Shown here: positions 1-64,000 of the stretch, one piece after another
How positions within the stretch are numbered: position 1 is the first letter of the stretch
How the letters are laid out: each line of letters starts with the position of its first letter
DNA from: Caulobacter segnis ATCC 21756
Lineage (GTDB): Bacteria > Pseudomonadota > Alphaproteobacteria > Caulobacterales > Caulobacteraceae
Length of the DNA: 64,000 nucleotides
NCBI RefSeq assembly: GCF_000092285.1
Contig: NC_014100.1
Location: forward strand, 1,054,001 to 1,118,000
Direction: 5' to 3'
Translations under genes and position numbers: made by a program
The notes under the pieces: model-generated
What the model was told of the DNA's origin: nothing
Databases searched by the model: none
The model's input: only the letters and a program-made list of their open reading frames with translations

Positions 1-1171
1 CGAGGTGACCCGTAGGGGGCTCATGAAGGTCGACGGAGCGGTCTATCTGGTGGCTTTCGCGTCCGTGACCCCCGAAAGCCGGGCGGTCGCCGACGCCTAT
101 GCCGGCCCGCCCGCGGTGGTCGTCGTCGCCCGGCGGATGGATGGGCCCTTCATCCGCCGCTTCGCCGACGACCTGGGCCTGGAGGACCTCCAACTGCTCG
201 CCGCGCCTCCCGGCCTCAAGCCTCGCGTCCAACTCGCCGACATCAACGGGCGGCCGATCGGGGTGTTGTCGTGGGACGCCGCCGATCCTGGCCTGACCCT
301 GATCAAGAGCCTGGCGCCCTGGCTCGCGCTCGGCTTCCTGGTGATGAGCCTGGCCGCCTTCTTCCTGCTTCGGCGCGTCATGGAGGCGCTGGCCCAGATC
401 CGCGACAGCCGTCGCCAGTTGATCGCCGCCAAGGAAGAGGCCGAGGCCGCCAACGCCGCCAAGACGCTGTTCCTGGCCAATATGAGCCACGAGATTCGCA
501 CGCCGCTGAACGGCGTGCTGGGCATGGCCCAGGTCATGGCCGCCGATACGCTGAGCGAGCCGCAAGCCCGACGTCTGCGCATTCTGGAGGAATCGGCGCG
601 TTCGCTGATGGCGCTGCTCAACGACATCCTCGACATCGCCCGGCTGGAGCGCCGCGCGATGCGCCTGCGCGAGCAGCCCTTCGATCTGGTCGAGATGGTC
701 GACGCCGCCTGCTCGGCGTTCTCGGGGGCGGCCGCCGCCAAGAACCTCGGCCTGAAAGTGGACGTCGCGCCCGAGGCCGGCGGACGCTGGACGGGAGATC
801 CCATCCGGCTGCGTCAGGTGCTCGGCAACCTGGTGGCCAACGCCATCAAGTTCACCGAAGTCGGCGGCGTGACGGTGCGCGTTCGCCCCCTGACCAAGGG
901 CTTGCGCTTCGAGGTCGAGGACACCGGTCCGGGTATCGCGCCGCAATCCTTGCCCAGCCTGTTCCGGCGCTTCTCGCAGGCCGATTTATCCATGACCCGG
1001 GCGCACGACGGCGCCGGCTTGGGGTTGTCGATCTGCCGCGAGTTGATCGAGCTGATGGGCGGGTCGATCGACGTGCGCTCCGAGCCCGGCCAGGGGTCGA
1101 GTTTCTTCTTTGTTGTCCCGCTCGAGCGGCTGGCCGATCAGCGGCCGTCGCTCCGGGTGGTGGGGTCGTAA
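1..1171 (+). CDS. Sensor histidine kinase, N-terminally cut by window edge
   Basis: The frame is open to the first base of the window, so the true start lies upstream; the GTG at 5 is only the first in-frame start codon seen. The visible part begins with an extracytoplasmic-looking segment resembling the end of a CHASE4-type sensor domain, then one membrane helix (about residues 101-122 counted from the GTG). A coiled linker and a HisKA domain follow, with the H-box [12 protein letters not shown], then a HATPase with N-box (NAIKF), G1 (DTGPGI) and G2 (GAGLGLSI). No receiver domain follows, so phosphate must go to a separate regulator, none of which is adjacent. Kinase assignment is secure; the signal is unknown. 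Confidence 0.9.
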   Translation, partial: EVTRRGLMKVDGAVYLVAFASVTPESRAVADAYAGPPAVVVVARRMDGPFIRRFADDLGLEDLQLLAAPPGLKPRVQLADINGRPIGVLSWDAADPGLTLIKSLAPWLALGFLVMSLAAFFLLRRVMEALAQIRDSRRQLIAAKEEAEAANAAKTLFLANMSHEIRTPLNGVLGMAQVMAADTLSEPQARRLRILEESARSLMALLNDILDIARLERRAMRLREQPFDLVEMVDAACSAFSGAAAAKNLGLKVDVAPEAGGRWTGDPIRLRQVLGNLVANAIKFTEVGGVTVRVRPLTKGLRFEVEDTGPGIAPQSLPSLFRRFSQADLSMTRAHDGAGLGLSICRELIELMGGSIDVRSEPGQGSSFFFVVPLERLADQRPSLRVVGS

Positions 1172-1300
1172 GGCTGCACAGTTCCCGCGCAGCCAAGCCG
1201 TCCGGGCGCCGATAATTCGGAGCCTGGGCCGCATCCTGGGAGCCGGGTTCCACGCGGCGCCTCGCCGCCGACGCAACGACTGATAGCCCTTTTATCCGCA

Positions 1301-1314
1301 CGCCGAATTCGGCG
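1301..1314. promoter_or_regulatory. Perfect 14-bp palindrome upstream of amine oxidase
   Basis: CGCCGAATTCGGCG is its own reverse complement and ends 22 bp before the chosen ATG of the amine oxidase. Its position just ahead of the ribosome-binding site would suit an operator or a small RNA hairpin, but in GC-rich DNA short palindromes also occur by chance. No regulator gene is adjacent. Confidence 0.3.
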
Positions 1315-1336
1315 GCGCGTGAGGGGAAGGGCTTTC

Positions 1337-2932
1337 ATGGATTCCGGTGTCAGGGCGCCGACGCGGCGCCAGCTTCTGTCCGCCATCGCCAAGGTCGGCG
1401 GGACGGCGGCGCTCTATCAGGCGATGACCACGCTGGGCCACGCGGCCGAGACGCAGTTCCACGGGCCGCCGAACCTGCAAGGCGCGCGGCCGGGCGCCAG
1501 CGTCATCGTGCTGGGCGCGGGCCTGGCCGGCCTGCTGGCGGCCTACGAGCTGCGCAAGGCCGGCTACAAGGTCCAGGTCCTGGAGTTCCAGAACCGCGCC
1601 GGCGGCCGCAACTGGTCGCTGCGTGGGGGAGATAGTTACACCGAGCTGGGCGGCGCGACGCAGAAGGTCGCCTTCTCGCCCGGCAACTACCTGAACCCCG
1701 GCCCCTGGCGGATCCCGCACCACCACCGGACCCTGCTGCACTACTGCAAGGCGTTCGGCGTGGCCCTGGAGCCGTTCATCCAGTTCAACCACTCCGGCTG
1801 GATCCACTCGTCCCAGGCCTTCGGCGGCAAGCCGGTGCGGTTCAACGCCGCCGCCGCCGACTTCGAGGGCAACATCGCCGAGCTGCTGGCCAAGTCGGTC
1901 AACGCCAAGGCGCTGGACGACACGGTCACGGCCGAGGACCGCGACAAGCTGCTGGAGGCCATGAAGGGCTGGGGGCTGCTGGACAACAATTACAAGTACT
2001 CGCCCAGCCTGAAGGCCTCGTCGCACCGCGGCTACGAGCGCCCGCCGGGCGGCGGCGTCAACGGCGCGCCGATCGCCTCGAAGGACCTCTACAGCCTGCA
2101 CGACGTGCTGGACCCGCAGGTCTGGACCTCGATGGGCTTCTTCATGAACCACGAGATGCAGACCACCATGTTCCAGCCGGTCGGCGGCATGGACATGATC
2201 GGCAAGGGCTTCGCCAAGCAGGTGGAGGGCCTGATCACCTACAACGCCAAGGTCGGCAAGATCGCCCAGGACGACAAGGGCGTCACCGTCAGCTGGACCG
2301 ACACCGTCACGGGCAAGGCGACCGACGCCAAGGCCGACTGGTGCGTCTGTACGATCCCGCTGGGCGTGCTGGGCCAGATGGACCTGCAGGTCACCGACGA
2401 GATGATGGCCGCGATCAAGGCCGTGCCGTACTCCGGCCAGGTCAAGATCGGTCTGGAGATGAAGCGCCGCTTCTGGGAAGAGGACGACTACATCTACGGC
2501 GGCCACAGCTTCACCGACCAGGAGATCGCCCTGATCTCCTATCCAAACAACAACATGTTCAAGGACGGCCCGGCCGTGCTGCTGGGGGCTTTCGCCCGCG
2601 AGATGGGCGCCTATCGCCTGGCCGGCATGACGCCCGAGCAGCGGATCGAGGTCGCCCTGGCGCAAGGCTCGGTGATCCACCCGGAAAGCTACCGCAAGGA
2701 GTTCGCCTCGGGCGCCTCGGTGGCCTGGAGCCGCGTGCCCTGGACCCTGGGCTGCTGCGCCCGCTGGAACGAGGACACCCGCAAGCAGCACTACCAGACC
2801 CTGGTGGGCATGGACCGCCGGATCGTGCTGGCCGGCGAGCACGCCTCCTATGTCGGTTGCTGGATGGAGGGCGCGCTGCTCTCGTCCATCGACGCCATCA
2901 CCCGTCTGCACAAGCGCGCGCTGGAGGCTTGA
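1337..2932 (+). CDS. Tat-exported flavin-containing amine oxidase/dehydrogenase
   Basis: A 531-aa FAD enzyme of the monoamine/L-amino-acid oxidase family. The N-terminus has a twin-arginine-type signal (TRRQLLSAIAKVGG, residues 9-22), followed by the Rossmann motif VLGAGLAG (glycines near residues 60-65), the family motif NRAGGRN and a C-terminal FAD-contacting segment (LAGEHASYVGCWMEGA). ATG 1337 is chosen because GGGAAGG lies 6-8 bp upstream; a GTG at 1319 is also in frame. The next gene, 2 bp downstream, is a periplasmic c-type cytochrome, so this enzyme probably oxidises an amine or amino acid in the periplasm and passes electrons to that cytochrome rather than to oxygen. The substrate cannot be read from sequence. 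Confidence 0.82.
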   Translation: MDSGVRAPTRRQLLSAIAKVGGTAALYQAMTTLGHAAETQFHGPPNLQGARPGASVIVLGAGLAGLLAAYELRKAGYKVQVLEFQNRAGGRNWSLRGGDSYTELGGATQKVAFSPGNYLNPGPWRIPHHHRTLLHYCKAFGVALEPFIQFNHSGWIHSSQAFGGKPVRFNAAAADFEGNIAELLAKSVNAKALDDTVTAEDRDKLLEAMKGWGLLDNNYKYSPSLKASSHRGYERPPGGGVNGAPIASKDLYSLHDVLDPQVWTSMGFFMNHEMQTTMFQPVGGMDMIGKGFAKQVEGLITYNAKVGKIAQDDKGVTVSWTDTVTGKATDAKADWCVCTIPLGVLGQMDLQVTDEMMAAIKAVPYSGQVKIGLEMKRRFWEEDDYIYGGHSFTDQEIALISYPNNNMFKDGPAVLLGAFAREMGAYRLAGMTPEQRIEVALAQGSVIHPESYRKEFASGASVAWSRVPWTLGCCARWNEDTRKQHYQTLVGMDRRIVLAGEHASYVGCWMEGALLSSIDAITRLHKRALEA

Positions 2933-2934
2933 TC

Positions 2935-3357
2935 ATGAGAAAGCTCATTCTGGCGGTCGCCGCGCTGGCGGCCTTCCCGGCCATGGCCCAGACCCCCGCG
3001 TCCGGCGGGGGCGACACCGGCGGCGGCATCGTGCGCGCGGCCAAGCCGGTGACCGGCGAGCAAGTCTACACCCAGGTCTGCCAAGCCTGCCACATGGCCG
3101 ACGCCAAGGGCGGGACGGGGGCGGGGACCATTCCCGCGCTCGCCAGCAATCCCAGGCTGGCCGGCGCGGCCTATCCGATCATGGTCGTGACCAGCGGCAA
3201 GGGCGCCATGCCCGGCTTCGTCGGCACGCTGAGCAACGCCCAGATGGCCGAGGCGATCACCTATGTCCGCACCCACTTCGGCAACGCCTACGCCAAGCCG
3301 GTGACCGAAGCGGACGTGGCGAAGCTGGCCAAGCCGCCTGCGGCGGGCGGGCATTAG
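2935..3357 (+). CDS. Periplasmic class I cytochrome c
   Basis: A 140-aa exported monohaem cytochrome. It has a Sec signal peptide cleaved after AMA (about residue 18), a single haem site CQACH at residues 49-53 and a probable axial methionine at about residue 92 in GKGAMPGF. The gene starts 2 bp after the amine oxidase stop codon, so the two are almost certainly one operon and the cytochrome is the likely electron acceptor of that enzyme. The palindromic repeat starting at 3365 follows immediately and may end the transcript. Confidence 0.88.
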   Translation: MRKLILAVAALAAFPAMAQTPASGGGDTGGGIVRAAKPVTGEQVYTQVCQACHMADAKGGTGAGTIPALASNPRLAGAAYPIMVVTSGKGAMPGFVGTLSNAQMAEAITYVRTHFGNAYAKPVTEADVAKLAKPPAAGGH

Positions 3358-3364
3358 ACGGCGC

Positions 3365-3496
3365 GATCCTTCTTCCCCCTCCGGGGGGAGGAGCGCCGAA
3401 GGCGCGGAGGGGGCAAGTCCTGAGCGAAGTCACCCTACTTGCCCCCACCTGACCGCGCTTTGCGCGGTCGTCCGCCCCCAGAGGGGGCGGAAGGAT
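3365..3496. repeat. Two-armed palindromic element, short (gene-less) copy
   Basis: The left arm (3365-3418) begins GATCCTTCTTCCCCC and the right arm (3437-3496) ends GGCGGAAGGAT, so the outer ends are inverted copies of each other. Each arm folds internally (for example GACCGCGC/GCGCGGTC in the right arm). Only 18 bp separate the inner ends GGGGGCAAGT and ACTTGCCCCC. The same arms recur at 7074-7188 and 7548-7599 around a DUF559 gene. The copy lies between two convergent genes, where it could also act as a bidirectional terminator. Confidence 0.8.
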
Positions 3497-3505
3497 GCCG
3501 TCGCC

Positions 3506-5089
3506 TCAGCCCACCTTCACCTTGCCATCCACGCGCCGCGCGATGCCCAGCGGGTTCTCCGTCTTCAGCTCGGCCGGCAGCAGGGCTTCCGGCAGGTTCT
3601 GGTAGCTGACCGGGCGCAGGAAGCGGGCGATGGCCAGGGTGCCGACCGAGGTCGTGCGGCCGTCGCTGGTGGCCGGGAACGGACCGCCGTGGACCATGGC
3701 CGGCGCCACCTCGACGCCGGTGCCGAAGCCGTTCACGAGAATACGGCCGGCCTTCATTTCCAGGGTCGGCAGCAGGGCGGCGACGATCGGATGGTCGGCC
3801 TCGTCCATGTGGATGGCGATGGTCAGTTGGCCCTCGACGGCGGCCACGACCTTCTCCAGCTCGGCCTGGTCGGCGGCGCGGACCACCACCGAGGCCGCGC
3901 CGAACACTTCCTCGTGCAGGTGCGGATTGGCCAGGAAGTCCTTGGCCGCGACGCTGAACAGGGCCGCGCGGCCGGTGTGGCTGCCGTCGGGACCCGGGAT
4001 GCCGCGCGCGACCGTGGTCACTTCCTTGGCTTCGGTCAGGGCCGCGACCCCATGGGCGAAGGCCTTGCAGATGCCCGGGGTCAGCATGACCGAGGCCGGC
4101 GCGGCCTCGACCGCCTTGCCGGCGGCCTCGACGAAGGCGTCCAGCTCGGGGCCTTCGATCGCCAGGATCAGGCCGGGATTGGTGCAGAACTGGCCCGCGC
4201 CCAGGGTCAGGGCGGCCACGAAGTCCGGAGCGATCTGCGGACCGCGCGCCTTCAGGGCGGCGGGCAGCATGATCACCGGGTTGATGCTGCTCATCTCGGC
4301 GTAGAACGGGATCGGCTCGGGACGACCTTGGGCGATGGCCAGCAAAGCGAGGCCCCCGCGGCGCGAGCCGGTGAAGCCGGCGGCCTTGACGCGCGGATCG
4401 GCGACCAGCGCCTGGCTGACCTCATAGCCGCTGTCGTGGATCATCGAAAACACGCCCGGATGCAGGCCGCAGGCGGCGACGGCGGCCTGGATGGCGCGGC
4501 CGACCAGCTCCGAGGCACCCGGGTGGGCCGGGTGAGCCTTGACGATGACCGGGCAGCCGGCCGCCAGCGCCGAGGCGGTGTCGCCGCCGGCCACCGAGAA
4601 GGCCAGCGGGAAGTTGCTCGCGCCGAACACGGCCACCGGGCCCAGCGGCACGTTGCGCAGACGCAGGTCCGGACGCGGCAGCGGCTTGCGGTCCGGCAGC
4701 GCCGGGTCGATGCGGGCTTCCAGGAAGCCGCCGTCGCGCAGCACGCCGGCGAACAGGCGCAGCTGGCCGACCGTGCGGCCGCGCTCGCCTTCCAGGCGCG
4801 GGCGGGGCAGGCCGGTCTCGGCCATGGTGCGGACGATCAGGTCATCGCCGATCGCCTCGATGTGCTCGGCGATCGATTCCAGGAAGGTCGCGCGGGTCTC
4901 GTAGGGCAGGGCGCGGTAGCCGGCGAAGGCCTCGTGGGCCAGGGCCGCGGCCGCGTCGACGTCGGCCTTGGTCGCGCCGCCGAACGCGGGCTCCAGGATC
5001 TCGCCGGTCGCCGGATTGACGCCCTTGATCTCGCCGTTGGTCCCCTTGCGGCTTTCGCCGCCGATCAGAAGCTGGCCGGTCAGATGCAC
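3506..5089 (-). CDS. 2,5-dioxovalerate (alpha-ketoglutarate semialdehyde) dehydrogenase
   Basis: A 527-aa aldehyde dehydrogenase of the long KGSADH/fatty-aldehyde type. It has the catalytic cysteine in [10 protein letters not shown], the general-base glutamate in [11 protein letters not shown] and the NAD(P) segment [15 protein letters not shown]. The family oxidises alpha-ketoglutarate semialdehyde to alpha-ketoglutarate, the last step of the Weimberg pathway for pentoses and of hydroxyproline or uronate breakdown. GTG at 5089 is preferred because AGGA lies 8 bp upstream on the minus strand and the family's conserved start (LTGQLLIGG) follows directly. Longer in-frame starts would run through the promoter and operator. 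A LacI-type operator lies 42 bp upstream, suggesting sugar (perhaps xylose) induction. Confidence 0.85.
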
Positions 5090-5130
5090 GTTGGTCGTCC
5101 TGCAAGTGTTGTCGTTGTGGTCGCTATAAA

Positions 5131-5144
5131 TGGGAGCGCTAACA
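5131..5144 (-). promoter_or_regulatory. LacI-family operator, xylose-motif-like
   Basis: On the minus strand this reads TGTTAGCGCTCCCA, an imperfect palindrome centred on AGCGCT. It closely resembles the xylose-responsive site I recall from the Caulobacter xylX promoter (TGTTAGCGCTACCA). It lies between a TTGTCA and an ATAGCG on the minus strand spaced about 17 bp, a position where a repressor would block polymerase on the promoter of the semialdehyde dehydrogenase. The operator resemblance is visible; assignment to XylR is inference. Confidence 0.55.
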
Positions 5145-5448
5145 TGACAAGTCCATGCGCACGCGCCGGCTTTCCGCGCTGGAGCGCCGTCGCCGATCCC
5201 GAAAGGCGGCCTTTTGAACCCCGGTTCGGCGCGGGCGCCAAGCAAATCCTCCCCTAGCGTAAGGCGCGGGCCTCGCACGCCGAAGAGGAGCTCCGTCGAC
5301 CCACCGCCGGCGGCCTTTGGCGCCAAGTACGGGCGTTCAGGCCGCTGTATGCTCGGCGTAGGCGGAGACGAGTCGTTCTAAATCAACGGCTTGTCACTTT
5401 TATAGCCTTCTGGATCATCCGCGTCCGCTGGCGCCGTACCTTTATGTC
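5145..5448. other. Intergenic region upstream of the GTA cluster
   Basis: No gene is supported here. The region separates the minus-strand dehydrogenase from the plus-strand GTA cluster and must hold the GTA promoter. A TTGTCAC at about 5393-5399 followed by an A/T-rich stretch (TTTTATAG) is the only promoter-like sequence I see. No convincing Shine-Dalgarno precedes the ATG at 5449. Confidence 0.35.
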
Positions 5449-5928
5449 ATGGCCCAGAAAAGCGAAGACATCGAAGCCGCCCTTAGCGCCATCGAGGAGT
5501 TGGTGGCCCTGACCTACGCCAAGGCGGCGTCTGAGATCCTGACCGCCAGCGAGGACAAGACCTCCGAAGCGCGGATGGAGATCGCCGCCAAGGCCGCGAA
5601 GGCCGGCCGAGCCATCAAGCTGTTCCGGGGGAGCGCCCGCCGGGTCGGCCGCGCGCTCTCAAGCCTGCAGCGCTCCGCCAAGGCCGACGACGGCGCAGAC
5701 CGGAACAATACGGAGACCGCGATGAATGATGACGTCCCATGGAACGCCCAGCGTATCGCCGAGCTTCATGCCGAGGTGCGCGAACGACTGGCGAAGTTTG
5801 CTGGATCCCGAGAGCTTAAACACCTGGCTGAGCGGGATCGACGAGAACCGTCCGGACTTGGCGAGCCAACTGGAGGAGAGCCTTCGAACGCTCCGCATCC
5901 GGGAGGACCACCAGCTTCCCCCGCCTGA
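5449..5928 (+). CDS. GTA gp1-like, putative small terminase (TerS)
   Basis: A 159-aa frame in the gp1 position, directly upstream of the large terminase. Residues 1-60 are alanine-, lysine- and glutamate-rich and look helical or coiled-coil, as reported for the small terminase of the Rhodobacter GTA, which lacks a DNA-binding domain. Coding character is good to about base 5795 (...AEVRERLAKF); from there codon third positions become poor and the sequence turns into low-complexity Gly/Pro/Ser, while the +1 frame (terminase) becomes strongly coding. The last 130 bases may therefore not be real coding sequence in this frame. TerS identity rests on position and composition only. Confidence 0.5.
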   Translation: MAQKSEDIEAALSAIEELVALTYAKAASEILTASEDKTSEARMEIAAKAAKAGRAIKLFRGSARRVGRALSSLQRSAKADDGADRNNTETAMNDDVPWNAQRIAELHAEVRERLAKFAGSRELKHLAERDRREPSGLGEPTGGEPSNAPHPGGPPASPA

Positions 5929-7063
5929 CCCCTGGGTCACTTGGCTGTTCTTGGGCGGACGCGGCGCCGGCAAGACCTACGCCGGCGCGGCTTGGCTGAT
6001 CGAGCAGGCCACGGCGGGCGCTCGGCTGGCCTTGGTCGGACCCACCTTCCACGACGTGCGCGAGGTGATGATCGAGGGGCCCTCGGGCCTTAAGGCGCTG
6101 TCGCTACCCGACGAGCACCCCCGCTGGGAAGCCTCGCGTCGACGCCTGGTCTGGCCCAACGGCGCGACCGCCTACGCCTTCTCGGCCGAGGATCCGGACT
6201 CCTTACGCGGCCCGCAGTTCCACGCCGCCTGGGCCGACGAGTTCTGCGCCTGGCCCAAGCCCGGCGACACCCTGGCCATGCTGCGGTTCGGCCTGCGCCT
6301 GGGGGCCGATCCGCGCCTGGTGGTGACCACCACGCCCAAGCCCCATCGGGCCCTGAAGGTGTTGATGGCCGAGCCTGGCGTGTCGCTGACCCGCGCGGGC
6401 ACGAGCGCCAACGCCGGCAACCTGGCGCCCGCCTTCCTGCGGACTCTAGAGAGCCTGTATGGCGGCACGCGCCTGGCCGCCCAGGAGTTGGACGGGGTGA
6501 TCGTCGAGACCGACGGCGGCCTGTTCCGCGCCGAGGACCTGGCGCGCTGCCGGGCCGCCCGGCCGGCGCGCCTGGACCGCGTCGTCGTGGCCGTCGACCC
6601 GCCCGCCACCGCCGGCGGCGACGCCTGCGGGATCGTGGTCGTCGGCCGAAGGGACGACCGCGCCTTCGTCCTGGCCGACGAGACGGCGCGGGGGCTGTCT
6701 CCCGCCGGCTGGGCGGCGAGGGCGGTCGCGGCCGCGCGGGCCTGGTCCGCCGACGCCCTCGTGGCCGAGGCCAACCAGGGTGGCGACATGGTGAGGTCCG
6801 TGCTCGCCCAGGCCGATCCGCCGTGCCGGGTGAAACTGGTGCGCGCGAGCGTTGGCAAGCGGGCGCGGGCCGAGCCGGTGGCGGCTTTGTATGAACAGGG
6901 CCGGGTCCTGCACTGCGGGTCCTTCGTGGCGCTGGAGGAGGAGCTGATGGCGCTCGGCTCCGGCGACCTGGAACACAGCCCCGACCGCGCCGACGCCCTG
7001 GTCTGGGCGGTGAGCGAGTTGATGCTGGGTCCGGCGCAGAGGCCGAGGCTGAGGGCGCTATAA
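5726..7063 (+). CDS. GTA large terminase (gp2), ATPase and nuclease
   Basis: Packages DNA into GTA heads. It has a Walker A motif GGRGAGKT, a Walker B/catalytic acid in AAWADEFCAW, a coupling motif with TTTPKPH, and a C-terminal RNase H-like nuclease beginning VVAVDPPATAGGDACG. The frame opens at ATG 5726, but the first 24 codons look unlike protein. TTG at 5798 (MLDPESLNTWL...) is where good coding begins and would give 421 aa. The 5' part overlaps the preceding frame by up to 200 bp. Downstream the GTA order is broken by a minus-strand DUF559 gene before the portal. Confidence 0.93.
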   Translation: MMTSHGTPSVSPSFMPRCANDWRSLLDPESLNTWLSGIDENRPDLASQLEESLRTLRIREDHQLPPPDPWVTWLFLGGRGAGKTYAGAAWLIEQATAGARLALVGPTFHDVREVMIEGPSGLKALSLPDEHPRWEASRRRLVWPNGATAYAFSAEDPDSLRGPQFHAAWADEFCAWPKPGDTLAMLRFGLRLGADPRLVVTTTPKPHRALKVLMAEPGVSLTRAGTSANAGNLAPAFLRTLESLYGGTRLAAQELDGVIVETDGGLFRAEDLARCRAARPARLDRVVVAVDPPATAGGDACGIVVVGRRDDRAFVLADETARGLSPAGWAARAVAAARAWSADALVAEANQGGDMVRSVLAQADPPCRVKLVRASVGKRARAEPVAALYEQGRVLHCGSFVALEEELMALGSGDLEHSPDRADALVWAVSELMLGPAQRPRLRAL

Positions 7064-7073
7064 CCGCCACGAT

Positions 7074-7188
7074 GCCCCCACCTGACCGCGCTATCGCGCG
7101 GTCGTCCGCCCCCGGAGGTGGCGGAAGGCGCGCGATCCTTCTTCCCCCTTCGGGGGAGGAGGATGCGCAGCATCCGGAGGGGGCATGT
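7074..7188. repeat. Palindromic arms on the 3' side of the DUF559 gene
   Basis: Two arm units in tandem. 7074 to about 7127 is nearly the same as the right arm of the element at 3437-3496. 7134-7188 (GATCCTTCTTCCCCC to GGGGGCATGT) matches the left arm at 3365-3418. The DUF559 gene reads into this block on the minus strand, so its last roughly 35 codons (a Pro/Arg-rich tail) are repeat-encoded. Confidence 0.8.
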
Positions 7189-7534
7189 GAGTGATGTATT
7201 CTCGGATTGTCGAGAGCGTGTCGTCCACGGACGCCATGACCTCGTGCGCAGGAATCCGCAGTGTGCGGACGCCCTGCGCGAGGAGCCACCGATCTCTGGC
7301 CAGGTCTCGCCCTGGCCTCGACCCGACGCAGTGCGCGTAGCTATCCACCTCGACCGCCAAGCGCAGCGCCGCGCAGTAGAAATCGAGCACATAGGGCCCG
7401 ATCGGATGCTGGCGGCGGAACTTGTGGCCGTCCAGGCCGCCGCGCCTGAGCGCGTGCCACAGGTTCATTTCCGGCTTCGACATTTCCTTCCTGAGGCGGC
7501 GCGCATTGGCCACCGTCGCCTTGGGCGCTGACAT
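7091..7534 (-). CDS. DUF559 (restriction-endonuclease-like) protein bracketed by palindromic arms
   Basis: A 147-aa protein of the DUF559 family, related in fold to very-short-patch-repair and PD-(D/E)XK nucleases. Visible motifs are RRQHPIGPYVLDFYC and LAVEVDSYAH, giving an acidic D...ExD-like core, then RDRWLLAQGVRTLRI. The N-terminal region ARRLRKEMSKPEMNLW is typical of the family. ATG 7534 is chosen; an upstream extension would be repeat DNA. The gene lies antisense between GTA terminase and portal, with inverted arms at 7134-7188 and 7548-7599. It may be the nuclease of a small mobile palindromic element, or passenger DNA in the GTA locus. Confidence 0.82.
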   Translation of the reverse strand: MSAPKATVANARRLRKEMSKPEMNLWHALRRGGLDGHKFRRQHPIGPYVLDFYCAALRLAVEVDSYAHCVGSRPGRDLARDRWLLAQGVRTLRIPAHEVMASVDDTLSTIREYITHMPPPDAAHPPPPKGEEGSRAFRHLRGRTTAR

Positions 7535-7599
7535 CGCGAACTCCCTGACTTGCCCCCTCCGGGCCTGCGGCCCTCCTCCCCCGGAGGGGGAAGAAGGAT
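7134..7599. mobile_element. Candidate DUF559-carrying palindromic mobile element
   Basis: The unit runs from GATCCTTCTTCCCCC at 7134 to GGGGGAAGAAGGAT at 7599. The ends are inverted copies of each other and enclose one gene (DUF559, minus strand) and little else. The element at 3365-3496 has the same ends but only 18 bp between arms, and that spacer resembles the sequence just upstream of the DUF559 start. No target-site duplication can be asserted by eye. Mobility is inference; the symmetrical architecture is directly visible. Confidence 0.5.
7548..7599. repeat. Palindromic arm on the 5' side of the DUF559 gene
   Basis: ACTTGCCCCCTCC to GGGGGAAGAAGGAT, an inverted counterpart of 7134-7188, with an internal hairpin (GGGCCTGCGGCCC). 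It occupies the leader of the portal gene, 58 bp upstream of the portal ATG. Confidence 0.8.
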
Positions 7600-7657
7600 G
7601 TCCGCTCAATCCTACATTGTTCCTGTTTTGTTCTCAACCTTCCCGGAGCGCCACCCC

Positions 7658-8797
7658 ATGCTCTTCCCCAAACCGCGCCCGCCCGAGCGCAAGGACTCCC
7701 GCGCCGCGCGGCTGATCGCGCTGACCACCGGTGGGCGGCCGCAGTGGACGCCGCGGGACTATGGCGCGCTGGCCGCCGAGGGGTTCGCCAAGAACCCCGT
7801 CGCCTATCGCTGCGTCCGTATGATCGCCGAGGCTGCCGCCGCGACGCCGCTGGCGGTGTTCGTCGAGGGCCGTCGCGCCGACGATCATCCGCTCAAGCGC
7901 CTGCTCGATCGCCCCAATCCCGAGCAGGGCGGGCCGGATCTGATGGAGGCGTTCTTCGGGAACCTGCAGGTCGCCGGCAACGGCTATCTGGAAGCGGCGG
8001 GCGACGCCCAGCCCGCCGAGCTCTACGCCCTGCGCCCCGACCGGATGACCGTAGTCCCCGGACCGCGCGGCTGGCCGCTGGCCTATGACTATCAAGCCGC
8101 CGGGCGCACGGTCCGCATCGGCCGCGACGGCGACGGCTGGCTGCCGGTGCTGCACCTGAAGCTCTTCAACCCGACCAGCGACCACTACGGCTTTTCGCCG
8201 CTCGAAGCGGCGGCTTTCGCGATCGACGTGCACAACGCCTCCAGCGCCTGGAACAAGGCGCTGCTGGACAACTCGGCCAGGCCCTCCGGCGCGCTGGTCT
8301 ATTCGTCGAAGGACGCCGGCGATCGCCTGACCGACGAGCAGTTCGACCGGCTGAAGACCGAGCTGGCCAACGCCCATTCCGGCCAGGCCAACGCCGGCCG
8401 GCCGCTGTTGCTGGAGGGCGGTCTCGACTGGCGGGCCATGTCGCTGACGCCGGCCGAGATGGACTTCACCGAGGGCAAGCACGCCGCCGCCCGCGAGATC
8501 GCCCTGGCGTTCGGGGTCCCGCCGCAACTGCTCGGCATCCCCGGCGACAACACCTACGCCAACTACCGCGAGGCCAACGCCGCCTTCTGGCGCGGGACGG
8601 TGGTTCCGCTGGCCGAGCGGGCGGCGCGGGCCCTGACCGCCTGGCTGGCCGTGAAGTTCCCCGGCGCGCGGATCGCCCCCGACCTCGACGCCGTCCCGGC
8701 CCTGTCGGCCGAGCGCGACGCCCTGTGGAGCCGGCTGGAGACCGCGTCCTTCCTCACCGACGCCGAGCGTCGGCGGCTGGCGGGGCTGGAGCATTGA
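7658..8797 (+). CDS. GTA portal protein (gp3), HK97 family
   Basis: A 379-aa phage portal protein forming the dodecameric DNA gate of the capsid. It has the usual family features: a basic N-terminus, KNPVAYRCVRMIAEAAAATPL, NPTSDHYGFSPLEAA, an ALLDNSARPSGAL segment and AFGVPPQLLGIPGDNTYANYREA near the C-terminal third. ATG 7658 follows GGAG by 9 bp; the open frame extends upstream only through palindromic repeat. The stop codon overlaps the TTG start of the next small gene. Confidence 0.93.
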   Translation: MLFPKPRPPERKDSRAARLIALTTGGRPQWTPRDYGALAAEGFAKNPVAYRCVRMIAEAAAATPLAVFVEGRRADDHPLKRLLDRPNPEQGGPDLMEAFFGNLQVAGNGYLEAAGDAQPAELYALRPDRMTVVPGPRGWPLAYDYQAAGRTVRIGRDGDGWLPVLHLKLFNPTSDHYGFSPLEAAAFAIDVHNASSAWNKALLDNSARPSGALVYSSKDAGDRLTDEQFDRLKTELANAHSGQANAGRPLLLEGGLDWRAMSLTPAEMDFTEGKHAAAREIALAFGVPPQLLGIPGDNTYANYREANAAFWRGTVVPLAERAARALTAWLAVKFPGARIAPDLDAVPALSAERDALWSRLETASFLTDAERRRLAGLEH

Positions 8798-9042
8798 GCG
8801 GCGCGGTCACCCGCTGGCGGCTGGACCGGCAGGTCTCGGCCGCCGTGCTGGTCGCCGTGGCGCTGCAGGCCGCCGCCGCCCTGCTGTGGGCCGGCAAGGC
8901 CTCGGCGCGGATCGACGAGATGCAGCGCCGGCTCGAGGCCCAGGCCCCGGTCGCCGAGCGCCTGGCGCGCCTGGAGGCCCAGGCCGACGCCACCCGCCAG
9001 TCGCTGAACCGCATCGAAGCCAAGCTGGAGCGCAGCCGATGA
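8794..9042 (+). CDS. Small membrane protein between portal and protease (gp3.5 position)
   Basis: An 82-aa protein starting at TTG 8794, which overlaps the portal stop (TTGA). It has one predicted membrane helix (VSAAVLVAVALQAAAALLWA, about residues 14-33) and then a charged coiled-coil (RLEAQAPVAERLARLEAQ...). GTA clusters carry a short frame (orfg3.5) at this position. Function unknown; its conservation in the head operon suggests a morphogenetic or membrane-associated role. Confidence 0.68.
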   Translation: MSGAVTRWRLDRQVSAAVLVAVALQAAAALLWAGKASARIDEMQRRLEAQAPVAERLARLEAQADATRQSLNRIEAKLERSR

Positions 9043-9458
9043 CCGACGAGGCCCTGAAGATCGAAGGCTACGCGTCCCTGTTCTGGACCCGCGACCTCAA
9101 TGACGACGTCACCGCCGCCGGCGCCTTCGCCGAGAGCCTGGCGGCCGGGGCGCCCGTGACGATGCTGCACCAGCACGACGAGGCCGAACCGATCGGCGTC
9201 TGGGACGAGGTCGTCGAGGACGCCAAGGGCCTGTTCGTGCGCGGGCGCATCCTGCGGGCCACGCCACGCGGTAGGCTCGTCGCCGCCTTGGTCGAGGCCG
9301 GCGCGCTGGACGGACTGTCGATCGGCTTTCGTCAGGTGAAGGCGCGCACCCAGGGCCGCCTGCGCGTGTTGTCCCGCGTGGAGCTGTGGGAGGTGTCGAT
9401 CGTCACCTTCCCGATGCTGCCGGACGCTCGGCTGAAGATCAGTTCCGGATCAGCCTGA
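9039..9458 (+). CDS. GTA prohead protease (gp4), HK97 family
   Basis: A 139-aa capsid maturation protease of the U35 family. It has the motifs VTMLHQHDEAEPIGVW, containing the catalytic histidine, and GALDGLSIGF, containing the catalytic serine, then a C-terminal VELWEVSIVTFPM. The ATG at 9039 overlaps the upstream stop (ATGA). It would cleave the N-terminal delta region of the capsid protein encoded next but one. Its 3' end overlaps by 20 bp the end of a convergent glyoxalase-like gene. Confidence 0.93.
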   Translation: MTDEALKIEGYASLFWTRDLNDDVTAAGAFAESLAAGAPVTMLHQHDEAEPIGVWDEVVEDAKGLFVRGRILRATPRGRLVAALVEAGALDGLSIGFRQVKARTQGRLRVLSRVELWEVSIVTFPMLPDARLKISSGSA

Positions 9459-9789
9459 GCAAGGTGCCGTCCGGGTCGATCAGGGCGGCCATGAGCTTCT
9501 TGTCGCCGGGCGGGTGGAGGCGGGGGAAGCCCTCGGCCTTCTCCTCGATCCCGGCCTCCAGGCAGACCGCGTAGAAACCTTCGAGGTCGTCCAGGCGCAG
9601 GCAGCAGGCGAAGTTGCTCCGATCCGGCTTCAGGCCCGGGAACGGGAAGAACTCCAGCGTGAGTCTGCCGCGCTCCAGCACCATCCAGCCCGGGTCGCGC
9701 GAGGCCCGCTCGAAGCCGAGGGACGCATAGAAGCTCTCGGTGGCGTCGAAGTCGCTGGACGGAAGGTTCGGCGTGGCGCGGTCAGGCAT
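9439..9789 (-). CDS. Glyoxalase/bleomycin-resistance-fold protein inside GTA cluster
   Basis: A 116-aa single betaalphabetabetabeta-repeat protein of the VOC superfamily (PNLPSSDFDATESFYASLGFE, then LTLEFFPFPG and a C-terminal LIDPDGTLLRLI). Members are metal-dependent isomerases or dioxygenases, or bind antibiotics such as bleomycin; the substrate is not readable. ATG 9789 is the first sensible start; further upstream is repeat DNA. It is antisense to the GTA genes, between protease and capsid, with its 5' side next to a palindromic element (9830-9950). It looks like passenger DNA, not a GTA component. Confidence 0.8.
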   Translation of the reverse strand: MPDRATPNLPSSDFDATESFYASLGFERASRDPGWMVLERGRLTLEFFPFPGLKPDRSNFACCLRLDDLEGFYAVCLEAGIEEKAEGFPRLHPPGDKKLMAALIDPDGTLLRLIRN

Positions 9790-9829
9790 GGCGTCAGCGT
9801 CGCGTGAAGGCGCGAGGCTGGCAATAGGA

Positions 9830-9950
9830 GATCCTCCCCCGCGTCGCGGGGGAGGTGGCCCAGAGGGCCGGAGGGGGCGAGCTCGGCATCGTCCAGTTAG
9901 CCCCCTCAGTCGGCTTCGCCGACAGCTCCCCCGCATCGCGGGGGAGCATC
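9830..9950. repeat. Two-armed palindromic element, type B
   Basis: Left arm GATCCTCCCCCGCG...GGAGGTGGCCCAGAGGGCCGGAGGGGG, right arm CCCCCTCAGTCGGCTTCGCCGAC...GGGGAGCATC, separated by about 24 bp. Related copies are at 16034-16153, 31806-31925 and 62028-62147. Here it separates the glyoxalase start from the capsid gene leader. Confidence 0.8.
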
Positions 9951-9974
9951 TGTCACCTCTTCTCGGAGAACCCC

Positions 9975-11198
9975 ATGAAGGAAACCAAACACGCGGCCTC
10001 GCCCGAGGCCCGCGCGGCGCTGGCTGACGTCCTGACCGCGTTCGAGAGCTTCAAGGCCGCCAATGACGCGCGCCTGGCGGCCATCGAGACCAAGCGGGCC
10101 GACGTCCTGCTGGAGGAGAAGGTCGGCCGCATCGACGAGGCCGTCTCGCGCGCCCAGGACCGCCTGGACCGCATCCTGTCCGACCTGCGCCGGCCTTCTC
10201 TTTCGGCTGATGCGCCCCAGGCGCATGTCGACGAGCGCAAGGCCGCCTTCGACCGCTATGTGAAGACCGGCGAGACGCCGGCGGCTTTGCTCGAAGCCAA
10301 GGGGCTGTCGGAAGGAACGGCCACGGCCGGCGGCTATGTCGCCCCGCCGGAGCTGGAGCGGCTGATCCTGCGTCGCCTGGCGGCCACTTCGCCCATGCGC
10401 GAGATCTGCCAGGTGCGCACCATCGGCGCCGGGACCTTCCGCAAGCCGGTCTCGCCCACGGGCCTGGCCGCCGCCTGGGTGGCCGAGACCGCCGCGCGGC
10501 CCGAGACCACGGCCCCGACCCTGGACGTCATCGACTTCCCGGCCGGCGAACTCTACGCCAGCCCGGCCGCGACCCAGGCCCTGCTGGACGACGCCTATGT
10601 CAGCATCGACGAGTGGCTGGCCGAGGAGGTGCAGGACGCCTTCGCCGCCCAGGAGACGTCCGCCTTCATCAGCGGCGACGGGGTCAACAAGCCCAAGGGC
10701 CTGCTCGCCTACACCGCCGCGCCGGACGCCAGCTACACGTGGGGGCAGGTGGGCTACCTGGCCACCGGCGTCGCCGGCGGCTGGACGGCGTCCAACCCGA
10801 CCGACAAGCTGATCGACCTGATCTACGCGACCAAGACCCAGTACCGCCAGAACGGCCGCTTCGTGATGAACCGCCGCACGGTCAGCGCCGTGCGCAAGTT
10901 CAAGGACAGCCAGGGCAACTACATCTGGAACGCGGCCTTGCAGCCGGGCCAGTCGGCGAGCCTGCTCGGCTTCCCGGTCACCGAGATCGAGGCCATGCCC
11001 GACGTGGCCGCCAACGCCCTGGCCGTGGCGTTCGGCGACTTCGAGAAGGGCTACCTGATCGTCGACCGCGCCGGCGTGCGCGTGCTGCGCGACCCGTATT
11101 CGGCCAAGCCGCACGTCCTCTTCTACACCACCAAGCGCGTCGGCGGCGGCGTGCAGAACTTCGACGCGATCAAGCTGCTGAAGTTCGCGGCGAGCTAG
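9975..11198 (+). CDS. GTA major capsid protein (gp5), HK97 fold
   Basis: A 407-aa capsid precursor. Residues 1-100 are charged and helical (delta/scaffold region removed by gp4). The mature HK97-type protein likely begins near the TATAGGYVAPPEL segment, followed by a spine and A-domain with FISGDGVNKPKGLL and the C-terminal AFGDFEKGYLIVDR and VQNFDAIKLLKF. ATG 9975 follows CGGAGAA by 5 bp. It is the best-conserved GTA protein. A palindromic element separates it from the next gene. Confidence 0.95.
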   Translation: MKETKHAASPEARAALADVLTAFESFKAANDARLAAIETKRADVLLEEKVGRIDEAVSRAQDRLDRILSDLRRPSLSADAPQAHVDERKAAFDRYVKTGETPAALLEAKGLSEGTATAGGYVAPPELERLILRRLAATSPMREICQVRTIGAGTFRKPVSPTGLAAAWVAETAARPETTAPTLDVIDFPAGELYASPAATQALLDDAYVSIDEWLAEEVQDAFAAQETSAFISGDGVNKPKGLLAYTAAPDASYTWGQVGYLATGVAGGWTASNPTDKLIDLIYATKTQYRQNGRFVMNRRTVSAVRKFKDSQGNYIWNAALQPGQSASLLGFPVTEIEAMPDVAANALAVAFGDFEKGYLIVDRAGVRVLRDPYSAKPHVLFYTTKRVGGGVQNFDAIKLLKFAAS

Positions 11199-11207
11199 TC
11201 GTCCCTA

Positions 11208-11343
11208 GCGCCCCCTCCGTCTCGCCGCGCGCGCGGCGATCCACCTCCCCCGTTTGCACGGGGGAGGATGAAAGTCCCCCATCCTCCCTCGCGAAGCGGG
11301 GGAGGTGGCGCGGCGCGGATACGCGCCGTGACGGAGGGGGCGC
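11208..11343. repeat. Two-armed palindromic element, type C
   Basis: The outer ends GCGCCCCCTCCGTC and GACGGAGGGGGCGC are perfect inverted copies, with an inner pair CACCTCCCCCG/CGGGGGAGGTG. It fills the gap between capsid and adaptor genes without breaking the operon orientation. The closest relative is at 12479-12608. Confidence 0.8.
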
Positions 11344-11363
11344 TCCCTTTTCGAAAGCCCCCC

Positions 11364-11648
11364 ATGCCCCAATCCCTCACCCTGGCCGAGGCCCGGGCGT
11401 TCCTGCGCGTCTCCGACGCCGCGGAAGATACGGTCCTCACCCTCCTGATCGACGCCGCCGAGGCCCGCGTCGCGGCCGCGGCCGGGCTCGCCCTGACCGC
11501 CGCGAGCCCCGCGCCGCTGCGCCTGGCCGTCCTCACCCTGGTCGCCCACGCCTACGAGCATCGTGGCTCTCTAAGCGAGAACGGGGGAGAGCCCTCGCTG
11601 GCCCTCGTCGAGCCGTGGCTGACCCCTTACCGAAAGGCCCGGCTGTGA
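11364..11648 (+). CDS. GTA head-tail connector (gp6-like)
   Basis: A 94-aa helical protein of the phage gp6/HK97 connector type (LTLAEARAFLRVSDAAEDTVL, LIDAAEARVAAAAG, then a helix with LVAHAYEHRG). These proteins form a ring below the portal. It is much shorter than the Rhodobacter gp6. Its stop overlaps the GTG of the next gene (GTGA), indicating translational coupling. Confidence 0.8.
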   Translation: MPQSLTLAEARAFLRVSDAAEDTVLTLLIDAAEARVAAAAGLALTAASPAPLRLAVLTLVAHAYEHRGSLSENGGEPSLALVEPWLTPYRKARL

Positions 11649-12037
11649 CCGACAAGCCCCTGATCGACGCCCTGGTCGCGACGCTGAAGGCCGCGCCCGC
11701 CGTCACCGCTGTCGCCGGCCAGCGGATCTACGCCACCGCCCCGCGGCTGCCGACCTATCCCTGCGTCGTCGTCACGCGGTCCGAGGGGCGTCCGCTCTCC
11801 GAGGGCGACGCGATCGAACACCTGCTGACCCTGACCTGCGCCAGTCGCTTCGGCGGGCCGGAGGAGGCGCGGGCCCTGGTCGCCGCCGTCCGCGCGGCGT
11901 TGCACGACGCCCGGCCGACGCTCAGCGGCCGGCGGCTCGTCACCCTGCGCGTCCCCTACGCCGACTGCTTCACCGGCGCCGATCGCGAGACCACGCTCGG
12001 GATCGTCCGCGTGCGGGCGGTCACCGAAACCCTTTAG
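11645..12037 (+). CDS. GTA tail-completion protein (gp8-like, DUF3168)
   Basis: A 130-aa protein starting at GTG 11645, overlapping the preceding stop. DUF3168 features include KPLIDALVATLKAAPAVTAVAGQRIYATAPR, a YPCVVVT strand and the C-terminal RVRAVTETL. In phages and in RcGTA this family terminates the tail tube at the head-tail interface. There is no separate gp7-like adaptor frame between this gene and gp6. Confidence 0.82.
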   Translation: MTDKPLIDALVATLKAAPAVTAVAGQRIYATAPRLPTYPCVVVTRSEGRPLSEGDAIEHLLTLTCASRFGGPEEARALVAAVRAALHDARPTLSGRRLVTLRVPYADCFTGADRETTLGIVRVRAVTETL

Positions 12038-12052
12038 GACAAGGAGCTCCCC

Positions 12053-12469
12053 ATGGCCGCCCAAGCCGGCAAGGACATGCTGCTGAAGATCAGCGACGGG
12101 GCCGCGAGCCCGACCTTCCACACCGTCGCGGGCCTGCGCGCGCGCACGCTCAGCCTCAACGCCAAGACCATCGACGCCACCGACAGCGACAGCGCCGGCC
12201 GCTGGCGCGAGCTGCTGGCGGGGGCGGGGGTGAAGTCGGTGGCCGTGTCGGGCTCGGGGATCTTCCGCGACGCGCCCTCGGACGCCCAGGTGCGGACGAG
12301 CTTCTTCGACCAGTCGGCGCGGACCTGGCGGCTGGTGATCCCCGACTTCGGCCAGCTGGAGGGCCCTTTCCTCGTCGCGGCCCTCGAGTACGCCGGGGAG
12401 CACGACGGCGAGGCCGCCTTCGCCATCAGCCTGGCCAGCGCCGGGGCGGTAACGTTCACGGCGATCTAG
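12053..12469 (+). CDS. GTA major tail tube protein (gp9, TP901-1 family)
   Basis: A 138-aa tail tube subunit. It has AGKDMLLKISDG at the start, a LRARTLSLNAKTIDATDSDSAGRWRE segment and a SVAVSGSGIF strand, characteristic of TP901-1/GTA tube proteins that stack as hexameric rings. ATG 12053 follows AGGAG by 7 bp. The next gene follows a palindromic element. Confidence 0.92.
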   Translation: MAAQAGKDMLLKISDGAASPTFHTVAGLRARTLSLNAKTIDATDSDSAGRWRELLAGAGVKSVAVSGSGIFRDAPSDAQVRTSFFDQSARTWRLVIPDFGQLEGPFLVAALEYAGEHDGEAAFAISLASAGAVTFTAI

Positions 12470-12478
12470 GATCAGCCA

Positions 12479-12608
12479 GCGCCCCCACCGTCACGATGCT
12501 TCGCATCGCGCCACCTCCCCCGCGTCGCGGGTGAGGAGGGTGTTCATCCTCCCTCGTGCAACGGGGGAGGTGGATCGGCGCGGATACGCGACGAGACGGA
12601 GGGGGCGC
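12479..12608. repeat. Two-armed palindromic element, type C
   Basis: The outer ends GCGCCCCCACCGTC and GACGGAGGGGGCGC are inverted, with inner arms CACCTCCCCCGCG/CGGGGGAGGTGG. It lies between the tail tube gene and the gp10 chaperone gene and closely resembles 11208-11343. Confidence 0.8.
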
Positions 12609-12628
12609 TCCTGAAAGGACCCCCATCC

Positions 12629-12913
12629 ATGCTCCCGCCCAACCCCGCGCGCGGCGAGGTCGTCGTGACCTTGGCCGGCGCGCCGCGACGTCTGTGCCTG
12701 ACCCTGGGCGCTCTGGCGCGCATCGAGGCCGCGCTTGGCCTCGCCGACTGGTCTCAACTGCCCGATCGCATCGCCACGCTCAGCGCCGCCGACCTGTCCG
12801 CCGTGCTGGCCGCGCTGCTGGAGGGCGGCGGGGAGGCGCCCGAAATCGCCGTCCGCGCCACCGTCCCGGAGGCCGCCTCGGCCCTGGCCGCCGCCCTCGT
12901 GGCCTGCGCGTGA
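12629..12913 (+). CDS. GTA gp10, tail assembly chaperone-like
   Basis: A 94-aa protein with the gene-transfer-agent TAC signature: an N-terminal beta part (RGEVVVTLAGAPRRLCLTLGAL), then ARIEAALGLADWSQLPDRI. The family is thought to coat the tape measure protein during tail assembly. The stop overlaps the GTG start of the following small gene (GTGA), an arrangement commonly seen for paired tail chaperones. Confidence 0.82.
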   Translation: MLPPNPARGEVVVTLAGAPRRLCLTLGALARIEAALGLADWSQLPDRIATLSAADLSAVLAALLEGGGEAPEIAVRATVPEAASALAAALVACA

Positions 12914-13092
12914 GCGCCTGGTCCGCGCCGCTGCGTCTGGCGGTGTCGCTGGGGCTGTCGCCCGAGACCTTCTGGCGCCTGTCGCTGAAGGAATGGCGGG
13001 CGCTGACGGAAGCGCCGCCCGCGCTAGCGCCGTCCCGCGCCGACCTCTCCGCCCTGATCGCCCGCTATCCCGACGAGGAGACCCCGCCATGA
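12910..13092 (+). CDS. GTA gp10.1-like small tail chaperone (rcc01693 family)
   Basis: A 60-aa protein with the family core LSPETFWRLSLKEWRALTEA. It starts at GTG 12910 overlapping the preceding stop, and its own stop overlaps the ATG of the tape measure gene (ATGA). The position between gp10 and gp11 matches the second chaperone in GTA clusters; in classical phages this product arises by frameshift instead. Confidence 0.8.
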   Translation: MSAWSAPLRLAVSLGLSPETFWRLSLKEWRALTEAPPALAPSRADLSALIARYPDEETPP

Positions 13093-13610
13093 GCTTCGAG
13101 CAAGACGGCTTTTCCAAGAACGATCTGTCCGCCGTGCCCGCCCGGGCCGCCGAGGCCGCCGCCGCCCTGGACGCCCTGAAGGCGCCCGCCGAGCGGGCGG
13201 CGCGCTCGATCGACGACGCCTTCGCCCGCGCCGGGGCGTCGCTGGTCCGCTCGCTGTCGCGGGCGGCTTCCGATGGGCAGGTGTCGCTGGCGGAGCTGGC
13301 CCGCGCGGTCCTCGGCGCGGCCGGGGCGGCGCTGAAGGGCGGGGGCCTTACCGAGGCGCTGTCGAAGAGCTTTGCGGGCGCCAGGGCCGACGGCGGCCCG
13401 GTGCTGCCCGGCGGCGCCTATCTGGTCGGCGAGCGCGGGCCGGAGGTGTTCCGCCCGGCCTCGACGGGGAGCATCGAACCCGTCTCAGGCGGCGGGGTGT
13501 CGGTGACGATCAACGTCCAGGGCGGCGAGGCTCAGGGCCTGATCCGCTCCGACGCCCAGATCGCCCAGGCTCTGGCCCGGGCGGTCAGCTTGGGGGCGCG
13601 GAGGCTGTAG
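13089..13610 (+). CDS. GTA short tape measure protein (gp11)
   Basis: A 173-aa protein, alanine-rich and helical for residues 15-95, followed by GGPVLPGGAYLVGERGPEVF, a motif found at the C-terminus of many phage tape measures, then a beta segment SVTINVQGG. It sets tail length; the small size fits the very short GTA tail. The start overlaps the preceding stop (ATGA). The next GTA gene (gp12) is displaced about 1.1 kb downstream by two unrelated genes. Confidence 0.85.
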   Translation: MSFEQDGFSKNDLSAVPARAAEAAAALDALKAPAERAARSIDDAFARAGASLVRSLSRAASDGQVSLAELARAVLGAAGAALKGGGLTEALSKSFAGARADGGPVLPGGAYLVGERGPEVFRPASTGSIEPVSGGGVSVTINVQGGEAQGLIRSDAQIAQALARAVSLGARRL

Positions 13611-13704
13611 AGACGCTCGAAGCGCCTGGGCGATGAGGACGACCGGAGACAGCGGCGCGAGGCGCTGTATAGTCGTGGCGTCTTTTCTAGCGACGAGGCG
13701 GGCT

Positions 13705-14106
13705 ATGGCTTTGACGCCGATGTTTTTGGCCATGGCCGTGCAGGCGGCGCCCGTAACCATCGCGATCGACGACGCCCGCTTCGCGCCCATAGATCCGCGC
13801 AACCCGAATGGGCCTCAGATCGCCGTTCTGCGCGGTGATCCGGCCGCCGGCCCGTCCGATATGCTGATGCGCTTTTCCCGCGGACAAGGCGTGCCCCACG
13901 TCCACTCGTCGGACTATCGGCTCGTCGTGGTCGAGGGCGTGATGACCCACGCCAAGGCCGGCGAGGAGGCCGGCGCCAAGCCGCTGGGCCCCGGCAGTTA
14001 CTGGTTCCAGCCTGGCGAACAGCCGCATGTCGACGGTTGCCTGAGCGAGCGCTGCACCATGTTCATCAGCTGGTCAGGCAAGCGCGACGCCCGTCGGGCC
14101 CCCTAG
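13705..14106 (+). CDS. Exported cupin-like protein
   Basis: A 133-aa protein with an N-terminal signal-like stretch (MALTPMFLAMAVQAAPV) and a single cupin barrel resembling DUF4437. It has the metal-ligand motif GQGVPHVHSSDYR and the second motif GPGSYWFQPGEQPHVDGC. ATG 13705 has GAGG 6-9 bp upstream; an ATG at 13633 is also in frame but adds an unlikely N-terminus. Cupins at this size often bind metal or act as anti-sigma or detoxification proteins. It sits inside the GTA cluster, between gp11 and gp12, with no known GTA role. Confidence 0.75.
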   Translation: MALTPMFLAMAVQAAPVTIAIDDARFAPIDPRNPNGPQIAVLRGDPAAGPSDMLMRFSRGQGVPHVHSSDYRLVVVEGVMTHAKAGEEAGAKPLGPGSYWFQPGEQPHVDGCLSERCTMFISWSGKRDARRAP

Positions 14107-14147
14107 CGCTTCGGCGGACAAGCGTGGGCGCGCGGGCTCCTCGATCC

Positions 14148-14612
14148 CTACAGCGCCACGGCGGTCGTGTTGGGCGGGGGCGAGCCGTACCTGTTGTCGT
14201 TGGGCTGGCCCAGGCTGCAGCCGACCCACAGGGTGAAGGCCAGCCAGATCGCGAAGGCGATGAAGCACGAGACGAAGAAGCCGCCCAGCGCGGTCAGGGC
14301 CGCGATCTCGGGCTCGCCGCTGGTCAGGGCCGCGATGGCCGGCAGGACGCCGACCGACAAGGCCGAGCCCATGATCAGGACCGGACCCAACACCCACGGC
14401 AGCACCTGCCACCAGCCGGTCTGACCCATGTCGTGCAGGCGCTTGGAATGGATGCAGACGCTGGAATAGATCGTGGCCAAGGCGATGATGTTGCCGATCA
14501 CGGGCAGCCAGCCCACGGCCATGTTGACGCCCAGCAGGACGAGCCAGCCGATCCAGAACGCTTGCCGGCCGATGCGGCCTTCCGGCGACAGGAACAGGGT
14601 CTTCCAATCCAT
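14148..14612 (-). CDS. DUF805 inner-membrane protein
   Basis: A 154-aa integral membrane protein opening with the DUF805 signature MDWKTLFLSPEGRIGRQAFW, followed by four hydrophobic segments and the conserved RLHDMGQTGWW loop. ATG 14612 is preferred over 14636 because GGAGA precedes it by 6 bp on the minus strand. Function of the family is unknown. It is antisense to the GTA genes, between gp11 and gp12, and shares its upstream region with gp12. Confidence 0.85.
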   Translation of the reverse strand: MDWKTLFLSPEGRIGRQAFWIGWLVLLGVNMAVGWLPVIGNIIALATIYSSVCIHSKRLHDMGQTGWWQVLPWVLGPVLIMGSALSVGVLPAIAALTSGEPEIAALTALGGFFVSCFIAFAIWLAFTLWVGCSLGQPNDNRYGSPPPNTTAVAL

Positions 14613-14759
14613 ATCGGTCTCCAATCTCGACTCCATAGGTAGGAGCCGAAGACCCGCCAATGAAGTGAAAAGCGGGTCATGACCAAGACTTAATGGCGTT
14701 TGGCCGGTCTTGGCGCGCGTTCCCGTCAAATTTCGCAAAACCTTTTCGTGAGGATCGCC

Positions 14760-15392
14760 ATGAGCGAGTTCCATGAAGCGCGCCTGCCCGCGCGTCTCGC
14801 CTTCGGCTGCGCCGGCGGCGTCGAATGGCGCACCGACATCGTCGCCCTGGCCTCGGGCGCCGAGCAGCGGACCAGCGCCTGGGCGCGCGGTCGCCGCCGC
14901 TACCTGATCGCCACCGCCGCTCGCCCTCTGGATGAGCTGGCCGAGCTTCTGGCCTTCTTCGAGGCGCGGCGAGGGCGGCTGGCGGGGTTCCGGTTTCGCG
15001 ACCCGGCCGACTTCAAGTCCTGCGCGCCCTCGGCCCAGCCGGCCGCGACCGACCAGCGGATCGGGACGGGTGACGGAAGCCGCAAGATCTTCGAACTGAC
15101 CAAGGTCTACGGGGCGGGACCGACCGCCCTGGCGCGACCGATCGCCAAGCCGGTGGCCGGGACGGTCAAGGTCGCGGTGGCGGGCGTGGTGCTGGCGGCG
15201 GGCGCCTTCTCGGTCGATGTCGCGACCGGCCTTGTCACGCTGTCGACCGCGCCGGCCGCCGGCGCGGCGGTGACGGCGGGGTTCGAGTTCGACACGCCGG
15301 TGCGCTTCGACACCGACCGGCTGGACATCACGCTCGAAGGCTTCGCCGCCGGACGCGTCAGCGCCTGCGCGCTCATCGAGGTGCGTGACTGA
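14760..15392 (+). CDS. GTA distal tail protein (gp12, DUF2460)
   Basis: A 210-aa protein with DUF2460 features: FHEARLPARLAFGCAGGVEW, then RRRYLIATAARPLDELAEL, a GFRFRDPADF motif and a barrel with FDTPVRFDTDRLDI. It forms the ring at the tip of the tail tube. ATG 14760 follows GAGGA by 6 bp. Its stop overlaps the ATG of gp13, coupling the two. Confidence 0.9.
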   Translation: MSEFHEARLPARLAFGCAGGVEWRTDIVALASGAEQRTSAWARGRRRYLIATAARPLDELAELLAFFEARRGRLAGFRFRDPADFKSCAPSAQPAATDQRIGTGDGSRKIFELTKVYGAGPTALARPIAKPVAGTVKVAVAGVVLAAGAFSVDVATGLVTLSTAPAAGAAVTAGFEFDTPVRFDTDRLDITLEGFAAGRVSACALIEVRD

Positions 15393-16024
15393 TGCGGGCG
15401 CTTCCCGAAGGGCTGGACCTGGCCCGCCTGTGTCACGCCTGGATCGTCGAACGGGCCGACGGCGTGAAGCTGGGCTTCACCGATCACGACCAAGACCTCG
15501 TCGTCGACGGCGTGGCCTGCAAGGCCAGTGGCGGCTGGAGCCCAGGCGCCAGCGAGGCCGGCGTCGGCTATGCGCCGGGGCAGGCGGCGGCCTTGGGCGT
15601 GCTGGACGACGCGGGAATCTCGGAGGTCGACCTCGACGCCGGGCTCTATGACGGCGCCAAGGTCTTCGCCCTGCGCGTGGACTGGAGCGCGCCGAGCCGT
15701 CTCGTGCGGCTGTGGACCGCGACGATCGCCGCGCTCAGCCGCGAGGGGCGGGCGTTCAAGGCGACCCTGGCCGGACCGGCGGCGGCGCTGGAGCGGGTGG
15801 CGGGGCGGACCTTCACGCGGCTGTGCGACGCGCGACTGGGCGATCCGCGCTGCGGCGTCGATCTCTCCGCCCATCCCGGCGCGACCTGCGACAAGCGCTG
15901 GGCGACCTGCGTCGGCGCGTTCGCCAATGGCGTCAATTTTCGAGGCTTCCCGACCGCGCCCGGCGAGGACTTCCTGACGCTGTACCCCGTCGAGGGCGAG
16001 CGCAACGACGGCGGGCGGCGGTGA
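15392..16024 (+). CDS. GTA hub protein (gp13, DUF2163)
   Basis: A 210-aa baseplate hub protein of the DUF2163 family (DLARLCHAWIVERADGVKLGFTDHD...). Four cysteines cluster in residues about 148-174 (CDARLGDPRC, then TCDKRWATC); this family's hub in the Rhodobacter GTA has been reported to hold an iron-sulphur cluster. The C-terminus GEDFLTLYP is typical. The stop TGA (16022-16024) overlaps the GTG start of gp14. Confidence 0.9.
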   Translation: MRALPEGLDLARLCHAWIVERADGVKLGFTDHDQDLVVDGVACKASGGWSPGASEAGVGYAPGQAAALGVLDDAGISEVDLDAGLYDGAKVFALRVDWSAPSRLVRLWTATIAALSREGRAFKATLAGPAAALERVAGRTFTRLCDARLGDPRCGVDLSAHPGATCDKRWATCVGAFANGVNFRGFPTAPGEDFLTLYPVEGERNDGGRR

Positions 16025-16566
16025 GGGCGCATAGATGCTCCCCCGCGATGCGGGGGAGCTGTCGCGGAGCGACTGAGGGGGCAAGCGCGGCGGATGCCCA
16101 GCTCGCCCCCTCCGGCCCTCTGGGCCACCTCCCCCGCAGCGCGGGGGAGGATCTCGTCGTCACCCAAGCCCGCCTCTGGCTCGGAACCCCCTACCGTCAC
16201 CAGGCCTCGACCCTCGGCGCGGGCTGCGACTGCCTGGGGCTGGTGCGTGGCGTCTGGCGGGCGATTCACGGCGTCGAGCCGGAAGCTCCGCCGCCCTACC
16301 GCCCCGACTGGGCCGAGGTCGGCGAGCGGGAGCTCCTGCTCGAGGCGTTCGCCCGCTGGCTGGCGCCGGTCCCGCTGTCCGGCGCCCGTCCCGGCGACGT
16401 CCTGGTCTTCCGCATGGCGCCCGGGGCGGTGGCCAAGCACTGCGCGATCCAGTCCGGACCCGACCGGATGATCCACGCCTACTGGGGCCGCGCCTGCGTC
16501 GAGAGCGCCCTGGGGCGCTGGTGGCGCGAGCGTCTGGTCGCGGTGTTCCGTTTTCCCTCCGTCTGA
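16021..16566 (+). CDS. GTA tail peptidase (gp14, NlpC/P60) with repeat-derived N-terminus
   Basis: A 181-aa cell-wall peptidase for penetrating the recipient's murein. The domain begins near VTQARLWLGTPYRHQAS and holds the catalytic cysteine in GCDCLGLVRG, a histidine in AVAKHCAIQ and the usual GDVLVF strand. In-frame start codons upstream of the domain are GTG 16021 (overlapping the gp13 stop) and ATG 16048; both lie before or inside the palindromic element at 16034-16153. The first 34-43 residues are therefore translated repeat, unlike any NlpC protein I know. An unconventional start at the domain boundary is the alternative. Confidence 0.85.
   Translation: MRAHRCSPAMRGSCRGATEGASAADAQLAPSGPLGHLPRSAGEDLVVTQARLWLGTPYRHQASTLGAGCDCLGLVRGVWRAIHGVEPEAPPPYRPDWAEVGERELLLEAFARWLAPVPLSGARPGDVLVFRMAPGAVAKHCAIQSGPDRMIHAYWGRACVESALGRWWRERLVAVFRFPSV
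16034..16153. repeat. Type B palindromic element inside the gp14 reading frame
   Basis: GATGCTCCCCCGCGATGCGGGGGAGC at the left and CACCTCCCCCGCAGCGCGGGGGAGGATC at the right, with a centre of about 25 bp; in opposite orientation to the copy at 9830-9950. It stands at the gp13/gp14 junction and is open in the gp14 frame throughout. Confidence 0.8.
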
Positions 16567-16576
16567 GGAGCATCCC

Positions 16577-19500
16577 ATGGCTCAAGTCATCCTCTCCAGC
16601 GTCGGCGCGGCGATCGGCGGGCCGCTGGGCGCCGTGGCCGGGGCGGCGGTGGGCGCGGCGGTCGACCAGGCCGCGCTGTCGGCGCTGTCGCCCGCGCGGC
16701 AGGTCGGTCCGCGCATTCCGGAGCTGCGCCTGACCGGCGCCGCCGAGGGCGCGGCCCTGCCGTGCGTGTTCGGTCGCGCGCGGGTCGGCGGCCAGGTGAT
16801 CTGGGCCGCGCGCTTCCGCGAGAAGCGGGTCGAGGGGCGCGTCGGCGGCTCCAAGGGCCAGAAGACGACCTCGTACGCCTACAGCCTGTCGTTCGCCGTG
16901 GCGGTGGCCGAGGGGCCGATCGATGGCGTCGGCCGGGTCTGGGCCGATGGACGGGTCATGGACCTCTCGAGCGCGACGATGCGCGTGCATCTGGGGACCG
17001 AGGACCAGGCGCCCGATCCGCTGATCGCCGCCATCGAAGGCCTGGCGCCGGCCTATCGCGGCGTCGCCTATGTGGTCTTCGAGGATCTGCCCCTAGAGGC
17101 GTTCGGAAACCGCCCGCCGCAGCTGTCGTTCGAGGTGTTCCGGCGGCCGCGCGCGCCGGGCGATCCGCCGGGGCTGGAGGAGCGGCTGCGCGGGGTCTGC
17201 CTGATCCCAGGCGCGGGCGAGTTCGTCTATGCGACCGAGGCGGTCCTGCGCCGCGAGGGCCTGACCCGCACCGCCAGCGAGAGCGTCCATAACGCTGACG
17301 GCCGCGCCGATCTGGTCGTGGCGCTGGACCAGCTGCAGGCGCAGCTGCCGAACGTCGATCACGTCACCCTGGTCGTCGCCTGGTTCGGGACCGACCTGCT
17401 CTGTGGCCAGTGCCAGATCCGGCCGGGCGTCGAGCAGGCGGCCAAGGACACCTTGCCGGTCGCCTGGAGCGTGGCGGGCGTCGATCGCTCCGGCGCGCAC
17501 CTCGTCTCGCTGAAGGACGGGAAACCGGCCTATGGCGGCACGCCGGCCGACGTGGTGGTGCTGCAGGCGATCGCCGAGCTGAAGCGGCGAGGGCTGAAGG
17601 TCACGCTCTATCCGTTCATCCTGATGGACACGCCGCCGGGCCAGCCGGCCTATCCCTGGCGTGGCCGGATCGCCTGCGAGACGGGGGCGGATGGTGCTGC
17701 GGCCGCGACGGCCCAGGTGAACGCCTTCTTCGACGGTGAGTGGGGCCTGCGCCGGATGGTGTTGCACCAGGCCAGTCTCGCGGCCCAAGCCGGCGGCGTG
17801 GACGGCTTCGTCATCGGCTCGGAGTTGCGCGGCATGACCACGACGCGCGGGCCGGGCGGGACCTATCCCGCGGTCGCCAAGCTGAGGAGCCTGGCCGCCG
17901 AGGTTCGCGGCGTGCTGGGCGCGACCCCCAAGCTCGGCTACGCGGCCGACTGGAGCGAGTATTTCGGCCACCAGCCCGCCGACGGGACGGGCCACGCAGT
18001 GTTCCACCTCGATCCGCTATGGGCCGATCCCAACATCGATTTCATCGGCGTCGACTGGTATCCGCCGATCACCGACTGGCGCGAGGGCGAGGCGCATCTG
18101 GACGCCGCCGCCGGCTTCCTGGGCCCTCACGATCCGACCTATCTGCGCGCGGGCCTGACCGGCGGCGAGGGCTTCGACTGGTACTATCCGAGCCAAGCGG
18201 CGCGCGACTCCCAGGTCCGCAGCCCGATCACCGACGGCGCCCATGGCGAGGCCTGGATGTTCCGGCCCAAGGACCTGAAGGCCTGGTGGAGCAACGCGCA
18301 CTTCGACCGCCCCGGCGGCGTCCGCGCGGCGACGCCGACGGCCTGGGCTCCGCGCTCCAAGCCGATCCGCCTGACCGAGTTCGGCTGCCCGGCGGTCGAC
18401 AAGGGAAGCAATTCGCCGAACCTCTTCATCGACCCGAAGAGCTCGGAGAGTTTCCTGCCGCCGTATTCGACCGGCGAGCGCGACGACTTCGGCCAAAGGC
18501 GCTGCCTGGAGGCGGTGCTGGCCTGGCTGGACGAGCCGAGCGCCAACCCGGTCTCGCCGGTCTATGGCGGGCCGATGATCGAGGCGGCCAGCGCCTGGTG
18601 CTGGGACGCGCGGCCGTTCCCCGACTTCCCGGCCCGCGCCGACGTCTGGGCGGATGGGAGTTCCTGGACCCTGGGCCACTGGCTGACGGGCCGCGCCGGG
18701 ATCGCGCCGCTGCCCGAACTGATCCGGGCCTTGGGCGCCCGCGCTGGGGTTTCGATCGATCCGGGTGAGGCCGGCGGGGCGGTGGGCGGCTATGTGGTCG
18801 ATCGGCCAATGCGCCTGCGCGACGCCCTCTCGCCGCTGACCGAGGCCTTCGCGCTGGATCCGGTCGAGCGCGGCGACCACGTGCGGATGATGGCCCGCTC
18901 GGGCCGCGTGGCGGGCGCCCTGGCCGAGGCCGACCTCGTGCGACCCGACGACGGTGTGACCGAGCGCGAAACCCGCGTGCTGGAGCCCGCCGCCGAGACC
19001 TTGCGCCTGCGCTTTCTGGACGCCGGCCGCGACTATCAGGTGGGCGCGATCGTCGTGCGGCGCGAGCAGGGGGCGGGGACGCGCGACGCCGACGCGCCGA
19101 TCGTCCTGGCCGCGCCCGACGCCGAGGCCTGCGCCCGCCGGATGCTGGCCGCCGACGAGGCCGCGCGTCGCTCGCGGATCGTTCACCTGTCGCCCTCGGC
19201 CGCGTTGCGGCTGGAGCCCGGCGATCGCCTGGCCCACGACGGCGGCGCCTGGCGGGTGTCGCGGCTCGATCTCGACGAGCGGCCCCGTGCGACCCTGGTC
19301 CCGGTCGTGGCCGGGCAGGGCGTGGCCGGCGGCCTCGACTGGACGCCGGCCCCGCCGCGCGAGCCCGCGCCGCCGCCGGCGCTGCGCGTGCTGGACTTGC
19401 CGTCGAACGGCGCGTTGACGGATGACGCCCGTCCGCTGGTCGCCGCCGCGAGCGCGCCTTGGCGGCCGCTGGAGATCCACGCCGGCGCCGATCTCGACAC

Positions 19501-20284
19501 GCTCAGCGTCCGGGCGCGGGTGAGCCAGCCCGCGACGCTGGGCGTGACCCTGACCGACTTCGCGCCCGCCTCGCCGCATCGCCTCGATCGGGCGGGGAGC
19601 CTGACGGTGCGAATGGAGGGGAACAGCCTGTCTTCGGCGCCGCTGGGCGCGATGCTGGCCGGTCGCAACGCTCTTGCGGTCATGGCCGCCGACGGCGCGT
19701 GGGAGGTGATCGGCTTCCGCGACGCGGCGCTGCTGTCGCCCGACGTCTGGCGTCTCTCCGGCCTGTTGCGCGGCCAGCGCGACGGCGCGGCGACCGAGAC
19801 GACCGTCTTGGCGGGCGCGCCCGTGGTGCTGCTGGACGAGGCCGTGGTCCCGATGGAGGTCGCGGCTTTCGAGCGCGGCGCGCCGCTGACGGTGCGCGCC
19901 GCGCCGGCGGGCGGTCCTCCGGCGGGCGCGGGGACGAGCCAGGCGACGATCGTCTGGACCGGCCGAGCCCTGCGGCCCTTGGCGCCGGCGCATCTGCGGA
20001 CGCGTGCGATCGGCGGCGATTTGCGGGTCTCGTGGATCCGCCGCGCCCGCGCCGGCGGCGACGTCTGGGCCGGCGAGGTTCCGCTGGTCGAGGGCCTCGA
20101 GCGCTATCGTGTCCGGGTGCTGGACGGCGCGGCGGTGCTGCGCGAGGTCGAGCTGTCGGAGCCTGCGTTCGTCTACACGGCGGCGATGCGAACCGCCGAC
20201 GCCCCGTCGCTCGCGGCCCTGATCGAGGTCGCCCAGGCCGACGCCCTTCATGGCTGGGGCGCCGTGTCGATGACAGGGTTGTGA
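16577..20284 (+). CDS. GTA megatron/host-specificity protein (gp15) with TIM barrel
   Basis: A 1235-aa tail tip protein. The N-terminus has a glycine/alanine-rich hydrophobic stretch (VGAAIGGPLGAVAGAAVGAAV) and phage-tail segments. About residues 420-720 form the GTA TIM-barrel domain (FIGVDWYPPITDWREGEAH, EGFDWYYPS, LTEFGCPAVDKGSN), followed by phage-tail_3-like and fibronectin-like beta domains. In RcGTA the homologue forms the central spike and touches the host surface. ATG 16577 follows GAGGAG by 6 bp. It is the last GTA structural gene in the cluster. Confidence 0.95.
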   Translation: MAQVILSSVGAAIGGPLGAVAGAAVGAAVDQAALSALSPARQVGPRIPELRLTGAAEGAALPCVFGRARVGGQVIWAARFREKRVEGRVGGSKGQKTTSYAYSLSFAVAVAEGPIDGVGRVWADGRVMDLSSATMRVHLGTEDQAPDPLIAAIEGLAPAYRGVAYVVFEDLPLEAFGNRPPQLSFEVFRRPRAPGDPPGLEERLRGVCLIPGAGEFVYATEAVLRREGLTRTASESVHNADGRADLVVALDQLQAQLPNVDHVTLVVAWFGTDLLCGQCQIRPGVEQAAKDTLPVAWSVAGVDRSGAHLVSLKDGKPAYGGTPADVVVLQAIAELKRRGLKVTLYPFILMDTPPGQPAYPWRGRIACETGADGAAAATAQVNAFFDGEWGLRRMVLHQASLAAQAGGVDGFVIGSELRGMTTTRGPGGTYPAVAKLRSLAAEVRGVLGATPKLGYAADWSEYFGHQPADGTGHAVFHLDPLWADPNIDFIGVDWYPPITDWREGEAHLDAAAGFLGPHDPTYLRAGLTGGEGFDWYYPSQAARDSQVRSPITDGAHGEAWMFRPKDLKAWWSNAHFDRPGGVRAATPTAWAPRSKPIRLTEFGCPAVDKGSNSPNLFIDPKSSESFLPPYSTGERDDFGQRRCLEAVLAWLDEPSANPVSPVYGGPMIEAASAWCWDARPFPDFPARADVWADGSSWTLGHWLTGRAGIAPLPELIRALGARAGVSIDPGEAGGAVGGYVVDRPMRLRDALSPLTEAFALDPVERGDHVRMMARSGRVAGALAEADLVRPDDGVTERETRVLEPAAETLRLRFLDAGRDYQVGAIVVRREQGAGTRDADAPIVLAAPDAEACARRMLAADEAARRSRIVHLSPSAALRLEPGDRLAHDGGAWRVSRLDLDERPRATLVPVVAGQGVAGGLDWTPAPPREPAPPPALRVLDLPSNGALTDDARPLVAAASAPWRPLEIHAGADLDTLSVRARVSQPATLGVTLTDFAPASPHRLDRAGSLTVRMEGNSLSSAPLGAMLAGRNALAVMAADGAWEVIGFRDAALLSPDVWRLSGLLRGQRDGAATETTVLAGAPVVLLDEAVVPMEVAAFERGAPLTVRAAPAGGPPAGAGTSQATIVWTGRALRPLAPAHLRTRAIGGDLRVSWIRRARAGGDVWAGEVPLVEGLERYRVRVLDGAAVLREVELSEPAFVYTAAMRTADAPSLAALIEVAQADALHGWGAVSMTGL

Positions 20285-20377
20285 TAAAAATGCCACATGA
20301 GGGCTTGCGCGCCGCGCTGGACGTTCTAGATGGAGGGCGTTACCCCAACCTGCCCGCAAGTTCGATGAGGACCTTCC

Positions 20378-21310
20378 TTGGCGCGTGACCCCTACCAGGA
20401 ACTCGGCGTTTCCCGCACCGCGAGCGCGGACGAGATCCGCAAGGCGTTCCGCAAGCTCGCCAAGCAGCACCATCCTGACGCCAACCCCGGCGACAAGAAG
20501 GCCGAGGAGAAGTTCAAGCAGGTCAGCGCGGCCTTCGACATCCTGGGCGACGCCGAGAAGCGCAAGAAGTTCGACCTGGGCCAGATCGACGCCGATGGGC
20601 GCGAGACCATGCGCGGCTTCGGCGGCCAGCCCGGCAACGGGCCGTTCAACGCCGGCGGCTTCGGCCGCGGCGGCTTCCGCGTCGACGAGGGCGCCGAGAT
20701 CGACCTGTCGGACCTGTTCGGCGGCATGTTCGGCGGCGGTCGCGGTCCGTTCGGTGGCGGTGGGGGCGGCCAGGCCGGCGGCTTCGCCCCGCGCGGCGCG
20801 GACGTCAAGGCCAAGCTGGAGATCGACCTGGAAGAGGCGATCAAGGGCGGCAAGAAGCGCGTGGCCTTCTCGGACGGCCGCACGATCGACGTGACCATCC
20901 CGGCCGGCGCCCAGGAAGGCCAGACTCTTCGCCTCAAAGGCCAGGGCGGCCCGGGACGCGGCGGGGCGGGCGACGCCATGATCGAACTGGCGATCAAGCC
21001 GCACCCGATCTATCGCCGCGAGGGCGAAGCGCTGGTCATGGACCTGCCGATCTCGGTTCCCGACGCGGTGCTGGGCGGCAAGGTCGAGGCCCCGACCCCC
21101 GACGGCAATGTGATGCTGAACGTGCCCAAGGGCAGCAACAGCGGCCAGACCCTGCGCCTGAAGGGCCGCGGCTTCGCCGACGCCAAGGGCAAGCGCGGCG
21201 ACCTCCTGGCGCGGCTCGTCGTGACCCTTCCCGAGACGATCGACCAGGACCTCGAGAAGTTCGCCCAGGCCTGGCGTGACCAGAAGCCGTACACGCCGAA
21301 GCGGAAATGA
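20378..21310 (+). CDS. DnaJ-family cochaperone, CbpA-like (no zinc fingers)
   Basis: A 310-aa J-protein starting at TTG 20378 (GATGAGGA 7 bp upstream). It has a J domain, residues 1-70, with HHPDANPG containing the HPD that stimulates DnaK; a Gly/Phe-rich linker (GGMFGGGRGPFGGG); then two C-terminal substrate-binding domains (IPAGAQEGQTLRLKGQG and VPKGSNSGQTLRLKGRG). The cysteine-rich zinc region of true DnaJ is absent, so this is the class II/CbpA type. Transcribed in the same direction as the GTA genes 93 bp after gp15, but probably independent. Confidence 0.92.
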   Translation: MARDPYQELGVSRTASADEIRKAFRKLAKQHHPDANPGDKKAEEKFKQVSAAFDILGDAEKRKKFDLGQIDADGRETMRGFGGQPGNGPFNAGGFGRGGFRVDEGAEIDLSDLFGGMFGGGRGPFGGGGGGQAGGFAPRGADVKAKLEIDLEEAIKGGKKRVAFSDGRTIDVTIPAGAQEGQTLRLKGQGGPGRGGAGDAMIELAIKPHPIYRREGEALVMDLPISVPDAVLGGKVEAPTPDGNVMLNVPKGSNSGQTLRLKGRGFADAKGKRGDLLARLVVTLPETIDQDLEKFAQAWRDQKPYTPKRK

Positions 21311-21428
21311 CGCTTCGCCGCGTCGCGGAGCGGCAGCGTCTTTTGGGCGCGCCTCCCAAGCTTGCCTCCAAGCCGCGCCCGTCCTAGGGAATCCCTATCC
21401 CTCTAGCGAACTGAACGGGTCCGTCTCC

Positions 21429-24008
21429 ATGGTTCTGGTCAGCCTACTGGCGCTCATGCAGGTCGCCGCCCCGCTTCAGGAGACACCGGTTTCCCAGGCG
21501 CCGCCGGAGAGCGAGCAGACCGCGCTGATCGAGGGGCTTCTGGTCAAGGCCGTGCGGGGCAAGGCCAACGGCCCGGCCCAGCCCGAGCTGACCCTCGACG
21601 CCTCGGAGATCCAGGCCACCGGGGCCAGCACCATCGAGGACCTGGTCGCCCTGCTGGCGCCTGAAATCACCACCGGCGAACCGGACGCCCCGCCGCCGAT
21701 CTACCTGGCCAACGGCCGGCGCATCTCGGGCTTCCAGGAGATCAGCGGCCTTCCCAGCCAGGCGATCGAGCGCATGGACGTGCTGCCGCCCGCCACGGCG
21801 CTGGCCTATGGCTATCGACCCAATCAGCGGGTCGTGAATTTCGTCCTGCGCAAGCGCTTCCGGTCCGTGACCGCCGAGCTGGAAGAGACCGCGACGACCC
21901 GCGAGGGGCGCACGGCCGAGCGCTTCGACGGCGACGCCTTCCGCCTGGCCGGCGACGAGCGGACGACCGTGGGCCTGGACTGGCGCCAGGAGTCGACCCT
22001 GTTCGAGGCCGAGCGCGACATCTACCGCGTCCCCTCGGCGACCTCGCCCTACGGCCTGATCGGCAATGTCGCCGGCGCATCGTTCGGCGCGGAGATCGAC
22101 CCGGCTCTCTCGGCCCTCGCCGGCGGCCTCGTCACCCTGGCGCGCGCGCCGGAGGCGGCTTGGCGCGGCGCGGTCCCGCTGGGGGCCTTCGCGGCGGGCG
22201 CCGGCGATCCGGACCTGAGCGGCGTCACCGCCAACCGCAGCCTGCTGCCGTCGCTGGGCCAGGGGAACGTCAAGGCCGCCATCACCCGGGACCTCGCCCA
22301 CAGCGTGGCGCTGACCGTCAGCCTGGACCTGGAGGACGCCAAGCGCACCAGCTTCCTGGGCTTGCCCGCGACCTCGGTGAAGCTGCCGGCGGCGAGCCCG
22401 TTCTCGCCGTTCGCCCAGGACGTGACCGTCTACCGGTATCTGGACGCGCCGTGGTCGCAGCTGCGCGAGCAGGACAGCTTCAAGGGTCAGCTGGCCATGG
22501 CCGCCAACGGCTATGTCCAGGACTGGCGCTGGTCCCTCAACGGGACGTACGAGCGCAACGACAACGAGACGACCACCGGCCGGGGCGTCGATTCCAGCGC
22601 CTGGAAGGCGGCCGTCGCGGCGGGCGACCCGGCGGTCAACCCGTTCGGCCCCATCCCCCGCGCCCTCCTCAAGGCCAACGCCCAGGACGTGGCCAAGTCG
22701 AGCTCCAGGACCGCCAAGGCCGAACTGGTCCTCAACGGTGACGTCGCCGAGATCCCGGCCGGCCGGGTCTCCTCGACGCTGAAGCTGGGCGGGGAGCGGG
22801 TCGAGCAGATGTCCGACGCCCTGCGCAACGGCGCGCCGATGCGCACCGACTACGATCGCCGCACGATCACGCTGCAGGGCGATATCGACCTGCCCCTGGC
22901 CAGTCGCTCGCACGATGTCGCGCCGGTGCTGGGCGAGCTGACCGCCAGCGTCAACGCCGGCTACAACATCGAGACGTTCAAGGACCGCCTGGCCTTGGGC
23001 GCCGGGCTGCAATGGTCGCCGGCCAATCTGGTCAGCGTGAACCTCAGCCTGAACGAGGAACAGTCCGCGCCGAACGCCAACCAGATCGTCGATCCGGTGG
23101 TCCTGACTCCCAGCGTCACGGTGTTCGACTTCGCCACGGGCCAGAGCGTCACCGTCAGTCGCCTCGAAGGCGGCAATCGCGCCCTGGCCAACGACCGTCG
23201 GCGCACGCTGCGGGCGGGCGTCAATCTGCGACCGATCGGGCGTGACGGCGGCGAGACCCGCCTGACGCTGAACGCCAACTATGTGCTGACTCACATCGAA
23301 GACCCGATCTCCAACTTCCCGCTGCTGACGCCGGCCCTGGAAGCGGCCTTCCCCGAGCGCTTCACGCGCAACGCCGAGGGGGTGCTGACGGCGATCGACA
23401 GCCGGCCGCTGAACTTCGACGCCATCGACCGCGAGGAGCTGCGCGGCGGCCTGAACCTGACCCGCTTCTTCGGCCGCCGGAAGCCCGGCGCGCCCAAGGG
23501 CGCCAAGCCGGACCTCAAGAACGCCGGCCAGGTGCAGCTGTCGCTGAACTACGTGCTGCGGCTGCGCGACGAGACCACCCTGCGCCAAGGCCTGCCGCCG
23601 CTGGATCTGCTGAACGGCGCCAGCACCAGCCGTCGCGGCCAGCCGCGCGAGGAGCTGACCTTCCGCGTCAACGCCTTCCGGCAGGGGCTGGGCGTCAACC
23701 TGAACGGGGCCTGGCGCGGCGGCAGCGTCATCGATACGGGCCCCACCACCGGCGCCCTGCGCTTCGAGGACCAGGCGACGGTCAACCTGTCGGCCTTCTA
23801 CGAGGTGCCGCGCGACCTGAAGGCCGGGCCCGCCACGACCTTGCTGGCCGGGGCGCGCGTGACCCTGGCGGCCGACAACCTCTTTTACAGCCGCCCCGTG
23901 GCTCGGGACACCAAGGGCGCGACGCCTCAGGCCTATCAAGCCGACTACCTGGATCCGCTGGGCCGCACGGTGAAGCTGACTCTGAGGAAAAGCCTCATCG
24001 CGATGTGA
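21429..24008 (+). CDS. TonB-dependent receptor-like outer membrane protein
   Basis: An 859-aa exported protein. It has a hydrophobic start (MVLVSLLALMQVAAPL), a plug domain at about residues 50-145 (STIEDLVALLAP, PPIYLANGRRISGF, AIERMDVLPPATALAYGYRP) and then a long beta-barrel with alternating strands ending in KLTLRKSLIAM. The plug's normal glycine-rich motif is modified and there is no obvious TonB box, as in a subset of Caulobacterales receptors annotated only as TonB-plug proteins. Ligand unknown. ATG 21429 is the best start; upstream in-frame codons run back into dnaJ. A PepSY/two-component operon follows. Confidence 0.78.
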   Translation: MVLVSLLALMQVAAPLQETPVSQAPPESEQTALIEGLLVKAVRGKANGPAQPELTLDASEIQATGASTIEDLVALLAPEITTGEPDAPPPIYLANGRRISGFQEISGLPSQAIERMDVLPPATALAYGYRPNQRVVNFVLRKRFRSVTAELEETATTREGRTAERFDGDAFRLAGDERTTVGLDWRQESTLFEAERDIYRVPSATSPYGLIGNVAGASFGAEIDPALSALAGGLVTLARAPEAAWRGAVPLGAFAAGAGDPDLSGVTANRSLLPSLGQGNVKAAITRDLAHSVALTVSLDLEDAKRTSFLGLPATSVKLPAASPFSPFAQDVTVYRYLDAPWSQLREQDSFKGQLAMAANGYVQDWRWSLNGTYERNDNETTTGRGVDSSAWKAAVAAGDPAVNPFGPIPRALLKANAQDVAKSSSRTAKAELVLNGDVAEIPAGRVSSTLKLGGERVEQMSDALRNGAPMRTDYDRRTITLQGDIDLPLASRSHDVAPVLGELTASVNAGYNIETFKDRLALGAGLQWSPANLVSVNLSLNEEQSAPNANQIVDPVVLTPSVTVFDFATGQSVTVSRLEGGNRALANDRRRTLRAGVNLRPIGRDGGETRLTLNANYVLTHIEDPISNFPLLTPALEAAFPERFTRNAEGVLTAIDSRPLNFDAIDREELRGGLNLTRFFGRRKPGAPKGAKPDLKNAGQVQLSLNYVLRLRDETTLRQGLPPLDLLNGASTSRRGQPREELTFRVNAFRQGLGVNLNGAWRGGSVIDTGPTTGALRFEDQATVNLSAFYEVPRDLKAGPATTLLAGARVTLAADNLFYSRPVARDTKGATPQAYQADYLDPLGRTVKLTLRKSLIAM

Positions 24009-24050
24009 GGCGGCAAAGCGTGTACGGCCGTGACAGAACGACGCAGCCCG

Positions 24051-24081
24051 TTCATAAGCTGGGCGTTCAGTCTCCATTCAG
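24051..24081 (+). promoter_or_regulatory. Direct repeats TTCA(T/G), possible response-regulator boxes
   Basis: TTCAT at 24051, TTCAG at 24066 and TTCAG at 24077 lie just upstream of the PepSY gene; the last two are 11 bp apart (one helical turn). Tandem boxes with an 11-bp period are the usual binding pattern of OmpR/PhoB-type regulators, and such a regulator is encoded in this operon (24442-25119). Autoregulation is inference. Confidence 0.4.
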
Positions 24082-24105
24082 CCACGTTCCGTTAGACCGG
24101 AGAGC

Positions 24106-24426
24106 ATGAAAACGATCCGCGTCATCCTCGTCGCCGCCGCGCTGGCCGCCGCCCTTCCGGGCGCGGCCTCGGCGCAGCGTCGCGGTCCTGACTCGCTGGG
24201 CGCCGACTGGCGCGCGCAGCAGGACGAGGCGCGTGGCGGCGTGCAGTCGGGCCGGCTGGTGCCGCTGTCGCGGGTGATCGAGATGATCGCGCGCCGCGTG
24301 CCGGGCCGCGTGCTGGACGCCGGCCTCGAGGGCCGCAACTACCGCGTTCGCTGGGCCACGGCGGACGGGCGTCGTATCGACTTCATCGTCGACGCCGAGA
24401 CCGGCCAGATCCTGAGCGGGGGCTGA
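24106..24426 (+). CDS. Exported PepSY-domain protein
   Basis: A 106-aa protein with a Sec signal (cleavage after ASA, about residue 23) and one PepSY domain (VPLSRVIEMIARRVPGRVLDAGL, ending FIVDAETGQIL). PepSY proteins sit in the periplasm, often next to sensor kinases, and are thought to bind or inhibit partners there. Only 15 bp separate it from the response regulator, so it is likely co-transcribed and may modulate the kinase. Confidence 0.88.
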   Translation: MKTIRVILVAAALAAALPGAASAQRRGPDSLGADWRAQQDEARGGVQSGRLVPLSRVIEMIARRVPGRVLDAGLEGRNYRVRWATADGRRIDFIVDAETGQILSGG

Positions 24427-24441
24427 GGAGTCTCTTAGAAC

Positions 24442-25119
24442 ATGCGCATCCTGCTCGTCGAAGACGATCCCGATCTGACGCGCCAGCTGAAGCTGGCCCT
24501 GGCCGACGCCGGCTACGCGGTCGACCACGCGCCCGATGGCGAGGAAGCCCAGTTCCTGGGCGAAACCGAGCCGTATGACGCGGTGATCCTCGATCTTGGC
24601 CTGCCCAAGGTGGACGGCGTCTCGGTGCTGGAGCGCTGGCGGCGGGGCAATATCGCCACGCCGGTCCTGATCCTGACCGCGCGCGGCGCCTGGAGCGACA
24701 AGGTCGCCGGCTTCGACGCGGGCGCCGACGACTATCTGGCCAAGCCCTTCCACACCGAAGAGCTGCTGGCGCGCCTGCGGGCCCTGCTGCGCCGCTCGGC
24801 CGGCCACGCCGCCCCGTCGCTGTCCTGCGGCGCCTTGCGCCTGGACCCGCGCGCCGCCCGCGCCAGCGTCAATGGCGAGCCGCTGCGCCTGACCTCGCTG
24901 GAATACCGCCTGCTGCACTACATGATGATGCACCAGGGGCGGGTGATCGGCCGCACCGAGCTGGTCGAGCACCTGTACGACCAGGACTTCGACCGCGACA
25001 GCAACACCATCGAGGTGTTCATCGGCCGCCTGCGCAAGAAGCTGGGCGCCGAGCGGATCGAGACCGTCCGGGGCCTGGGCTATCGCCTCGCGCCGCTGCC
25101 GGGCGAAGACGCGGCCTAA
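24442..25119 (+). CDS. OmpR/PhoB-family response regulator
   Basis: A 225-aa regulator. The receiver domain has acidic EDD near residue 7, the phosphoacceptor aspartate in VILDLGLPKVDG, a threonine in LILTARG and a lysine in YLAKPF. The C-terminal winged helix has LTSLEYRLLHYMMMH and RRKKLG-type recognition (IGRLRKKLGAERIETVRGLGY). It belongs to the QseB/PhoP-like branch by overall look. The kinase begins 4 bp downstream. Confidence 0.93.
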   Translation: MRILLVEDDPDLTRQLKLALADAGYAVDHAPDGEEAQFLGETEPYDAVILDLGLPKVDGVSVLERWRRGNIATPVLILTARGAWSDKVAGFDAGADDYLAKPFHTEELLARLRALLRRSAGHAAPSLSCGALRLDPRAARASVNGEPLRLTSLEYRLLHYMMMHQGRVIGRTELVEHLYDQDFDRDSNTIEVFIGRLRKKLGAERIETVRGLGYRLAPLPGEDAA

Positions 25120-25123
25120 TCTT

Positions 25124-26515
25124 TTGTTGGACCTGCGCCGCCGTTCGCTGGTCCGCCGCCTGATCCTGATCGCCGGGATCTGGACCCTGCTGGTCGTGGT
25201 GATCGCCGGGGTCTTCCTGACCGCCCAGTTCCGCGGCGCGGCCATCCGGCGCTTCGACCAGTCGCTGGCGGTGCTGACCGACGATCTCTACGCGGGCTCG
25301 ACGGTCGAGGCGGGCCAGCTGAAAGCGCCGTTCCTGACCGACATCCGGGCCACGCGCGCCTATTCGGGCCGCTACTGGGTGATCCTGGACAAGTCGCCCG
25401 ACGGGGCGATGAAGCCGATCGAGCGCTCGCGCTCGCTGTTCGACAGCGACCTGATGCTGTCCTCGGCCCAGATCGACCAGCTGGACGCCGCGCCGGGCAA
25501 GACCCAGTACTTCGACATGCGCGGGCCGCAGGACAAGCCGCTGCGCGCCGCCGCCATCCTGACCCGCCTGCCGGGCTATCCGGATCCCGTCGTGTTCCTG
25601 GCCGCCGAGGACCGCTCGCCGATCGACGACGACGCCGACCGCTTCGCCCGCATCACCGCCTTCGCCCTGCTGATCCTGGGCGGCGGCCTGATCCTGGGCA
25701 TGGTCGTGCAGGTGCGCTTTGGCCTGCAGCCGCTGTTCCGCCTGCGCCGCGAGGTCGCCTCGGTGCGGCGCGGCAAGACCGAGCGGGTCGAGGGCGTCTA
25801 TCCTGAAGAACTTTCGCCGCTGGCCACCGAGCTCAACGCTCTCCTGGCGCATAACCAGGAAGTGGTCGAGCGTCAGCGCACCCACGTCGGCAACCTGGCC
25901 CATGCGCTGAAGACGCCGATCTCGGTGATGCTGACCGAGGCGAGCCAGCAGCCGGGCCAGCTGGCCGAGGTGGTCGAGCGTCAGGCCCAGACCATGCGCG
26001 AGCAGGTCGACCATCACCTGCGCCGCGCCCGCGCCGCCGCGCGCTCGCAGACCAGCGGTGAGCGCACGCCGGTCGAGCCGATCCTGGACGAGCTGGCCGT
26101 GACGCTGGAACGCATCTTCCAGGACAAGGCCGAAGGGCAGGGGATCGAGATCGACTGGCGTTGCCCCGAGGATCTGGCCTTCCAGGGCGAGAAGCAGGAC
26201 CTGCTCGAACTGGTGGGCAACGTCATGGAGAACGCCGGCAAGTGGTGCCGCGGCAGGATCCGCGTCGACGCCGCGCCATCGGGCGAGGCGCGGATGATCG
26301 TCACCGTCGATGACGACGGTCCCGGCCTCCCGCCCGAGGAGCGGGCCCAGGCCCTCAAGCGCGGTCAGCGGCTGGACGAGAACGCGCCGGGCTCGGGCCT
26401 TGGCCTCTCGATCGTCGACGAGCTGGCCCGCGCCTATGGCGGCTCGGTCCAGCTTGGTGAATCGCCGATGGGCGGGTTGCGCGTCGCCCTGGACCTGCCG
26501 CGCGCCGAAACCTGA
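25124..26515 (+). CDS. Sensor histidine kinase, PhoQ/QseC-like
   Basis: A 463-aa kinase starting at TTG 25124 (a second TTG follows directly). It has two membrane helices (about residues 12-33 and 175-197) flanking a periplasmic domain of about 140 residues, and a short HAMP-like linker. The H-box is VGNLAHALKTPISV, of the PhoQ type, and the HATPase has DDDGPGLP and GSGLGLSIV. It pairs with the preceding regulator, and the periplasmic PepSY protein at the head of the operon may tune it. Confidence 0.92.
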   Translation: MLDLRRRSLVRRLILIAGIWTLLVVVIAGVFLTAQFRGAAIRRFDQSLAVLTDDLYAGSTVEAGQLKAPFLTDIRATRAYSGRYWVILDKSPDGAMKPIERSRSLFDSDLMLSSAQIDQLDAAPGKTQYFDMRGPQDKPLRAAAILTRLPGYPDPVVFLAAEDRSPIDDDADRFARITAFALLILGGGLILGMVVQVRFGLQPLFRLRREVASVRRGKTERVEGVYPEELSPLATELNALLAHNQEVVERQRTHVGNLAHALKTPISVMLTEASQQPGQLAEVVERQAQTMREQVDHHLRRARAAARSQTSGERTPVEPILDELAVTLERIFQDKAEGQGIEIDWRCPEDLAFQGEKQDLLELVGNVMENAGKWCRGRIRVDAAPSGEARMIVTVDDDGPGLPPEERAQALKRGQRLDENAPGSGLGLSIVDELARAYGGSVQLGESPMGGLRVALDLPRAET

Positions 26516-26694
26516 CAATCGCGACGCTGTGTCGCCCGGCGGCCAGGCCAGGCTAAACCGCTTGCCGCGTTGAGTTTTCGGCGCGTGGCGCTGGCTAACC
26601 CGAAGTGCGATTTTTACGGCGTTTCGGAAATCCTTAACCTGCCCCTGAACATGGTTGACGGAACTGTCGGTTGCATGAGCCGACATGGGGAACC

Positions 26695-28026
26695 ATGGCC
26701 GCCATAGCCGCCCATAAACTGCAGCTGATCCGGACGCTGGTGGAAACCGCGCCGGATGCGGCGCTGCGCAGCCTGGAGCTGGCCCTGGCGGGCACCAGCG
26801 CCCAGAGCATCTTCGCGCCCGTGCGCGAACTGGTCGAGGACGAGACCGCCAACCGCTTCGTCCGCAACAACGTGCTGGCCCCCATCGTGCCCCTGTGCGC
26901 CAAGCGCGAAGAGGGAGCGATCGCCTTTCCCGCGCCCGTGCTGTCGCGAACCTGGCGGGCGCTGCGCGGGATCGCGCCGCGCGAGGCGCAGGAAGCGGCG
27001 GTCAAGTGCAATCCCTGGGACCTGGAGCAAGGGACCCCTCCGGTCTTCGACGAGCTGTGCAAGATCGGCGCGGCCGCCCTTCGCGACCCCGAGAACGCGG
27101 CCTTCGACAGCGTCCGCTCGCTGTGCGACCCCGAAGAGCTGGCCATGTGCCTGCAGCTGGCGCCGATCGTCCGCACCTGCCTGCCCAGGCTGTCGGAGTG
27201 GGTCAGCCGGATGTCCGACGAACGCGCGGCCGCCGCGCGCCTGGCCTATACGGACGCCTGCCGCATCCGCGAGGACGCCGGGCCGCTGCTGCTGGACATC
27301 CTGTCGGCCCACCTGCCCGACGCGTGGCGCATCCTGCGGGTGATCTCCGCCGTGATGGACCGGCCCAGCGACCGCTATCTGGCTTCGTCCGAGGTCAAGG
27401 CGCTGGGCGAGCGCTTCCTGGCCGACATCGAGGCTTCGATCGCCCATGTCGAGACCTTCGACTTCGGCGGCGGCGAGACGGCGGGCCGCGACGCCGCCCA
27501 GCGCGCCCAGAAGGTCCAACTGCAGATCGTCGAGTTCCAGCAGTCGGTCGACCTCAACAAGGACGGTCCGTGGGGCCGGCGCGTGGCGCGTTTCAAGCAG
27601 ACCATGGCCAAGGCCTGCGACCTGCGCATGGACCAGATCGACCGCGAACTGGAAAAGGCGCTGCCGACCCGCCCGATCTCGATGCTGGCCAAGAAGGGCG
27701 CGCGGGGCGTGGCCAAGCTGGTCGCCCCGCCCGACGAGGCCATGCTGGAGCGTGCTCGCGGCGCCCTGGCCTTCATCGCGGACCTGCGTCCCTGCGCCGA
27801 CAAGGCCGGCTACGGCAGCAGCCGCCTCAAGATCCTCGAGAAGCTGAACGCCCGCCTCGACCCCTATATCGAGGACGTGCTGCATGTGGCCCGCACCGGC
27901 GACGGCGGCGATCCGGGCCTGGCCATGCAGTATCTCGACGTCGCCGCCAGCTTCATCGCCTACACCCGCGACGACAAGACCGCCGAGATCGTCCGCCGTC
28001 GGGCGGCCGCCGCGATCGCGGCCTAG
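26695..28026 (+). CDS. Uncharacterised 443-aa helical protein
   Basis: I do not recognise this family. The protein is soluble (no signal or membrane segment) and almost entirely alpha-helical by composition, with alternating acidic and alanine-rich stretches and several cysteine-containing helices in the first half. A distinctive conserved-looking stretch is LNKDGPWGRRVARFKQTMAK near residue 285. ATG 26695 follows GGGGA by 5 bp; a TTG at 26671 is also in frame. It stands alone between a kinase and ccmI, with its own 5' region (26516-26694). Confidence 0.85.
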   Translation: MAAIAAHKLQLIRTLVETAPDAALRSLELALAGTSAQSIFAPVRELVEDETANRFVRNNVLAPIVPLCAKREEGAIAFPAPVLSRTWRALRGIAPREAQEAAVKCNPWDLEQGTPPVFDELCKIGAAALRDPENAAFDSVRSLCDPEELAMCLQLAPIVRTCLPRLSEWVSRMSDERAAAARLAYTDACRIREDAGPLLLDILSAHLPDAWRILRVISAVMDRPSDRYLASSEVKALGERFLADIEASIAHVETFDFGGGETAGRDAAQRAQKVQLQIVEFQQSVDLNKDGPWGRRVARFKQTMAKACDLRMDQIDRELEKALPTRPISMLAKKGARGVAKLVAPPDEAMLERARGALAFIADLRPCADKAGYGSSRLKILEKLNARLDPYIEDVLHVARTGDGGDPGLAMQYLDVAASFIAYTRDDKTAEIVRRRAAAAIAA

Positions 28027-28101
28027 CCACGGCCAGGCTTTGCGCCCCTTAAGCGCTTTTCCCACTAACGGCCGGCGTAAGAACAAGCTAACACCCGCAA
28101 C

Positions 28102-29205
28102 ATGATCGCATTCTGGATCGCCGCGACGGGCCTGTCGGCCGTGACCGCGGGGCTGGTGCTGCGCGGGGCCGCGCGCGCTCGGCCCGTCGACGACGCGCAG
28201 GCGCGTCTGGAGCCGCACCGCCGCCGTCTGGCCGAGGTCGAGCGCTTGGCCATGGATGGCCTCCTGGCCCAGGACGAGCTGAAGGCCGCCCGCGCCGAGG
28301 CCGGGCGGGGCCTGCTGGCCGCCGCCGACCAGGCCGAGACCTGGGAGCGTGGGGGCGTGGCCGTTCGCAAGGCGGTGGTCGCCATCGCCGGCGCGGCCTG
28401 CGTCGCGGGCGTCGGCCTCTATGTCTGGCTTGGCCAGCCCGAGCTTTCCGACCAGCCCTATCTGAAGCGCGTCGCCGAATGGAAGGCCGCCGATCCGGCG
28501 ACCCTGCAGCCGGCCCAGATCGCCGCCGTGCTGGAAGGGGTCGCGGCCGAGCGTCCCAATGACGCCGAGCCGTTGGTGTTCCTGGCCAAGGCCCGGGCCG
28601 CCTCCGGCGACATGGCCGGGGCCGAGCAGGCCCTGCGCCGCGCCGTGGATCGCGCCCCGAACCGCGCCGACATCTGGAGCCTCCTGGGCGAGACCTTCGT
28701 CATCGAAGCGAAGGGCGACATCGGCGCCGACGCCAAGCTGGCCTTCAATCGCGCGCTGAAAGCTGATCCCAAGGACCTGCGCGCCCGCTACTATCTGGGC
28801 CGGGCCCGCATCGCCGAGGGCGACGTGGCCGGCGGTGTCGGCGACTGGCGCGCGCTGCTGAACAGCCTCGCCGCCGACGATCCGGCGCGCACGGCGCTGG
28901 GCCGCGAGATCGCCGAGGTCGAGGCCGCCGGCGGCCTGCCCGCGCCCGAGCCCGCCGCCGCCCAGAACCCGCAGGTGCAGGGCATGATCGCCGGCATGGT
29001 CGAGGGCCTGGCCGCGCGTCTGGCGCAGTCGCCCGACGATCCCGACGGCTGGGTGCGCCTGGTCCGCGCCTACGCCGTGCTGGGCGAGACCGCCAAGCGC
29101 GACGCCGCGCTGGCGACCGCCACCGCTCGCTTCAAGGATCAGCCCAAGGTGCTGGCGGCCCTGCGCCAGGCCGCTGACACGCCTCCGCAAAAGACCGCGC
29201 AATGA
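28102..29205 (+). CDS. ccmI: Cytochrome c maturation protein CcmI
   Basis: A 367-aa apocytochrome-binding subunit of the haem ligation complex. It has two membrane helices (residues 1-20 and about 92-112) enclosing a charged cytoplasmic loop with a leucine-zipper look (LEPHRRRLAEVERLAMDGLLAQDELKAA), then a periplasmic TPR domain (AEPLVFLAKARAASGDMAGAEQALRRAV, LRARYYLGRARIAEGD). First gene of ccmI-ccmE-ccmF-ccmH, equivalent to the rhizobial cycHJKL order. Its stop overlaps the ccmE ATG (ATGA). Confidence 0.9.
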   Translation: MIAFWIAATGLSAVTAGLVLRGAARARPVDDAQARLEPHRRRLAEVERLAMDGLLAQDELKAARAEAGRGLLAAADQAETWERGGVAVRKAVVAIAGAACVAGVGLYVWLGQPELSDQPYLKRVAEWKAADPATLQPAQIAAVLEGVAAERPNDAEPLVFLAKARAASGDMAGAEQALRRAVDRAPNRADIWSLLGETFVIEAKGDIGADAKLAFNRALKADPKDLRARYYLGRARIAEGDVAGGVGDWRALLNSLAADDPARTALGREIAEVEAAGGLPAPEPAAAQNPQVQGMIAGMVEGLAARLAQSPDDPDGWVRLVRAYAVLGETAKRDAALATATARFKDQPKVLAALRQAADTPPQKTAQ

Positions 29206-29810
29206 GCTTCTGGCCCCAAAGCTTGCTACCAAAGTCCCGCAAGGCGCGTCGGCGCCTGACGATCCTGCTGGCCGTCGCGCCGGTGCTGGCCCTGGCCGTC
29301 GGGCTGGCTCTGTACGGCATGCGCGACAGCATCTCGCTGTTCTACACGCCGGCCCAGGCCCAGGAGGCCCACGTCAAGCCGGGCCGCAAGGTCCAGCTGG
29401 GCGGCCTCGTCCAGCACGGCAGCGTGGTCAAGCACGCGGACGGCAATGTCGAGTTCGTGGTCGCCGACCAGAAGGCGACCGCCAAGATCGTCTATCACGG
29501 CGACCTGCCCGACCTGTTCCGCGAGGGGCAGGGGATCGTCGCCGAGGGGACCTTCAACGAACAAGGCGTCTTCGTCGCCAAGCAGGTGCTGGCCAAGCAC
29601 GACGAGCGCTACATGCCGCGCGAAGTGTCAAAGGCGCTGAAGGAGCAGGGCGAGTGGCGCGGCGAGGGCGCGGGCGCCCCGGCCTATGATAAATCCTCCC
29701 CCCAAGGGGGAGGTGTCGGCGCAGCCGACGGTGGGGGAAGTTCTGCTCGCCCTGCCTCTCCCCCCTCCGACCTTCGGTCGCCTCCCCCACAGGGGGAGGA
29801 TCGTCAATGA
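29202..29810 (+). CDS. ccmE: Haem chaperone CcmE with repeat-encoded C-terminal tail
   Basis: A 202-aa membrane-anchored haem chaperone. It has one N-terminal helix (TILLAVAPVLALAVGLALYG), an OB-fold periplasmic domain (VQLGGLVQHGSVV, VYHGDLPDLFREGQGIVAEG) and the haem-binding HxxxY in LAKHDERYMP. Normal CcmE ends soon after this motif; here about 40 extra residues rich in Ser, Pro, Gly and Gln are read from the palindromic element at 29693-29802, with the stop just beyond it overlapping the ccmF ATG. The tail is unlikely to have a CcmE function. Confidence 0.93.
   Translation: MSFWPQSLLPKSRKARRRLTILLAVAPVLALAVGLALYGMRDSISLFYTPAQAQEAHVKPGRKVQLGGLVQHGSVVKHADGNVEFVVADQKATAKIVYHGDLPDLFREGQGIVAEGTFNEQGVFVAKQVLAKHDERYMPREVSKALKEQGEWRGEGAGAPAYDKSSPQGGGVGAADGGGSSARPASPPSDLRSPPPQGEDRQ
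29693..29802. repeat. Type D palindromic element within the ccmE 3' end
   Basis: AAATCCTCCCCCCAAGGGGGAGGTGTCGG on the left; CGCCTCCCCCACAGGGGGAGGAT on the right. Like 45535-45654 it starts AAATCCTCCCCC. It lies wholly inside the ccmE frame and ends 4 bp before the ccmF start. Confidence 0.8.
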
Positions 29811-31789
29811 TCACCGAACTTGGCGCCTTCGCCCTCGTCCTGGCGCTGACGCTGTCGGTCGCCCAGACCGGCCTGTCGGCGGTCGGCGGCGCGCGGCGAT
29901 CCGTGGTGCTGGCCGGCGCGGGACGCGGCGCGGCCGTCGCGGTGTTCCTGGCCGTGGCCGTCGCCTTCGCCTGCCTGATCCACGCCTTCGTGGTCTCGGA
30001 CTTCTCGGTCGCCAACGTGGCGGCCAACTCGCACACCGCCAAGCCGATGCTCTACAAGGTGGCCGGCGCCTGGGGCAGCCACGAGGGCTCCATGCTGCTG
30101 TGGTGCCTGGTGCTGACCGGCTACGGCGCGGCCATGGCCTTCTTCGGCGACAGCCTGCCGCCGCGCCTCAGGTCCTACGCCATCGCCATCCAGGGCGCGC
30201 TGGGCGTGCTCTTCCTGGCCTACACCGTCTTCGCCTCGAACCCGATGGAGCGCCTGCTGGACGCGCCGATCGAGGGGCGGTCGCTGAACCCGTTGCTGCA
30301 GGACCCGGCGCTGGCCTTCCACCCGCCGTTCCTCTACGCCGGCTATGTCGGCTTCTCGGTGGTCTATTCGCTGTCGCTGGCGGCGCTGATCGAGGGCCGC
30401 ATCGACGCGGCCTGGGCGCGCTGGGTGCGGCCCTGGACCCTGGCGGCCTGGAGCCTGCTGACCGTCGGCATCACCCTGGGCGCCTTCTGGGCCTATTACG
30501 AGCTGGGCTGGGGCGGCTGGTGGTTCTGGGACCCGGTCGAGAACGCCAGCTTCATGCCCTGGCTGATCGGCGCGGCCCTGCTGCACTCGGCCATCGTCAC
30601 CGAGAAGCGCGGCGCCCTGCCGGGCTGGACGGCGTTCCTGGCCCTGGCGGCCTTCACCTTCTCGATGCTGGGCGCCTTCCTGGTGCGCTCGGGCGTGCTG
30701 ACCAGCGTCCACGCCTTCGCCGTCGATCCGACGCGCGGCGTCTTGCTGCTGATCATGATGGGCGTGGCGGCCGGCGCGGGCTTCCTGCTGTTCGCCCTTC
30801 GCGCCCCGACCCTGAACCCCGGCGGCCAATTCCGCACGATCAGCCGCGAGAGCGCCATCGTGCTCAACAACATCCTGCTGTCGACGGCGACGGCGGTGGT
30901 GCTGCTGGGCACGCTGTTTCCGCTGATCCGCGAGGCCCTGGACGGCGAGGCCGTCTCGGTCGGCGCGCCGTTCTTCAACCTGACCTTCGTGCCGCTGATG
31001 ATCCTGGCCTTCGCCGTGCTGCCGGCCGGGCCGCTGCTGGCCTGGAAGCGCGGCGACGCCGGCGGCGTGGCCCGCAAGCTGTGGGTCGTGCTGGCCGCCG
31101 CCGTCGTGCTGGGCCTGATCGCCTACGCGGTGGTCCAGCCGCGCAAGGCCCTGGCCAGCGGCGGTCTGGTCGTCGGCTTCTGGCTGATCGGCGGCGCGCT
31201 GCTGGAGCTGTCCGAGCGTCTGAAACTGTTCCGCGCCCCCGCCGCAGAGAGCGCCCGCCGCGCCCGCGGCCTGCCGCGCGGCGCCTGGGGCACGACCCTG
31301 GCCCACGCCGGCCTGGGGCTCTTCGTGCTGGGCGCCTCGTTCGAGACCGCCTGGCGCGTCGAGGCGGCGCAAGCCCTCAGCCTGAATGACAGCCAGCCGC
31401 TGGGCGCCTACACCCTGACCCTGAAGAAGGTCGGTACGGTCGAGGGGCCCAACTACCTGGCCGAGCGCGGCGTCGTGGACGTGGTCGACAAGGCCGGCCG
31501 CGTGGTCTGCCGCGCCACGCCCGAGCGCCGCTTCTATCCGACCGGCGGCCAGACCACCTCGGAGGTCTCGATCTGCCCTGGCCTGCTGGACGACATCTAT
31601 GTCGTGATGGGCGAGCGTCGGGCGGGCGAGGGCGGCAAGCCGGCCTGGCTGATCCGCGCCTATGTGAACCCCTGGGTGCGGCTGATCTTCCTGGCGCCGC
31701 TCTTGATGGCCATCGGCGGCGCCGTCTCGCTGTCGGACCGCCGGGTGCGCCTGGGCGTCGGGCGTCGGACGCAGGAGACGGTGTCGTGA
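29807..31789 (+). CDS. ccmF: Haem lyase subunit CcmF
   Basis: A 660-aa polytopic membrane protein that ligates haem to apocytochrome c. It has the tryptophan-rich haem-binding motif GWGGWWFWDPVENASFMPWL and conserved histidines in LAFHPPFLYAGYVG and GSHEGSMLLW. About 15 hydrophobic segments and a large periplasmic C-terminal loop (QPLGAYTLTLKKVGTVEGPNY) match the family, and length is normal. The ATG overlaps the ccmE stop (ATGA). Confidence 0.96.
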   Translation: MITELGAFALVLALTLSVAQTGLSAVGGARRSVVLAGAGRGAAVAVFLAVAVAFACLIHAFVVSDFSVANVAANSHTAKPMLYKVAGAWGSHEGSMLLWCLVLTGYGAAMAFFGDSLPPRLRSYAIAIQGALGVLFLAYTVFASNPMERLLDAPIEGRSLNPLLQDPALAFHPPFLYAGYVGFSVVYSLSLAALIEGRIDAAWARWVRPWTLAAWSLLTVGITLGAFWAYYELGWGGWWFWDPVENASFMPWLIGAALLHSAIVTEKRGALPGWTAFLALAAFTFSMLGAFLVRSGVLTSVHAFAVDPTRGVLLLIMMGVAAGAGFLLFALRAPTLNPGGQFRTISRESAIVLNNILLSTATAVVLLGTLFPLIREALDGEAVSVGAPFFNLTFVPLMILAFAVLPAGPLLAWKRGDAGGVARKLWVVLAAAVVLGLIAYAVVQPRKALASGGLVVGFWLIGGALLELSERLKLFRAPAAESARRARGLPRGAWGTTLAHAGLGLFVLGASFETAWRVEAAQALSLNDSQPLGAYTLTLKKVGTVEGPNYLAERGVVDVVDKAGRVVCRATPERRFYPTGGQTTSEVSICPGLLDDIYVVMGERRAGEGGKPAWLIRAYVNPWVRLIFLAPLLMAIGGAVSLSDRRVRLGVGRRTQETVS

Positions 31790-31805
31790 GTGTCTGGCGT
31801 TTCAA

Positions 31806-31925
31806 GATCCTCCCCCGCGATGCGGGGGAGGTGGCCCACAGGGTCGGAGGGGGCTAATGCGACATATGTCCAGCTCGCCCCCTCAGTCGCTCCGCGACAG
31901 CTCCCCCGCGGCGCGGGGGAGTATC
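31806..31925. repeat. Type B palindromic element at the ccmF/ccmH junction
   Basis: GATCCTCCCCCGCGATGCGGGGGAGGTGG on the left, CAGCTCCCCCGCGGCGCGGGGGAGTATC on the right. The centre contains two in-frame ATG codons (31857 and 31866) that open the ccmH frame. Confidence 0.8.
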
Positions 31926-32369
31926 TTCAAAGCGTTCGCCGTCGCCCTCTGCGCCATCGCCCTGATGGCCGGCGCGTCCGAGCCGTCCGAGCGTCTGGCC
32001 GATCCGGCGCAGGAGGCCCACGCGCGGGCCCTGTTCCGCGAGGTCCGCTGCCTGGTCTGTCAGAACGAGTCGATCGACGACTCCGAGGCCCAGCTGGCCG
32101 CCGACCTGCGGCGAATTGTCCGCGAGCAGGTCAAGGCGGGCCGCAGCGATCGCGAAATCCGCGCGTTCCTGGTCGAGCGCTATGGCGAGTTCGTGCTACT
32201 GAAGCCGCCGTTCTCGGCCGGCAACGCCGTGCTGTGGCTGGCTCCGATCGGGATCCTGCTGATCGGCGGCGTCCTGATGATCGGTCTCCTGCGTCGACGC
32301 GAACCGGCGCAGGGAGAGCTTTCGCAGGACGAGGAAGAGCGACTGAAGCGACTGCTTGAAGACGATTGA
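31857..32369 (+). CDS. ccmH: Cytochrome c maturation thioredox protein CcmH
   Basis: A 170-aa membrane-anchored protein that reduces apocytochrome cysteines. It has the CxxC site in VRCLVCQNESIDDS, a three-helix bundle and a C-terminal membrane anchor (LWLAPIGILLIGGVLMIGLL). The signal peptide proper (FAVALCAIALMAGAS) is preceded by about 23 residues encoded in the palindromic element, because the only ATG start codons (31857, 31866) lie in the element's centre. A non-ATG start inside the right arm cannot be excluded. No ccmG gene lies in this window. Confidence 0.9.
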   Translation: MRHMSSSPPQSLRDSSPAARGSIFKAFAVALCAIALMAGASEPSERLADPAQEAHARALFREVRCLVCQNESIDDSEAQLAADLRRIVREQVKAGRSDREIRAFLVERYGEFVLLKPPFSAGNAVLWLAPIGILLIGGVLMIGLLRRREPAQGELSQDEEERLKRLLEDD

Positions 32370-32543
32370 CACGATTGCGCCGAAAAGGGGCCGCAAGAAG
32401 TGCTCGCCGGGGCGTGAAGATTAGGTCGAGAACCATTGCACCTTTTATGCGTGGGACTAGGTTCTGTAGTCAGAGGGACCGCGCCGGCGCGGCTTGAGAC
32501 GTAAGGGACCGCGCGTGAGACGCGCGGGTGAGGAAAGACGAGA

Positions 32544-34130
32544 ATGACCGCTAGGAAGTCGGGTTTCATTGTGGGCGCCGTGGCCGGCGCGGGCGTCGCC
32601 TGCGCGGCCCTGGCGGGCGTTGGGATGCGCATGGGAACGGCGGACGCCGCCGAGGCTCAGGTCGTCCGCACGAACGTCGCCAGCGCCCCGGCCTTCGCGC
32701 CGCCGCCTGGCGCGCCGATGTCGTTCGCCGACATCTTCGAAAAGGTCTCGCCCGCGGTCGTGCAGATCAACGTGACCTCGAAGGCCTCGCCGCAGCCGCT
32801 GCGGATCCCGGGCTTCGAGGGCTTCGATATCGTGCCGCGTGGCAAGAAGGCGCCCGGTCAGGGCCAAGGCCAGGACGGCGATGACGGCGACACGCCCGCC
32901 ACGCCGAAGCAGCAATCGGCCGGTTCGGGCTTCTTCATCTCGGCTGACGGCTACATCGTCACCAACAACCACGTCGTGGCCGACGCCGACGACATCCAGG
33001 TGGTGATGAAGGACGGCCGCGAGCTGAAGGCCACCCTGGTGGGCCGCGACGAGGGTACGGACCTGGCGGTGATCAAGGTCGTCGATCCGAAGAGCAAGAA
33101 CACCGAGTTCCCGTATGTGAACTTCGAGAACCAGGCCAAGCCGCGCGTCGGCGACTGGGTCATCACCATCGGCAACCCCTTCGGCCTGGGCGGCACCGCC
33201 ACGGCCGGCATCATCTCGGCCTATGGCCGGAACCTGGGCGACACGACCTCGTCGTTCGTCAACTACATCCAGATCGACGCGCCCATCAATCGGGGCAACT
33301 CGGGTGGTCCCAGCTTCGACATCTACGGCCGGGTGATCGGCGTCAACAGCGCCATCTATTCGCCGTCGGGCGGCTCGGTCGGCATCGGCTTCGCCATTCC
33401 CGCCGACGTCGCGGAGGACACCGCCAAGCAGCTGATCGCCGGCGGCAAGGTGGTGCGCGGCTACATCGGCGTCAGCATCCAGGACTTCAACGCCGAGGCC
33501 GCGGAAGCGATGGGCCTGAAGGACGTCAAGGGCGCCATCGTCGCCGAGGTCGTCGCCGGCGGGCCCGCCGCCAAGGCCGGCCTGCTGCCCGACGACATCT
33601 TGGTGGGCGTCAACGGCGTGAAGGTCGCCGACCGTTCGGAACTGACTCGTGAGGTCGCCAAGGCGCGTCCTGGCGAGATCATCAAGATGTCGATCCTGCG
33701 CGACGGCAAGCCGCGCATCGTCGATGTCCGTTCGGGCACGCGTCCGTCGGAGAACGCCCTAACCGCCAACGAAGACGATCAGGATCAGGACAACGGCGGC
33801 GCGCCCGCGCCGGACAAGCCCGCCACCCAGCGGATCGAGGCCCTGGGCCTGACCCTGGCCCCGATCGACGCGGCCGCGCGTCAGACCTACAAGATCGACA
33901 GCGAGATCAAGGGTCTGCTGATCACCGGCGTGAAGGGCGACAGCGACGCGGGCGAGAAGGGCCTGGCCAAGGGCGACGTGCTGGCCAACATCAACGGCGC
34001 GCCGGTGACGAGCGCCGCTGACGTCAACGCCGCCGTCGCGGCCGCCAAGAAGGTCGGCCGCACGGGCGTCCTGGTTAAGGTGATCCGTGGGAACCGTCCG
34101 GTCTTCGTGCCGCTGAAGATCGCGCCGTAA
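32544..34130 (+). CDS. degP: Periplasmic serine protease DegP/HtrA
   Basis: A 528-aa S1C protease/chaperone. It has an N-terminal signal segment (GAVAGAGVACAALAG), a chymotrypsin-like domain with the triad seen in TNNHVVADADD, EGTDLAVIKV and NRGNSGGPSF, and two PDZ domains (GYIGVSIQDF...GGPAAKAGLLPDDILVGVNG and GLLITGVKGDSDAGEKG...). ATG 32544 follows GAGGAAAGACGAG. The order ccmIEFH-degP-response regulator-kinase is conserved in alphaproteobacteria. A strong terminator follows at 34154. Confidence 0.95.
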   Translation: MTARKSGFIVGAVAGAGVACAALAGVGMRMGTADAAEAQVVRTNVASAPAFAPPPGAPMSFADIFEKVSPAVVQINVTSKASPQPLRIPGFEGFDIVPRGKKAPGQGQGQDGDDGDTPATPKQQSAGSGFFISADGYIVTNNHVVADADDIQVVMKDGRELKATLVGRDEGTDLAVIKVVDPKSKNTEFPYVNFENQAKPRVGDWVITIGNPFGLGGTATAGIISAYGRNLGDTTSSFVNYIQIDAPINRGNSGGPSFDIYGRVIGVNSAIYSPSGGSVGIGFAIPADVAEDTAKQLIAGGKVVRGYIGVSIQDFNAEAAEAMGLKDVKGAIVAEVVAGGPAAKAGLLPDDILVGVNGVKVADRSELTREVAKARPGEIIKMSILRDGKPRIVDVRSGTRPSENALTANEDDQDQDNGGAPAPDKPATQRIEALGLTLAPIDAAARQTYKIDSEIKGLLITGVKGDSDAGEKGLAKGDVLANINGAPVTSAADVNAAVAAAKKVGRTGVLVKVIRGNRPVFVPLKIAP

Positions 34131-34153
34131 GCTGACGTTTCTCTGAGCGAGAC

Positions 34154-34187
34154 AGCCCCGCTCCGGTTCGCCGGAGCGGGGCTTTTT
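34154..34187 (+). terminator. Rho-independent terminator after degP
   Basis: A 13-bp perfect stem AGCCCCGCTCCGG / CCGGAGCGGGGCT with a TTCG tetraloop, followed by TTTTT. It lies 23 bp after the degP stop and is the clearest intrinsic terminator in the window. Confidence 0.93.
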
Positions 34188-34320
34188 CGTTTCTGACCAA
34201 GGTTTAAGTTACGCGGATCGCCGAAAACGTTATTTCCCCAACAACTATCGCGCGATGGCGCAGAATCGGGGGAACGTCGAGCGTTCCGCCATTCTGTCCG
34301 GGCGCATGAGGGGCTCGCTG

Positions 34321-34992
34321 ATGCGTATTCTGATTATCGAAGACGACCTGGAAGCCGCCGGTGCCATGGCGCACGGCCTCACCGAAGCCGGCTATGAGGT
34401 CGAGCACGCGCCCGACGGCGAGGCCGGCCTGGGCGTCGCCCAGAAGGGCGGCTTCGATGTGCTGATCGTCGACCGGATGATGCCGAAGATGGACGGCGTG
34501 CAAGTGGTCGAGACGCTGCGCCGCGAGGGCGACCAGACGCCGGTGCTGTTCCTCTCGGCCCTGGGCGAAATCAACGACCGCGTCACCGGCCTGCGCGCCG
34601 GGGCCGACGACTATCTGGTCAAGCCCTACGCCTTCCCCGAGCTGATGGCCCGCGTCGAGGCCCTGTCGCGCCGTCGCGAGACGGGCGCCGTGGCCACGAC
34701 CCTGAAGGTCGGCGAGCTCGAGATGAACCTGATCAACCGGACGGTCCACCGTCAGGGCAAGGAGATCGACCTGCAGCCGCGTGAATTCCAACTGCTGGAG
34801 TTCATGATGCGCCACGCCGGCCAATCGGTGACCCGCACGATGCTGCTGGAGAAGGTCTGGGAGTATCACTTCGACCCGCAAACCAACGTCATCGACGTTC
34901 ACATCTCGCGCCTGCGCAGCAAGATCGACAAGGGTTTCGACCGAGCGATGCTGCAGACGGTGCGTGGCGCCGGCTACCGGCTGGATCCGTAG
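34321..34992 (+). CDS. OmpR-family response regulator (downstream of degP)
   Basis: A 223-aa regulator. The receiver has DD near residue 7, the acceptor aspartate in VLIVDRMMPKMDG and the conserved lysine in YLVKPYAF; the winged-helix output has LQPREFQLLEFMMRHAG and HISRLRSKIDKG. ATG 34321, directly before RILIIEDD, is chosen; an in-frame ATG at 34255 would add 22 unlikely residues. The gene has its own promoter region after the degP terminator and is followed 30 bp later by its kinase. Confidence 0.93.
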   Translation: MRILIIEDDLEAAGAMAHGLTEAGYEVEHAPDGEAGLGVAQKGGFDVLIVDRMMPKMDGVQVVETLRREGDQTPVLFLSALGEINDRVTGLRAGADDYLVKPYAFPELMARVEALSRRRETGAVATTLKVGELEMNLINRTVHRQGKEIDLQPREFQLLEFMMRHAGQSVTRTMLLEKVWEYHFDPQTNVIDVHISRLRSKIDKGFDRAMLQTVRGAGYRLDP

Positions 34993-35022
34993 GTGGCGGC
35001 GGTCTAGCCGCCGGGACCTGTC

Positions 35023-36429
35023 ATGCGTCTGCCGCGCCTCCTCCGCACCACGCCGTTCCGGCTGACCCTGCTGTTCCTGGCGCTGTTCGCTGCGGCGGCC
35101 AGCGCCTTCCTGGGTTACATCTACGTGGCCACGGCGGGCGAGGTGAACCGGCGCGCCCAGGCCGAGATCAGCCGCGAGTTCGAGAGCCTCGAGGCGGCCT
35201 ACCGCCAGGGCGGCGTCGACGCGCTGAACCAGACCATCGTCGAACGCGCGACGGGCGAGCGGCCGTTCCTCTATTTCCTGGCCGACCAGACCGGCAAGCG
35301 CATCTCGGGCTCCATCGAGGAGTCGCCGGTCTCCAACTTCTCGGGGGACGGCCCCGAATGGGCCAGCTTCAAGGTCACCGAGACCGACCCGGACGGCGCC
35401 GAGGTCAAGGCCGCCGCCCGTGGCGTGCAGCAGCGGCTCGATCACGGCGAGATCCTGTTCGTCGGCGCCGACGTCGACGCTTCCGAGGCCTATGTCCGCA
35501 AGATCGTCCGGGCGCTGTGGGGCGCGGGGGCGCTGGTCATCCTGCTGGGCCTGGCGGGCGGGGTGCTGATCAGCCGCAACGTCAGCCGCTCGATGCAGGG
35601 CCTGGTCGACGTGGTCAACGACGTGCGGGCCGGCGACCTGCACGCGCGCGCCAGGGTGCGCGGCACCCGTGACGAATATGACGAGCTGGCCGAGGGCCTG
35701 AACGACATGCTCGACCGGATCGAGCGCCTGATGGGCGGCCTGCGCCACGCCGGTGACGCCATCGCCCACGACCTGCGCTCGCCCCTGACCCGCCTGCGGG
35801 CGCGGATGGAGGTCGCCCTGATCGACGCCGAGAACGGCAAGGGCGACCCGGTGGCGGCGCTCGAAACCGCCCTGGCCGACGCGGACGGCGTGCTGAAGAC
35901 TTTCAACGCCGTGCTGTCCATCGCCCGCCTGCAGGCGGCGGGCGCCGCGCCGGACCAGCGCGTGTTCGACGCCTCGGAACTGGCCGGCGACATGGCCGAG
36001 CTCTACGAGCTGTCGTGCGAGGACAAGGGCCTCGACTTCAAGGCCGAGATCACGCCGGCCCTGTCGATCAAGGGCAATCGCGAGTTCCTGGCCCAGGCGC
36101 TGGCCAACATCCTCGACAACGCCATCAAGTACACGCCCGAGGGCGGGGCGATCATGCTTCGCGCGCGGCGCACCTCGTCGGGCGAACTGGAGTTCTCGGT
36201 CACCGACACCGGCCCTGGCGTGCCCGAGGCCGACCGCGCCCGCGTGGTCCAGCGCTTCGTTCGCCTGGAGAACAGCCGCAGCGAACCGGGGGCGGGGCTT
36301 GGCCTCTCCCTCGTTCAGGCCGTCGCGGCCTCGCACGGCGGCCGGCTGGAGCTGTCCGAGGGACCCGGCGAGTACAACGGCACCGGCCCCGGCCTTCGGG
36401 TGGCGCTGCTTCTGCCCCGCGTGGAGTAG
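35023..36429 (+). CDS. Sensor histidine kinase partner of 34321-34992
   Basis: A 468-aa kinase. It has a first membrane helix near residues 12-35, a periplasmic region of about 130 residues, a second helix (GALVILLGLAGGVLI), HAMP, an H-box AIAHDLRSPLTRL and a HATPase with NAIKYTPEGG, DTGPGVPE and GAGLGLSLV. It is encoded together with the preceding regulator. The link to degP by conserved order suggests envelope stress or copper/phospholipid sensing, but nothing in the sensor domain settles this. Confidence 0.93.
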   Translation: MRLPRLLRTTPFRLTLLFLALFAAAASAFLGYIYVATAGEVNRRAQAEISREFESLEAAYRQGGVDALNQTIVERATGERPFLYFLADQTGKRISGSIEESPVSNFSGDGPEWASFKVTETDPDGAEVKAAARGVQQRLDHGEILFVGADVDASEAYVRKIVRALWGAGALVILLGLAGGVLISRNVSRSMQGLVDVVNDVRAGDLHARARVRGTRDEYDELAEGLNDMLDRIERLMGGLRHAGDAIAHDLRSPLTRLRARMEVALIDAENGKGDPVAALETALADADGVLKTFNAVLSIARLQAAGAAPDQRVFDASELAGDMAELYELSCEDKGLDFKAEITPALSIKGNREFLAQALANILDNAIKYTPEGGAIMLRARRTSSGELEFSVTDTGPGVPEADRARVVQRFVRLENSRSEPGAGLGLSLVQAVAASHGGRLELSEGPGEYNGTGPGLRVALLLPRVE

Positions 36430-36447
36430 AGAAGGCGGCCCAGCCGT

Positions 36448-37338
36448 CTATCGCGGCTCCGCCACCCAGGTGATCGCGCCGGTGTAGGGGTCCATCTGCG
36501 GCGCGTAGCTGGGGGTCAGGTCGCCATAGTCGGGACCGCGCGGGGCGACGCTCCAGACGATGGCCATGGCCGCGATCGCCAGGAAGGTCATCGTCAGAAA
36601 GCCGGTCACGTCACGCGTCAGGCTGGGCTCGCGACGGTTCAGCAGCGACACCCGCAGGATCAGCGGATGGGTGGCCCAGCCACAGGCCAGAGGCGAGGTG
36701 GAGACGCTCATCTGCGCCTTCATCAGCGCCTTGGCGTAGTCGGCGCGGATATTCGAGCGCAGGGCCACGACCGTGGCGTCGCAGGCCAGCTCCTGATCGA
36801 TACGGACCAGGCGCTGGGCGATGGCGACCGCCGGGCTGCACCAGCCCAGCACGCCGAACACGGCGATGGCCAGGTTGGCGATCGGGTCGCCGCGATTGAT
36901 GTGGGTGCGCTCGTGCAGCTGGATCATCTCGCGCTCGCGGGCGTCGAACCGCTGGGCGAAGTCCGAGGGCAGGACGATCCGCGGCCACAGCGCGCCCATG
37001 ACGGCGGGACCGGCGACGCCCTGGCGAACCTTGCGGCGGAACAGATGCTCGCGCAGAACCAGGATGGCCGTGGCGATCAGGCAGCCCATCAGCCACAGCA
37101 TCACCAGCTTGGGCGCCCAGGCGCCGAGGGGCCGGGCCGGCGCGCCCAGGTCCATGGTCTCGGCCAGGCTGGGGAAGAAGGCCGCTGCGGCGGCGGCAGG
37201 CGCGATGATCCACAGGCCGTAGGCCCGGCGCGGTCCGAACAGTTGGCGCGCGAACGGCCGCAAGACGATGATCAGCAGCACCGCCGCGGCGGCCGCCACC
37301 TGGGCGCGGATCAGGGCTAGGGCGAAGAGCTCGATCAT
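36448..37338 (-). CDS. M56 (BlaR1-like) membrane metallopeptidase
   Basis: A 296-aa polytopic protein with the zinc motif HERTH (LHERTHINRGDP) after three hydrophobic segments, a glutamate-containing ELACDATVV downstream (third ligand) and a final membrane segment (FLTMTFLAIAAMAIVWSV). BlaR1/MecR1 relatives cleave BlaI-type repressors. No penicillin-binding sensor domain is present and no blaI gene is adjacent, but a BlaI-like operator (37376-37387) lies 38 bp upstream of the ATG. It may therefore be controlled by a repressor encoded elsewhere. Confidence 0.82.
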   Translation of the reverse strand: MIELFALALIRAQVAAAAAVLLIIVLRPFARQLFGPRRAYGLWIIAPAAAAAAFFPSLAETMDLGAPARPLGAWAPKLVMLWLMGCLIATAILVLREHLFRRKVRQGVAGPAVMGALWPRIVLPSDFAQRFDAREREMIQLHERTHINRGDPIANLAIAVFGVLGWCSPAVAIAQRLVRIDQELACDATVVALRSNIRADYAKALMKAQMSVSTSPLACGWATHPLILRVSLLNRREPSLTRDVTGFLTMTFLAIAAMAIVWSVAPRGPDYGDLTPSYAPQMDPYTGAITWVAEPR

Positions 37339-37375
37339 TCGCGGGCGGTTCCTGCCGTTTCCTCGACCTTGATGG

Positions 37376-37387
37376 TTACAATTGTAA
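37376..37387 (-). promoter_or_regulatory. BlaI/MecI-like operator
   Basis: TTACAATTGTAA is a perfect 12-bp palindrome containing TACAnnTGTA, the core recognised by BlaI/MecI/CopY-type repressors. It stands out in GC-rich DNA and lies just upstream of the M56 gene start. It could also affect the divergent oxidase gene. Confidence 0.6.
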
Positions 37388-37568
37388 TTTGGCGCGTCAA
37401 GCCGTCGTGTGACGCGCCGCGCCTCTCCGCGCGTGCTGAGCCGAACAATGTCGCTCAATCGCTCGGCGATCGCCGGAATTCTGGTCCTGATGGCTCGGGC
37501 CCGGGATGACCCCAGGCGCCGATGAGGCTCAACTGAGGACTTCGGGACAATCGTGAACGGGCGTGACG

Positions 37569-38756
37569 ATGGGGATGGCGACACTGGGGCGGCGCGCGGT
37601 CCTCGCGGGCCTGGGCGGGTTTGGCGCGTCGGGCCTGGCGGGTTGCGTAACCGGGCCGGCCGCAAGGCTCGGGTCTGTCGCAAGGCCGCCGCCGTTGCCG
37701 GCCATCCGGGCCGAGCTGGACCGGATAACCCGCGTGACGGTGTGCCTGCGTCCGTTCCGCAAGGCCGGGCCCCGCCTCGACGTCGAGGCCGTCGGCGACA
37801 AGACCGTCGTCCATAACTACGGCCACGGCGGCAGCGGCTGGTCGCTGTCCTGGGGTTCGGCCGAGATCGCCGTCCGCAAGGCCCTGGCCGGCGGCGCCCG
37901 CGACGTGGCCGTGATCGGCTGCGGCGCGCTGGGCCTGACCACGGCCACGGTGCTGCGTCGAGCCGGCGCCAATGTCACCATCTACGCCGCCGATCGCCTG
38001 GCCGACACCCGCTCGTCGCGGGCCACGGGCACCTGGTCTCCGGACTCCCGCATCGCCGCCGAGGGGGAGGTGGCGGCCGGGTTCCCCGAGCTCTGGGAAG
38101 GCATGTGCCGCACCTCGTTCCGGACCTTCCAGGACTATGTCGGCCTGGCCGGCGCGCCGGTGGAGTGGAGCGACCGATACAGCCTGTCCGACGGCCCTCC
38201 CGCCTCTCGCCATGACGACAGCGGCGGGGGCGCGCCCCGCTTTGTCGAATACGCCGATCGCGTGCGGGACATCATGCCCCGGCAGACGCCTGTGGCGGCG
38301 GCCGACAATCCCTTTCCGGTCGCCAATGTGCGTCGCGGCGCGGCGCTGCAGTTCAACGTCACCGAATACGCCCACGTGCTGATGACCGACTTCCTGCTGG
38401 CGGGCGGGCGGATCGAGGTCCGCAAGTTCAACACGCCCGGCGAGCTCACGGCCCTGAAGGAGCCGGTGATCGTCAACTGCACGGGATATGGCGCGCGGGC
38501 CCTGTGGAAAGACGAAAGCGTCATCCCGGTGCGTGGCCAGATCGCCTGGCTGATCCCTCAGCCCGAGCTGCGCTACGGCCTCTACTACAAGCACGTCTCG
38601 GTGCTGCCGCGCCGGGACGGGATCGTCTTCCAGCAGGTCGGCGCCAGCGACGCCTACGGCTATGGCGACGACCGCGAGGTTCCCGACCTGGAAGAGGCCC
38701 GCACGGCGGTGATGACCATCGCCGAGCTGTACGATCGCATGGCGCGCGCGACCTGA
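37569..38756 (+). CDS. D-amino-acid-oxidase-like flavoprotein, Tat lipoprotein
   Basis: A roughly 395-aa FAD oxidoreductase of the DAO family: dinucleotide motif VAVIGCGALGLTTATVLRRAG (near residue 110), VNCTGYGARALW, PVRGQIAWL and the C-terminal GIVFQQVGASDAYGYGDD. The N-terminus has a twin-arginine stretch (GRRAVLAGLGGFGASG) followed by the lipobox LAGC, so it is probably folded in the cytoplasm, exported by Tat and lipid-anchored. Starts at GTG 37563, ATG 37569 and ATG 37575 are all possible. Substrate may be a D-amino acid; the conserved C-terminal arginine/tyrosine residues were not checked. Confidence 0.75.
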   Translation: MGMATLGRRAVLAGLGGFGASGLAGCVTGPAARLGSVARPPPLPAIRAELDRITRVTVCLRPFRKAGPRLDVEAVGDKTVVHNYGHGGSGWSLSWGSAEIAVRKALAGGARDVAVIGCGALGLTTATVLRRAGANVTIYAADRLADTRSSRATGTWSPDSRIAAEGEVAAGFPELWEGMCRTSFRTFQDYVGLAGAPVEWSDRYSLSDGPPASRHDDSGGGAPRFVEYADRVRDIMPRQTPVAAADNPFPVANVRRGAALQFNVTEYAHVLMTDFLLAGGRIEVRKFNTPGELTALKEPVIVNCTGYGARALWKDESVIPVRGQIAWLIPQPELRYGLYYKHVSVLPRRDGIVFQQVGASDAYGYGDDREVPDLEEARTAVMTIAELYDRMARAT

Positions 38757-38793
38757 TCTTGCCCCCGTGGCGGCGTCGCGCGACGGTGCCGCC

Positions 38794-41670
<2,877 letters not shown>

Positions 41671-41813
41671 GGGGTGACGCCCCCTCCGTCACGTCGCCTA
41701 TCCGCATCACGCCGGAGGGCGCGCAATTCTTGATCAAGCGCGCGACGGAATCCTCCCCGCCACGCGTTCCACTCTCCGGGACGGGCCTTCCAGCTTCGGA
41801 GACCTTGAAGACA

Positions 41814-42221
41814 ATGATCAAACGCACCCTGATCGCCGCCGGCGCTGTGCTGGCCGTGGCGGCGCCGGCGCTGGCCCAGACCAGCGCCCCCTCTGGCATG
41901 ACCCTGGAGCAGTTCCAGGCCAAGAACGCCGACAAGATGTTCGACCGCCTGGACGCCAACAAGGACGACAAGATCTCGCCCGAGGAGTTCGCCGCCTTCC
42001 GCGAGAGCAACGCCAAGGCCGACGCCCAGGCGACCAAGGCCGGCAAGCGCGGCAAGCGGATGTTCGCCCGCTTCGACAAGGACAAGGACGGCTCGCTGTC
42101 GCGCGCCGAAGCCGGCGACGTGCTGGCCATGCGGTTCAAGCGCATGGACGCCAACAACGACGGGATCCTGACGATGGAGGAGTTGCAGGCCAAGTCCGGC
42201 AAGGCCAAGGTCGGGGTCTGA
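41814..42221 (+). CDS. Exported EF-hand calcium-binding protein
   Basis: A 135-aa protein with a Sec signal (cleavage after ALA, about residue 21) and three EF-hand loops: DANKDDKISPEE, DKDKDGSLSRAE and DANNDGILTMEE, each with Asp at positions 1, 3 and 5 and Glu at 12. ATG 41814 follows a GGAGA-containing leader. It ends 26 bp before an ECF sigma factor gene and may be part of the same stress-response operon, as a periplasmic calcium sensor or buffer. Confidence 0.85.
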   Translation: MIKRTLIAAGAVLAVAAPALAQTSAPSGMTLEQFQAKNADKMFDRLDANKDDKISPEEFAAFRESNAKADAQATKAGKRGKRMFARFDKDKDGSLSRAEAGDVLAMRFKRMDANNDGILTMEELQAKSGKAKVGV

Positions 42222-42247
42222 TGGCGGCGTGCGCGGCGGGTTGAAGC

Positions 42248-42808
42248 TTGGCGTCCGACGGGAACGATCCCGACGAGGTCCTGCTGGCGGGGGTGAGCCG
42301 AGGCGAACCCGCCGCGGTGCGACAGCTGCTGGACCGACGCCTGCCGCGCGTCCTCGCCCTGGCTCGGCGGATGCTGAACGATCCCGGCGAGGCCGAGGAC
42401 GTGGCGCAGGAGACGTTTCTGCGCGCCTGGAAACAGGCCAGGGCCTGGAAGCCGGGCGGCGCGCGGTTCGACACCTGGCTGCACCGGGTGGCGCTGAACC
42501 TATGCTACGATCGCCTGCGGCGTCGGCGCGAGATCGCGACGGACGCGCCGCCGGAGCAGGTCGACACCGGACCCGCGCCGGACGCGGGCTTGATGGGGGC
42601 GGAGGTCTCGCGACGGGTCGAGGCGGCGCTGGCGGCGCTGGCCCCGCGCCAGCGCGAGGCGATCGTGCTTTGCCACCACCAAGGGCTCGGCAATATCGAG
42701 GCCGCGGCGCTGATGGAGATCAGCGTCGAGGCCCTGGAAAGCCTGCTCTCGCGGGGGCGTCGGGCGTTGAAGGCGTCGCTGGCGGATCTGCGGGGGACGG
42801 GCGGATGA
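42248..42808 (+). CDS. ECF-family RNA polymerase sigma factor
   Basis: A 186-aa sigma factor with region 2 (RMLNDPGEAEDVAQETFLRAWK, RFDTWLHRVALNLCYDRLRR) and region 4 (ALAALAPRQREAIVLCHHQGLGNIEAAALMEISVEALESLLSRGRRAL). The start is TTG 42248, with a weak ribosome-binding site. Two membrane proteins follow directly and are the likely anti-sigma factor and its periplasmic sensor partner. Confidence 0.93.
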   Translation: MASDGNDPDEVLLAGVSRGEPAAVRQLLDRRLPRVLALARRMLNDPGEAEDVAQETFLRAWKQARAWKPGGARFDTWLHRVALNLCYDRLRRRREIATDAPPEQVDTGPAPDAGLMGAEVSRRVEAALAALAPRQREAIVLCHHQGLGNIEAAALMEISVEALESLLSRGRRALKASLADLRGTGG

Positions 42809-42821
42809 AGGAGGCGTGGTC

Positions 42822-43265
42822 ATGATGTCTCTCGAAAGGTTCGAGGACCTGGCCGAGATCTATGGCGGCGACATCGCCCGCTGGCCGGAAGGCGAGCGCG
42901 AGGCCGCGCGCGCCTTGCTGGCCTCGGAGGCCGGGCGTCTGACGCCCGTGCTGGCCGCCGCCGCGCAACTGGATCGCCTGCTCGACCTGGCCCCCGCCCA
43001 AAGTCCTGACGCCGCCTTGATGGGCCGTCTGATCTCGGCCGCGCCGCAACCGGCTGGGGGCGGTCGACGCTGGATCGCGGGTCTCAGCGCCGCGCTCGGC
43101 CTGTCGGCGGCGGCCTTCGCGGGCGTGCTTGTCGGCGTGACGGCCGGGCGTCCGGCCCCGATGGCCGCGCCAGTGGCCGTCACGACAGCCGCCGAGCCCG
43201 TGGTGACGGCGGTCGACACCTCGGCCGCTCTGCAAGACGCCATCGCCGAGCCGGCCGCCCTATGA
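42822..43265 (+). CDS. Putative anti-sigma factor, single-pass membrane protein
   Basis: A 147-aa protein with an AAGGAGG Shine-Dalgarno 7 bp before ATG 42822. The N-terminal 85 residues are cytoplasmic (RFEDLAEIYGGDIARWPEGEREAARALL, a helical tryptophan-containing motif common in anti-sigma-like proteins), followed by one membrane helix (AALGLSAAAFAGVLVGVTAG) and a short periplasmic tail. Position after the ECF gene and topology support the anti-sigma call; no ZAS zinc motif is present. It overlaps the next gene by 4 bp. Confidence 0.65.
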   Translation: MMSLERFEDLAEIYGGDIARWPEGEREAARALLASEAGRLTPVLAAAAQLDRLLDLAPAQSPDAALMGRLISAAPQPAGGGRRWIAGLSAALGLSAAAFAGVLVGVTAGRPAPMAAPVAVTTAAEPVVTAVDTSAALQDAIAEPAAL

Positions 43266-43924
43266 ACGGATCGCGCGCCTGGATGATCGCCCTGGCCGCC
43301 TCGGCCGCCGTCAACGTTTTCCTGATCGGCGGCCTGGCCGGGATGGCCTTCGTCCGCCTGACCGCTCCGCCGCCCGTCGCGTCCCCCACGGCGGCGCTCG
43401 CCGTAGCGCCGCGTCCGGCGGCTGACGACGTCCGGCCCGCGCCGTCGGCTGCGCCTTCGCCGGTCGTCGAGACGCCGAAGCCGCCCCCTCACGCCGCGCG
43501 ACCGCCGGCCGCGCCCGTCGCGAGGGGCGAGCCAGCGCCGCCCGCTGAAGCCGCGCCCAGCGCCGGCGGCCTGCGTCCGCCACTGATCTCCGCCGGCGAA
43601 GCCTTGTCGCCCGAGAGCCGGCAGGCGTTCCGCAGAGCGCTCAACGAGGCCAACCGCCGCAACCGCCCCATCACCCAGCAGGCCCGCGCCGAGCGTCAGG
43701 CGGCTCTGAACGCCCTGAGCGCGCCGGGCTATGATCCGGCCGAAGTCAGCCGCCGGCTGGCGACGGCCCGTGATCTCGACCAGCAGGCCCGGGCCAATGT
43801 CGAGGCCGCCCTGACCGCCTTCACCGCCACCCTGTCGCCGCAGGAGCGCGCGGCCTTGGCCGACGGTCTGACGAAGGTCTACACGCCCTTGGTGGCGCGC
43901 CGGGCGATGCGGGACGCCAACTGA
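43262..43924 (+). CDS. Periplasmic heavy-metal-sensor-like (CnrX/Spy-related) protein
   Basis: A 220-aa protein with an N-terminal membrane anchor (WMIALAASAAVNVFLIGGLAGM), a long Pro/Ala-rich spacer (residues 40-110) and a C-terminal helical hairpin (RRALNEANRRNRPITQQARAERQAALNAL, VSRRLATARDLDQQARANVEAALTAFTATLSPQERAAL) as in the CnrX/CpxP-like sensor family. With the ECF factor and the membrane protein before it, the set resembles the cnrYXH regulatory trio. The usual methionine/histidine metal ligands are not obvious, so the signal may not be a metal. Confidence 0.7.
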   Translation: MNGSRAWMIALAASAAVNVFLIGGLAGMAFVRLTAPPPVASPTAALAVAPRPAADDVRPAPSAAPSPVVETPKPPPHAARPPAAPVARGEPAPPAEAAPSAGGLRPPLISAGEALSPESRQAFRRALNEANRRNRPITQQARAERQAALNALSAPGYDPAEVSRRLATARDLDQQARANVEAALTAFTATLSPQERAALADGLTKVYTPLVARRAMRDAN

Positions 43925-43996
43925 ATTTCACGCGGCGGGTAACCAAAGGGCGGCCTGGCTCGTATCTGTAGGGACAGCCGCTTACGGAGCGTTTCC

Positions 43997-44917
43997 ATGC
44001 TGATCCGCCACGCCCCCGACCTGACCGACAACGACGTCACCGACCACGGCCTCTACCTGAGACGCCGGACACTGATGGCGGGGCTCGCCGGGGTGGGCCT
44101 CGCGGGCGCGGCGGCGGGCGAGGCGCGGGCTGATCTGGCCTTCACGCGCGGCTTCTCGACCACCGAGAAGCCGACCTCGAAAGAGGACATCACCACCTAC
44201 AACAACTTCTATGAGTTCGGCGTCGACAAGAGCGATCCGGCCGAGAACTCGAGCAAGTTCAAGCCGCGTCCCTGGACGGTGCGCATCGACGGCGCCTGCG
44301 AGGCGCCGCGCACGGTCGGCATCGAGGACCTGATCGGCAAGAACAAGCTGGAGGAGCGCATCTACCGCATGCGCTGCGTCGAGGGCTGGTCGATGGTGAT
44401 CCCTTGGGTCGGCTTCCCGCTGAAGGACCTGCTGGCCTCGGTGAGGCCGACCTCCAAGGCTAAGTTCGTGGCGTTCGAGACCGTGATGCGGCCCTCCGAA
44501 ATGCCGGGCCAGGCCTGGAACACGCTGGACTGGCCCTATCGCGAAGGACTTCGAATTGACGAGGCCATGCACCCGCTGACCCTGATGGCGGTCGGCCTCT
44601 ACGGCGACGTCCTGCCCAACCAGAACGGCGCGCCGCTACGGCTGGTCGTGCCGTGGAAGTACGGTTTCAAAGGCATCAAGTCGATCGTGCGCATCAGCCT
44701 GGTCGAGAACCAACCGACGACGGCCTGGAACAAGCTGGCCCCGCGCGAGTACGGCTTCTATTCCAACGTCAATCCGGCCGTGGACCACCCCCGCTGGTCG
44801 CAAGCCACCGAGCGACGCATCGGCGAGTTCCGCCGCCGCGAGACCCTGCCGTTCAACGGCTACGGCGAGTGGGTGGCGGATATGTACCGGGGCATGGACC
44901 TGAAGCGGTTCTACTGA
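43997..44917 (+). CDS. msrP: Periplasmic methionine-sulfoxide reductase, molybdoenzyme MsrP
   Basis: A 306-aa catalytic subunit repairing oxidised methionine in periplasmic proteins. It has the Tat signal [12 protein letters not shown], the molybdenum-ligating cysteine in [11 protein letters not shown], then [10 protein letters not shown] and [15 protein letters not shown], typical of the YedY family. Its stop overlaps the start of msrQ (TGATG). Confidence 0.96.
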
Positions 44918-45549
44918 TGGCGCCGGCGAAGAAGCGCCCCTCCAAGCTTCAGGACAACCTCGTCTACGGCCTCGTCTGGCTGGCGTGCTTCGCGCCGCTG
45001 GTCTGGCTGGCCTGGCGCGGCGTCATGGGCGAGCTCGGGGCCAATCCAATCGAGAAGCTGATCCGCGAGCTGGGGGTCTGGGGGCTGCGTCTTCTGCTGG
45101 TCGGCCTGGCGGTCACGCCGGCCGCGCGGATCCTGAAAAAGCCCCGCCTGGTGCGCTTCCGGCGGACCATCGGCCTGTTCGCCTTCAGCTACATCGTGCT
45201 GCACCTGTTCAGCTACATCGGCGTCGACCTATTCTTCGACTGGAACCAGCTGTGGAAGGACATCCTCAAGCGGCCCTTCATCACCCTGGGCATGCTGGGT
45301 TTCATGTTGCTGATCCCGCTGGCCGTGACCTCGACCAACGGCTGGGTGATCCGGATGGGCCGCGCGGCCTGGAGCCGCCTGCATAGGCTGATCTACGTGA
45401 TCGTCCCGCTGGGGGTCGTTCACTACTATCTATTGGTCAAGGCCGACCACCGGCCGCCGATCGCCTACGGCCTTGTGTTCGTGGCGTTTATGGCTTGGCG
45501 GGTGTGGGAGGGGTGGCGAACGCAGCGAGCCCTTAAATCCTCCCCCTAG
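44917..45549 (+). CDS. msrQ: Haem-binding membrane subunit MsrQ
   Basis: A 210-aa inner-membrane protein feeding quinol electrons to MsrP. It has about six hydrophobic segments with conserved histidines in FSYIVLHLFSYIG, SRLHRLIYVIVPLGVVHYY. Length is normal. The last codons (LKSSP, stop TAG) come from the palindromic element starting at 45535, which has replaced the original 3' end. Confidence 0.95.
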   Translation: MAPAKKRPSKLQDNLVYGLVWLACFAPLVWLAWRGVMGELGANPIEKLIRELGVWGLRLLLVGLAVTPAARILKKPRLVRFRRTIGLFAFSYIVLHLFSYIGVDLFFDWNQLWKDILKRPFITLGMLGFMLLIPLAVTSTNGWVIRMGRAAWSRLHRLIYVIVPLGVVHYYLLVKADHRPPIAYGLVFVAFMAWRVWEGWRTQRALKSSP

Positions 45550-45654
45550 CGGGGGGAGGTGGCGCGAAGCGCCGGAGGGGGAAGTCCGACTGACTTTGCC
45601 TCTTCCCCCTCCGTCGTCTCTTCGAGCCGACACCTCCCCGCTAGGGGGAGGATT
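45535..45654. repeat. Type D palindromic element providing the msrQ stop
   Basis: AAATCCTCCCCCTAGCGGGGGGAGGTGGCG on the left, CACCTCCCCGCTAGGGGGAGGATT on the right. It lies between convergent msrQ and dipeptidase genes (dipeptidase stop at 45664); the TAG inside the left arm ends msrQ. It may also serve as a bidirectional terminator. Confidence 0.8.
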
Positions 45655-45663
45655 GGAGCGAGC

Positions 45664-46923
45664 CTACTTCGCCACCGTCTTCGCATAGGCCTGCGCCGCG
45701 TCGACGATGCGCAGGACGTTGCCGCTCCAGATGGCTTCGATGTCGGCGTCGGAATAGCCCTCGGCCTTCAGGCGGGCGGTGATCTTGGGCAGGTCGGTGA
45801 TGTCCTCGAAACCGTCCATGCCGCCGCCGCCGTCCCAGTCGGCGCCGACGCAGACGCCCTTGGGCCCGGCCACCTTCAGCACATGCAGCATGCTCTTCAT
45901 GTAGAGGTCGAAGTCGCCGCGCGGGGCCGGATAGGCCTTGTCGATAGCCGCGCGCTTGTCGCCATAGGCCTTCACCATCTCGGGCGTGGCGGTCTTCATG
46001 TCCGGCGCGCGGCCCAGGGCGTCGAGCGCGGCCTTGCGCTCTGGGCTGGGCGTGGTGTCGGTCAGGTAGATCGAGTTGATGCAGACCGCGCCGCCGGCGT
46101 CGGCGATCTTCTTGATGCGGGCGTCGTCGAGGTTGCGCGGGTGGTTGTAGATCGCCTTCGGGCCCGAGTGCGAGGCGATGATCGGAACCTTGGACAGCGC
46201 CACCGACTGGTCGACGACGTCGTCGCTGGCGTGGCTGACGTCGATCACGACGCCCAAGCGGTTGGCCTCGGCCAGCCAGCGCAGGCCCAGCGGCGAATAG
46301 CCGTTCCAGATCTTGCCCTTGGGATCGGTCGAGCTGTCGGCCAGCTGGTTGTTGCGGAAGTGGACCGGACCGGCCATCCGCAGGCCTTCCTTGTGGAAGG
46401 TGGTCAAGAGGGTCAGGTCCTCGCCCAGCGGCCAGCTGTTCTCCATGCTGACAAAGGCGAACTTCTTGCCGGCCTTGTTGATCCGGCGGGCGTCGTCCGA
46501 GGTGAGGGCCAGCTCGAAGCCGGTCTTGTTGCCGGCCAGCATTTCGCGGATCTCGATCGCGCGGTGCAGGGCGTAGTTGCGGGCGTACTCGTAGGCTTCG
46601 GCGGTCAGGTCGCCCTGGCCGGTGTAGATCACGAAGAACCCGCCATCCAGGCCGCCTTCGTTCATGCGCGGCAGGTCGACCTGGCTGAAGTCGTGCTCGA
46701 CCTCGTGGCGGTCGGTGATGTTCCAGCCGGGACGGCCGAAGTGGGTCGGGGTGTCGAGGTGGGTGTCCAGCGTCAGGAACTTGTCGTGCAGCGCCTTGTC
46801 GGCCTTGGACACCGCCGGCGGGGCCGCTGGGGCCTTGGCCTTAGCCGTTGTCTGGGCTTGGGCGTCGGCGACACCCCCCAGCAGGGCGGCCGAGCCGAGG
46901 AGGACGGTGAGCAGGCGACGCAT
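45664..46923 (-). CDS. Exported membrane dipeptidase (M19)
   Basis: A 419-aa zinc dipeptidase of the renal dipeptidase family. It has a Sec signal ([23 protein letters not shown]), metal ligands in [24 protein letters not shown] and IASHSGPKA, and a C-terminal [10 protein letters not shown]. It would hydrolyse dipeptides in the periplasm, including possibly those with D-residues. Start ATG 46923; an upstream in-frame ATG at 46941 adds six residues before the signal. Confidence 0.92.
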
Positions 46924-46996
46924 AGGCGGACTCCGGAGCAAGTGTGCGTCCGGAGGCTCACGGCTCGGCTTGCGGCCGTCAACCCATCTTAAGCCC

Positions 46997-47767
46997 TCAC
47001 ATCAAGCCCAGCGCCTTGAAACTCGCCACGCCCTCGCGGCCGACCACCAAGTGATCATGGACGGCGATCTTCAGGGCTTTTCCGGCCTCGACGATCTGTT
47101 TGGTCATGTCGATGTCAGGCCGTGACGGCGTCGGGTCGCCCGAGGGATGGTTGTGGACGATGATGATGTTGCTGGACGACAGTTCCAAAGCCCGGCGCAT
47201 CACTTCGCGCGGATAGACCGGCGCGTGATCGACCGTGCCGCGGTTCATCACCTCGTCGGCGATGAGCTGGTTCTTCTTGTCCAGGAAAAGAACCCGAAAT
47301 TGCTCGCGCGACTCGTTGGCCAGGGCCACCCGGACATAGCCGAGCAGGGCGCTCCAGGACGAGATGACCGGCCGCTTGACGATCTTGTCGCGGCCGGCGC
47401 GCAAGGTCGCTTCGTGCAGGAGCTTGAGATCCATCGCTGCCGTCTCGCCGACGCCGGGCACGGTGGCCAGCTCCTCGATCGTCGCGCCCAGAACGCCGCC
47501 GAACGAGCCGAACCGGTTCAGCAGCGCCTTGGCCAGCGGTTTGACGTCGCCGCGCGGATAGGTGCGGAAGAGGTAGAGCTCCAGCAGCTCGTAGTCGGGC
47601 AGGGCGACGAAGCCGCCCGTCTTGGCCCGCTGGCGCAGCCGGTCGCGGTGGCCGGCGTGGTGGGCGTGAGCGGACTTACGGGCGGGCTTGGCGGGAGCGG
47701 CCTCGACCGGCGGCGGCGTTTCGTCCGCCGCGGCGTCGGAGATCGTCAGGGATGAAACGCTGACCAT
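46997..47767 (-). CDS. radC: RadC/JAMM-domain protein
   Basis: A 256-aa protein of the RadC family: helix-hairpin-helix-like region ([15 protein letters not shown]) and a C-terminal JAB1/MPN domain with the zinc motif [15 protein letters not shown]. The family was once linked to DNA repair, but its real role is unsettled. It lies 79 bp downstream of map in the same direction; sfsA-map-radC order is common in alphaproteobacteria. Confidence 0.92.
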
Positions 47768-47846
47768 GCCGCCCTCGACTCTGGAGGGCGTCAGTAGGTC
47801 AAATCAATCCAGAATTGTCGAGTGGCAACCCACGCGCCTGGCGCGA

Positions 47847-48674
47847 TCAGCCCAGGATCGGCGGCTGGAACAGCCCCGCGGGCGAGGCGGTGAAGATCTC
47901 GTAGCCGTCCTCGGTCACGCCGATCGAGTGCTCACACTGCGCCGACAGCGACTTGTCGCGGGTCACGGCCGTCCAGCCGTCCTGCAGCACCTTCACGGCG
48001 GGCTTGCCCAGGTTCACCATCGGCTCGACGGTGAAGAACATGCCGGGCTTCAGCACCGCGCCCTGACCGGGGCGGCCGAAGTGCAGGATGTTCGGAGCGT
48101 CGTGGAACACTTTGCCCAGGCCGTGGCCGCAGAAGTCGCGGACGACGCTGCAGCGCTGGGCCTCGACGTAGGACTGGATGGCGTAGCCGATGTCGCCCAG
48201 CGTGGCGCCCGGCTTCACGGCCTCAAGGCCGCGCTTCATGCCTTCGTAGGTGATCTCGACCAGGCGACGGGCGCGCGGACCGACCTCGCCGACGCCGTAC
48301 ATGCGCGAGGTGTCGCCGTGCCAGCCGTCGACGATCACGGTCACGTCGATGTTGACGATGTCGCCTTCCTTCAGGCTCCACTCGCCCGGGATGCCGTGGC
48401 AGACGACGTGGTTGCGCGAGATGCACACCGTCTTGGGATAGCCGCGATAGTAGAGGCAGGCGGGCAGGGCCTTGTGGTCCAGGATGAACTCGCGGGCCAG
48501 GCGGTCCAGTTCGTCGGACGAGACGCCCGGCTGGACGTGCGGGATCAGCATGTCCAGGCACTCGGCCGCCAGCTTGCCGGCGCGGCGCATGCCCTCGAAG
48601 TCTTCCGGCTTGTGGATCTTGATCTGGCCGGTGCGGGTTTCGGCTTCGATCTCGAGGGTGTTGTCCAACGTCAT
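47847..48674 (-). CDS. map: Type I methionine aminopeptidase
   Basis: A 275-aa enzyme removing N-terminal methionine from new proteins. The five metal ligands are visible in NIDVTVIVDGWHGDTSRM (two Asp), GHGLGKVFH (His), TVEPMVN (Glu) and QCEHSIGV (Glu). Length is slightly longer than E. coli Map by an N-terminal extension. An essential housekeeping gene. Confidence 0.97.
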   Translation of the reverse strand: MTLDNTLEIEAETRTGQIKIHKPEDFEGMRRAGKLAAECLDMLIPHVQPGVSSDELDRLAREFILDHKALPACLYYRGYPKTVCISRNHVVCHGIPGEWSLKEGDIVNIDVTVIVDGWHGDTSRMYGVGEVGPRARRLVEITYEGMKRGLEAVKPGATLGDIGYAIQSYVEAQRCSVVRDFCGHGLGKVFHDAPNILHFGRPGQGAVLKPGMFFTVEPMVNLGKPAVKVLQDGWTAVTRDKSLSAQCEHSIGVTEDGYEIFTASPAGLFQPPILG

Positions 48675-48776
48675 GCTCTACTCGGCGTCACCGCCGCTCG
48701 GAGGCGGCGATCTTGTCTGGGAAAGGCGTATCTCGCCATCCTAGCACGGATTTCAAGACTTTGGCGGACAAGAGTG

Positions 48777-49163
48777 TCACGGGGTGAGGCGCCGCACGAC
48801 GCCGTCGCCCGCGTGGACCTCCTTGACGAAGGCCGCGTCCAGCGTCGTGGGTTTGTCGCGGCGCACGTGGCAGACTCCCTTGTAGCGCGTGACCCGGCCC
48901 GAGCCCTTCTCGGTGACGTCGGCGGTGAACCTGACGTCCCACTCGCCCGGGCGGCCGGTGGGCTGGGGATCCATGTCATCCGAATTGACGCCTTCGATCT
49001 CCTTGAGCCCGAAGCGCCGCTCCAGTTCGGAGGTGCAGGCCTTGAACGCGAAGATCGCGCGCAGGCCCGTCATCATGCCGTTCTCGGGCTTGTTCGGGTC
49101 GGCGCGGCCGCACCCTGCCAAGGCCACGGCCAGGACGGTCAGAGCCAGGACGGTCCTCTTCAT
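48777..49163 (-). CDS. Small lipoprotein of unknown function
   Basis: A 128-aa protein with the signal peptide MKRTVLALTVLAVALAGC, lipobox LAGC, and a compact globular domain (IFAFKACTSELERRFGL, GEWDVRFTADVTEKGSGRVTRYKGVCHVRRD) with two cysteines after the lipid cysteine that may form a disulphide. Family not recognised. It lies between sfsA and map on the same strand. Confidence 0.8.
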   Translation of the reverse strand: MKRTVLALTVLAVALAGCGRADPNKPENGMMTGLRAIFAFKACTSELERRFGLKEIEGVNSDDMDPQPTGRPGEWDVRFTADVTEKGSGRVTRYKGVCHVRRDKPTTLDAAFVKEVHAGDGVVRRLTP

Positions 49164-49234
49164 ACGCTCCCCCACATCCGCGCCCCTCGCGCGCGGGTGT
49201 GTGAAGAGGTAACCGAAGCCGTGGCGATTGCAGC

Positions 49235-49969
49235 TTAAATCGCCGTTAGGTGAGCGTTGGTCCACAAGATGCGGCGCGCGATTCGCACCGCATCGGTGTT
49301 CATCGCGCACGCATAGACCAGCACCTCCACGCCCGCCGCCGCCGCCGCGTCGAGCCCGCGCGCGAAGGCCGGGTCCAGGTCGGCGCAGGCCTGGAACGCC
49401 TCGCAATCCTCGCGCTGAACGACGAACAGCGCCACGGCCCGTTCGCCCAGCGCCACGCGGGCGGCGAGTTCCAAGAGGTGCCGCGTCGAGCGCTCGGCCT
49501 TGCAGTCGGGGAATTCGGCCAGGCCTGGGACGCGCGAGAAGTGGCAGTTCTTGACCTCCAGCCAGCAGGGCGGGCGGCCTTCGCCGGTCAGCAGGAAGTC
49601 GACCCGGCTGGCCTCGCCATACTTCACCTCCGGACGGATGGTCTCATAGCCGGAGAGTTCCGGGATCGCGCCGGCCGCCAGGGCCTCGGCGACCAGCTTG
49701 TTGGGCAGCAGAGTGTTGACGCCGACCAATACGCTTTCTTGGGGAGCGTTTCCCTGCTCGACCATCTGCAGAGTGTAGGCGAGCTTGCGCTTGGGGTCGG
49801 GCGACCATGAGGCCCAGGCGACCTGGCCCGGGTCCTTCACGCCCAGCATGGCGCCGGGGTTGGGGCAGTGGGCCGTGACTTCCTGGCCGTCGTCGAGGAC
49901 GAGGTCGGCGAAGAAGCGCTTGTAGCGCGACACCAGTCGGCCGCGAACGAGCGGTTGCGGGAGCAGCAT
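49235..49969 (-). CDS. sfsA: SfsA family DNA/RNA nuclease-like protein
   Basis: A 244-aa SfsA protein with the conserved [15 protein letters not shown] start, [19 protein letters not shown] and LEVKNCH (nuclease-like DxK core), and [14 protein letters not shown]. The E. coli protein was named for sugar-fermentation stimulation; the fold is OB plus PD-(D/E)XK. ATG 49969 is chosen by family start. It is divergent from the gene at 50024 with 54 bp between starts. Confidence 0.94.
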
Positions 49970-50023
49970 GCGAAGCCTAAGTCGATCCTCGAAGACCAGA
50001 CGGCGATGTAGGGGATCCAGACG

Positions 50024-50794
50024 ATGACGGCCACCCAATCCGAGCGCGTGACGGCGGCGGTGATGATCATCGGCGACGAGATCCTCTCGGGCCGCACTCA
50101 GGACACCAACCTTTCAGCCATCGCCAAGTACCTGGCGACCTACGGCGTCGATCTCTGCGAAGCCCGCGTGGTGCCCGACGTCGAGCAGGAGATCATCGAC
50201 GCGGTCAACGCGCTGCGGACCAAGTACGACTACGTCATCACCACCGGCGGCATCGGTCCGACCCACGACGACATCACCGCCGACTCGATCGCCAAGGCGT
50301 TTGGCGTCACCGCGCCCGAGCATCCCGAGATCATGGCCATGCTGCGCGAACGTTGGGGCGAGCCGAACGCCGCCCGCCGCCGCATGGCGCACGTGCCCGA
50401 GGGCGGCAGCCTGGTGAAGAACCCCGTGCAGGGGCCGCCCGGCTTCCAGAAGGAGAACGTCTTCGTCCTGGCCGGCGTGCCGGCGATCATGCGCGGCATG
50501 CTGGAGGACGTCGGCCCGCGCCTGCGGACCGGGGCGGTGGTGCTGTCCAAGACCGTGCGCGTCACCGGTACGGGCGAGGGCGTCATCGCCGCGCCGCTGG
50601 AAGCGGTGGCCAAGGCCCATCCAGACATGTCGCTGGGCAGCTATCCGTTCTTCAGCCCGCCGGATGTCTATGGCGCCAACCTGGTGCTTCGCGGTCGCGA
50701 CGCGGCCGAGCTGGAGGTGGCGGTGAATGAGCTGATGGCGGCGCTGGAAGAGGCCGAGGCCAACAATATCGAGCTGGTGGCGAGCCCGGCTTAA
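50024..50794 (+). CDS. CinA N-terminal/MoaB-type molybdopterin-binding domain protein
   Basis: A 256-aa protein with the MoCF/CinA-N fold: [39 protein letters not shown] and [17 protein letters not shown]. The C-terminal nicotinamide-nucleotide amidase domain of full CinA is lacking, as in many alphaproteobacteria, where the two parts are separate proteins. The family is associated with nucleotide pyrophosphatase activity (ADP-ribose/NMN salvage). Likely cytoplasmic. Confidence 0.88.
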
Positions 50795-50800
50795 GCAGGC

Positions 50801-51199
50801 CTATTCGTCGTCGGCGATCGCCTTGGCCAGGTCCGCCAGGTGGCGACGCATGCCGGTCGACTCGATCGCCACATAGGCGCGCGCCAGTTCTGGGCCGCCG
50901 GGCGTGGACCAGAACTCGGCCATCTCGTTGGCGAGGTCGGCGGCGGTGGTGTCGGCGCCTTCCGGATCGTCCAGCCCCTCGAAGAAGAAGCCGATCGGCG
51001 TCTTGAGGAACATGGCCGTCGCGTGCAGCTTGCTGGCGCTGATGCGGTTCGCGCCGCCCTCGTACTTCTGCACCTGCTGGAACGTCAGTCCCAGGGCGTC
51101 GGCCAGCGCTTGCTGGGAATAACCCAGATCCTTGCGCCTCATACGCAGCCGGCGCCCGACGTGGACGTCGACGGGATCGGGGGTCTTGTCTTCAGCCAT
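50801..51199 (-). CDS. XRE-family transcriptional regulator
   Basis: A 132-aa repressor-like protein. The helix-turn-helix is at residues 14-68 (GRRLRMRRKDLGYSQQALADALGLTFQQVQKYEGGANRISASKL) and is followed by a helical tail with a tryptophan-containing segment (LANEMAEFWSTPGGPELARAY). This form is abundant in alphaproteobacteria. It converges with the CinA-type gene with 6 bp between stops. A palindrome at 51239-51259 upstream of the start may be its own operator. Confidence 0.92.
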   Translation of the reverse strand: MAEDKTPDPVDVHVGRRLRMRRKDLGYSQQALADALGLTFQQVQKYEGGANRISASKLHATAMFLKTPIGFFFEGLDDPEGADTTAADLANEMAEFWSTPGGPELARAYVAIESTGMRRHLADLAKAIADDE

Positions 51200-51502
51200 G
51201 GGTCAAGCACTCGAACGCAACAGAGGACGGACGATAGTCTTGCCCGGCGATTGGGCAAGCCGCTCGCCGCGCCAGGAGCGCCAAAAGACACACCGCCCGA
51301 TCGGCTCGCCGATCAACGAGTATGTCTCAGCCTCTCCCAGAAACCGTCGCAATTCTGGCGAGAGTCGAGCCGTTGAGAAATGACTATTGCAGCGCTGAGT
51401 GTCGATTCAGCTGACGCGAGAAGTGCCTCGGTCAGCTCGGCCGTGGGTAGCGGCCGTGTGGGCTGGAAACCGGTTTCTCGCGCGCGCCGAGGCTGAGGTT
51501 GT
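51200..51502. other. Intergenic, no gene; inverted repeat 51239-51259
   Basis: I see no coding frame with protein-like composition. The only structure is CTTGCCC-N7-GGGCAAG (51239-51259), 40-60 bp upstream of the minus-strand XRE gene, a plausible self-binding operator. The rest has lower GC and presumably holds the XRE promoter and the 3' flank of the tRNA gene. Confidence 0.4.
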
Positions 51503-51587
51503 TGGTAGGGACGGTGGGACTCGAACCCACACGGATTGCTCCAACGGATTTTAAGTCCGGCGCGTCTACCGATTCCGCCACGTCCCC
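51503..51587 (-). tRNA. tRNA-Leu (anticodon UAA)
   Basis: On the minus strand, a complete 85-nt tRNA including an encoded CCA: acceptor GGGGACG pairs with CGTCCCT (first pair G-U), D-arm TGGCGGAATCGGTAGACGC, anticodon stem-loop CCGGA-CTTAAAA-TCCG with anticodon TAA, a class II variable arm (TTGGAGCAATC region) and T-arm GTGGGTTCGAGTCCCAC. The long variable arm and UAA anticodon identify leucine (UUA). No genomic island is evident beside it. Confidence 0.95.
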
Positions 51588-51647
51588 ATCTTCTCGACCC
51601 CTTAAGCCATCGCGGCGTCGGGGTCGAGAAGGGGGAGGTCCGTCGCG

Positions 51648-52166
51648 TTAGCGGACGACGGCGCGGGCCTGGCGATCCAGGGCGCGCGCCTGGTCGTCGG
51701 TCACCTCATACTCGCCCGGGCCGCCGACGGTGGCCGAGACGTTCGTGGCGGCCTGGGTGGCGTCCACGGCGCCGCCGCTGCGCGTCGCGCCGTTCTGGAG
51801 CCAGTCGATGTAGAGAAGGCGGTCCGCGGCTTCGAGACCGGCGTCGAAGCTGTCGGCGCGCCAGCCCCGCGTGATCGTCACGCCTTGGCCGTCACGCGCG
51901 ACGCTCTGGTAGTAGGTCTTGGCGCTGTTCAGCCGACCGGTCAGTTGGTAGCCGGTCGCGAGGTTGAAGCGGTTCTCGACCGTGGGCTCGGCCGCGGTGG
52001 CGCGCTTCTGCAAGTTGGTCGCCAGCCAATTATTGCCGCGCGCGATCTCAAAGAGGGCCTTGTCCGCGTCTTCGCGAGCGTCCGAAGCGGCGAAGGCTGC
52101 GCCCGCCGCTCCAAGAGTCAGGGCGCCAGCAATGGCCGAAATGAGAAAAGCTTTGCCATTCCGCAT
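51648..52166 (-). CDS. Exported TPR-like protein of unknown function
   Basis: A 172-aa protein with a clear Sec signal (KAFLISAIAGALTLGAAGAAFA, cleavage about residue 26). It then has helices resembling one or two TPR units (DADKALFEIARGNNWLATNLQKRA, NRFNLATGYQLTGRLNSAKTYYQSVAR) and a C-terminal helix. ATG 52166 follows GGAGA by 8 bp. Family not recognised; likely periplasmic. Monocistronic, next to the tRNA gene. Confidence 0.8.
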   Translation of the reverse strand: MRNGKAFLISAIAGALTLGAAGAAFAASDAREDADKALFEIARGNNWLATNLQKRATAAEPTVENRFNLATGYQLTGRLNSAKTYYQSVARDGQGVTITRGWRADSFDAGLEAADRLLYIDWLQNGATRSGGAVDATQAATNVSATVGGPGEYEVTDDQARALDRQARAVVR

Positions 52167-52448
52167 GATGAATTCTCCGAATGGTGTCGCTAGGGGGAAG
52201 TGGATGTGGTGAAGTTGCTTGGCCAAGCTGGAGAATTAGCGATACTGGATTTGATTTGTTCCACATCATTTGAAAATTGTTTACGCAAAGCTTTACCTTG
52301 GCGTGGCGATATTGTGGCGTGTCTGCAAAACTGGCGGGCGTGCGCCCGATTTTGACAAGGCGCTCGTGCGGAAGACCATCGGCGAAGCTGGTCTCGACGT
52401 CCCTGGCGAGCGTGATAGCGTCGCCCCTCGAATTCGACGGGGGGACTG

Positions 52449-53732
52449 ATGCACCAAGGGATCAAGACTGTGGCGGCCGGGTTGCTGGCGGGCCTGTTGA
52501 GCGCGGCGTCGGCTCATGCGGCGGAGGTCGCGGCGGTCACCGCCGCGCGGCTGCTGGACGTGGCCTCCGGCAAATATGTCGACAACCCTCTGGTCATCGT
52601 CACCGACGGGCGGATCACCGCCGTCGGCAAGAAGGGCGACGCCGTTCCGGCCGGGGCGAAGGTGGTCGACCTGCCGGGCGCGACCCTGCTGCCGGGCCTG
52701 ATCGACATGCACGTGCACCTCGACAGCCTGGCGGAGATCGGCGGGTACAACAGCTTGCAGTACAGCGACCGCTTCTGGAGCGTGGTGCAGACCGCCAACG
52801 CGCGGAAGACGCTCGAGGCGGGCTTCACGACGGTCCGCAACGTCGGCGCGGCCGACTATGACGACGTGGGCCTGCGCGAGGCGATCGACGCCGGCTACGT
52901 GCTCGGGCCGCGCGTGGTCACCGCCGCCATCTCGTTCGGCGCCACCGGCGGCCATTGCGACTCGACCTTCTTCCCGCCGTCGATGGACGAGAAGAGCCCG
53001 TTCAACAGCGACAGCCCCGACGAGGCGCGCAAGGTCGTCCGGACGCTCAAGAAGTACGGCGCCCAGGTGATCAAGATCTGCGCCACGGGCGGGGTCTTCT
53101 CGCGCGGCAACGAGCCCGGCCAGCAGCAACTGACCTATGAAGAGATGAGGGCGGTTGTCGACGAGGCCCACATGGCCGGGCTCAAGGTCGCCGCCCACGC
53201 CCACGGCGCCTCGGGCATCCGCGAGGCGGTCCGGGCCGGGGTGGACACCATCGAGCACGCCAGCCTGGTCGACGACGAGGGGATCAAGCTGGCGGTCCAG
53301 AAGGGCGCCTACTTCTCGATGGACATCTACAACACCGACTACACTCAGGCCGAGGGCAAGAAGAACGGGGTCCTCGAGGACAACCTGCGCAAGGATCGCG
53401 ACATCGGCGAGATCCAACGGCAGAACTTCAAGAAGGCGCTGAAGGCCGGGGTGAAGATGGTCTACGGCACGGACGCCGGGATCTATCCGCATGGCGACAA
53501 CGCCAAGCAGTTCGCGGTGATGGTGCGCTATGGCGCTACGCCCCTGCAGGCCATCCAGGCCGCGACAATCACCGCCGCCGAGGCCCTCGGCCAGAGCAAG
53601 GATGTGGGACAGGTCTCGGCCGGCCACTACGGCGACATGATCGCCGTGGCGGGGGACCCTTTGACGGACGTCACCGTGCTGGAAAAGCCGGTCTTCGTGA
53701 TGAAGGGCGGCGCGGTGATCCAGCGGCCCTGA
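52449..53732 (+). CDS. Exported amidohydrolase, Xaa-Arg/Lys dipeptidase (Cc2672-like)
   Basis: A 427-aa binuclear-metal amidohydrolase with a Sec signal. Metal ligands are in IDMHVHLD (HxH), QVIKICATGG (bridging lysine, normally carboxylated), AAHAHGASG, TIEHASLVD and YGTDAGIYPHG (Asp). The sequence is, from memory, very close to C. crescentus Cc2672, described as an L-Xaa-L-Arg/L-Lys carboxypeptidase (dipeptidase). It would release basic residues from periplasmic peptides. It precedes an S9 peptidase, a plausible partner in peptide use. Confidence 0.88.
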   Translation: MHQGIKTVAAGLLAGLLSAASAHAAEVAAVTAARLLDVASGKYVDNPLVIVTDGRITAVGKKGDAVPAGAKVVDLPGATLLPGLIDMHVHLDSLAEIGGYNSLQYSDRFWSVVQTANARKTLEAGFTTVRNVGAADYDDVGLREAIDAGYVLGPRVVTAAISFGATGGHCDSTFFPPSMDEKSPFNSDSPDEARKVVRTLKKYGAQVIKICATGGVFSRGNEPGQQQLTYEEMRAVVDEAHMAGLKVAAHAHGASGIREAVRAGVDTIEHASLVDDEGIKLAVQKGAYFSMDIYNTDYTQAEGKKNGVLEDNLRKDRDIGEIQRQNFKKALKAGVKMVYGTDAGIYPHGDNAKQFAVMVRYGATPLQAIQAATITAAEALGQSKDVGQVSAGHYGDMIAVAGDPLTDVTVLEKPVFVMKGGAVIQRP

Positions 53733-53927
53733 GAAAGGTTTCTTGCGAGAAATGAAGTTTCGTCGCCGACATCAAATCTCGCGAGTTCTTCGAAGATAAG
53801 TGCGCCATCGGCCCCCATCGCGGGGCGATGGCGGTGAAAATGGGTTCTTATGGCCGTGCTTTGTGCATAATCGTGCCTTTCTGAAAGCGCGTCTGCTGGG
53901 GCGGCGCGCGAAGGTGAGGGGCTCTTG

Positions 53928-56411
53928 ATGATGCACGCTTCGTTCCCGCGACGGGCCATGGCCCTGGTCGCGTCGGCGGCCTTCATGGCGCTGTCGGCGG
54001 GTGCGGTCCTGGCGGCCGACGGTTACCAGACCCCGCCGGCGCCGATCGCCCAGATCCTCGACTCGCCGCAGACGCCCGGCGTCGCCGTCAGCCCCGACCG
54101 CAAGGTGCTGGCCCAGTTGGGCCGCGAGAACCTGCCGTCGATCGCGGCGGTCTCCGAGCCGATCCTGCGGCTGGGCGGCTATCGGATCAATCCGCGCACC
54201 AACGGTCCGATCGAGGCGCGGGCCAACTGGCTGAACAGCCTGGCGTTCGAGGACGTCGCGACCGGCAAGGTCCGCCCCGTCAGCCTGCCCGCCGGAGCGC
54301 GCTTCATCGCGCCCAGCTGGTCGCCGGACGGCTCCAAGCTAGCTTTCGTGCTGGACGCCAAGTCGGGCCTGGAGCTGTGGGTGGCCGACGTCAAGGCCGC
54401 CACCGCCCGCAAGGTGACCGAGGCGCGGGTCAACGCCGCCCTGGCCGTCGCGACGCCTGGCGGCGTGACCGGCGTCTATGACTGGCTGCCCGACGGCTCG
54501 GGACTGCTGGCGCCGATGACCGTCGCCGATCGCGGCGCTCCGCCCGCCGCGGATGTCACGCCTAACGGCCCGACGATCCAGGAATCCAAGGGGCGCACCG
54601 CCGCGATCCGCACCTATCAGGATCTGCTGTCCAACGCCCATGACGAGGCGCTGTTCGACTACTACTTCACCTCGCAGCTGACCCGCGTCAGCTTGGCGGA
54701 CGGCGGGACCGCGCCGGTTGGGCGGCCGGGGATCTTCTCCGGCGTCGCGATCTCGCCCGACGGCCAGTACCTGCTGACCACGCGGCTGAAGCGCCCCTAC
54801 AGCTATCTCGTGCCAGCGAGCCTTTTCGCGACCGAGATCGCCGTCTCGACGATCGACGGGCGACCCGTGAAGACCCTGGCCGATCGGCCCCTGGCCGACA
54901 CCCTGCCGCCGGCCTTCGATGCGACGTCCCCGGGGCCGCGCGCGGTCGAGTGGCGCGCCGACGCCCCGGCGACCCTGGTCTGGGCCGAGGCCCAGGACGG
55001 CGGCGATCCGCGCAAGAAGGTGGCCGTGCACGACAGCGTCTTCATGCTGGCCGCGCCCTTCTCGGCCGCGCCGACCAAGCTGATCGACCTCGACCAGCGT
55101 TATCGAGGGATCACGTGGGGCAGGAGCGACTTCGCCCTGCTGGCCAGCCGCTGGTGGCAGACCCGCAACGAGAAGCGCATCGCCATCGATCCCAGCAAGC
55201 CGGGCGCCGGGCGTGTGCTGATCCAGCGCAACTACCAGGACCGCTATAACGACCCGGGCCGCCCCGTGACCCGTCGTGACGCGCGCGGCGAGGACCTCCT
55301 GCACTTCACGCCGGATGGCAAGGCGGTGTTCGTGTTCGGCGACGGCGCCTCGGCCAAGGGCGAATTCCCGTTCGTGGGCCGCCTCTCGCTGGCCGACGGC
55401 AAGACGACCAAGCTCTGGCAGGCCGAAGCGCCATACTACGAAGCGCCGGTCGGCTTGGCGGACGAGGCGGGCAAGACGGTGATCACCCGCCGCGAAAGCG
55501 CCAAGGACGCGCCGAACTACTTTGTCCACGCCGTCGCCAAGGGCGCGAAGGCCAAGCCCCTGACCAGCTTCCCCGACCGCGCCCCGCAGTTCGCGGGGGT
55601 CTCCAAGCAGACCATCACCTACCAGCGCGCCGACGGCGTGACCCTGTCGGGCGTGCTCTATCTGCCGGCCGGCTATGACAAGGCCAAGGACGGCCCGCTG
55701 CCTCTGCTGATGTGGGCGTATCCGGCCGAGTTCACCGACGCGGCCATCGCCGGCCAGACGGTGGACGAGGGCAACCGCTTCACCCGTCCGGGCGGCGCCA
55801 GCCACCTGTTCCTGCTGACCCAGGGCTACGCCATCCTCGACAACCCGGCCTTCCCCATCATCGGCCGCAACGGCGCCGAGCCGAACGACACCTATGTCGA
55901 GCAACTGGTCGCCGACGCCCAGGCCGCCGTGGACGCGGTGGTGGCCATGGGGGTGGCCGATCGTGATCGGATCGCGGTGGGCGGCCACAGCTACGGCGCG
56001 TTCATGACCGCCAATCTGCTGGCCCATACGCGCCTGTTCCGCGCCGGCATCGCCCGCTCGGGCGCCTACAACCGCACCCTGACGCCTTTCGGTTTCCAGG
56101 CCGAGCAGCGCACCTACTGGGAGGCGACCGACACCTACACGAAGATGAGCCCGTTCACCTATGCGCCGAACGTCAAGGATCCGATCCTGCTGATCCACGG
56201 CGAGGCGGACGACAACTCCGGCACCTTCCCGGTCCAGAGCGAGCGCTTCTACGCCGCGCTGAAAGGCGCGGGCGCGACCGTGCGCTACGTGACCCTGCCC
56301 AACGAGGCGCACGGCTATCGCGCGCTGGAGTCGACCAAGCACACGCTCTGGGAAATGGTCGAGTGGATGAACCGGTACGTGAAGAACGCTCCTAAGCGCG
56401 ACGGCCAGTAG
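53928..56411 (+). CDS. Exported prolyl-oligopeptidase-family (S9) serine peptidase
   Basis: An 827-aa peptidase with a Sec signal (ALVASAAFMALSAGAVLAADG), an N-terminal beta-propeller (repeats such as FIAPSWSPDGSKLAF and GVAISPDGQYLLTT) and a C-terminal alpha/beta-hydrolase domain. The nucleophile is in VGGHSYGAFMT, the acid in IHGEADDNSGTFP and the histidine in LPNEAHGY. ATG 53928 follows GAGGGG by 6-7 bp; adjacent ATG codons at 53931 and 53955 are alternatives. Degrades peptides in the periplasm. Confidence 0.92.
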   Translation: MMHASFPRRAMALVASAAFMALSAGAVLAADGYQTPPAPIAQILDSPQTPGVAVSPDRKVLAQLGRENLPSIAAVSEPILRLGGYRINPRTNGPIEARANWLNSLAFEDVATGKVRPVSLPAGARFIAPSWSPDGSKLAFVLDAKSGLELWVADVKAATARKVTEARVNAALAVATPGGVTGVYDWLPDGSGLLAPMTVADRGAPPAADVTPNGPTIQESKGRTAAIRTYQDLLSNAHDEALFDYYFTSQLTRVSLADGGTAPVGRPGIFSGVAISPDGQYLLTTRLKRPYSYLVPASLFATEIAVSTIDGRPVKTLADRPLADTLPPAFDATSPGPRAVEWRADAPATLVWAEAQDGGDPRKKVAVHDSVFMLAAPFSAAPTKLIDLDQRYRGITWGRSDFALLASRWWQTRNEKRIAIDPSKPGAGRVLIQRNYQDRYNDPGRPVTRRDARGEDLLHFTPDGKAVFVFGDGASAKGEFPFVGRLSLADGKTTKLWQAEAPYYEAPVGLADEAGKTVITRRESAKDAPNYFVHAVAKGAKAKPLTSFPDRAPQFAGVSKQTITYQRADGVTLSGVLYLPAGYDKAKDGPLPLLMWAYPAEFTDAAIAGQTVDEGNRFTRPGGASHLFLLTQGYAILDNPAFPIIGRNGAEPNDTYVEQLVADAQAAVDAVVAMGVADRDRIAVGGHSYGAFMTANLLAHTRLFRAGIARSGAYNRTLTPFGFQAEQRTYWEATDTYTKMSPFTYAPNVKDPILLIHGEADDNSGTFPVQSERFYAALKGAGATVRYVTLPNEAHGYRALESTKHTLWEMVEWMNRYVKNAPKRDGQ

Positions 56412-56586
56412 AGCGCTCGATCGTCACGATCGGGTGGCCGGCCCGTTGAAGGCCCCCCCTGGGCGCCGGTCCCCCGGGGGGTGGCTCCGCGCCAATATGC
56501 CGCGCCGTTTCAGGGGCTTAACGTTGTGTGAGCCGATCGCACCGTTTCATCGCTGATGGCAAGGTTGTGGATCGGGAGACACCACC

Positions 56587-58677
56587 ATGAGCCGAACGAC
56601 CGCGCATCGCGCTTTCCGGCGGACGATGAACCTGATCGCCGGCGGCAAGCCCTTGGCGCTGGCGTTGAAGGCGATCGTCCAGGCCGTGGAGGCGGAGGAT
56701 CCGGAGATCCTCTGCAGCATCCTGCTGCTCGACTCCGAGCGCCGTCGTCTGGTTCTGGGCGCCGCGCCCAGCCTGCCGGACTTCTACAACGAAGCCGTCG
56801 AGGGGGTGGAGATCGGTCCCTCCGTCGGTTCGTGCGGCACCGCGGCCTATCTGGGACGCCGGGTGACCGTCGACGACATTCAGTCCAGTCCGCTTTGGAC
56901 CGATTTCCGGGAGCTGGCGGCGGAGGCGGGTCTGGCTTCGTGCTGGTCCGAACCGATCCGGGCGCTGGACGGCGCGGTGGTGGGCACCTTCGCGATCTAT
57001 CATCGCCAGGTCAGCACGCCGAACAAGGAGGACATCGCCTTCATCGAGGCGGCCGCGCAACTGGCCGCGATCGCCATCGACCGGCGGCGCGCCGAGGAGG
57101 AGCTGGCGGCCAGCGAGTTGCGCGCCCGGCTCTCGGCCGAGCAGGCGATGGAGACAGCGCGCAACCTGTCGAGTTTTTTCGACGTGTCGGCGGACCTGCT
57201 GTGCATCCGCGACATGGAGGGACGGTTCGTGAAGGTGAACCAGGCCTGGGAGACGGTCCTGGGTCACCCCGTCGAGGTGCTGGAGGGCTCTGGTCTTCTG
57301 CCGCTCCTGCATGCGGACGACCTGGAGAGCACCCGCGCGAATATGCAGCGCGCCGAGGCGGATGGCGAGGTCAACGGCTTCGTGAACCGTTATCGCCGCG
57401 CCGACGGGACCTACTGCCAGTTGGAGTGGCGGGCGCGCCGATGCGGCGATCTGGTGTTTGGCGTGGCGCGCGACGTCACCGAGCGCTTGCGGATCGAGGC
57501 CGAGATGGCCGAGGCTCGGCGCGCGGCCGAGACGGCCAACAAGGCCAAGAACGACTTTCTGGCCAATATGAGCCATGAGATTCGCACCCCGCTCAACGGC
57601 GTCATCGGCATCGCCGCGGCGCTCGGCGAGACGGCGCTGACACCCCGTCAGGCCGAGATGGTCGACCTGATCCGGCGCTCCGGCGAGACGCTGGAGCGAC
57701 TGGTCTCCGACATCCTGGACGTCTCGAAGATCGAGGCCGGACAGATGACCATCCAGACTCAGGCCTTCGACCTGGACGGGGTGCTCGACGGCCTGCTGGA
57801 CGTCACGCGGCTGCGGGCCAAGGAGAAGGGCGTGGGCGTCCGTGTCGAGCGCGGCCCGTCCGTCAGCGGCGGCTTCCTGGGCGACAGCGTGCGGATCGGC
57901 CAGGTGCTGAGCAACCTGATGTCCAACGCCGTGAAGTTCACCGATCGGGGGGAGGTCACCGTCCGCATCGATGTCGAGGACCGCGACGACGGCCAAGCCT
58001 CTCTCCTGTGTGTCGAGGTCGAGGACACGGGCGTCGGGTTCGACGCGGCGAAGGGCGAGATGATCTTCCAGCGTTTCAGCCAGGCCGACAGCACGATCAC
58101 GCGCCGGTTCGGCGGGTCGGGCCTGGGTCTGTCGATCAGCCGGACCCTGGTGGAGATGATGGGCGGCGCGATCACGGCGCGGTCAAAGCCGGGCTCCGGC
58201 AGCCTGTTCCGGGTCGTCCTGCCGCTGCATCGCACGGAAGCGGAGGCCGCCGTCGACGCCGATCCGATCGCGCCGGGCGTTCAGGCCGAGGGGCTGAGGG
58301 TGCTGCTGGCCGAGGACCATCCGATCAACCAGCGCGTGGTGCAGCTGATCCTCGAGCCCTGCGGGGCCGCCGTGACGGTGGTGGAGAACGGGGCCCAGGC
58401 CGTCGAGGCGATGGCGGCGAGCCCCTACGACGTGGTCCTGATGGACATGCAGATGCCGATCATGGACGGCCTGGCGGCCACCCGCGCGATCCGGGCCCAC
58501 GAGGGCGGCGGGCGGCGCACGCCGATCATCATGCTCAGCGCCAACGCCATGGCCGGCCACCGCCAGGACGCCTTGGCGGCGGGGGCGGACCTGCATGTGG
58601 CCAAGCCGATCACGGTCGCGACCCTTTTGGACGGGATCAGCCAGGTCATCACCGTCGACGCGCGCCGCGCCGGCTGA
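56587..58677 (+). CDS. Hybrid sensor kinase: GAF-PAS-HisKA-HATPase-REC
   Basis: A 696-aa soluble hybrid kinase. It has a GAF domain (residues 12-165: [30 protein letters not shown]), a coiled linker, a PAS domain (about 190-300: [28 protein letters not shown]), an H-box in [17 protein letters not shown], a HATPase ([25 protein letters not shown]) and a C-terminal receiver with acceptor Asp in [13 protein letters not shown] and lysine in HVAKPI. No membrane segment, so it senses an intracellular ligand. No output regulator is adjacent. Confidence 0.95.
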
Positions 58678-58728
58678 TGACGCCGGTTTCCCTTCACCTT
58701 TGCCGGCTGAACGCCTAAATCGGGCGGC

Positions 58729-58747
58729 CGGCGGTCTTGGACCGCCG
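58729..58747 (+). promoter_or_regulatory. Hairpin in the metN leader
   Basis: CGGCGGTC-TTG-GACCGCCG, a perfect 8-bp stem with a 3-base loop, ends 23 bp before the metN GTG. It has no T-run, so it is not a normal terminator. I compared the leader with the SAM-II riboswitch pattern I remember and see no match. It may be a translational control hairpin. Confidence 0.3.
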
Positions 58748-58770
58748 AAACCCCGTTTGGACTTGGCCGC

Positions 58771-59769
58771 GTGATCACCTTTCAGGACGTCTCGAAAACC
58801 TACGCCCAGGGAGGGCACGCCGCGCTCAGCGCCGTGTCGCTGTCCGTCGCCGCCGGAGAGGTGTTCGGCGTGATCGGGGCCTCGGGCGCGGGCAAATCGA
58901 CCCTGATCCGGCTGATCAACGGCCTGGAGACCCCGACCGGCGGCCGAGTGATCGTGGACGGCGACGACGTTGATGCGCTGGGCGTCGAGGGCCTACGCGC
59001 CCTGCGCCGCCGGGTCGGGATGATCTTCCAGCACTTCAACCTGCTGTCTGGAAAGACGGTCGCCCAGAACGTCGCCTTCCCGCTAAAGCTGGCCGGCCGC
59101 CCCGCCGCCGAGGTCAAGGCGCGCACATCCGAGCTCCTGGAACGGGTGGGCCTCACCGCCCACGCCGACAAGTATCCGGCCCAGCTCTCCGGCGGCCAGA
59201 AGCAGCGCGTCGGCATCGCCCGCGCCCTGGCCACCGGGCCGAAGGTCCTGCTGTGCGACGAGGCCACCAGCGCCCTCGATCCCGAGACCACCGAGCAGAT
59301 CCTGGACCTGATCTCGGGCCTGAACCGGGAGCTTGGCCTCACCATTGTGCTGATCACCCACGAGATGGATGTGGTCCGCCGGGTCTGCGACCGCGTCGCC
59401 GTGCTGGAGGCCGGCCGCGTTGTGGAGGAGGGCGCGGTCGAGGACGTCTTCCTGCACCCGACCAGCGACACCGCCCGCCGCTTCGTGCGCGAGGCCGATG
59501 GCGAGGCTGCGACCGCGCCCGGCGTCGGCGGCCGCCTGGTGCGCCTGACCTTCAAGGGCGAGGCGACCTACAAGCCGGTGCTGGGCGAGGTCGCCCGCGT
59601 CACCGGCGTCGACTATTCCATCCTCGGCGGGCGCATCCACCGCCTGCGCGAGACGCCCTACGGCCAGCTGACCCTGGCCCTGACCGGCGGCGACGTCGAT
59701 GCGGCGATCAAGAGCTTCGAGGCGTCCGGCGTCCGCGTCGACGACCTGACCGGGGAGATCGCCCGATGA
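58771..59769 (+). CDS. metN: Methionine ABC transporter ATPase MetN
   Basis: A 332-aa ATPase starting at GTG 58771. It has Walker [11 protein letters not shown]-loop FQHFNLL, signature LSGGQKQR, Walker [13 protein letters not shown] and a H-loop in ITHEMDV, then a C-terminal NIL regulatory domain ([20 protein letters not shown]) that binds methionine for feedback inhibition. The stop overlaps the metI ATG (ATGA). Confidence 0.96.
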
Positions 59770-60440
59770 GCGCCGGAACCTTCGACTTCTCGAACGTCGA
59801 CTGGAGCGAGATCGGCCAGGCGACTCTGGACACCCTGGCCATGCTGGGGGGCTCGATGGTGCTGACCATCGTGCTGGGCCTGCCGCTGGGCGTGATCCTG
59901 TTCCTGACCGGCAAGGGCCAGATGCTGGAAAACCGGCTGGCCAACAGCGCGCTGTCGCTGCTGGTCAACATCCTGCGCTCGGTGCCGTTCGTGATCCTGC
60001 TGATCGTGATGATCCCGATGACGGTGGCGCTGGTCGGCACTTCGCTGGGCGTCGCCGGCGCGATCCCGCCGCTGGTCGCGGGCGCGGCGCCGTTCTTCGC
60101 GCGTCTGGTCGAGACCGCCCTGCGCGAGGTCGACAAGGGCGTGGTCGAGGCCAGCTTCGCCATGGGCGCCAAGCGTCGGCAGGTGGTGCTGGGCGCGCTG
60201 CTGCCCGAGGCCCTGCCGGGCCTGATCGCCGCCGCGACCGTCACCGCCATCGCGCTGGTGGGCTACACGGCCATGGCCGGCGTCGTCGGCGCGGGCGGCC
60301 TGGGGGATCTGGCCGTGCGCTTCGGCTACCAGCGCTTCCAGACCGATGTGATGATCGTGACCGTCGTGCTGATGCTGGTGCTGGTCCAGGCGGTGCAGAT
60401 GGTCGGCGACACGGTGGTGCGACGCGTGTCGCACCGGTAG
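59766..60440 (+). CDS. metI: Methionine ABC transporter permease MetI
   Basis: A 224-aa permease with five hydrophobic segments and the EAA loop ([25 protein letters not shown] sequence), characteristic [13 protein letters not shown] and a C-terminal [17 protein letters not shown]. It pairs with MetN; the substrate-binding MetQ is encoded 750 bp downstream after two small unrelated genes. Confidence 0.96.
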
Positions 60441-60449
60441 GAGCGTGAG

Positions 60450-60806
60450 ATGACCGACGAACACACCGATCTCCATTGGGATCCCGCGCTCGCCGCCAGC
60501 CTGATCGGCAAGACCCTGCTGATGAACCTGACCTTCCTCGACGACGACGGTGAGGTCCTAGAGCGCCAGCAGTTCTTCGGCGTGGTCATCGACGCCGACG
60601 AAGGCGAGGGGATCACGCTCGACCTGCTGGGCGAGCATGACGGCGACACCTACACGCTGCCGCCCCAGACCTCGGCGATCAAGGCGGCCGAGGCCGGCGT
60701 CATCAGCCTGGCCGGCGACAAGCCCGACTTCGTGGCCAGCTGGATCATCCACGGGCCGCCGGACGTCGCCAACGACCTCGATGATGACGAGGATCAGCCC
60801 GCCTGA
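60450..60806 (+). CDS. Small acidic protein of unknown function
   Basis: A 118-aa soluble, very acidic protein (ending DLDDDEDQPA) with a beta-rich core (LLMNLTFLDDDGEVLERQQFFGVVIDADEGEGITLDLLG). It starts 9 bp after metI (ribosome-binding GGAG-like sequence in the gap), so it is probably co-transcribed with metNI. I do not recognise the family. Its 3' end overlaps a convergent small gene by 13 bp. Confidence 0.78.
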   Translation: MTDEHTDLHWDPALAASLIGKTLLMNLTFLDDDGEVLERQQFFGVVIDADEGEGITLDLLGEHDGDTYTLPPQTSAIKAAEAGVISLAGDKPDFVASWIIHGPPDVANDLDDDEDQPA

Positions 60807-61045
60807 TCGAACGGGAACGGCAGCCGGCCGGCCTTGAACAGGATGTCGGGGCTCTCGTCGTAGTCGCCCAGTTCGACGTCGGCGCTGGCCGAGAAGGCGA
60901 CCACGCCCTCGCGCAGGGGCGCCAATCGTTCGGCCTTGCGCCGCGCCTCTTCCGCCGTCTTGCAGCCGATCTGCTGCTCGGCCTTCAGGCCCTTGCCGCG
61001 CCCGGCGACATAGGCTTGCACGATGTGGACGGTTTCCTTGGCCAT
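60794..61045 (-). CDS. Small conserved-looking protein of unknown function
   Basis: An 83-aa protein (MAKETVHIVQAYVAGRGKGLKAEQQIG... read from ATG 61045), with a helix KTAEEARRKAERLAPLREGVVAFSASAD and a C-terminal acidic stretch. ATG at 61051 and 61102 are alternatives. It looks like a small alpha/beta cytoplasmic protein. It is antisense within the metNI-metQ region and convergent with the preceding gene. Confidence 0.7.
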   Translation of the reverse strand: MAKETVHIVQAYVAGRGKGLKAEQQIGCKTAEEARRKAERLAPLREGVVAFSASADVELGDYDESPDILFKAGRLPFPFDQAG

Positions 61046-61193
61046 CCCCATCCAAGCGGCCTGTTCGGAGGCGGCGTCAAGCGATGTTCGCGGGCGGCGC
61101 ACGGAACTCGACGGAGCTTAAGGAAATCTGATTTCCTCGCCCGGCCGTATCAGGGCAAAAGCCTACCTCTACGATCGCCTTATGGAGCCGTTC

Positions 61194-62015
61194 ATGGTCG
61201 CCCGCCGCGCTGTTCTCGTCCTCGGTCTCGCCGCCCTGACGGTCTCCGCCATGACGCTCGTCGCTTGTGGCCAGAAGACTCCCAAGGCCAGCGACGCCAA
61301 CACCCTGACCATCGCCGCGACCGCCATTCCGCACGCCGAAGTGCTGGAATTCATCAAGCCGAAGCTGGCGGCCGAGGGGCTGAATCTCGAGATCAAGGTC
61401 TTCAACGACTACGTCCAGCCCAACGTCCAGGTGGCCGAGAAGCGGATCGACGTCAGCTATTTCGAGACCCTGCCGTACCTGGAGACCTTCAATCGCGACA
61501 AGGGAACCAACCTGATCCCGATCCAGGGCGTCCACGTCGAGCCGATCGGGACTTATTCGGCCAAGTGGAAGTCGCTCGCCGAGGTTCCGCAAGGCGCCAC
61601 GATCGCCATTCCCAATGACGCCAGCACCGAGGGCCGGGCCCTGATCCTGCTGGCCAAGAACGGCGTGATCGGCCTCAAGGACCCGACGAACGCCCTGTCG
61701 AACCTGAAGGACATCACCAGCAACCCGAAGGACCTGAAGTTCAAGGAACTGGAGGCGCCGTCCCTGCCGCGCGTGCTGAACCAGGTCGACCTAGCGGTGA
61801 TCAACACCAACTACGCCCTCGACGCCAAGCTGAACCCCAGCAAGGACGCCCTGATCATCGAGGACAAGACCAGCCCCTACGTGAACTACCTGGTCGGCCG
61901 TCCGGACAACAAGGACGACCCCCGCGTGAAGAAGCTGGCGGCGGCCCTGACCTCGCCCGAGGTGAAGGCGTTCATCGAGAAGAAGTACTCGGGCGCGGTG
62001 GTGCCGGCGTTCTAG
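61194..62015 (+). CDS. metQ: Methionine-binding lipoprotein MetQ
   Basis: A 273-aa substrate-binding protein of the NlpA/MetQ family. It has a lipoprotein signal with lipobox LVAC (lipid Cys about residue 25), then LTIAATAIPHAEVLEFIKP, DVSYFETLPYLETFN, a IPNDASTEGRALILL segment and NTNYALDAKLNP, all typical of the family. ATG 61194 is chosen because GGAG lies 6 bp upstream; ATG 61182 is also in frame. It delivers methionine to MetNI. Confidence 0.95.
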   Translation: MVARRAVLVLGLAALTVSAMTLVACGQKTPKASDANTLTIAATAIPHAEVLEFIKPKLAAEGLNLEIKVFNDYVQPNVQVAEKRIDVSYFETLPYLETFNRDKGTNLIPIQGVHVEPIGTYSAKWKSLAEVPQGATIAIPNDASTEGRALILLAKNGVIGLKDPTNALSNLKDITSNPKDLKFKELEAPSLPRVLNQVDLAVINTNYALDAKLNPSKDALIIEDKTSPYVNYLVGRPDNKDDPRVKKLAAALTSPEVKAFIEKKYSGAVVPAF

Positions 62016-62027
62016 GGGTTTTGGTTA

Positions 62028-62147
62028 GATGCTCCCCCGCGATGCGGGGGAGCTGTCACGAAGTGACTGAGGGGGCGAGCGCGGTATCCGCCCGGTTGGC
62101 CCCCTCCGGCCCTCTGGGCCACCTCCCCCGCATCGCGGGGGAGGAAC
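62028..62147. repeat. Type B palindromic element after metQ
   Basis: GATGCTCCCCCGCGATGCGGGGGAGC on the left and CACCTCCCCCGCATCGCGGGGGAGG on the right with a centre of about 25 bp; same orientation as 16034-16153. It lies 12 bp after the metQ stop and may end the met transcript. Confidence 0.8.
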
Positions 62148-62210
62148 TAGCGCCTAGCTACTTCTAACATTTCACTTTACCTATCAGCGCTCGCACGCCT
62201 CGGAGTCCCC

Positions 62211-62927
62211 ATGGCCTCGCCCTCGCTGAAATCGCCCGCCGGCCCCCGGCTGGTGCTCGATGTAGCCAATTCGTCGGGGCTCGATGACTGGGCGCCCGAG
62301 CTGCAGAAGACCAAGGTCTACGAACGCATCCTGCTGGACCTGATCTTGGGCGAGCTGCAGGCCGGGTCGCGGCTGGACGAGCAATTCCTGGCCGCGCGCT
62401 ACGAGGCCGGCCTGGCGGGCGTTCGCGACGCTCTGGGGCGTCTGGCCTTGGAGGGCCTGGTCATGCGCCGCGCCCGTTCGGGCACCACGGTCGCGCCTTT
62501 GGACCTTGTCGAGCTGCGCCAGGGCTACGAGGCTCGGGTGCTGATCGAGCCGCATTGCGCGGCCTTGGCGGCTCGCAACGCCTCGAAGGCCGAGGCCCAG
62601 GCGATGTTCGACATCTTCGCCGATGGGGAGGAGGCCGCGAGGATTTGCGACCTGCCGGCGCTGGTGGCCATGGATCTGCGATTCCACGCCGCGGTCGCGC
62701 GCGCCTCCGGCAACCTCGCCCTGGCGCGCATCTTGATTCCCCTGCAGCACAAGGCCGCGCGCTTCTGGGTCTTTTCGTTCAACGGCGCCAGTGAACAGGA
62801 GCTGATCGAGGAGATCGAGGAGCACCGGGAGGTGGCGCGCGTCATCGGTGGCGGCGATGTCGAGGCCTCCCGTCAGGCGATGCTGCGAATCCTGGATGTC
62901 CAGCCAGAGGCTCAGGGCCGCGCCTGA
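62211..62927 (+). CDS. GntR-family regulator, FadR/FCD type
   Basis: A 238-aa regulator with an N-terminal winged helix (VYERILLDLILGELQAGSRLDEQFLAARYEAGLAGVRDALGRLALEGLVMRR) and a helical FCD ligand domain containing the metal-binding histidines and aspartate (EPHCAALAA, MDLRFHAAVARASGN, EHREVARVI). FCD regulators respond to small organic acids. The ligand is unknown; the TonB receptor gene downstream may be a target. Confidence 0.92.
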   Translation: MASPSLKSPAGPRLVLDVANSSGLDDWAPELQKTKVYERILLDLILGELQAGSRLDEQFLAARYEAGLAGVRDALGRLALEGLVMRRARSGTTVAPLDLVELRQGYEARVLIEPHCAALAARNASKAEAQAMFDIFADGEEAARICDLPALVAMDLRFHAAVARASGNLALARILIPLQHKAARFWVFSFNGASEQELIEEIEEHREVARVIGGGDVEASRQAMLRILDVQPEAQGRA

Positions 62928-63094
62928 GCGCCGAACCGCGCCGCGAGTTCCCCAGCGTGACCTGAGACTTCGTCGCCACAGTGTCTTCGCAATCTCAACT
63001 AAAATGTCAGAAGGCATTTTGACGAAGATCAAGCGATCCCCAGATAACGGGTCGCGACCGCCGAGCTTCCGTCTCGCCGGCGAGGTGAGATTCG

Positions 63095-64000
63095 ATGCCG
63101 TCTCGACTGTTGATGCTGTCCGCCAGCCTGCTGGCGCTTTCCGTTTTCGCCCCCGCTGGCGCTCGCGCCGAGACTCAGGTGTCCGATCAGGTCGACGCCG
63201 TGGTGATCGTGGCGCGCGACAAGGCGGGGCTGTTGGAGAAAGCGCCCAGTCAGACCGTGTTTGGGATCGACAAGCCCCTGATCGAGACGCCGCGCTCGGC
63301 CAGTCTGGTCAGCGACCTGACGCTGGAGCGCTATGGCGTCCAGTCGCTGGACGGGGCGACGAAGGTCGCGCCCGGGACCCACACGGCGAGCTTCTACGGC
63401 GTGCCCGGCTCCCTGAACATTCGCGGCGCGCTGGCCGAGAACTACTTCCGCGGCTTCAAGCGCGTGGAGAACCGGGGGACCTATTCCACGCCGATCGGCG
63501 GGGCGGCTCGCATCGAAATCCTGCGCGGGCCGCCGACGCCCGTCTATGGCGCGGGCAAGGTCGGCGGTCTGGTCAACTTCATCCCGAAATCGGCCCGCGA
63601 TGAAGGCCGCTTCCTGGCCGAGCCCGAGGGCGAGGTCACCGCCACCTTCGGCAGCTACAACAAGAAGCTGGTCACGGGGCAGTTCGGTGCGCCAGTCACC
63701 CTGGGGGCGGCCGAGGGCGGCGTTTATGTCTACGGCGAGGCCGAGGACAGCCACAGCTACTACAAGGGGATCTATCCGCGTCACCGGACGCTGGAGGCCT
63801 CGGCCGACTTCGACCTCGGAAACGGCTGGAGCACGGCGTTCGGCGGGATGGCCTTCCATAGCGAGGGCGATGTCCAGACGCCGGGCTGGAACCGCCTGAC
63901 CCAGGACCTGATCGACCACCGGACCTATGTCACCGGTCGCGACACGACGCTGCGAGACGCCGACGGCAACGGCAAGATCACGCCCAACGAGATCGGCGCC
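63095..64000 (+). CDS. TonB-dependent (siderophore-type) receptor, cut by window end
   Basis: The frame from ATG 63095 stays open to the last base, so only the first 302 residues are visible. ATG 63095 follows GAGGTGAGA. It has a Sec signal (LLALSVFAPAGARAE), a TonB-box-like DAVVIVA and a plug domain with the usual order IETPRSASLVSDLTLERYG, LNIRGALAENYFRGFKR, ARIEILRGPPTPVYGAGKVGGLVNF; then the first barrel strands. The plug pattern is that of siderophore receptors. Ligand cannot be set from the visible part. Confidence 0.9.
   Translation, partial: MPSRLLMLSASLLALSVFAPAGARAETQVSDQVDAVVIVARDKAGLLEKAPSQTVFGIDKPLIETPRSASLVSDLTLERYGVQSLDGATKVAPGTHTASFYGVPGSLNIRGALAENYFRGFKRVENRGTYSTPIGGAARIEILRGPPTPVYGAGKVGGLVNFIPKSARDEGRFLAEPEGEVTATFGSYNKKLVTGQFGAPVTLGAAEGGVYVYGEAEDSHSYYKGIYPRHRTLEASADFDLGNGWSTAFGGMAFHSEGDVQTPGWNRLTQDLIDHRTYVTGRDTTLRDADGNGKITPNEIGA

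Follow-up and report, generated by a model that had tools for sequence, protein, structure and literature searches.

A DUF559 nuclease gene between palindromic arms in Caulobacter: a candidate minimal mobile element

In RAYT systems, the type of enzyme matches the type of palindrome. Like the palindromes considered below, the Caulobacter intergenic repeats (CIR) are long intergenic inverted repeats; they were reportedly described by Chen and Shapiro in 2003 in connection with CcrM sites, not a nuclease, and some of the DUF559-arm palindromes may be the same sequences. The CGTC REPs are mostly alphaproteobacterial, mainly head-to-head dimers, with C. crescentus as a named carrier, and are said to be without a dedicated transposase (Di Nocera, 2013; PMC3733652, in the part of the paper available).

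We analyzed a 64,000-nucleotide stretch (positions 1054001-1118000) of the Caulobacter segnis ATCC 21756 genome (the window; the genome, G000 in our set, is a single contig of 4.66 Mb). REP/RAYT-type inverted palindrome dimers occur in this genome in many intergenic copies, and one pair encloses a gene for a DUF559 nuclease. We propose that the unit of arm, nuclease gene and arm is a minimal mobile element and that gene-less REPIN-like pairs are its non-autonomous relatives, a reading to which we assign a probability of roughly 0.6.

The cassette in the GTA-like cluster

The DUF559 gene is on the minus strand at 7091-7534 (PF04480, E 1.6e-27), with its ATG start at 7534 and its core at 7181-7534; the reading frame crosses the left arm before its stop at 7091, which lies past that arm. 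The right arm (7548-7599, family A) has the inner tag ACTTGCCCCC towards the gene, two hairpins and the outer end GAAGAAGGAT. It lies only 13 nt from the start codon, so that the gene is tightly packed between the arms, and a sequence reading places a likely ribosome-binding site, AGGGAG (7541-7546, minus strand), in this interval. The left arm (7135-7188, also family A) is an inverted copy of the right arm with the tag GGGGGCATGT towards the gene, and positions 7135-7162 are 96% complementary to 7572-7599 across 28 nt. A sequence-only reading of this DNA had claimed that inverted arms enclose a single DUF559 gene, and these positions and the profile match bear it out. Back to back with the left arm is a second palindrome (7074-7128, family D), so that the left flank of the gene is a back-to-back pair spanning 7074-7188; by eye, family D is also the family of the DUF559 arms of three relatives (G375, G377 and G379). 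The elements are about 600 bp long and have one gene each.

A gene-less REPIN-like pair is located at 3365-3496 and consists of a family A left arm, an 18-nt loop and a family D right arm. The same arms had been claimed to recur here, which holds for the left arm (96% match to the DUF559 arm); the right arm has its best match in the 7074-7128 palindrome (94%), is only 76% matched by the gene's own right arm, and is therefore of the family D type.

The left neighbor of the cassette is a GTA-type large terminase gene (5726-7063, plus strand; PF03237/PF17289) and the right neighbor a GTA-type portal protein gene (7658-8797, plus strand; PF04860), in a GTA-like cluster that includes a GTA_TIM match (PF13547, E 3.5e-140). 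The DUF559 gene is antisense between the two, and the profile matches support its earlier placement there. Purifying selection acts on the gene (dN/dS 0.07-0.12; 10 pairs from five genomes, with the G373 comparisons excluded).

The fold of the DUF559 protein resembles those of the homing endonuclease I-Bth0305I (PDB 3r3p) and Vsr, in agreement with the sequence-only description of a VSR-like nuclease; kinship with the Vsr mismatch endonuclease, an enzyme that nicks T:G mismatches and whose gene is linked to a cytosine methyltransferase, is seen here at the level of the fold. Four residues, E22, D51, H68 and D77, are invariant and in that order in 38 sequences, and we take them to be the EDxHD motif residues of I-Bth0305I-type homing endonucleases. 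The C. crescentus DUF559 protein VsrA has been identified as the cause of the SOS response in a methyltransferase mutant and proposed as a repair enzyme (PMC12907096, in the part of the paper available), and some DUF559 members may therefore have cellular roles. A term search of the accessible main text of that paper found neither "palindrom" nor "inverted repeat". A putative orthologue of the window's DUF559 protein is C. crescentus CCNA_02876.

Several other identities were considered and rejected. A phage gene found no support in 50,697 phage records or in PHROG matches; DUF559 has 17 matches on viral contigs, all of them 4-9 kb long and perhaps GTA fragments. A known or candidate defense gene was rejected as PADLOC gave no match, and a known structured RNA as Rfam, at the gathering threshold, gave only a tRNA in the window.

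Matched flanks and clade-specific palindromes

To score flanks, the 450 bp on one side of a gene were aligned locally with the 450 bp on the other, in both orientations; the best alignment gave the score, and the threshold was 50. In the main set, 60 PF04480 loci (up to 20 kb each) from 57 Caulobacteraceae genomes chosen among the matches listed, matched flanks were present at 49 of the 60 DUF559 loci versus 54 of 4793 control positions taken from those stretches. The 54 control positions represent 17 events: two further DUF559 genes, one GIY-YIG gene and 14 others. Twelve of these 14 were inspected by eye (L047 and L075_15050 were left out, and the L080 event fell outside the position inspected); about eight were in coding sequence, mostly repeated (L035, L041, L046, L048, L056, L065, L068 and L075_16050), and three in L072 included palindromic or repeated DNA. 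The gene of the window (L091) scored 64 against a control maximum of 36 in the same 20 kb, and all three PF04480 genes of its genome have matched flanks (scores 148, 64 and 57), by eye of three different arm families.

The association extended to other collections. At threshold 50, flanks were matched in 24 of the 26 loci that could be read in the top Caulobacteraceae DUF559 set (four clipped loci excluded), and the proportions were 14/29 across Pseudomonadota (one clipped locus excluded) and 7/14 in classes of that phylum other than the window's own. In named genomes, for which 40 of 80 loci were used, matched flanks were found at 28 of the 40 loci and at none of 633 control positions. The expectation of the sequence-only reading, that DUF559 genes go together with such arms, was thus confirmed in both controlled sets; loci lacking matched flanks at score 50 numbered 11/60 in Caulobacteraceae, 15/29 phylum-wide and 12/40 in named genomes. 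Four of 39 plasmids with a DUF559 match were checked: flanks were matched in Picosynechococcus (146) and Deinococcus psychrotolerans (114), borderline in Azospirillum (51) and not matched in Synechocystis B12 (25). ParE toxin genes had matched flanks at none of 27 loci at threshold 50 (three clipped loci excluded).

Family A has 28 matches in the window genome (up to two mismatches) and none for a reversed-pattern control, and was found in 28 of 75 Caulobacter genomes. It is also plentiful in genomes whose GTA cassette is not of family A (39 matches in G372, 40 in G379, 41 in G384), and its persistence therefore needs no resident nuclease. Pyrimidine-stem hairpins numbered 61 in 953 kb around DUF559 genes, more than 1.5 kb from them, versus 10 in 746 kb of ten DUF559-free genomes (three in G111, six in G001, one in G080 and none in seven), and so were about five times denser in DUF559-bearing genomes, the stretches of which were drawn non-randomly; purine-stem control hairpins numbered one and zero, respectively. 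We rejected a chance origin of the arms in GC-rich DNA based on the near-zero counts for the reversed-pattern and purine-stem controls. The idea that palindromes strictly depend on a cognate nuclease in the same genome was also rejected, as it fails in G111 and G001 and for family A in G372, G379 and G384.

The palindromes might be ordinary REPs spread by RAYT (a Y1 HUH transposase), with the link to DUF559 being secondary. This would be consistent with the REP-like two-hairpin dimers, with the Y1_Tnp matches, a class that pools RAYT with further IS200-type genes, in 20 of 118 Caulobacteraceae genomes, and with matched flanks at 7 of 19 readable Y1_Tnp loci (11 clipped loci excluded). However, the window genome has no Y1_Tnp (PF01797) match at E≤0.001, yet has its 28 family A matches, and the flanked gene belongs to PF04480, on which grounds RAYT was rejected as the mover; in addition, DUF559 is present in 90 of 119 genomes. 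We consider an origin through RAYT scarcely credible.

The arms have a consistent anatomy, with the strong hairpin in the gene-distal half in 31 of 34 inverted pairs, so that the G-rich tag faces the gene. By eye, the arms end in tags of the GG(A/G)TGAGGGG- or GGAGGGGGC-type. In 36 of 49 loci the stop codon of the gene is located past the point where the right arm starts. Arm similarity drops with DUF559 distance (64 loci with arms, of 77), with a rho of -0.75 within genomes (52 pairs, including four copies in genome G116) and -0.69 within the genus (496 pairs); between genera the correlation is weak (rho -0.14, p 0.003, 1468 pairs). Genome G116 has at least four DUF559 clades with, by eye, four arm families (L411-L413 with L415; L416; L417; L430). 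Kin of the first clade (L425 and L427, both in G086), of the second (L429, G086) and of the third (L003, in the window genome) have, by eye, the same arm families as their G116 counterparts. Arms were present in 21 of the 23 loci compared in this way, the exceptions being L421 and L423, both in G047. The DUF559 clades carry their own palindrome families.

Strong hairpins of this kind, located away from the gene in nearly all inverted pairs and surrounding a gene that is antisense within a gene cluster, could instead have been selected, as terminators or as hairpins that protect mRNA, around a gene that is toxic or antisense, in which case the arms would match because the genome reuses one terminator family. 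Such insulation is very unlikely, as the same arms occur gene-less in tens of copies, the ParE toxin genes have no matched arms, arm family tracks nuclease clade more than genome, and the homology between the G116 copies ends at the arms, as described below.

The terminase-portal site and copies elsewhere

The closest terminase found to that of the window is from G106 (95% identity). A DUF559 gene is downstream of the terminase gene in 37 of the 51 Caulobacter genomes whose terminase locus was read, antisense in all 37 and within 251 nt in 35; among the 14 terminase loci without one, a contig end truncates at least those of G392, G413 and G422. Since gene and site are common to so many genomes, we regard the gene as a long-standing occupant that has had its cassette exchanged, and not as a fresh insertion. 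Matched arms were present at 23 of 29 readable syntenic loci at score 50 and at 28 at score 38, with G395 alone falling below the latter, in a set that includes G369, whose DUF559 gene is away from the GTA site.

The arm family at this site varies between species. In relatives with 87-90% terminase identity to the window genome, DUF559 identity ranges from 45% to 92%, and the arms track DUF559. In a partial Mantel comparison of 35 loci, the arm windows of which include the short leader between gene and arm, the arms gave p 0.0015 for DUF559 given terminase and 0.14 for terminase given DUF559. The terminase tree was rejected by the DUF559 data (AU p 8.8e-7) and the reverse was also rejected (p 7.6e-5). 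Six arm families (34 labeled loci; G395, being armless, is unlabeled) require seven changes on the DUF559 tree and 12 on the terminase tree, versus a shuffled mean of 21, both counts being below every shuffle; the non-random distribution on the terminase tree is as common descent would give. The conflict between the trees and the better fit of the arms to the DUF559 tree indicate that gene and arms are swapped together, as a single cassette, at a site that stays fixed.

Plain homologous recombination could exchange gene and arms at this site too, and the swapping might be nothing more than interspecies recombination across terminase and portal in which the nuclease plays no part. Both flanking genes are conserved, and a tree conflict of this kind would also arise from short recombination tracts. 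However, this explanation leaves unaccounted for the association at other sites and in other orders, the copies in G116 and the re-occupation of the 3365-3496 site, and we consider it most improbable as the whole explanation.

A gene-less palindrome pair fills the terminase-portal gap in G364 (210 nt), G111 (185 nt) and G407 (172 nt), by eye in the same orientation as the gene-bearing pairs; gene-less pairs thus exist at the site of the DUF559 cassette, as homing would need. The gap of G409 (131 nt) has no pair of the DUF559-arm type, and that of G408 is 539 nt long. In G401 (L283) the gap has a gene-less pair of the DUF559 type with a second pair, of a type associated with GIY-YIG genes, in its loop, which is a nested insertion. 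GIY-YIG genes are present between palindromes of another family in G399 and G410 (both PF01541) and, by reading, in G406; GTA-site genes of this kind are at L267:1564-1875 and L268:1538-1888. The gap of G369 (L266) has genes reading as VapBC, which adjoin GGGGACATGTTC-type palindromes. The terminase-portal gap seems to be a hot spot for small inserts.

Kin of the small GTA-site GIY-YIG gene were found in 68 of 118 Caulobacteraceae genomes. Flanks were matched at 15 of the 27 readable best loci (L284-L313), mostly by CGTC-like palindromes; by eye, eight of these 15 have GTCAT beside the stem (e.g., CCGTCATCCTCGGGCTTGTCCCGAGGACCCAT) and most of the others look like variants. The GIY-YIG nucleases are consequently a candidate partner for the CGTC REPs that have been reported without a dedicated transposase.

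G116 has four closely related DUF559 cassettes in four places on three contigs. Their proteins are 90-96% identical to one another and at most 84% identical to any other in the set; one copy is frameshifted, and L411-L413 contain an N. On the right side, homology between the cassettes reaches no further than the outer end of the arm in 6/6 pairs (apart from one 21-nt match), and on the left it starts with the arm's outer end in 5/6, in agreement with the ends that the sequence-only reading had given the element. Short matches of 33 and 61 nt are further off on the left side in two pairs. The left flanks of L412 and L415 are 76-84% identical over about 550 nt, and one larger duplication, or a target repeat common to both, may therefore account for these two copies; no fewer than three of the four sites are unrelated. 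By eye, a CGTCCGC...GGTCG-like motif follows three of the cassettes (L411-L413) and is further downstream in L415. This motif and the L412/L415 left-flank sequence are possibly other repeats or preferred targets.

Comparison of the window with G106 also revealed differences in gene-less pairs. G106 has a 147-bp pair of the window's families that the window genome lacks, and a 162-bp CGTC-like pair inside the GTA cluster of G106 (C18:761619-761781, L432) is absent at window positions 16557-16562. In G106, the site that corresponds to the window pair at 3365-3496 is occupied by a pair from a different palindrome family. Visual inspection of the four G116 copies and of the two G106-only pairs revealed no target duplication. 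Of what had been anticipated from syntenic GTA loci, gene-less versions of the site were accordingly found (G364, G111, G407) and a target duplication was not seen. We consider it very probable that cassette and arms together form a mobile unit.

Two longer differences were observed. At window positions 5242-5310, G106 (C18:749890-750835, L432) is about 0.9 kb longer and has an open frame there, with palindromes forming a pair at one end, and about 0.5 kb with an open frame at window positions 13612-14149, at the end of a GTA-cluster gene, is absent from G106.

The pairs might also be moved by another enzyme, with the DUF559 and GIY-YIG genes being passengers that settle in the loops, which would suit them as safe intergenic sites or as nuclease targets. 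IS elements have been reported to insert into REPs (PMC1525189, in the part of the paper available), some genomes retain palindromes although they have no DUF559 gene, family A is abundant in genomes whose GTA site has no family A nuclease, and VapBC-like genes occupy the same gap in G369. Passengers of this kind would not, however, be expected to show a match of nuclease clade to palindrome family inside single genomes or the roughly fivefold denser palindromes of DUF559-bearing genomes; the ParE genes showed no matched flanks, and by eye about eight of the 12 examined non-nuclease control events were in coding sequence, mostly repeated. We therefore regard passenger status as unlikely, although less so than the other alternatives above.

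A homing-like mechanism and known systems

The arms are REP-type palindromes. Each has a pyrimidine-rich hairpin on the outside, frequently accompanied by another hairpin, and a G-rich tag towards the gene; the sole gene of the element encodes the DUF559 nuclease of the Vsr/I-Bth0305I fold. In the mechanism we propose, the nuclease would recognize its cognate palindrome, as hairpin, cruciform or tag, and nick or cut it, and repair from another copy would put the cassette or the arms into the broken site. Such homing-like gene conversion would explain the replacement of one family by another at an occupied site. The model would account for occupied palindrome sites; entry into palindrome-free sites lies outside it. 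That the nuclease drives the spread of cassette and arms is, in our estimation, probable, while we put the odds of homing-like repair being the main route, and not transposition, at about even. The sequence-only reading had proposed a nuclease-based palindrome-spreading system; the association, the ends and the match between clades and families support this proposal, and from them we infer the role of the nuclease as the spreader.

A nuclease that is matched family by family to palindromes is a testable candidate mover for the short intergenic palindromes of bacteria. It offers a possible role for DUF559, which Pfam still lists among its domains of unknown function, and connects homing-type endonucleases with the abundant small repeats of bacterial chromosomes. 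A palindrome-bounded minimal mobile element with a homing-type nuclease and no transposase is apparently a kind not described before: among titles and the opening parts of abstracts, in a literature that left most subscription journals outside its scope, no report linked these nucleases to palindromes, and a term search of the available part of the RepRanger paper (PMC12306157) gave no word beginning with "nuclease" or "RAYT".

With REP/REPIN-RAYT systems the elements share short inverted palindrome pairs in tens of copies, a flanked enzyme gene and gene-less copies. Unlike in those systems, the enzyme is a PD-(D/E)XK-type nuclease of the DUF559 family and not a Y1 HUH transposase, and the GTAG tag at the hairpin foot, a feature of REP/RAYT, is absent by eye from the DUF559 arms. 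The DUF559 arms also bear a tag other than that of the CGTC REPs, as by eye they lack an 8-9 bp stem flanked by a CGTC tag and a CCA tail, whereas CGTC-like palindromes flank the GIY-YIG genes. With the EDxHD homing endonuclease I-Bth0305I, the DUF559 nuclease shares the fold of the catalytic domain and the order of E, D, H and D; unlike I-Bth0305I, its gene is outside any intron or intein and embedded in a palindrome pair, and cleavage of its own site is only presumed. We tentatively suggest, at somewhat less than even odds, that at least three unrelated enzymes serve REPs, namely RAYT for those with GTAG, DUF559 for the CTC-rich and GIY-YIG for the CGTC palindromes, and that the latter two enzymes spread palindromes by homing-type cleavage and repair and not by transposition. 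If so, these REPINs would be homing elements reduced nearly to their target site.
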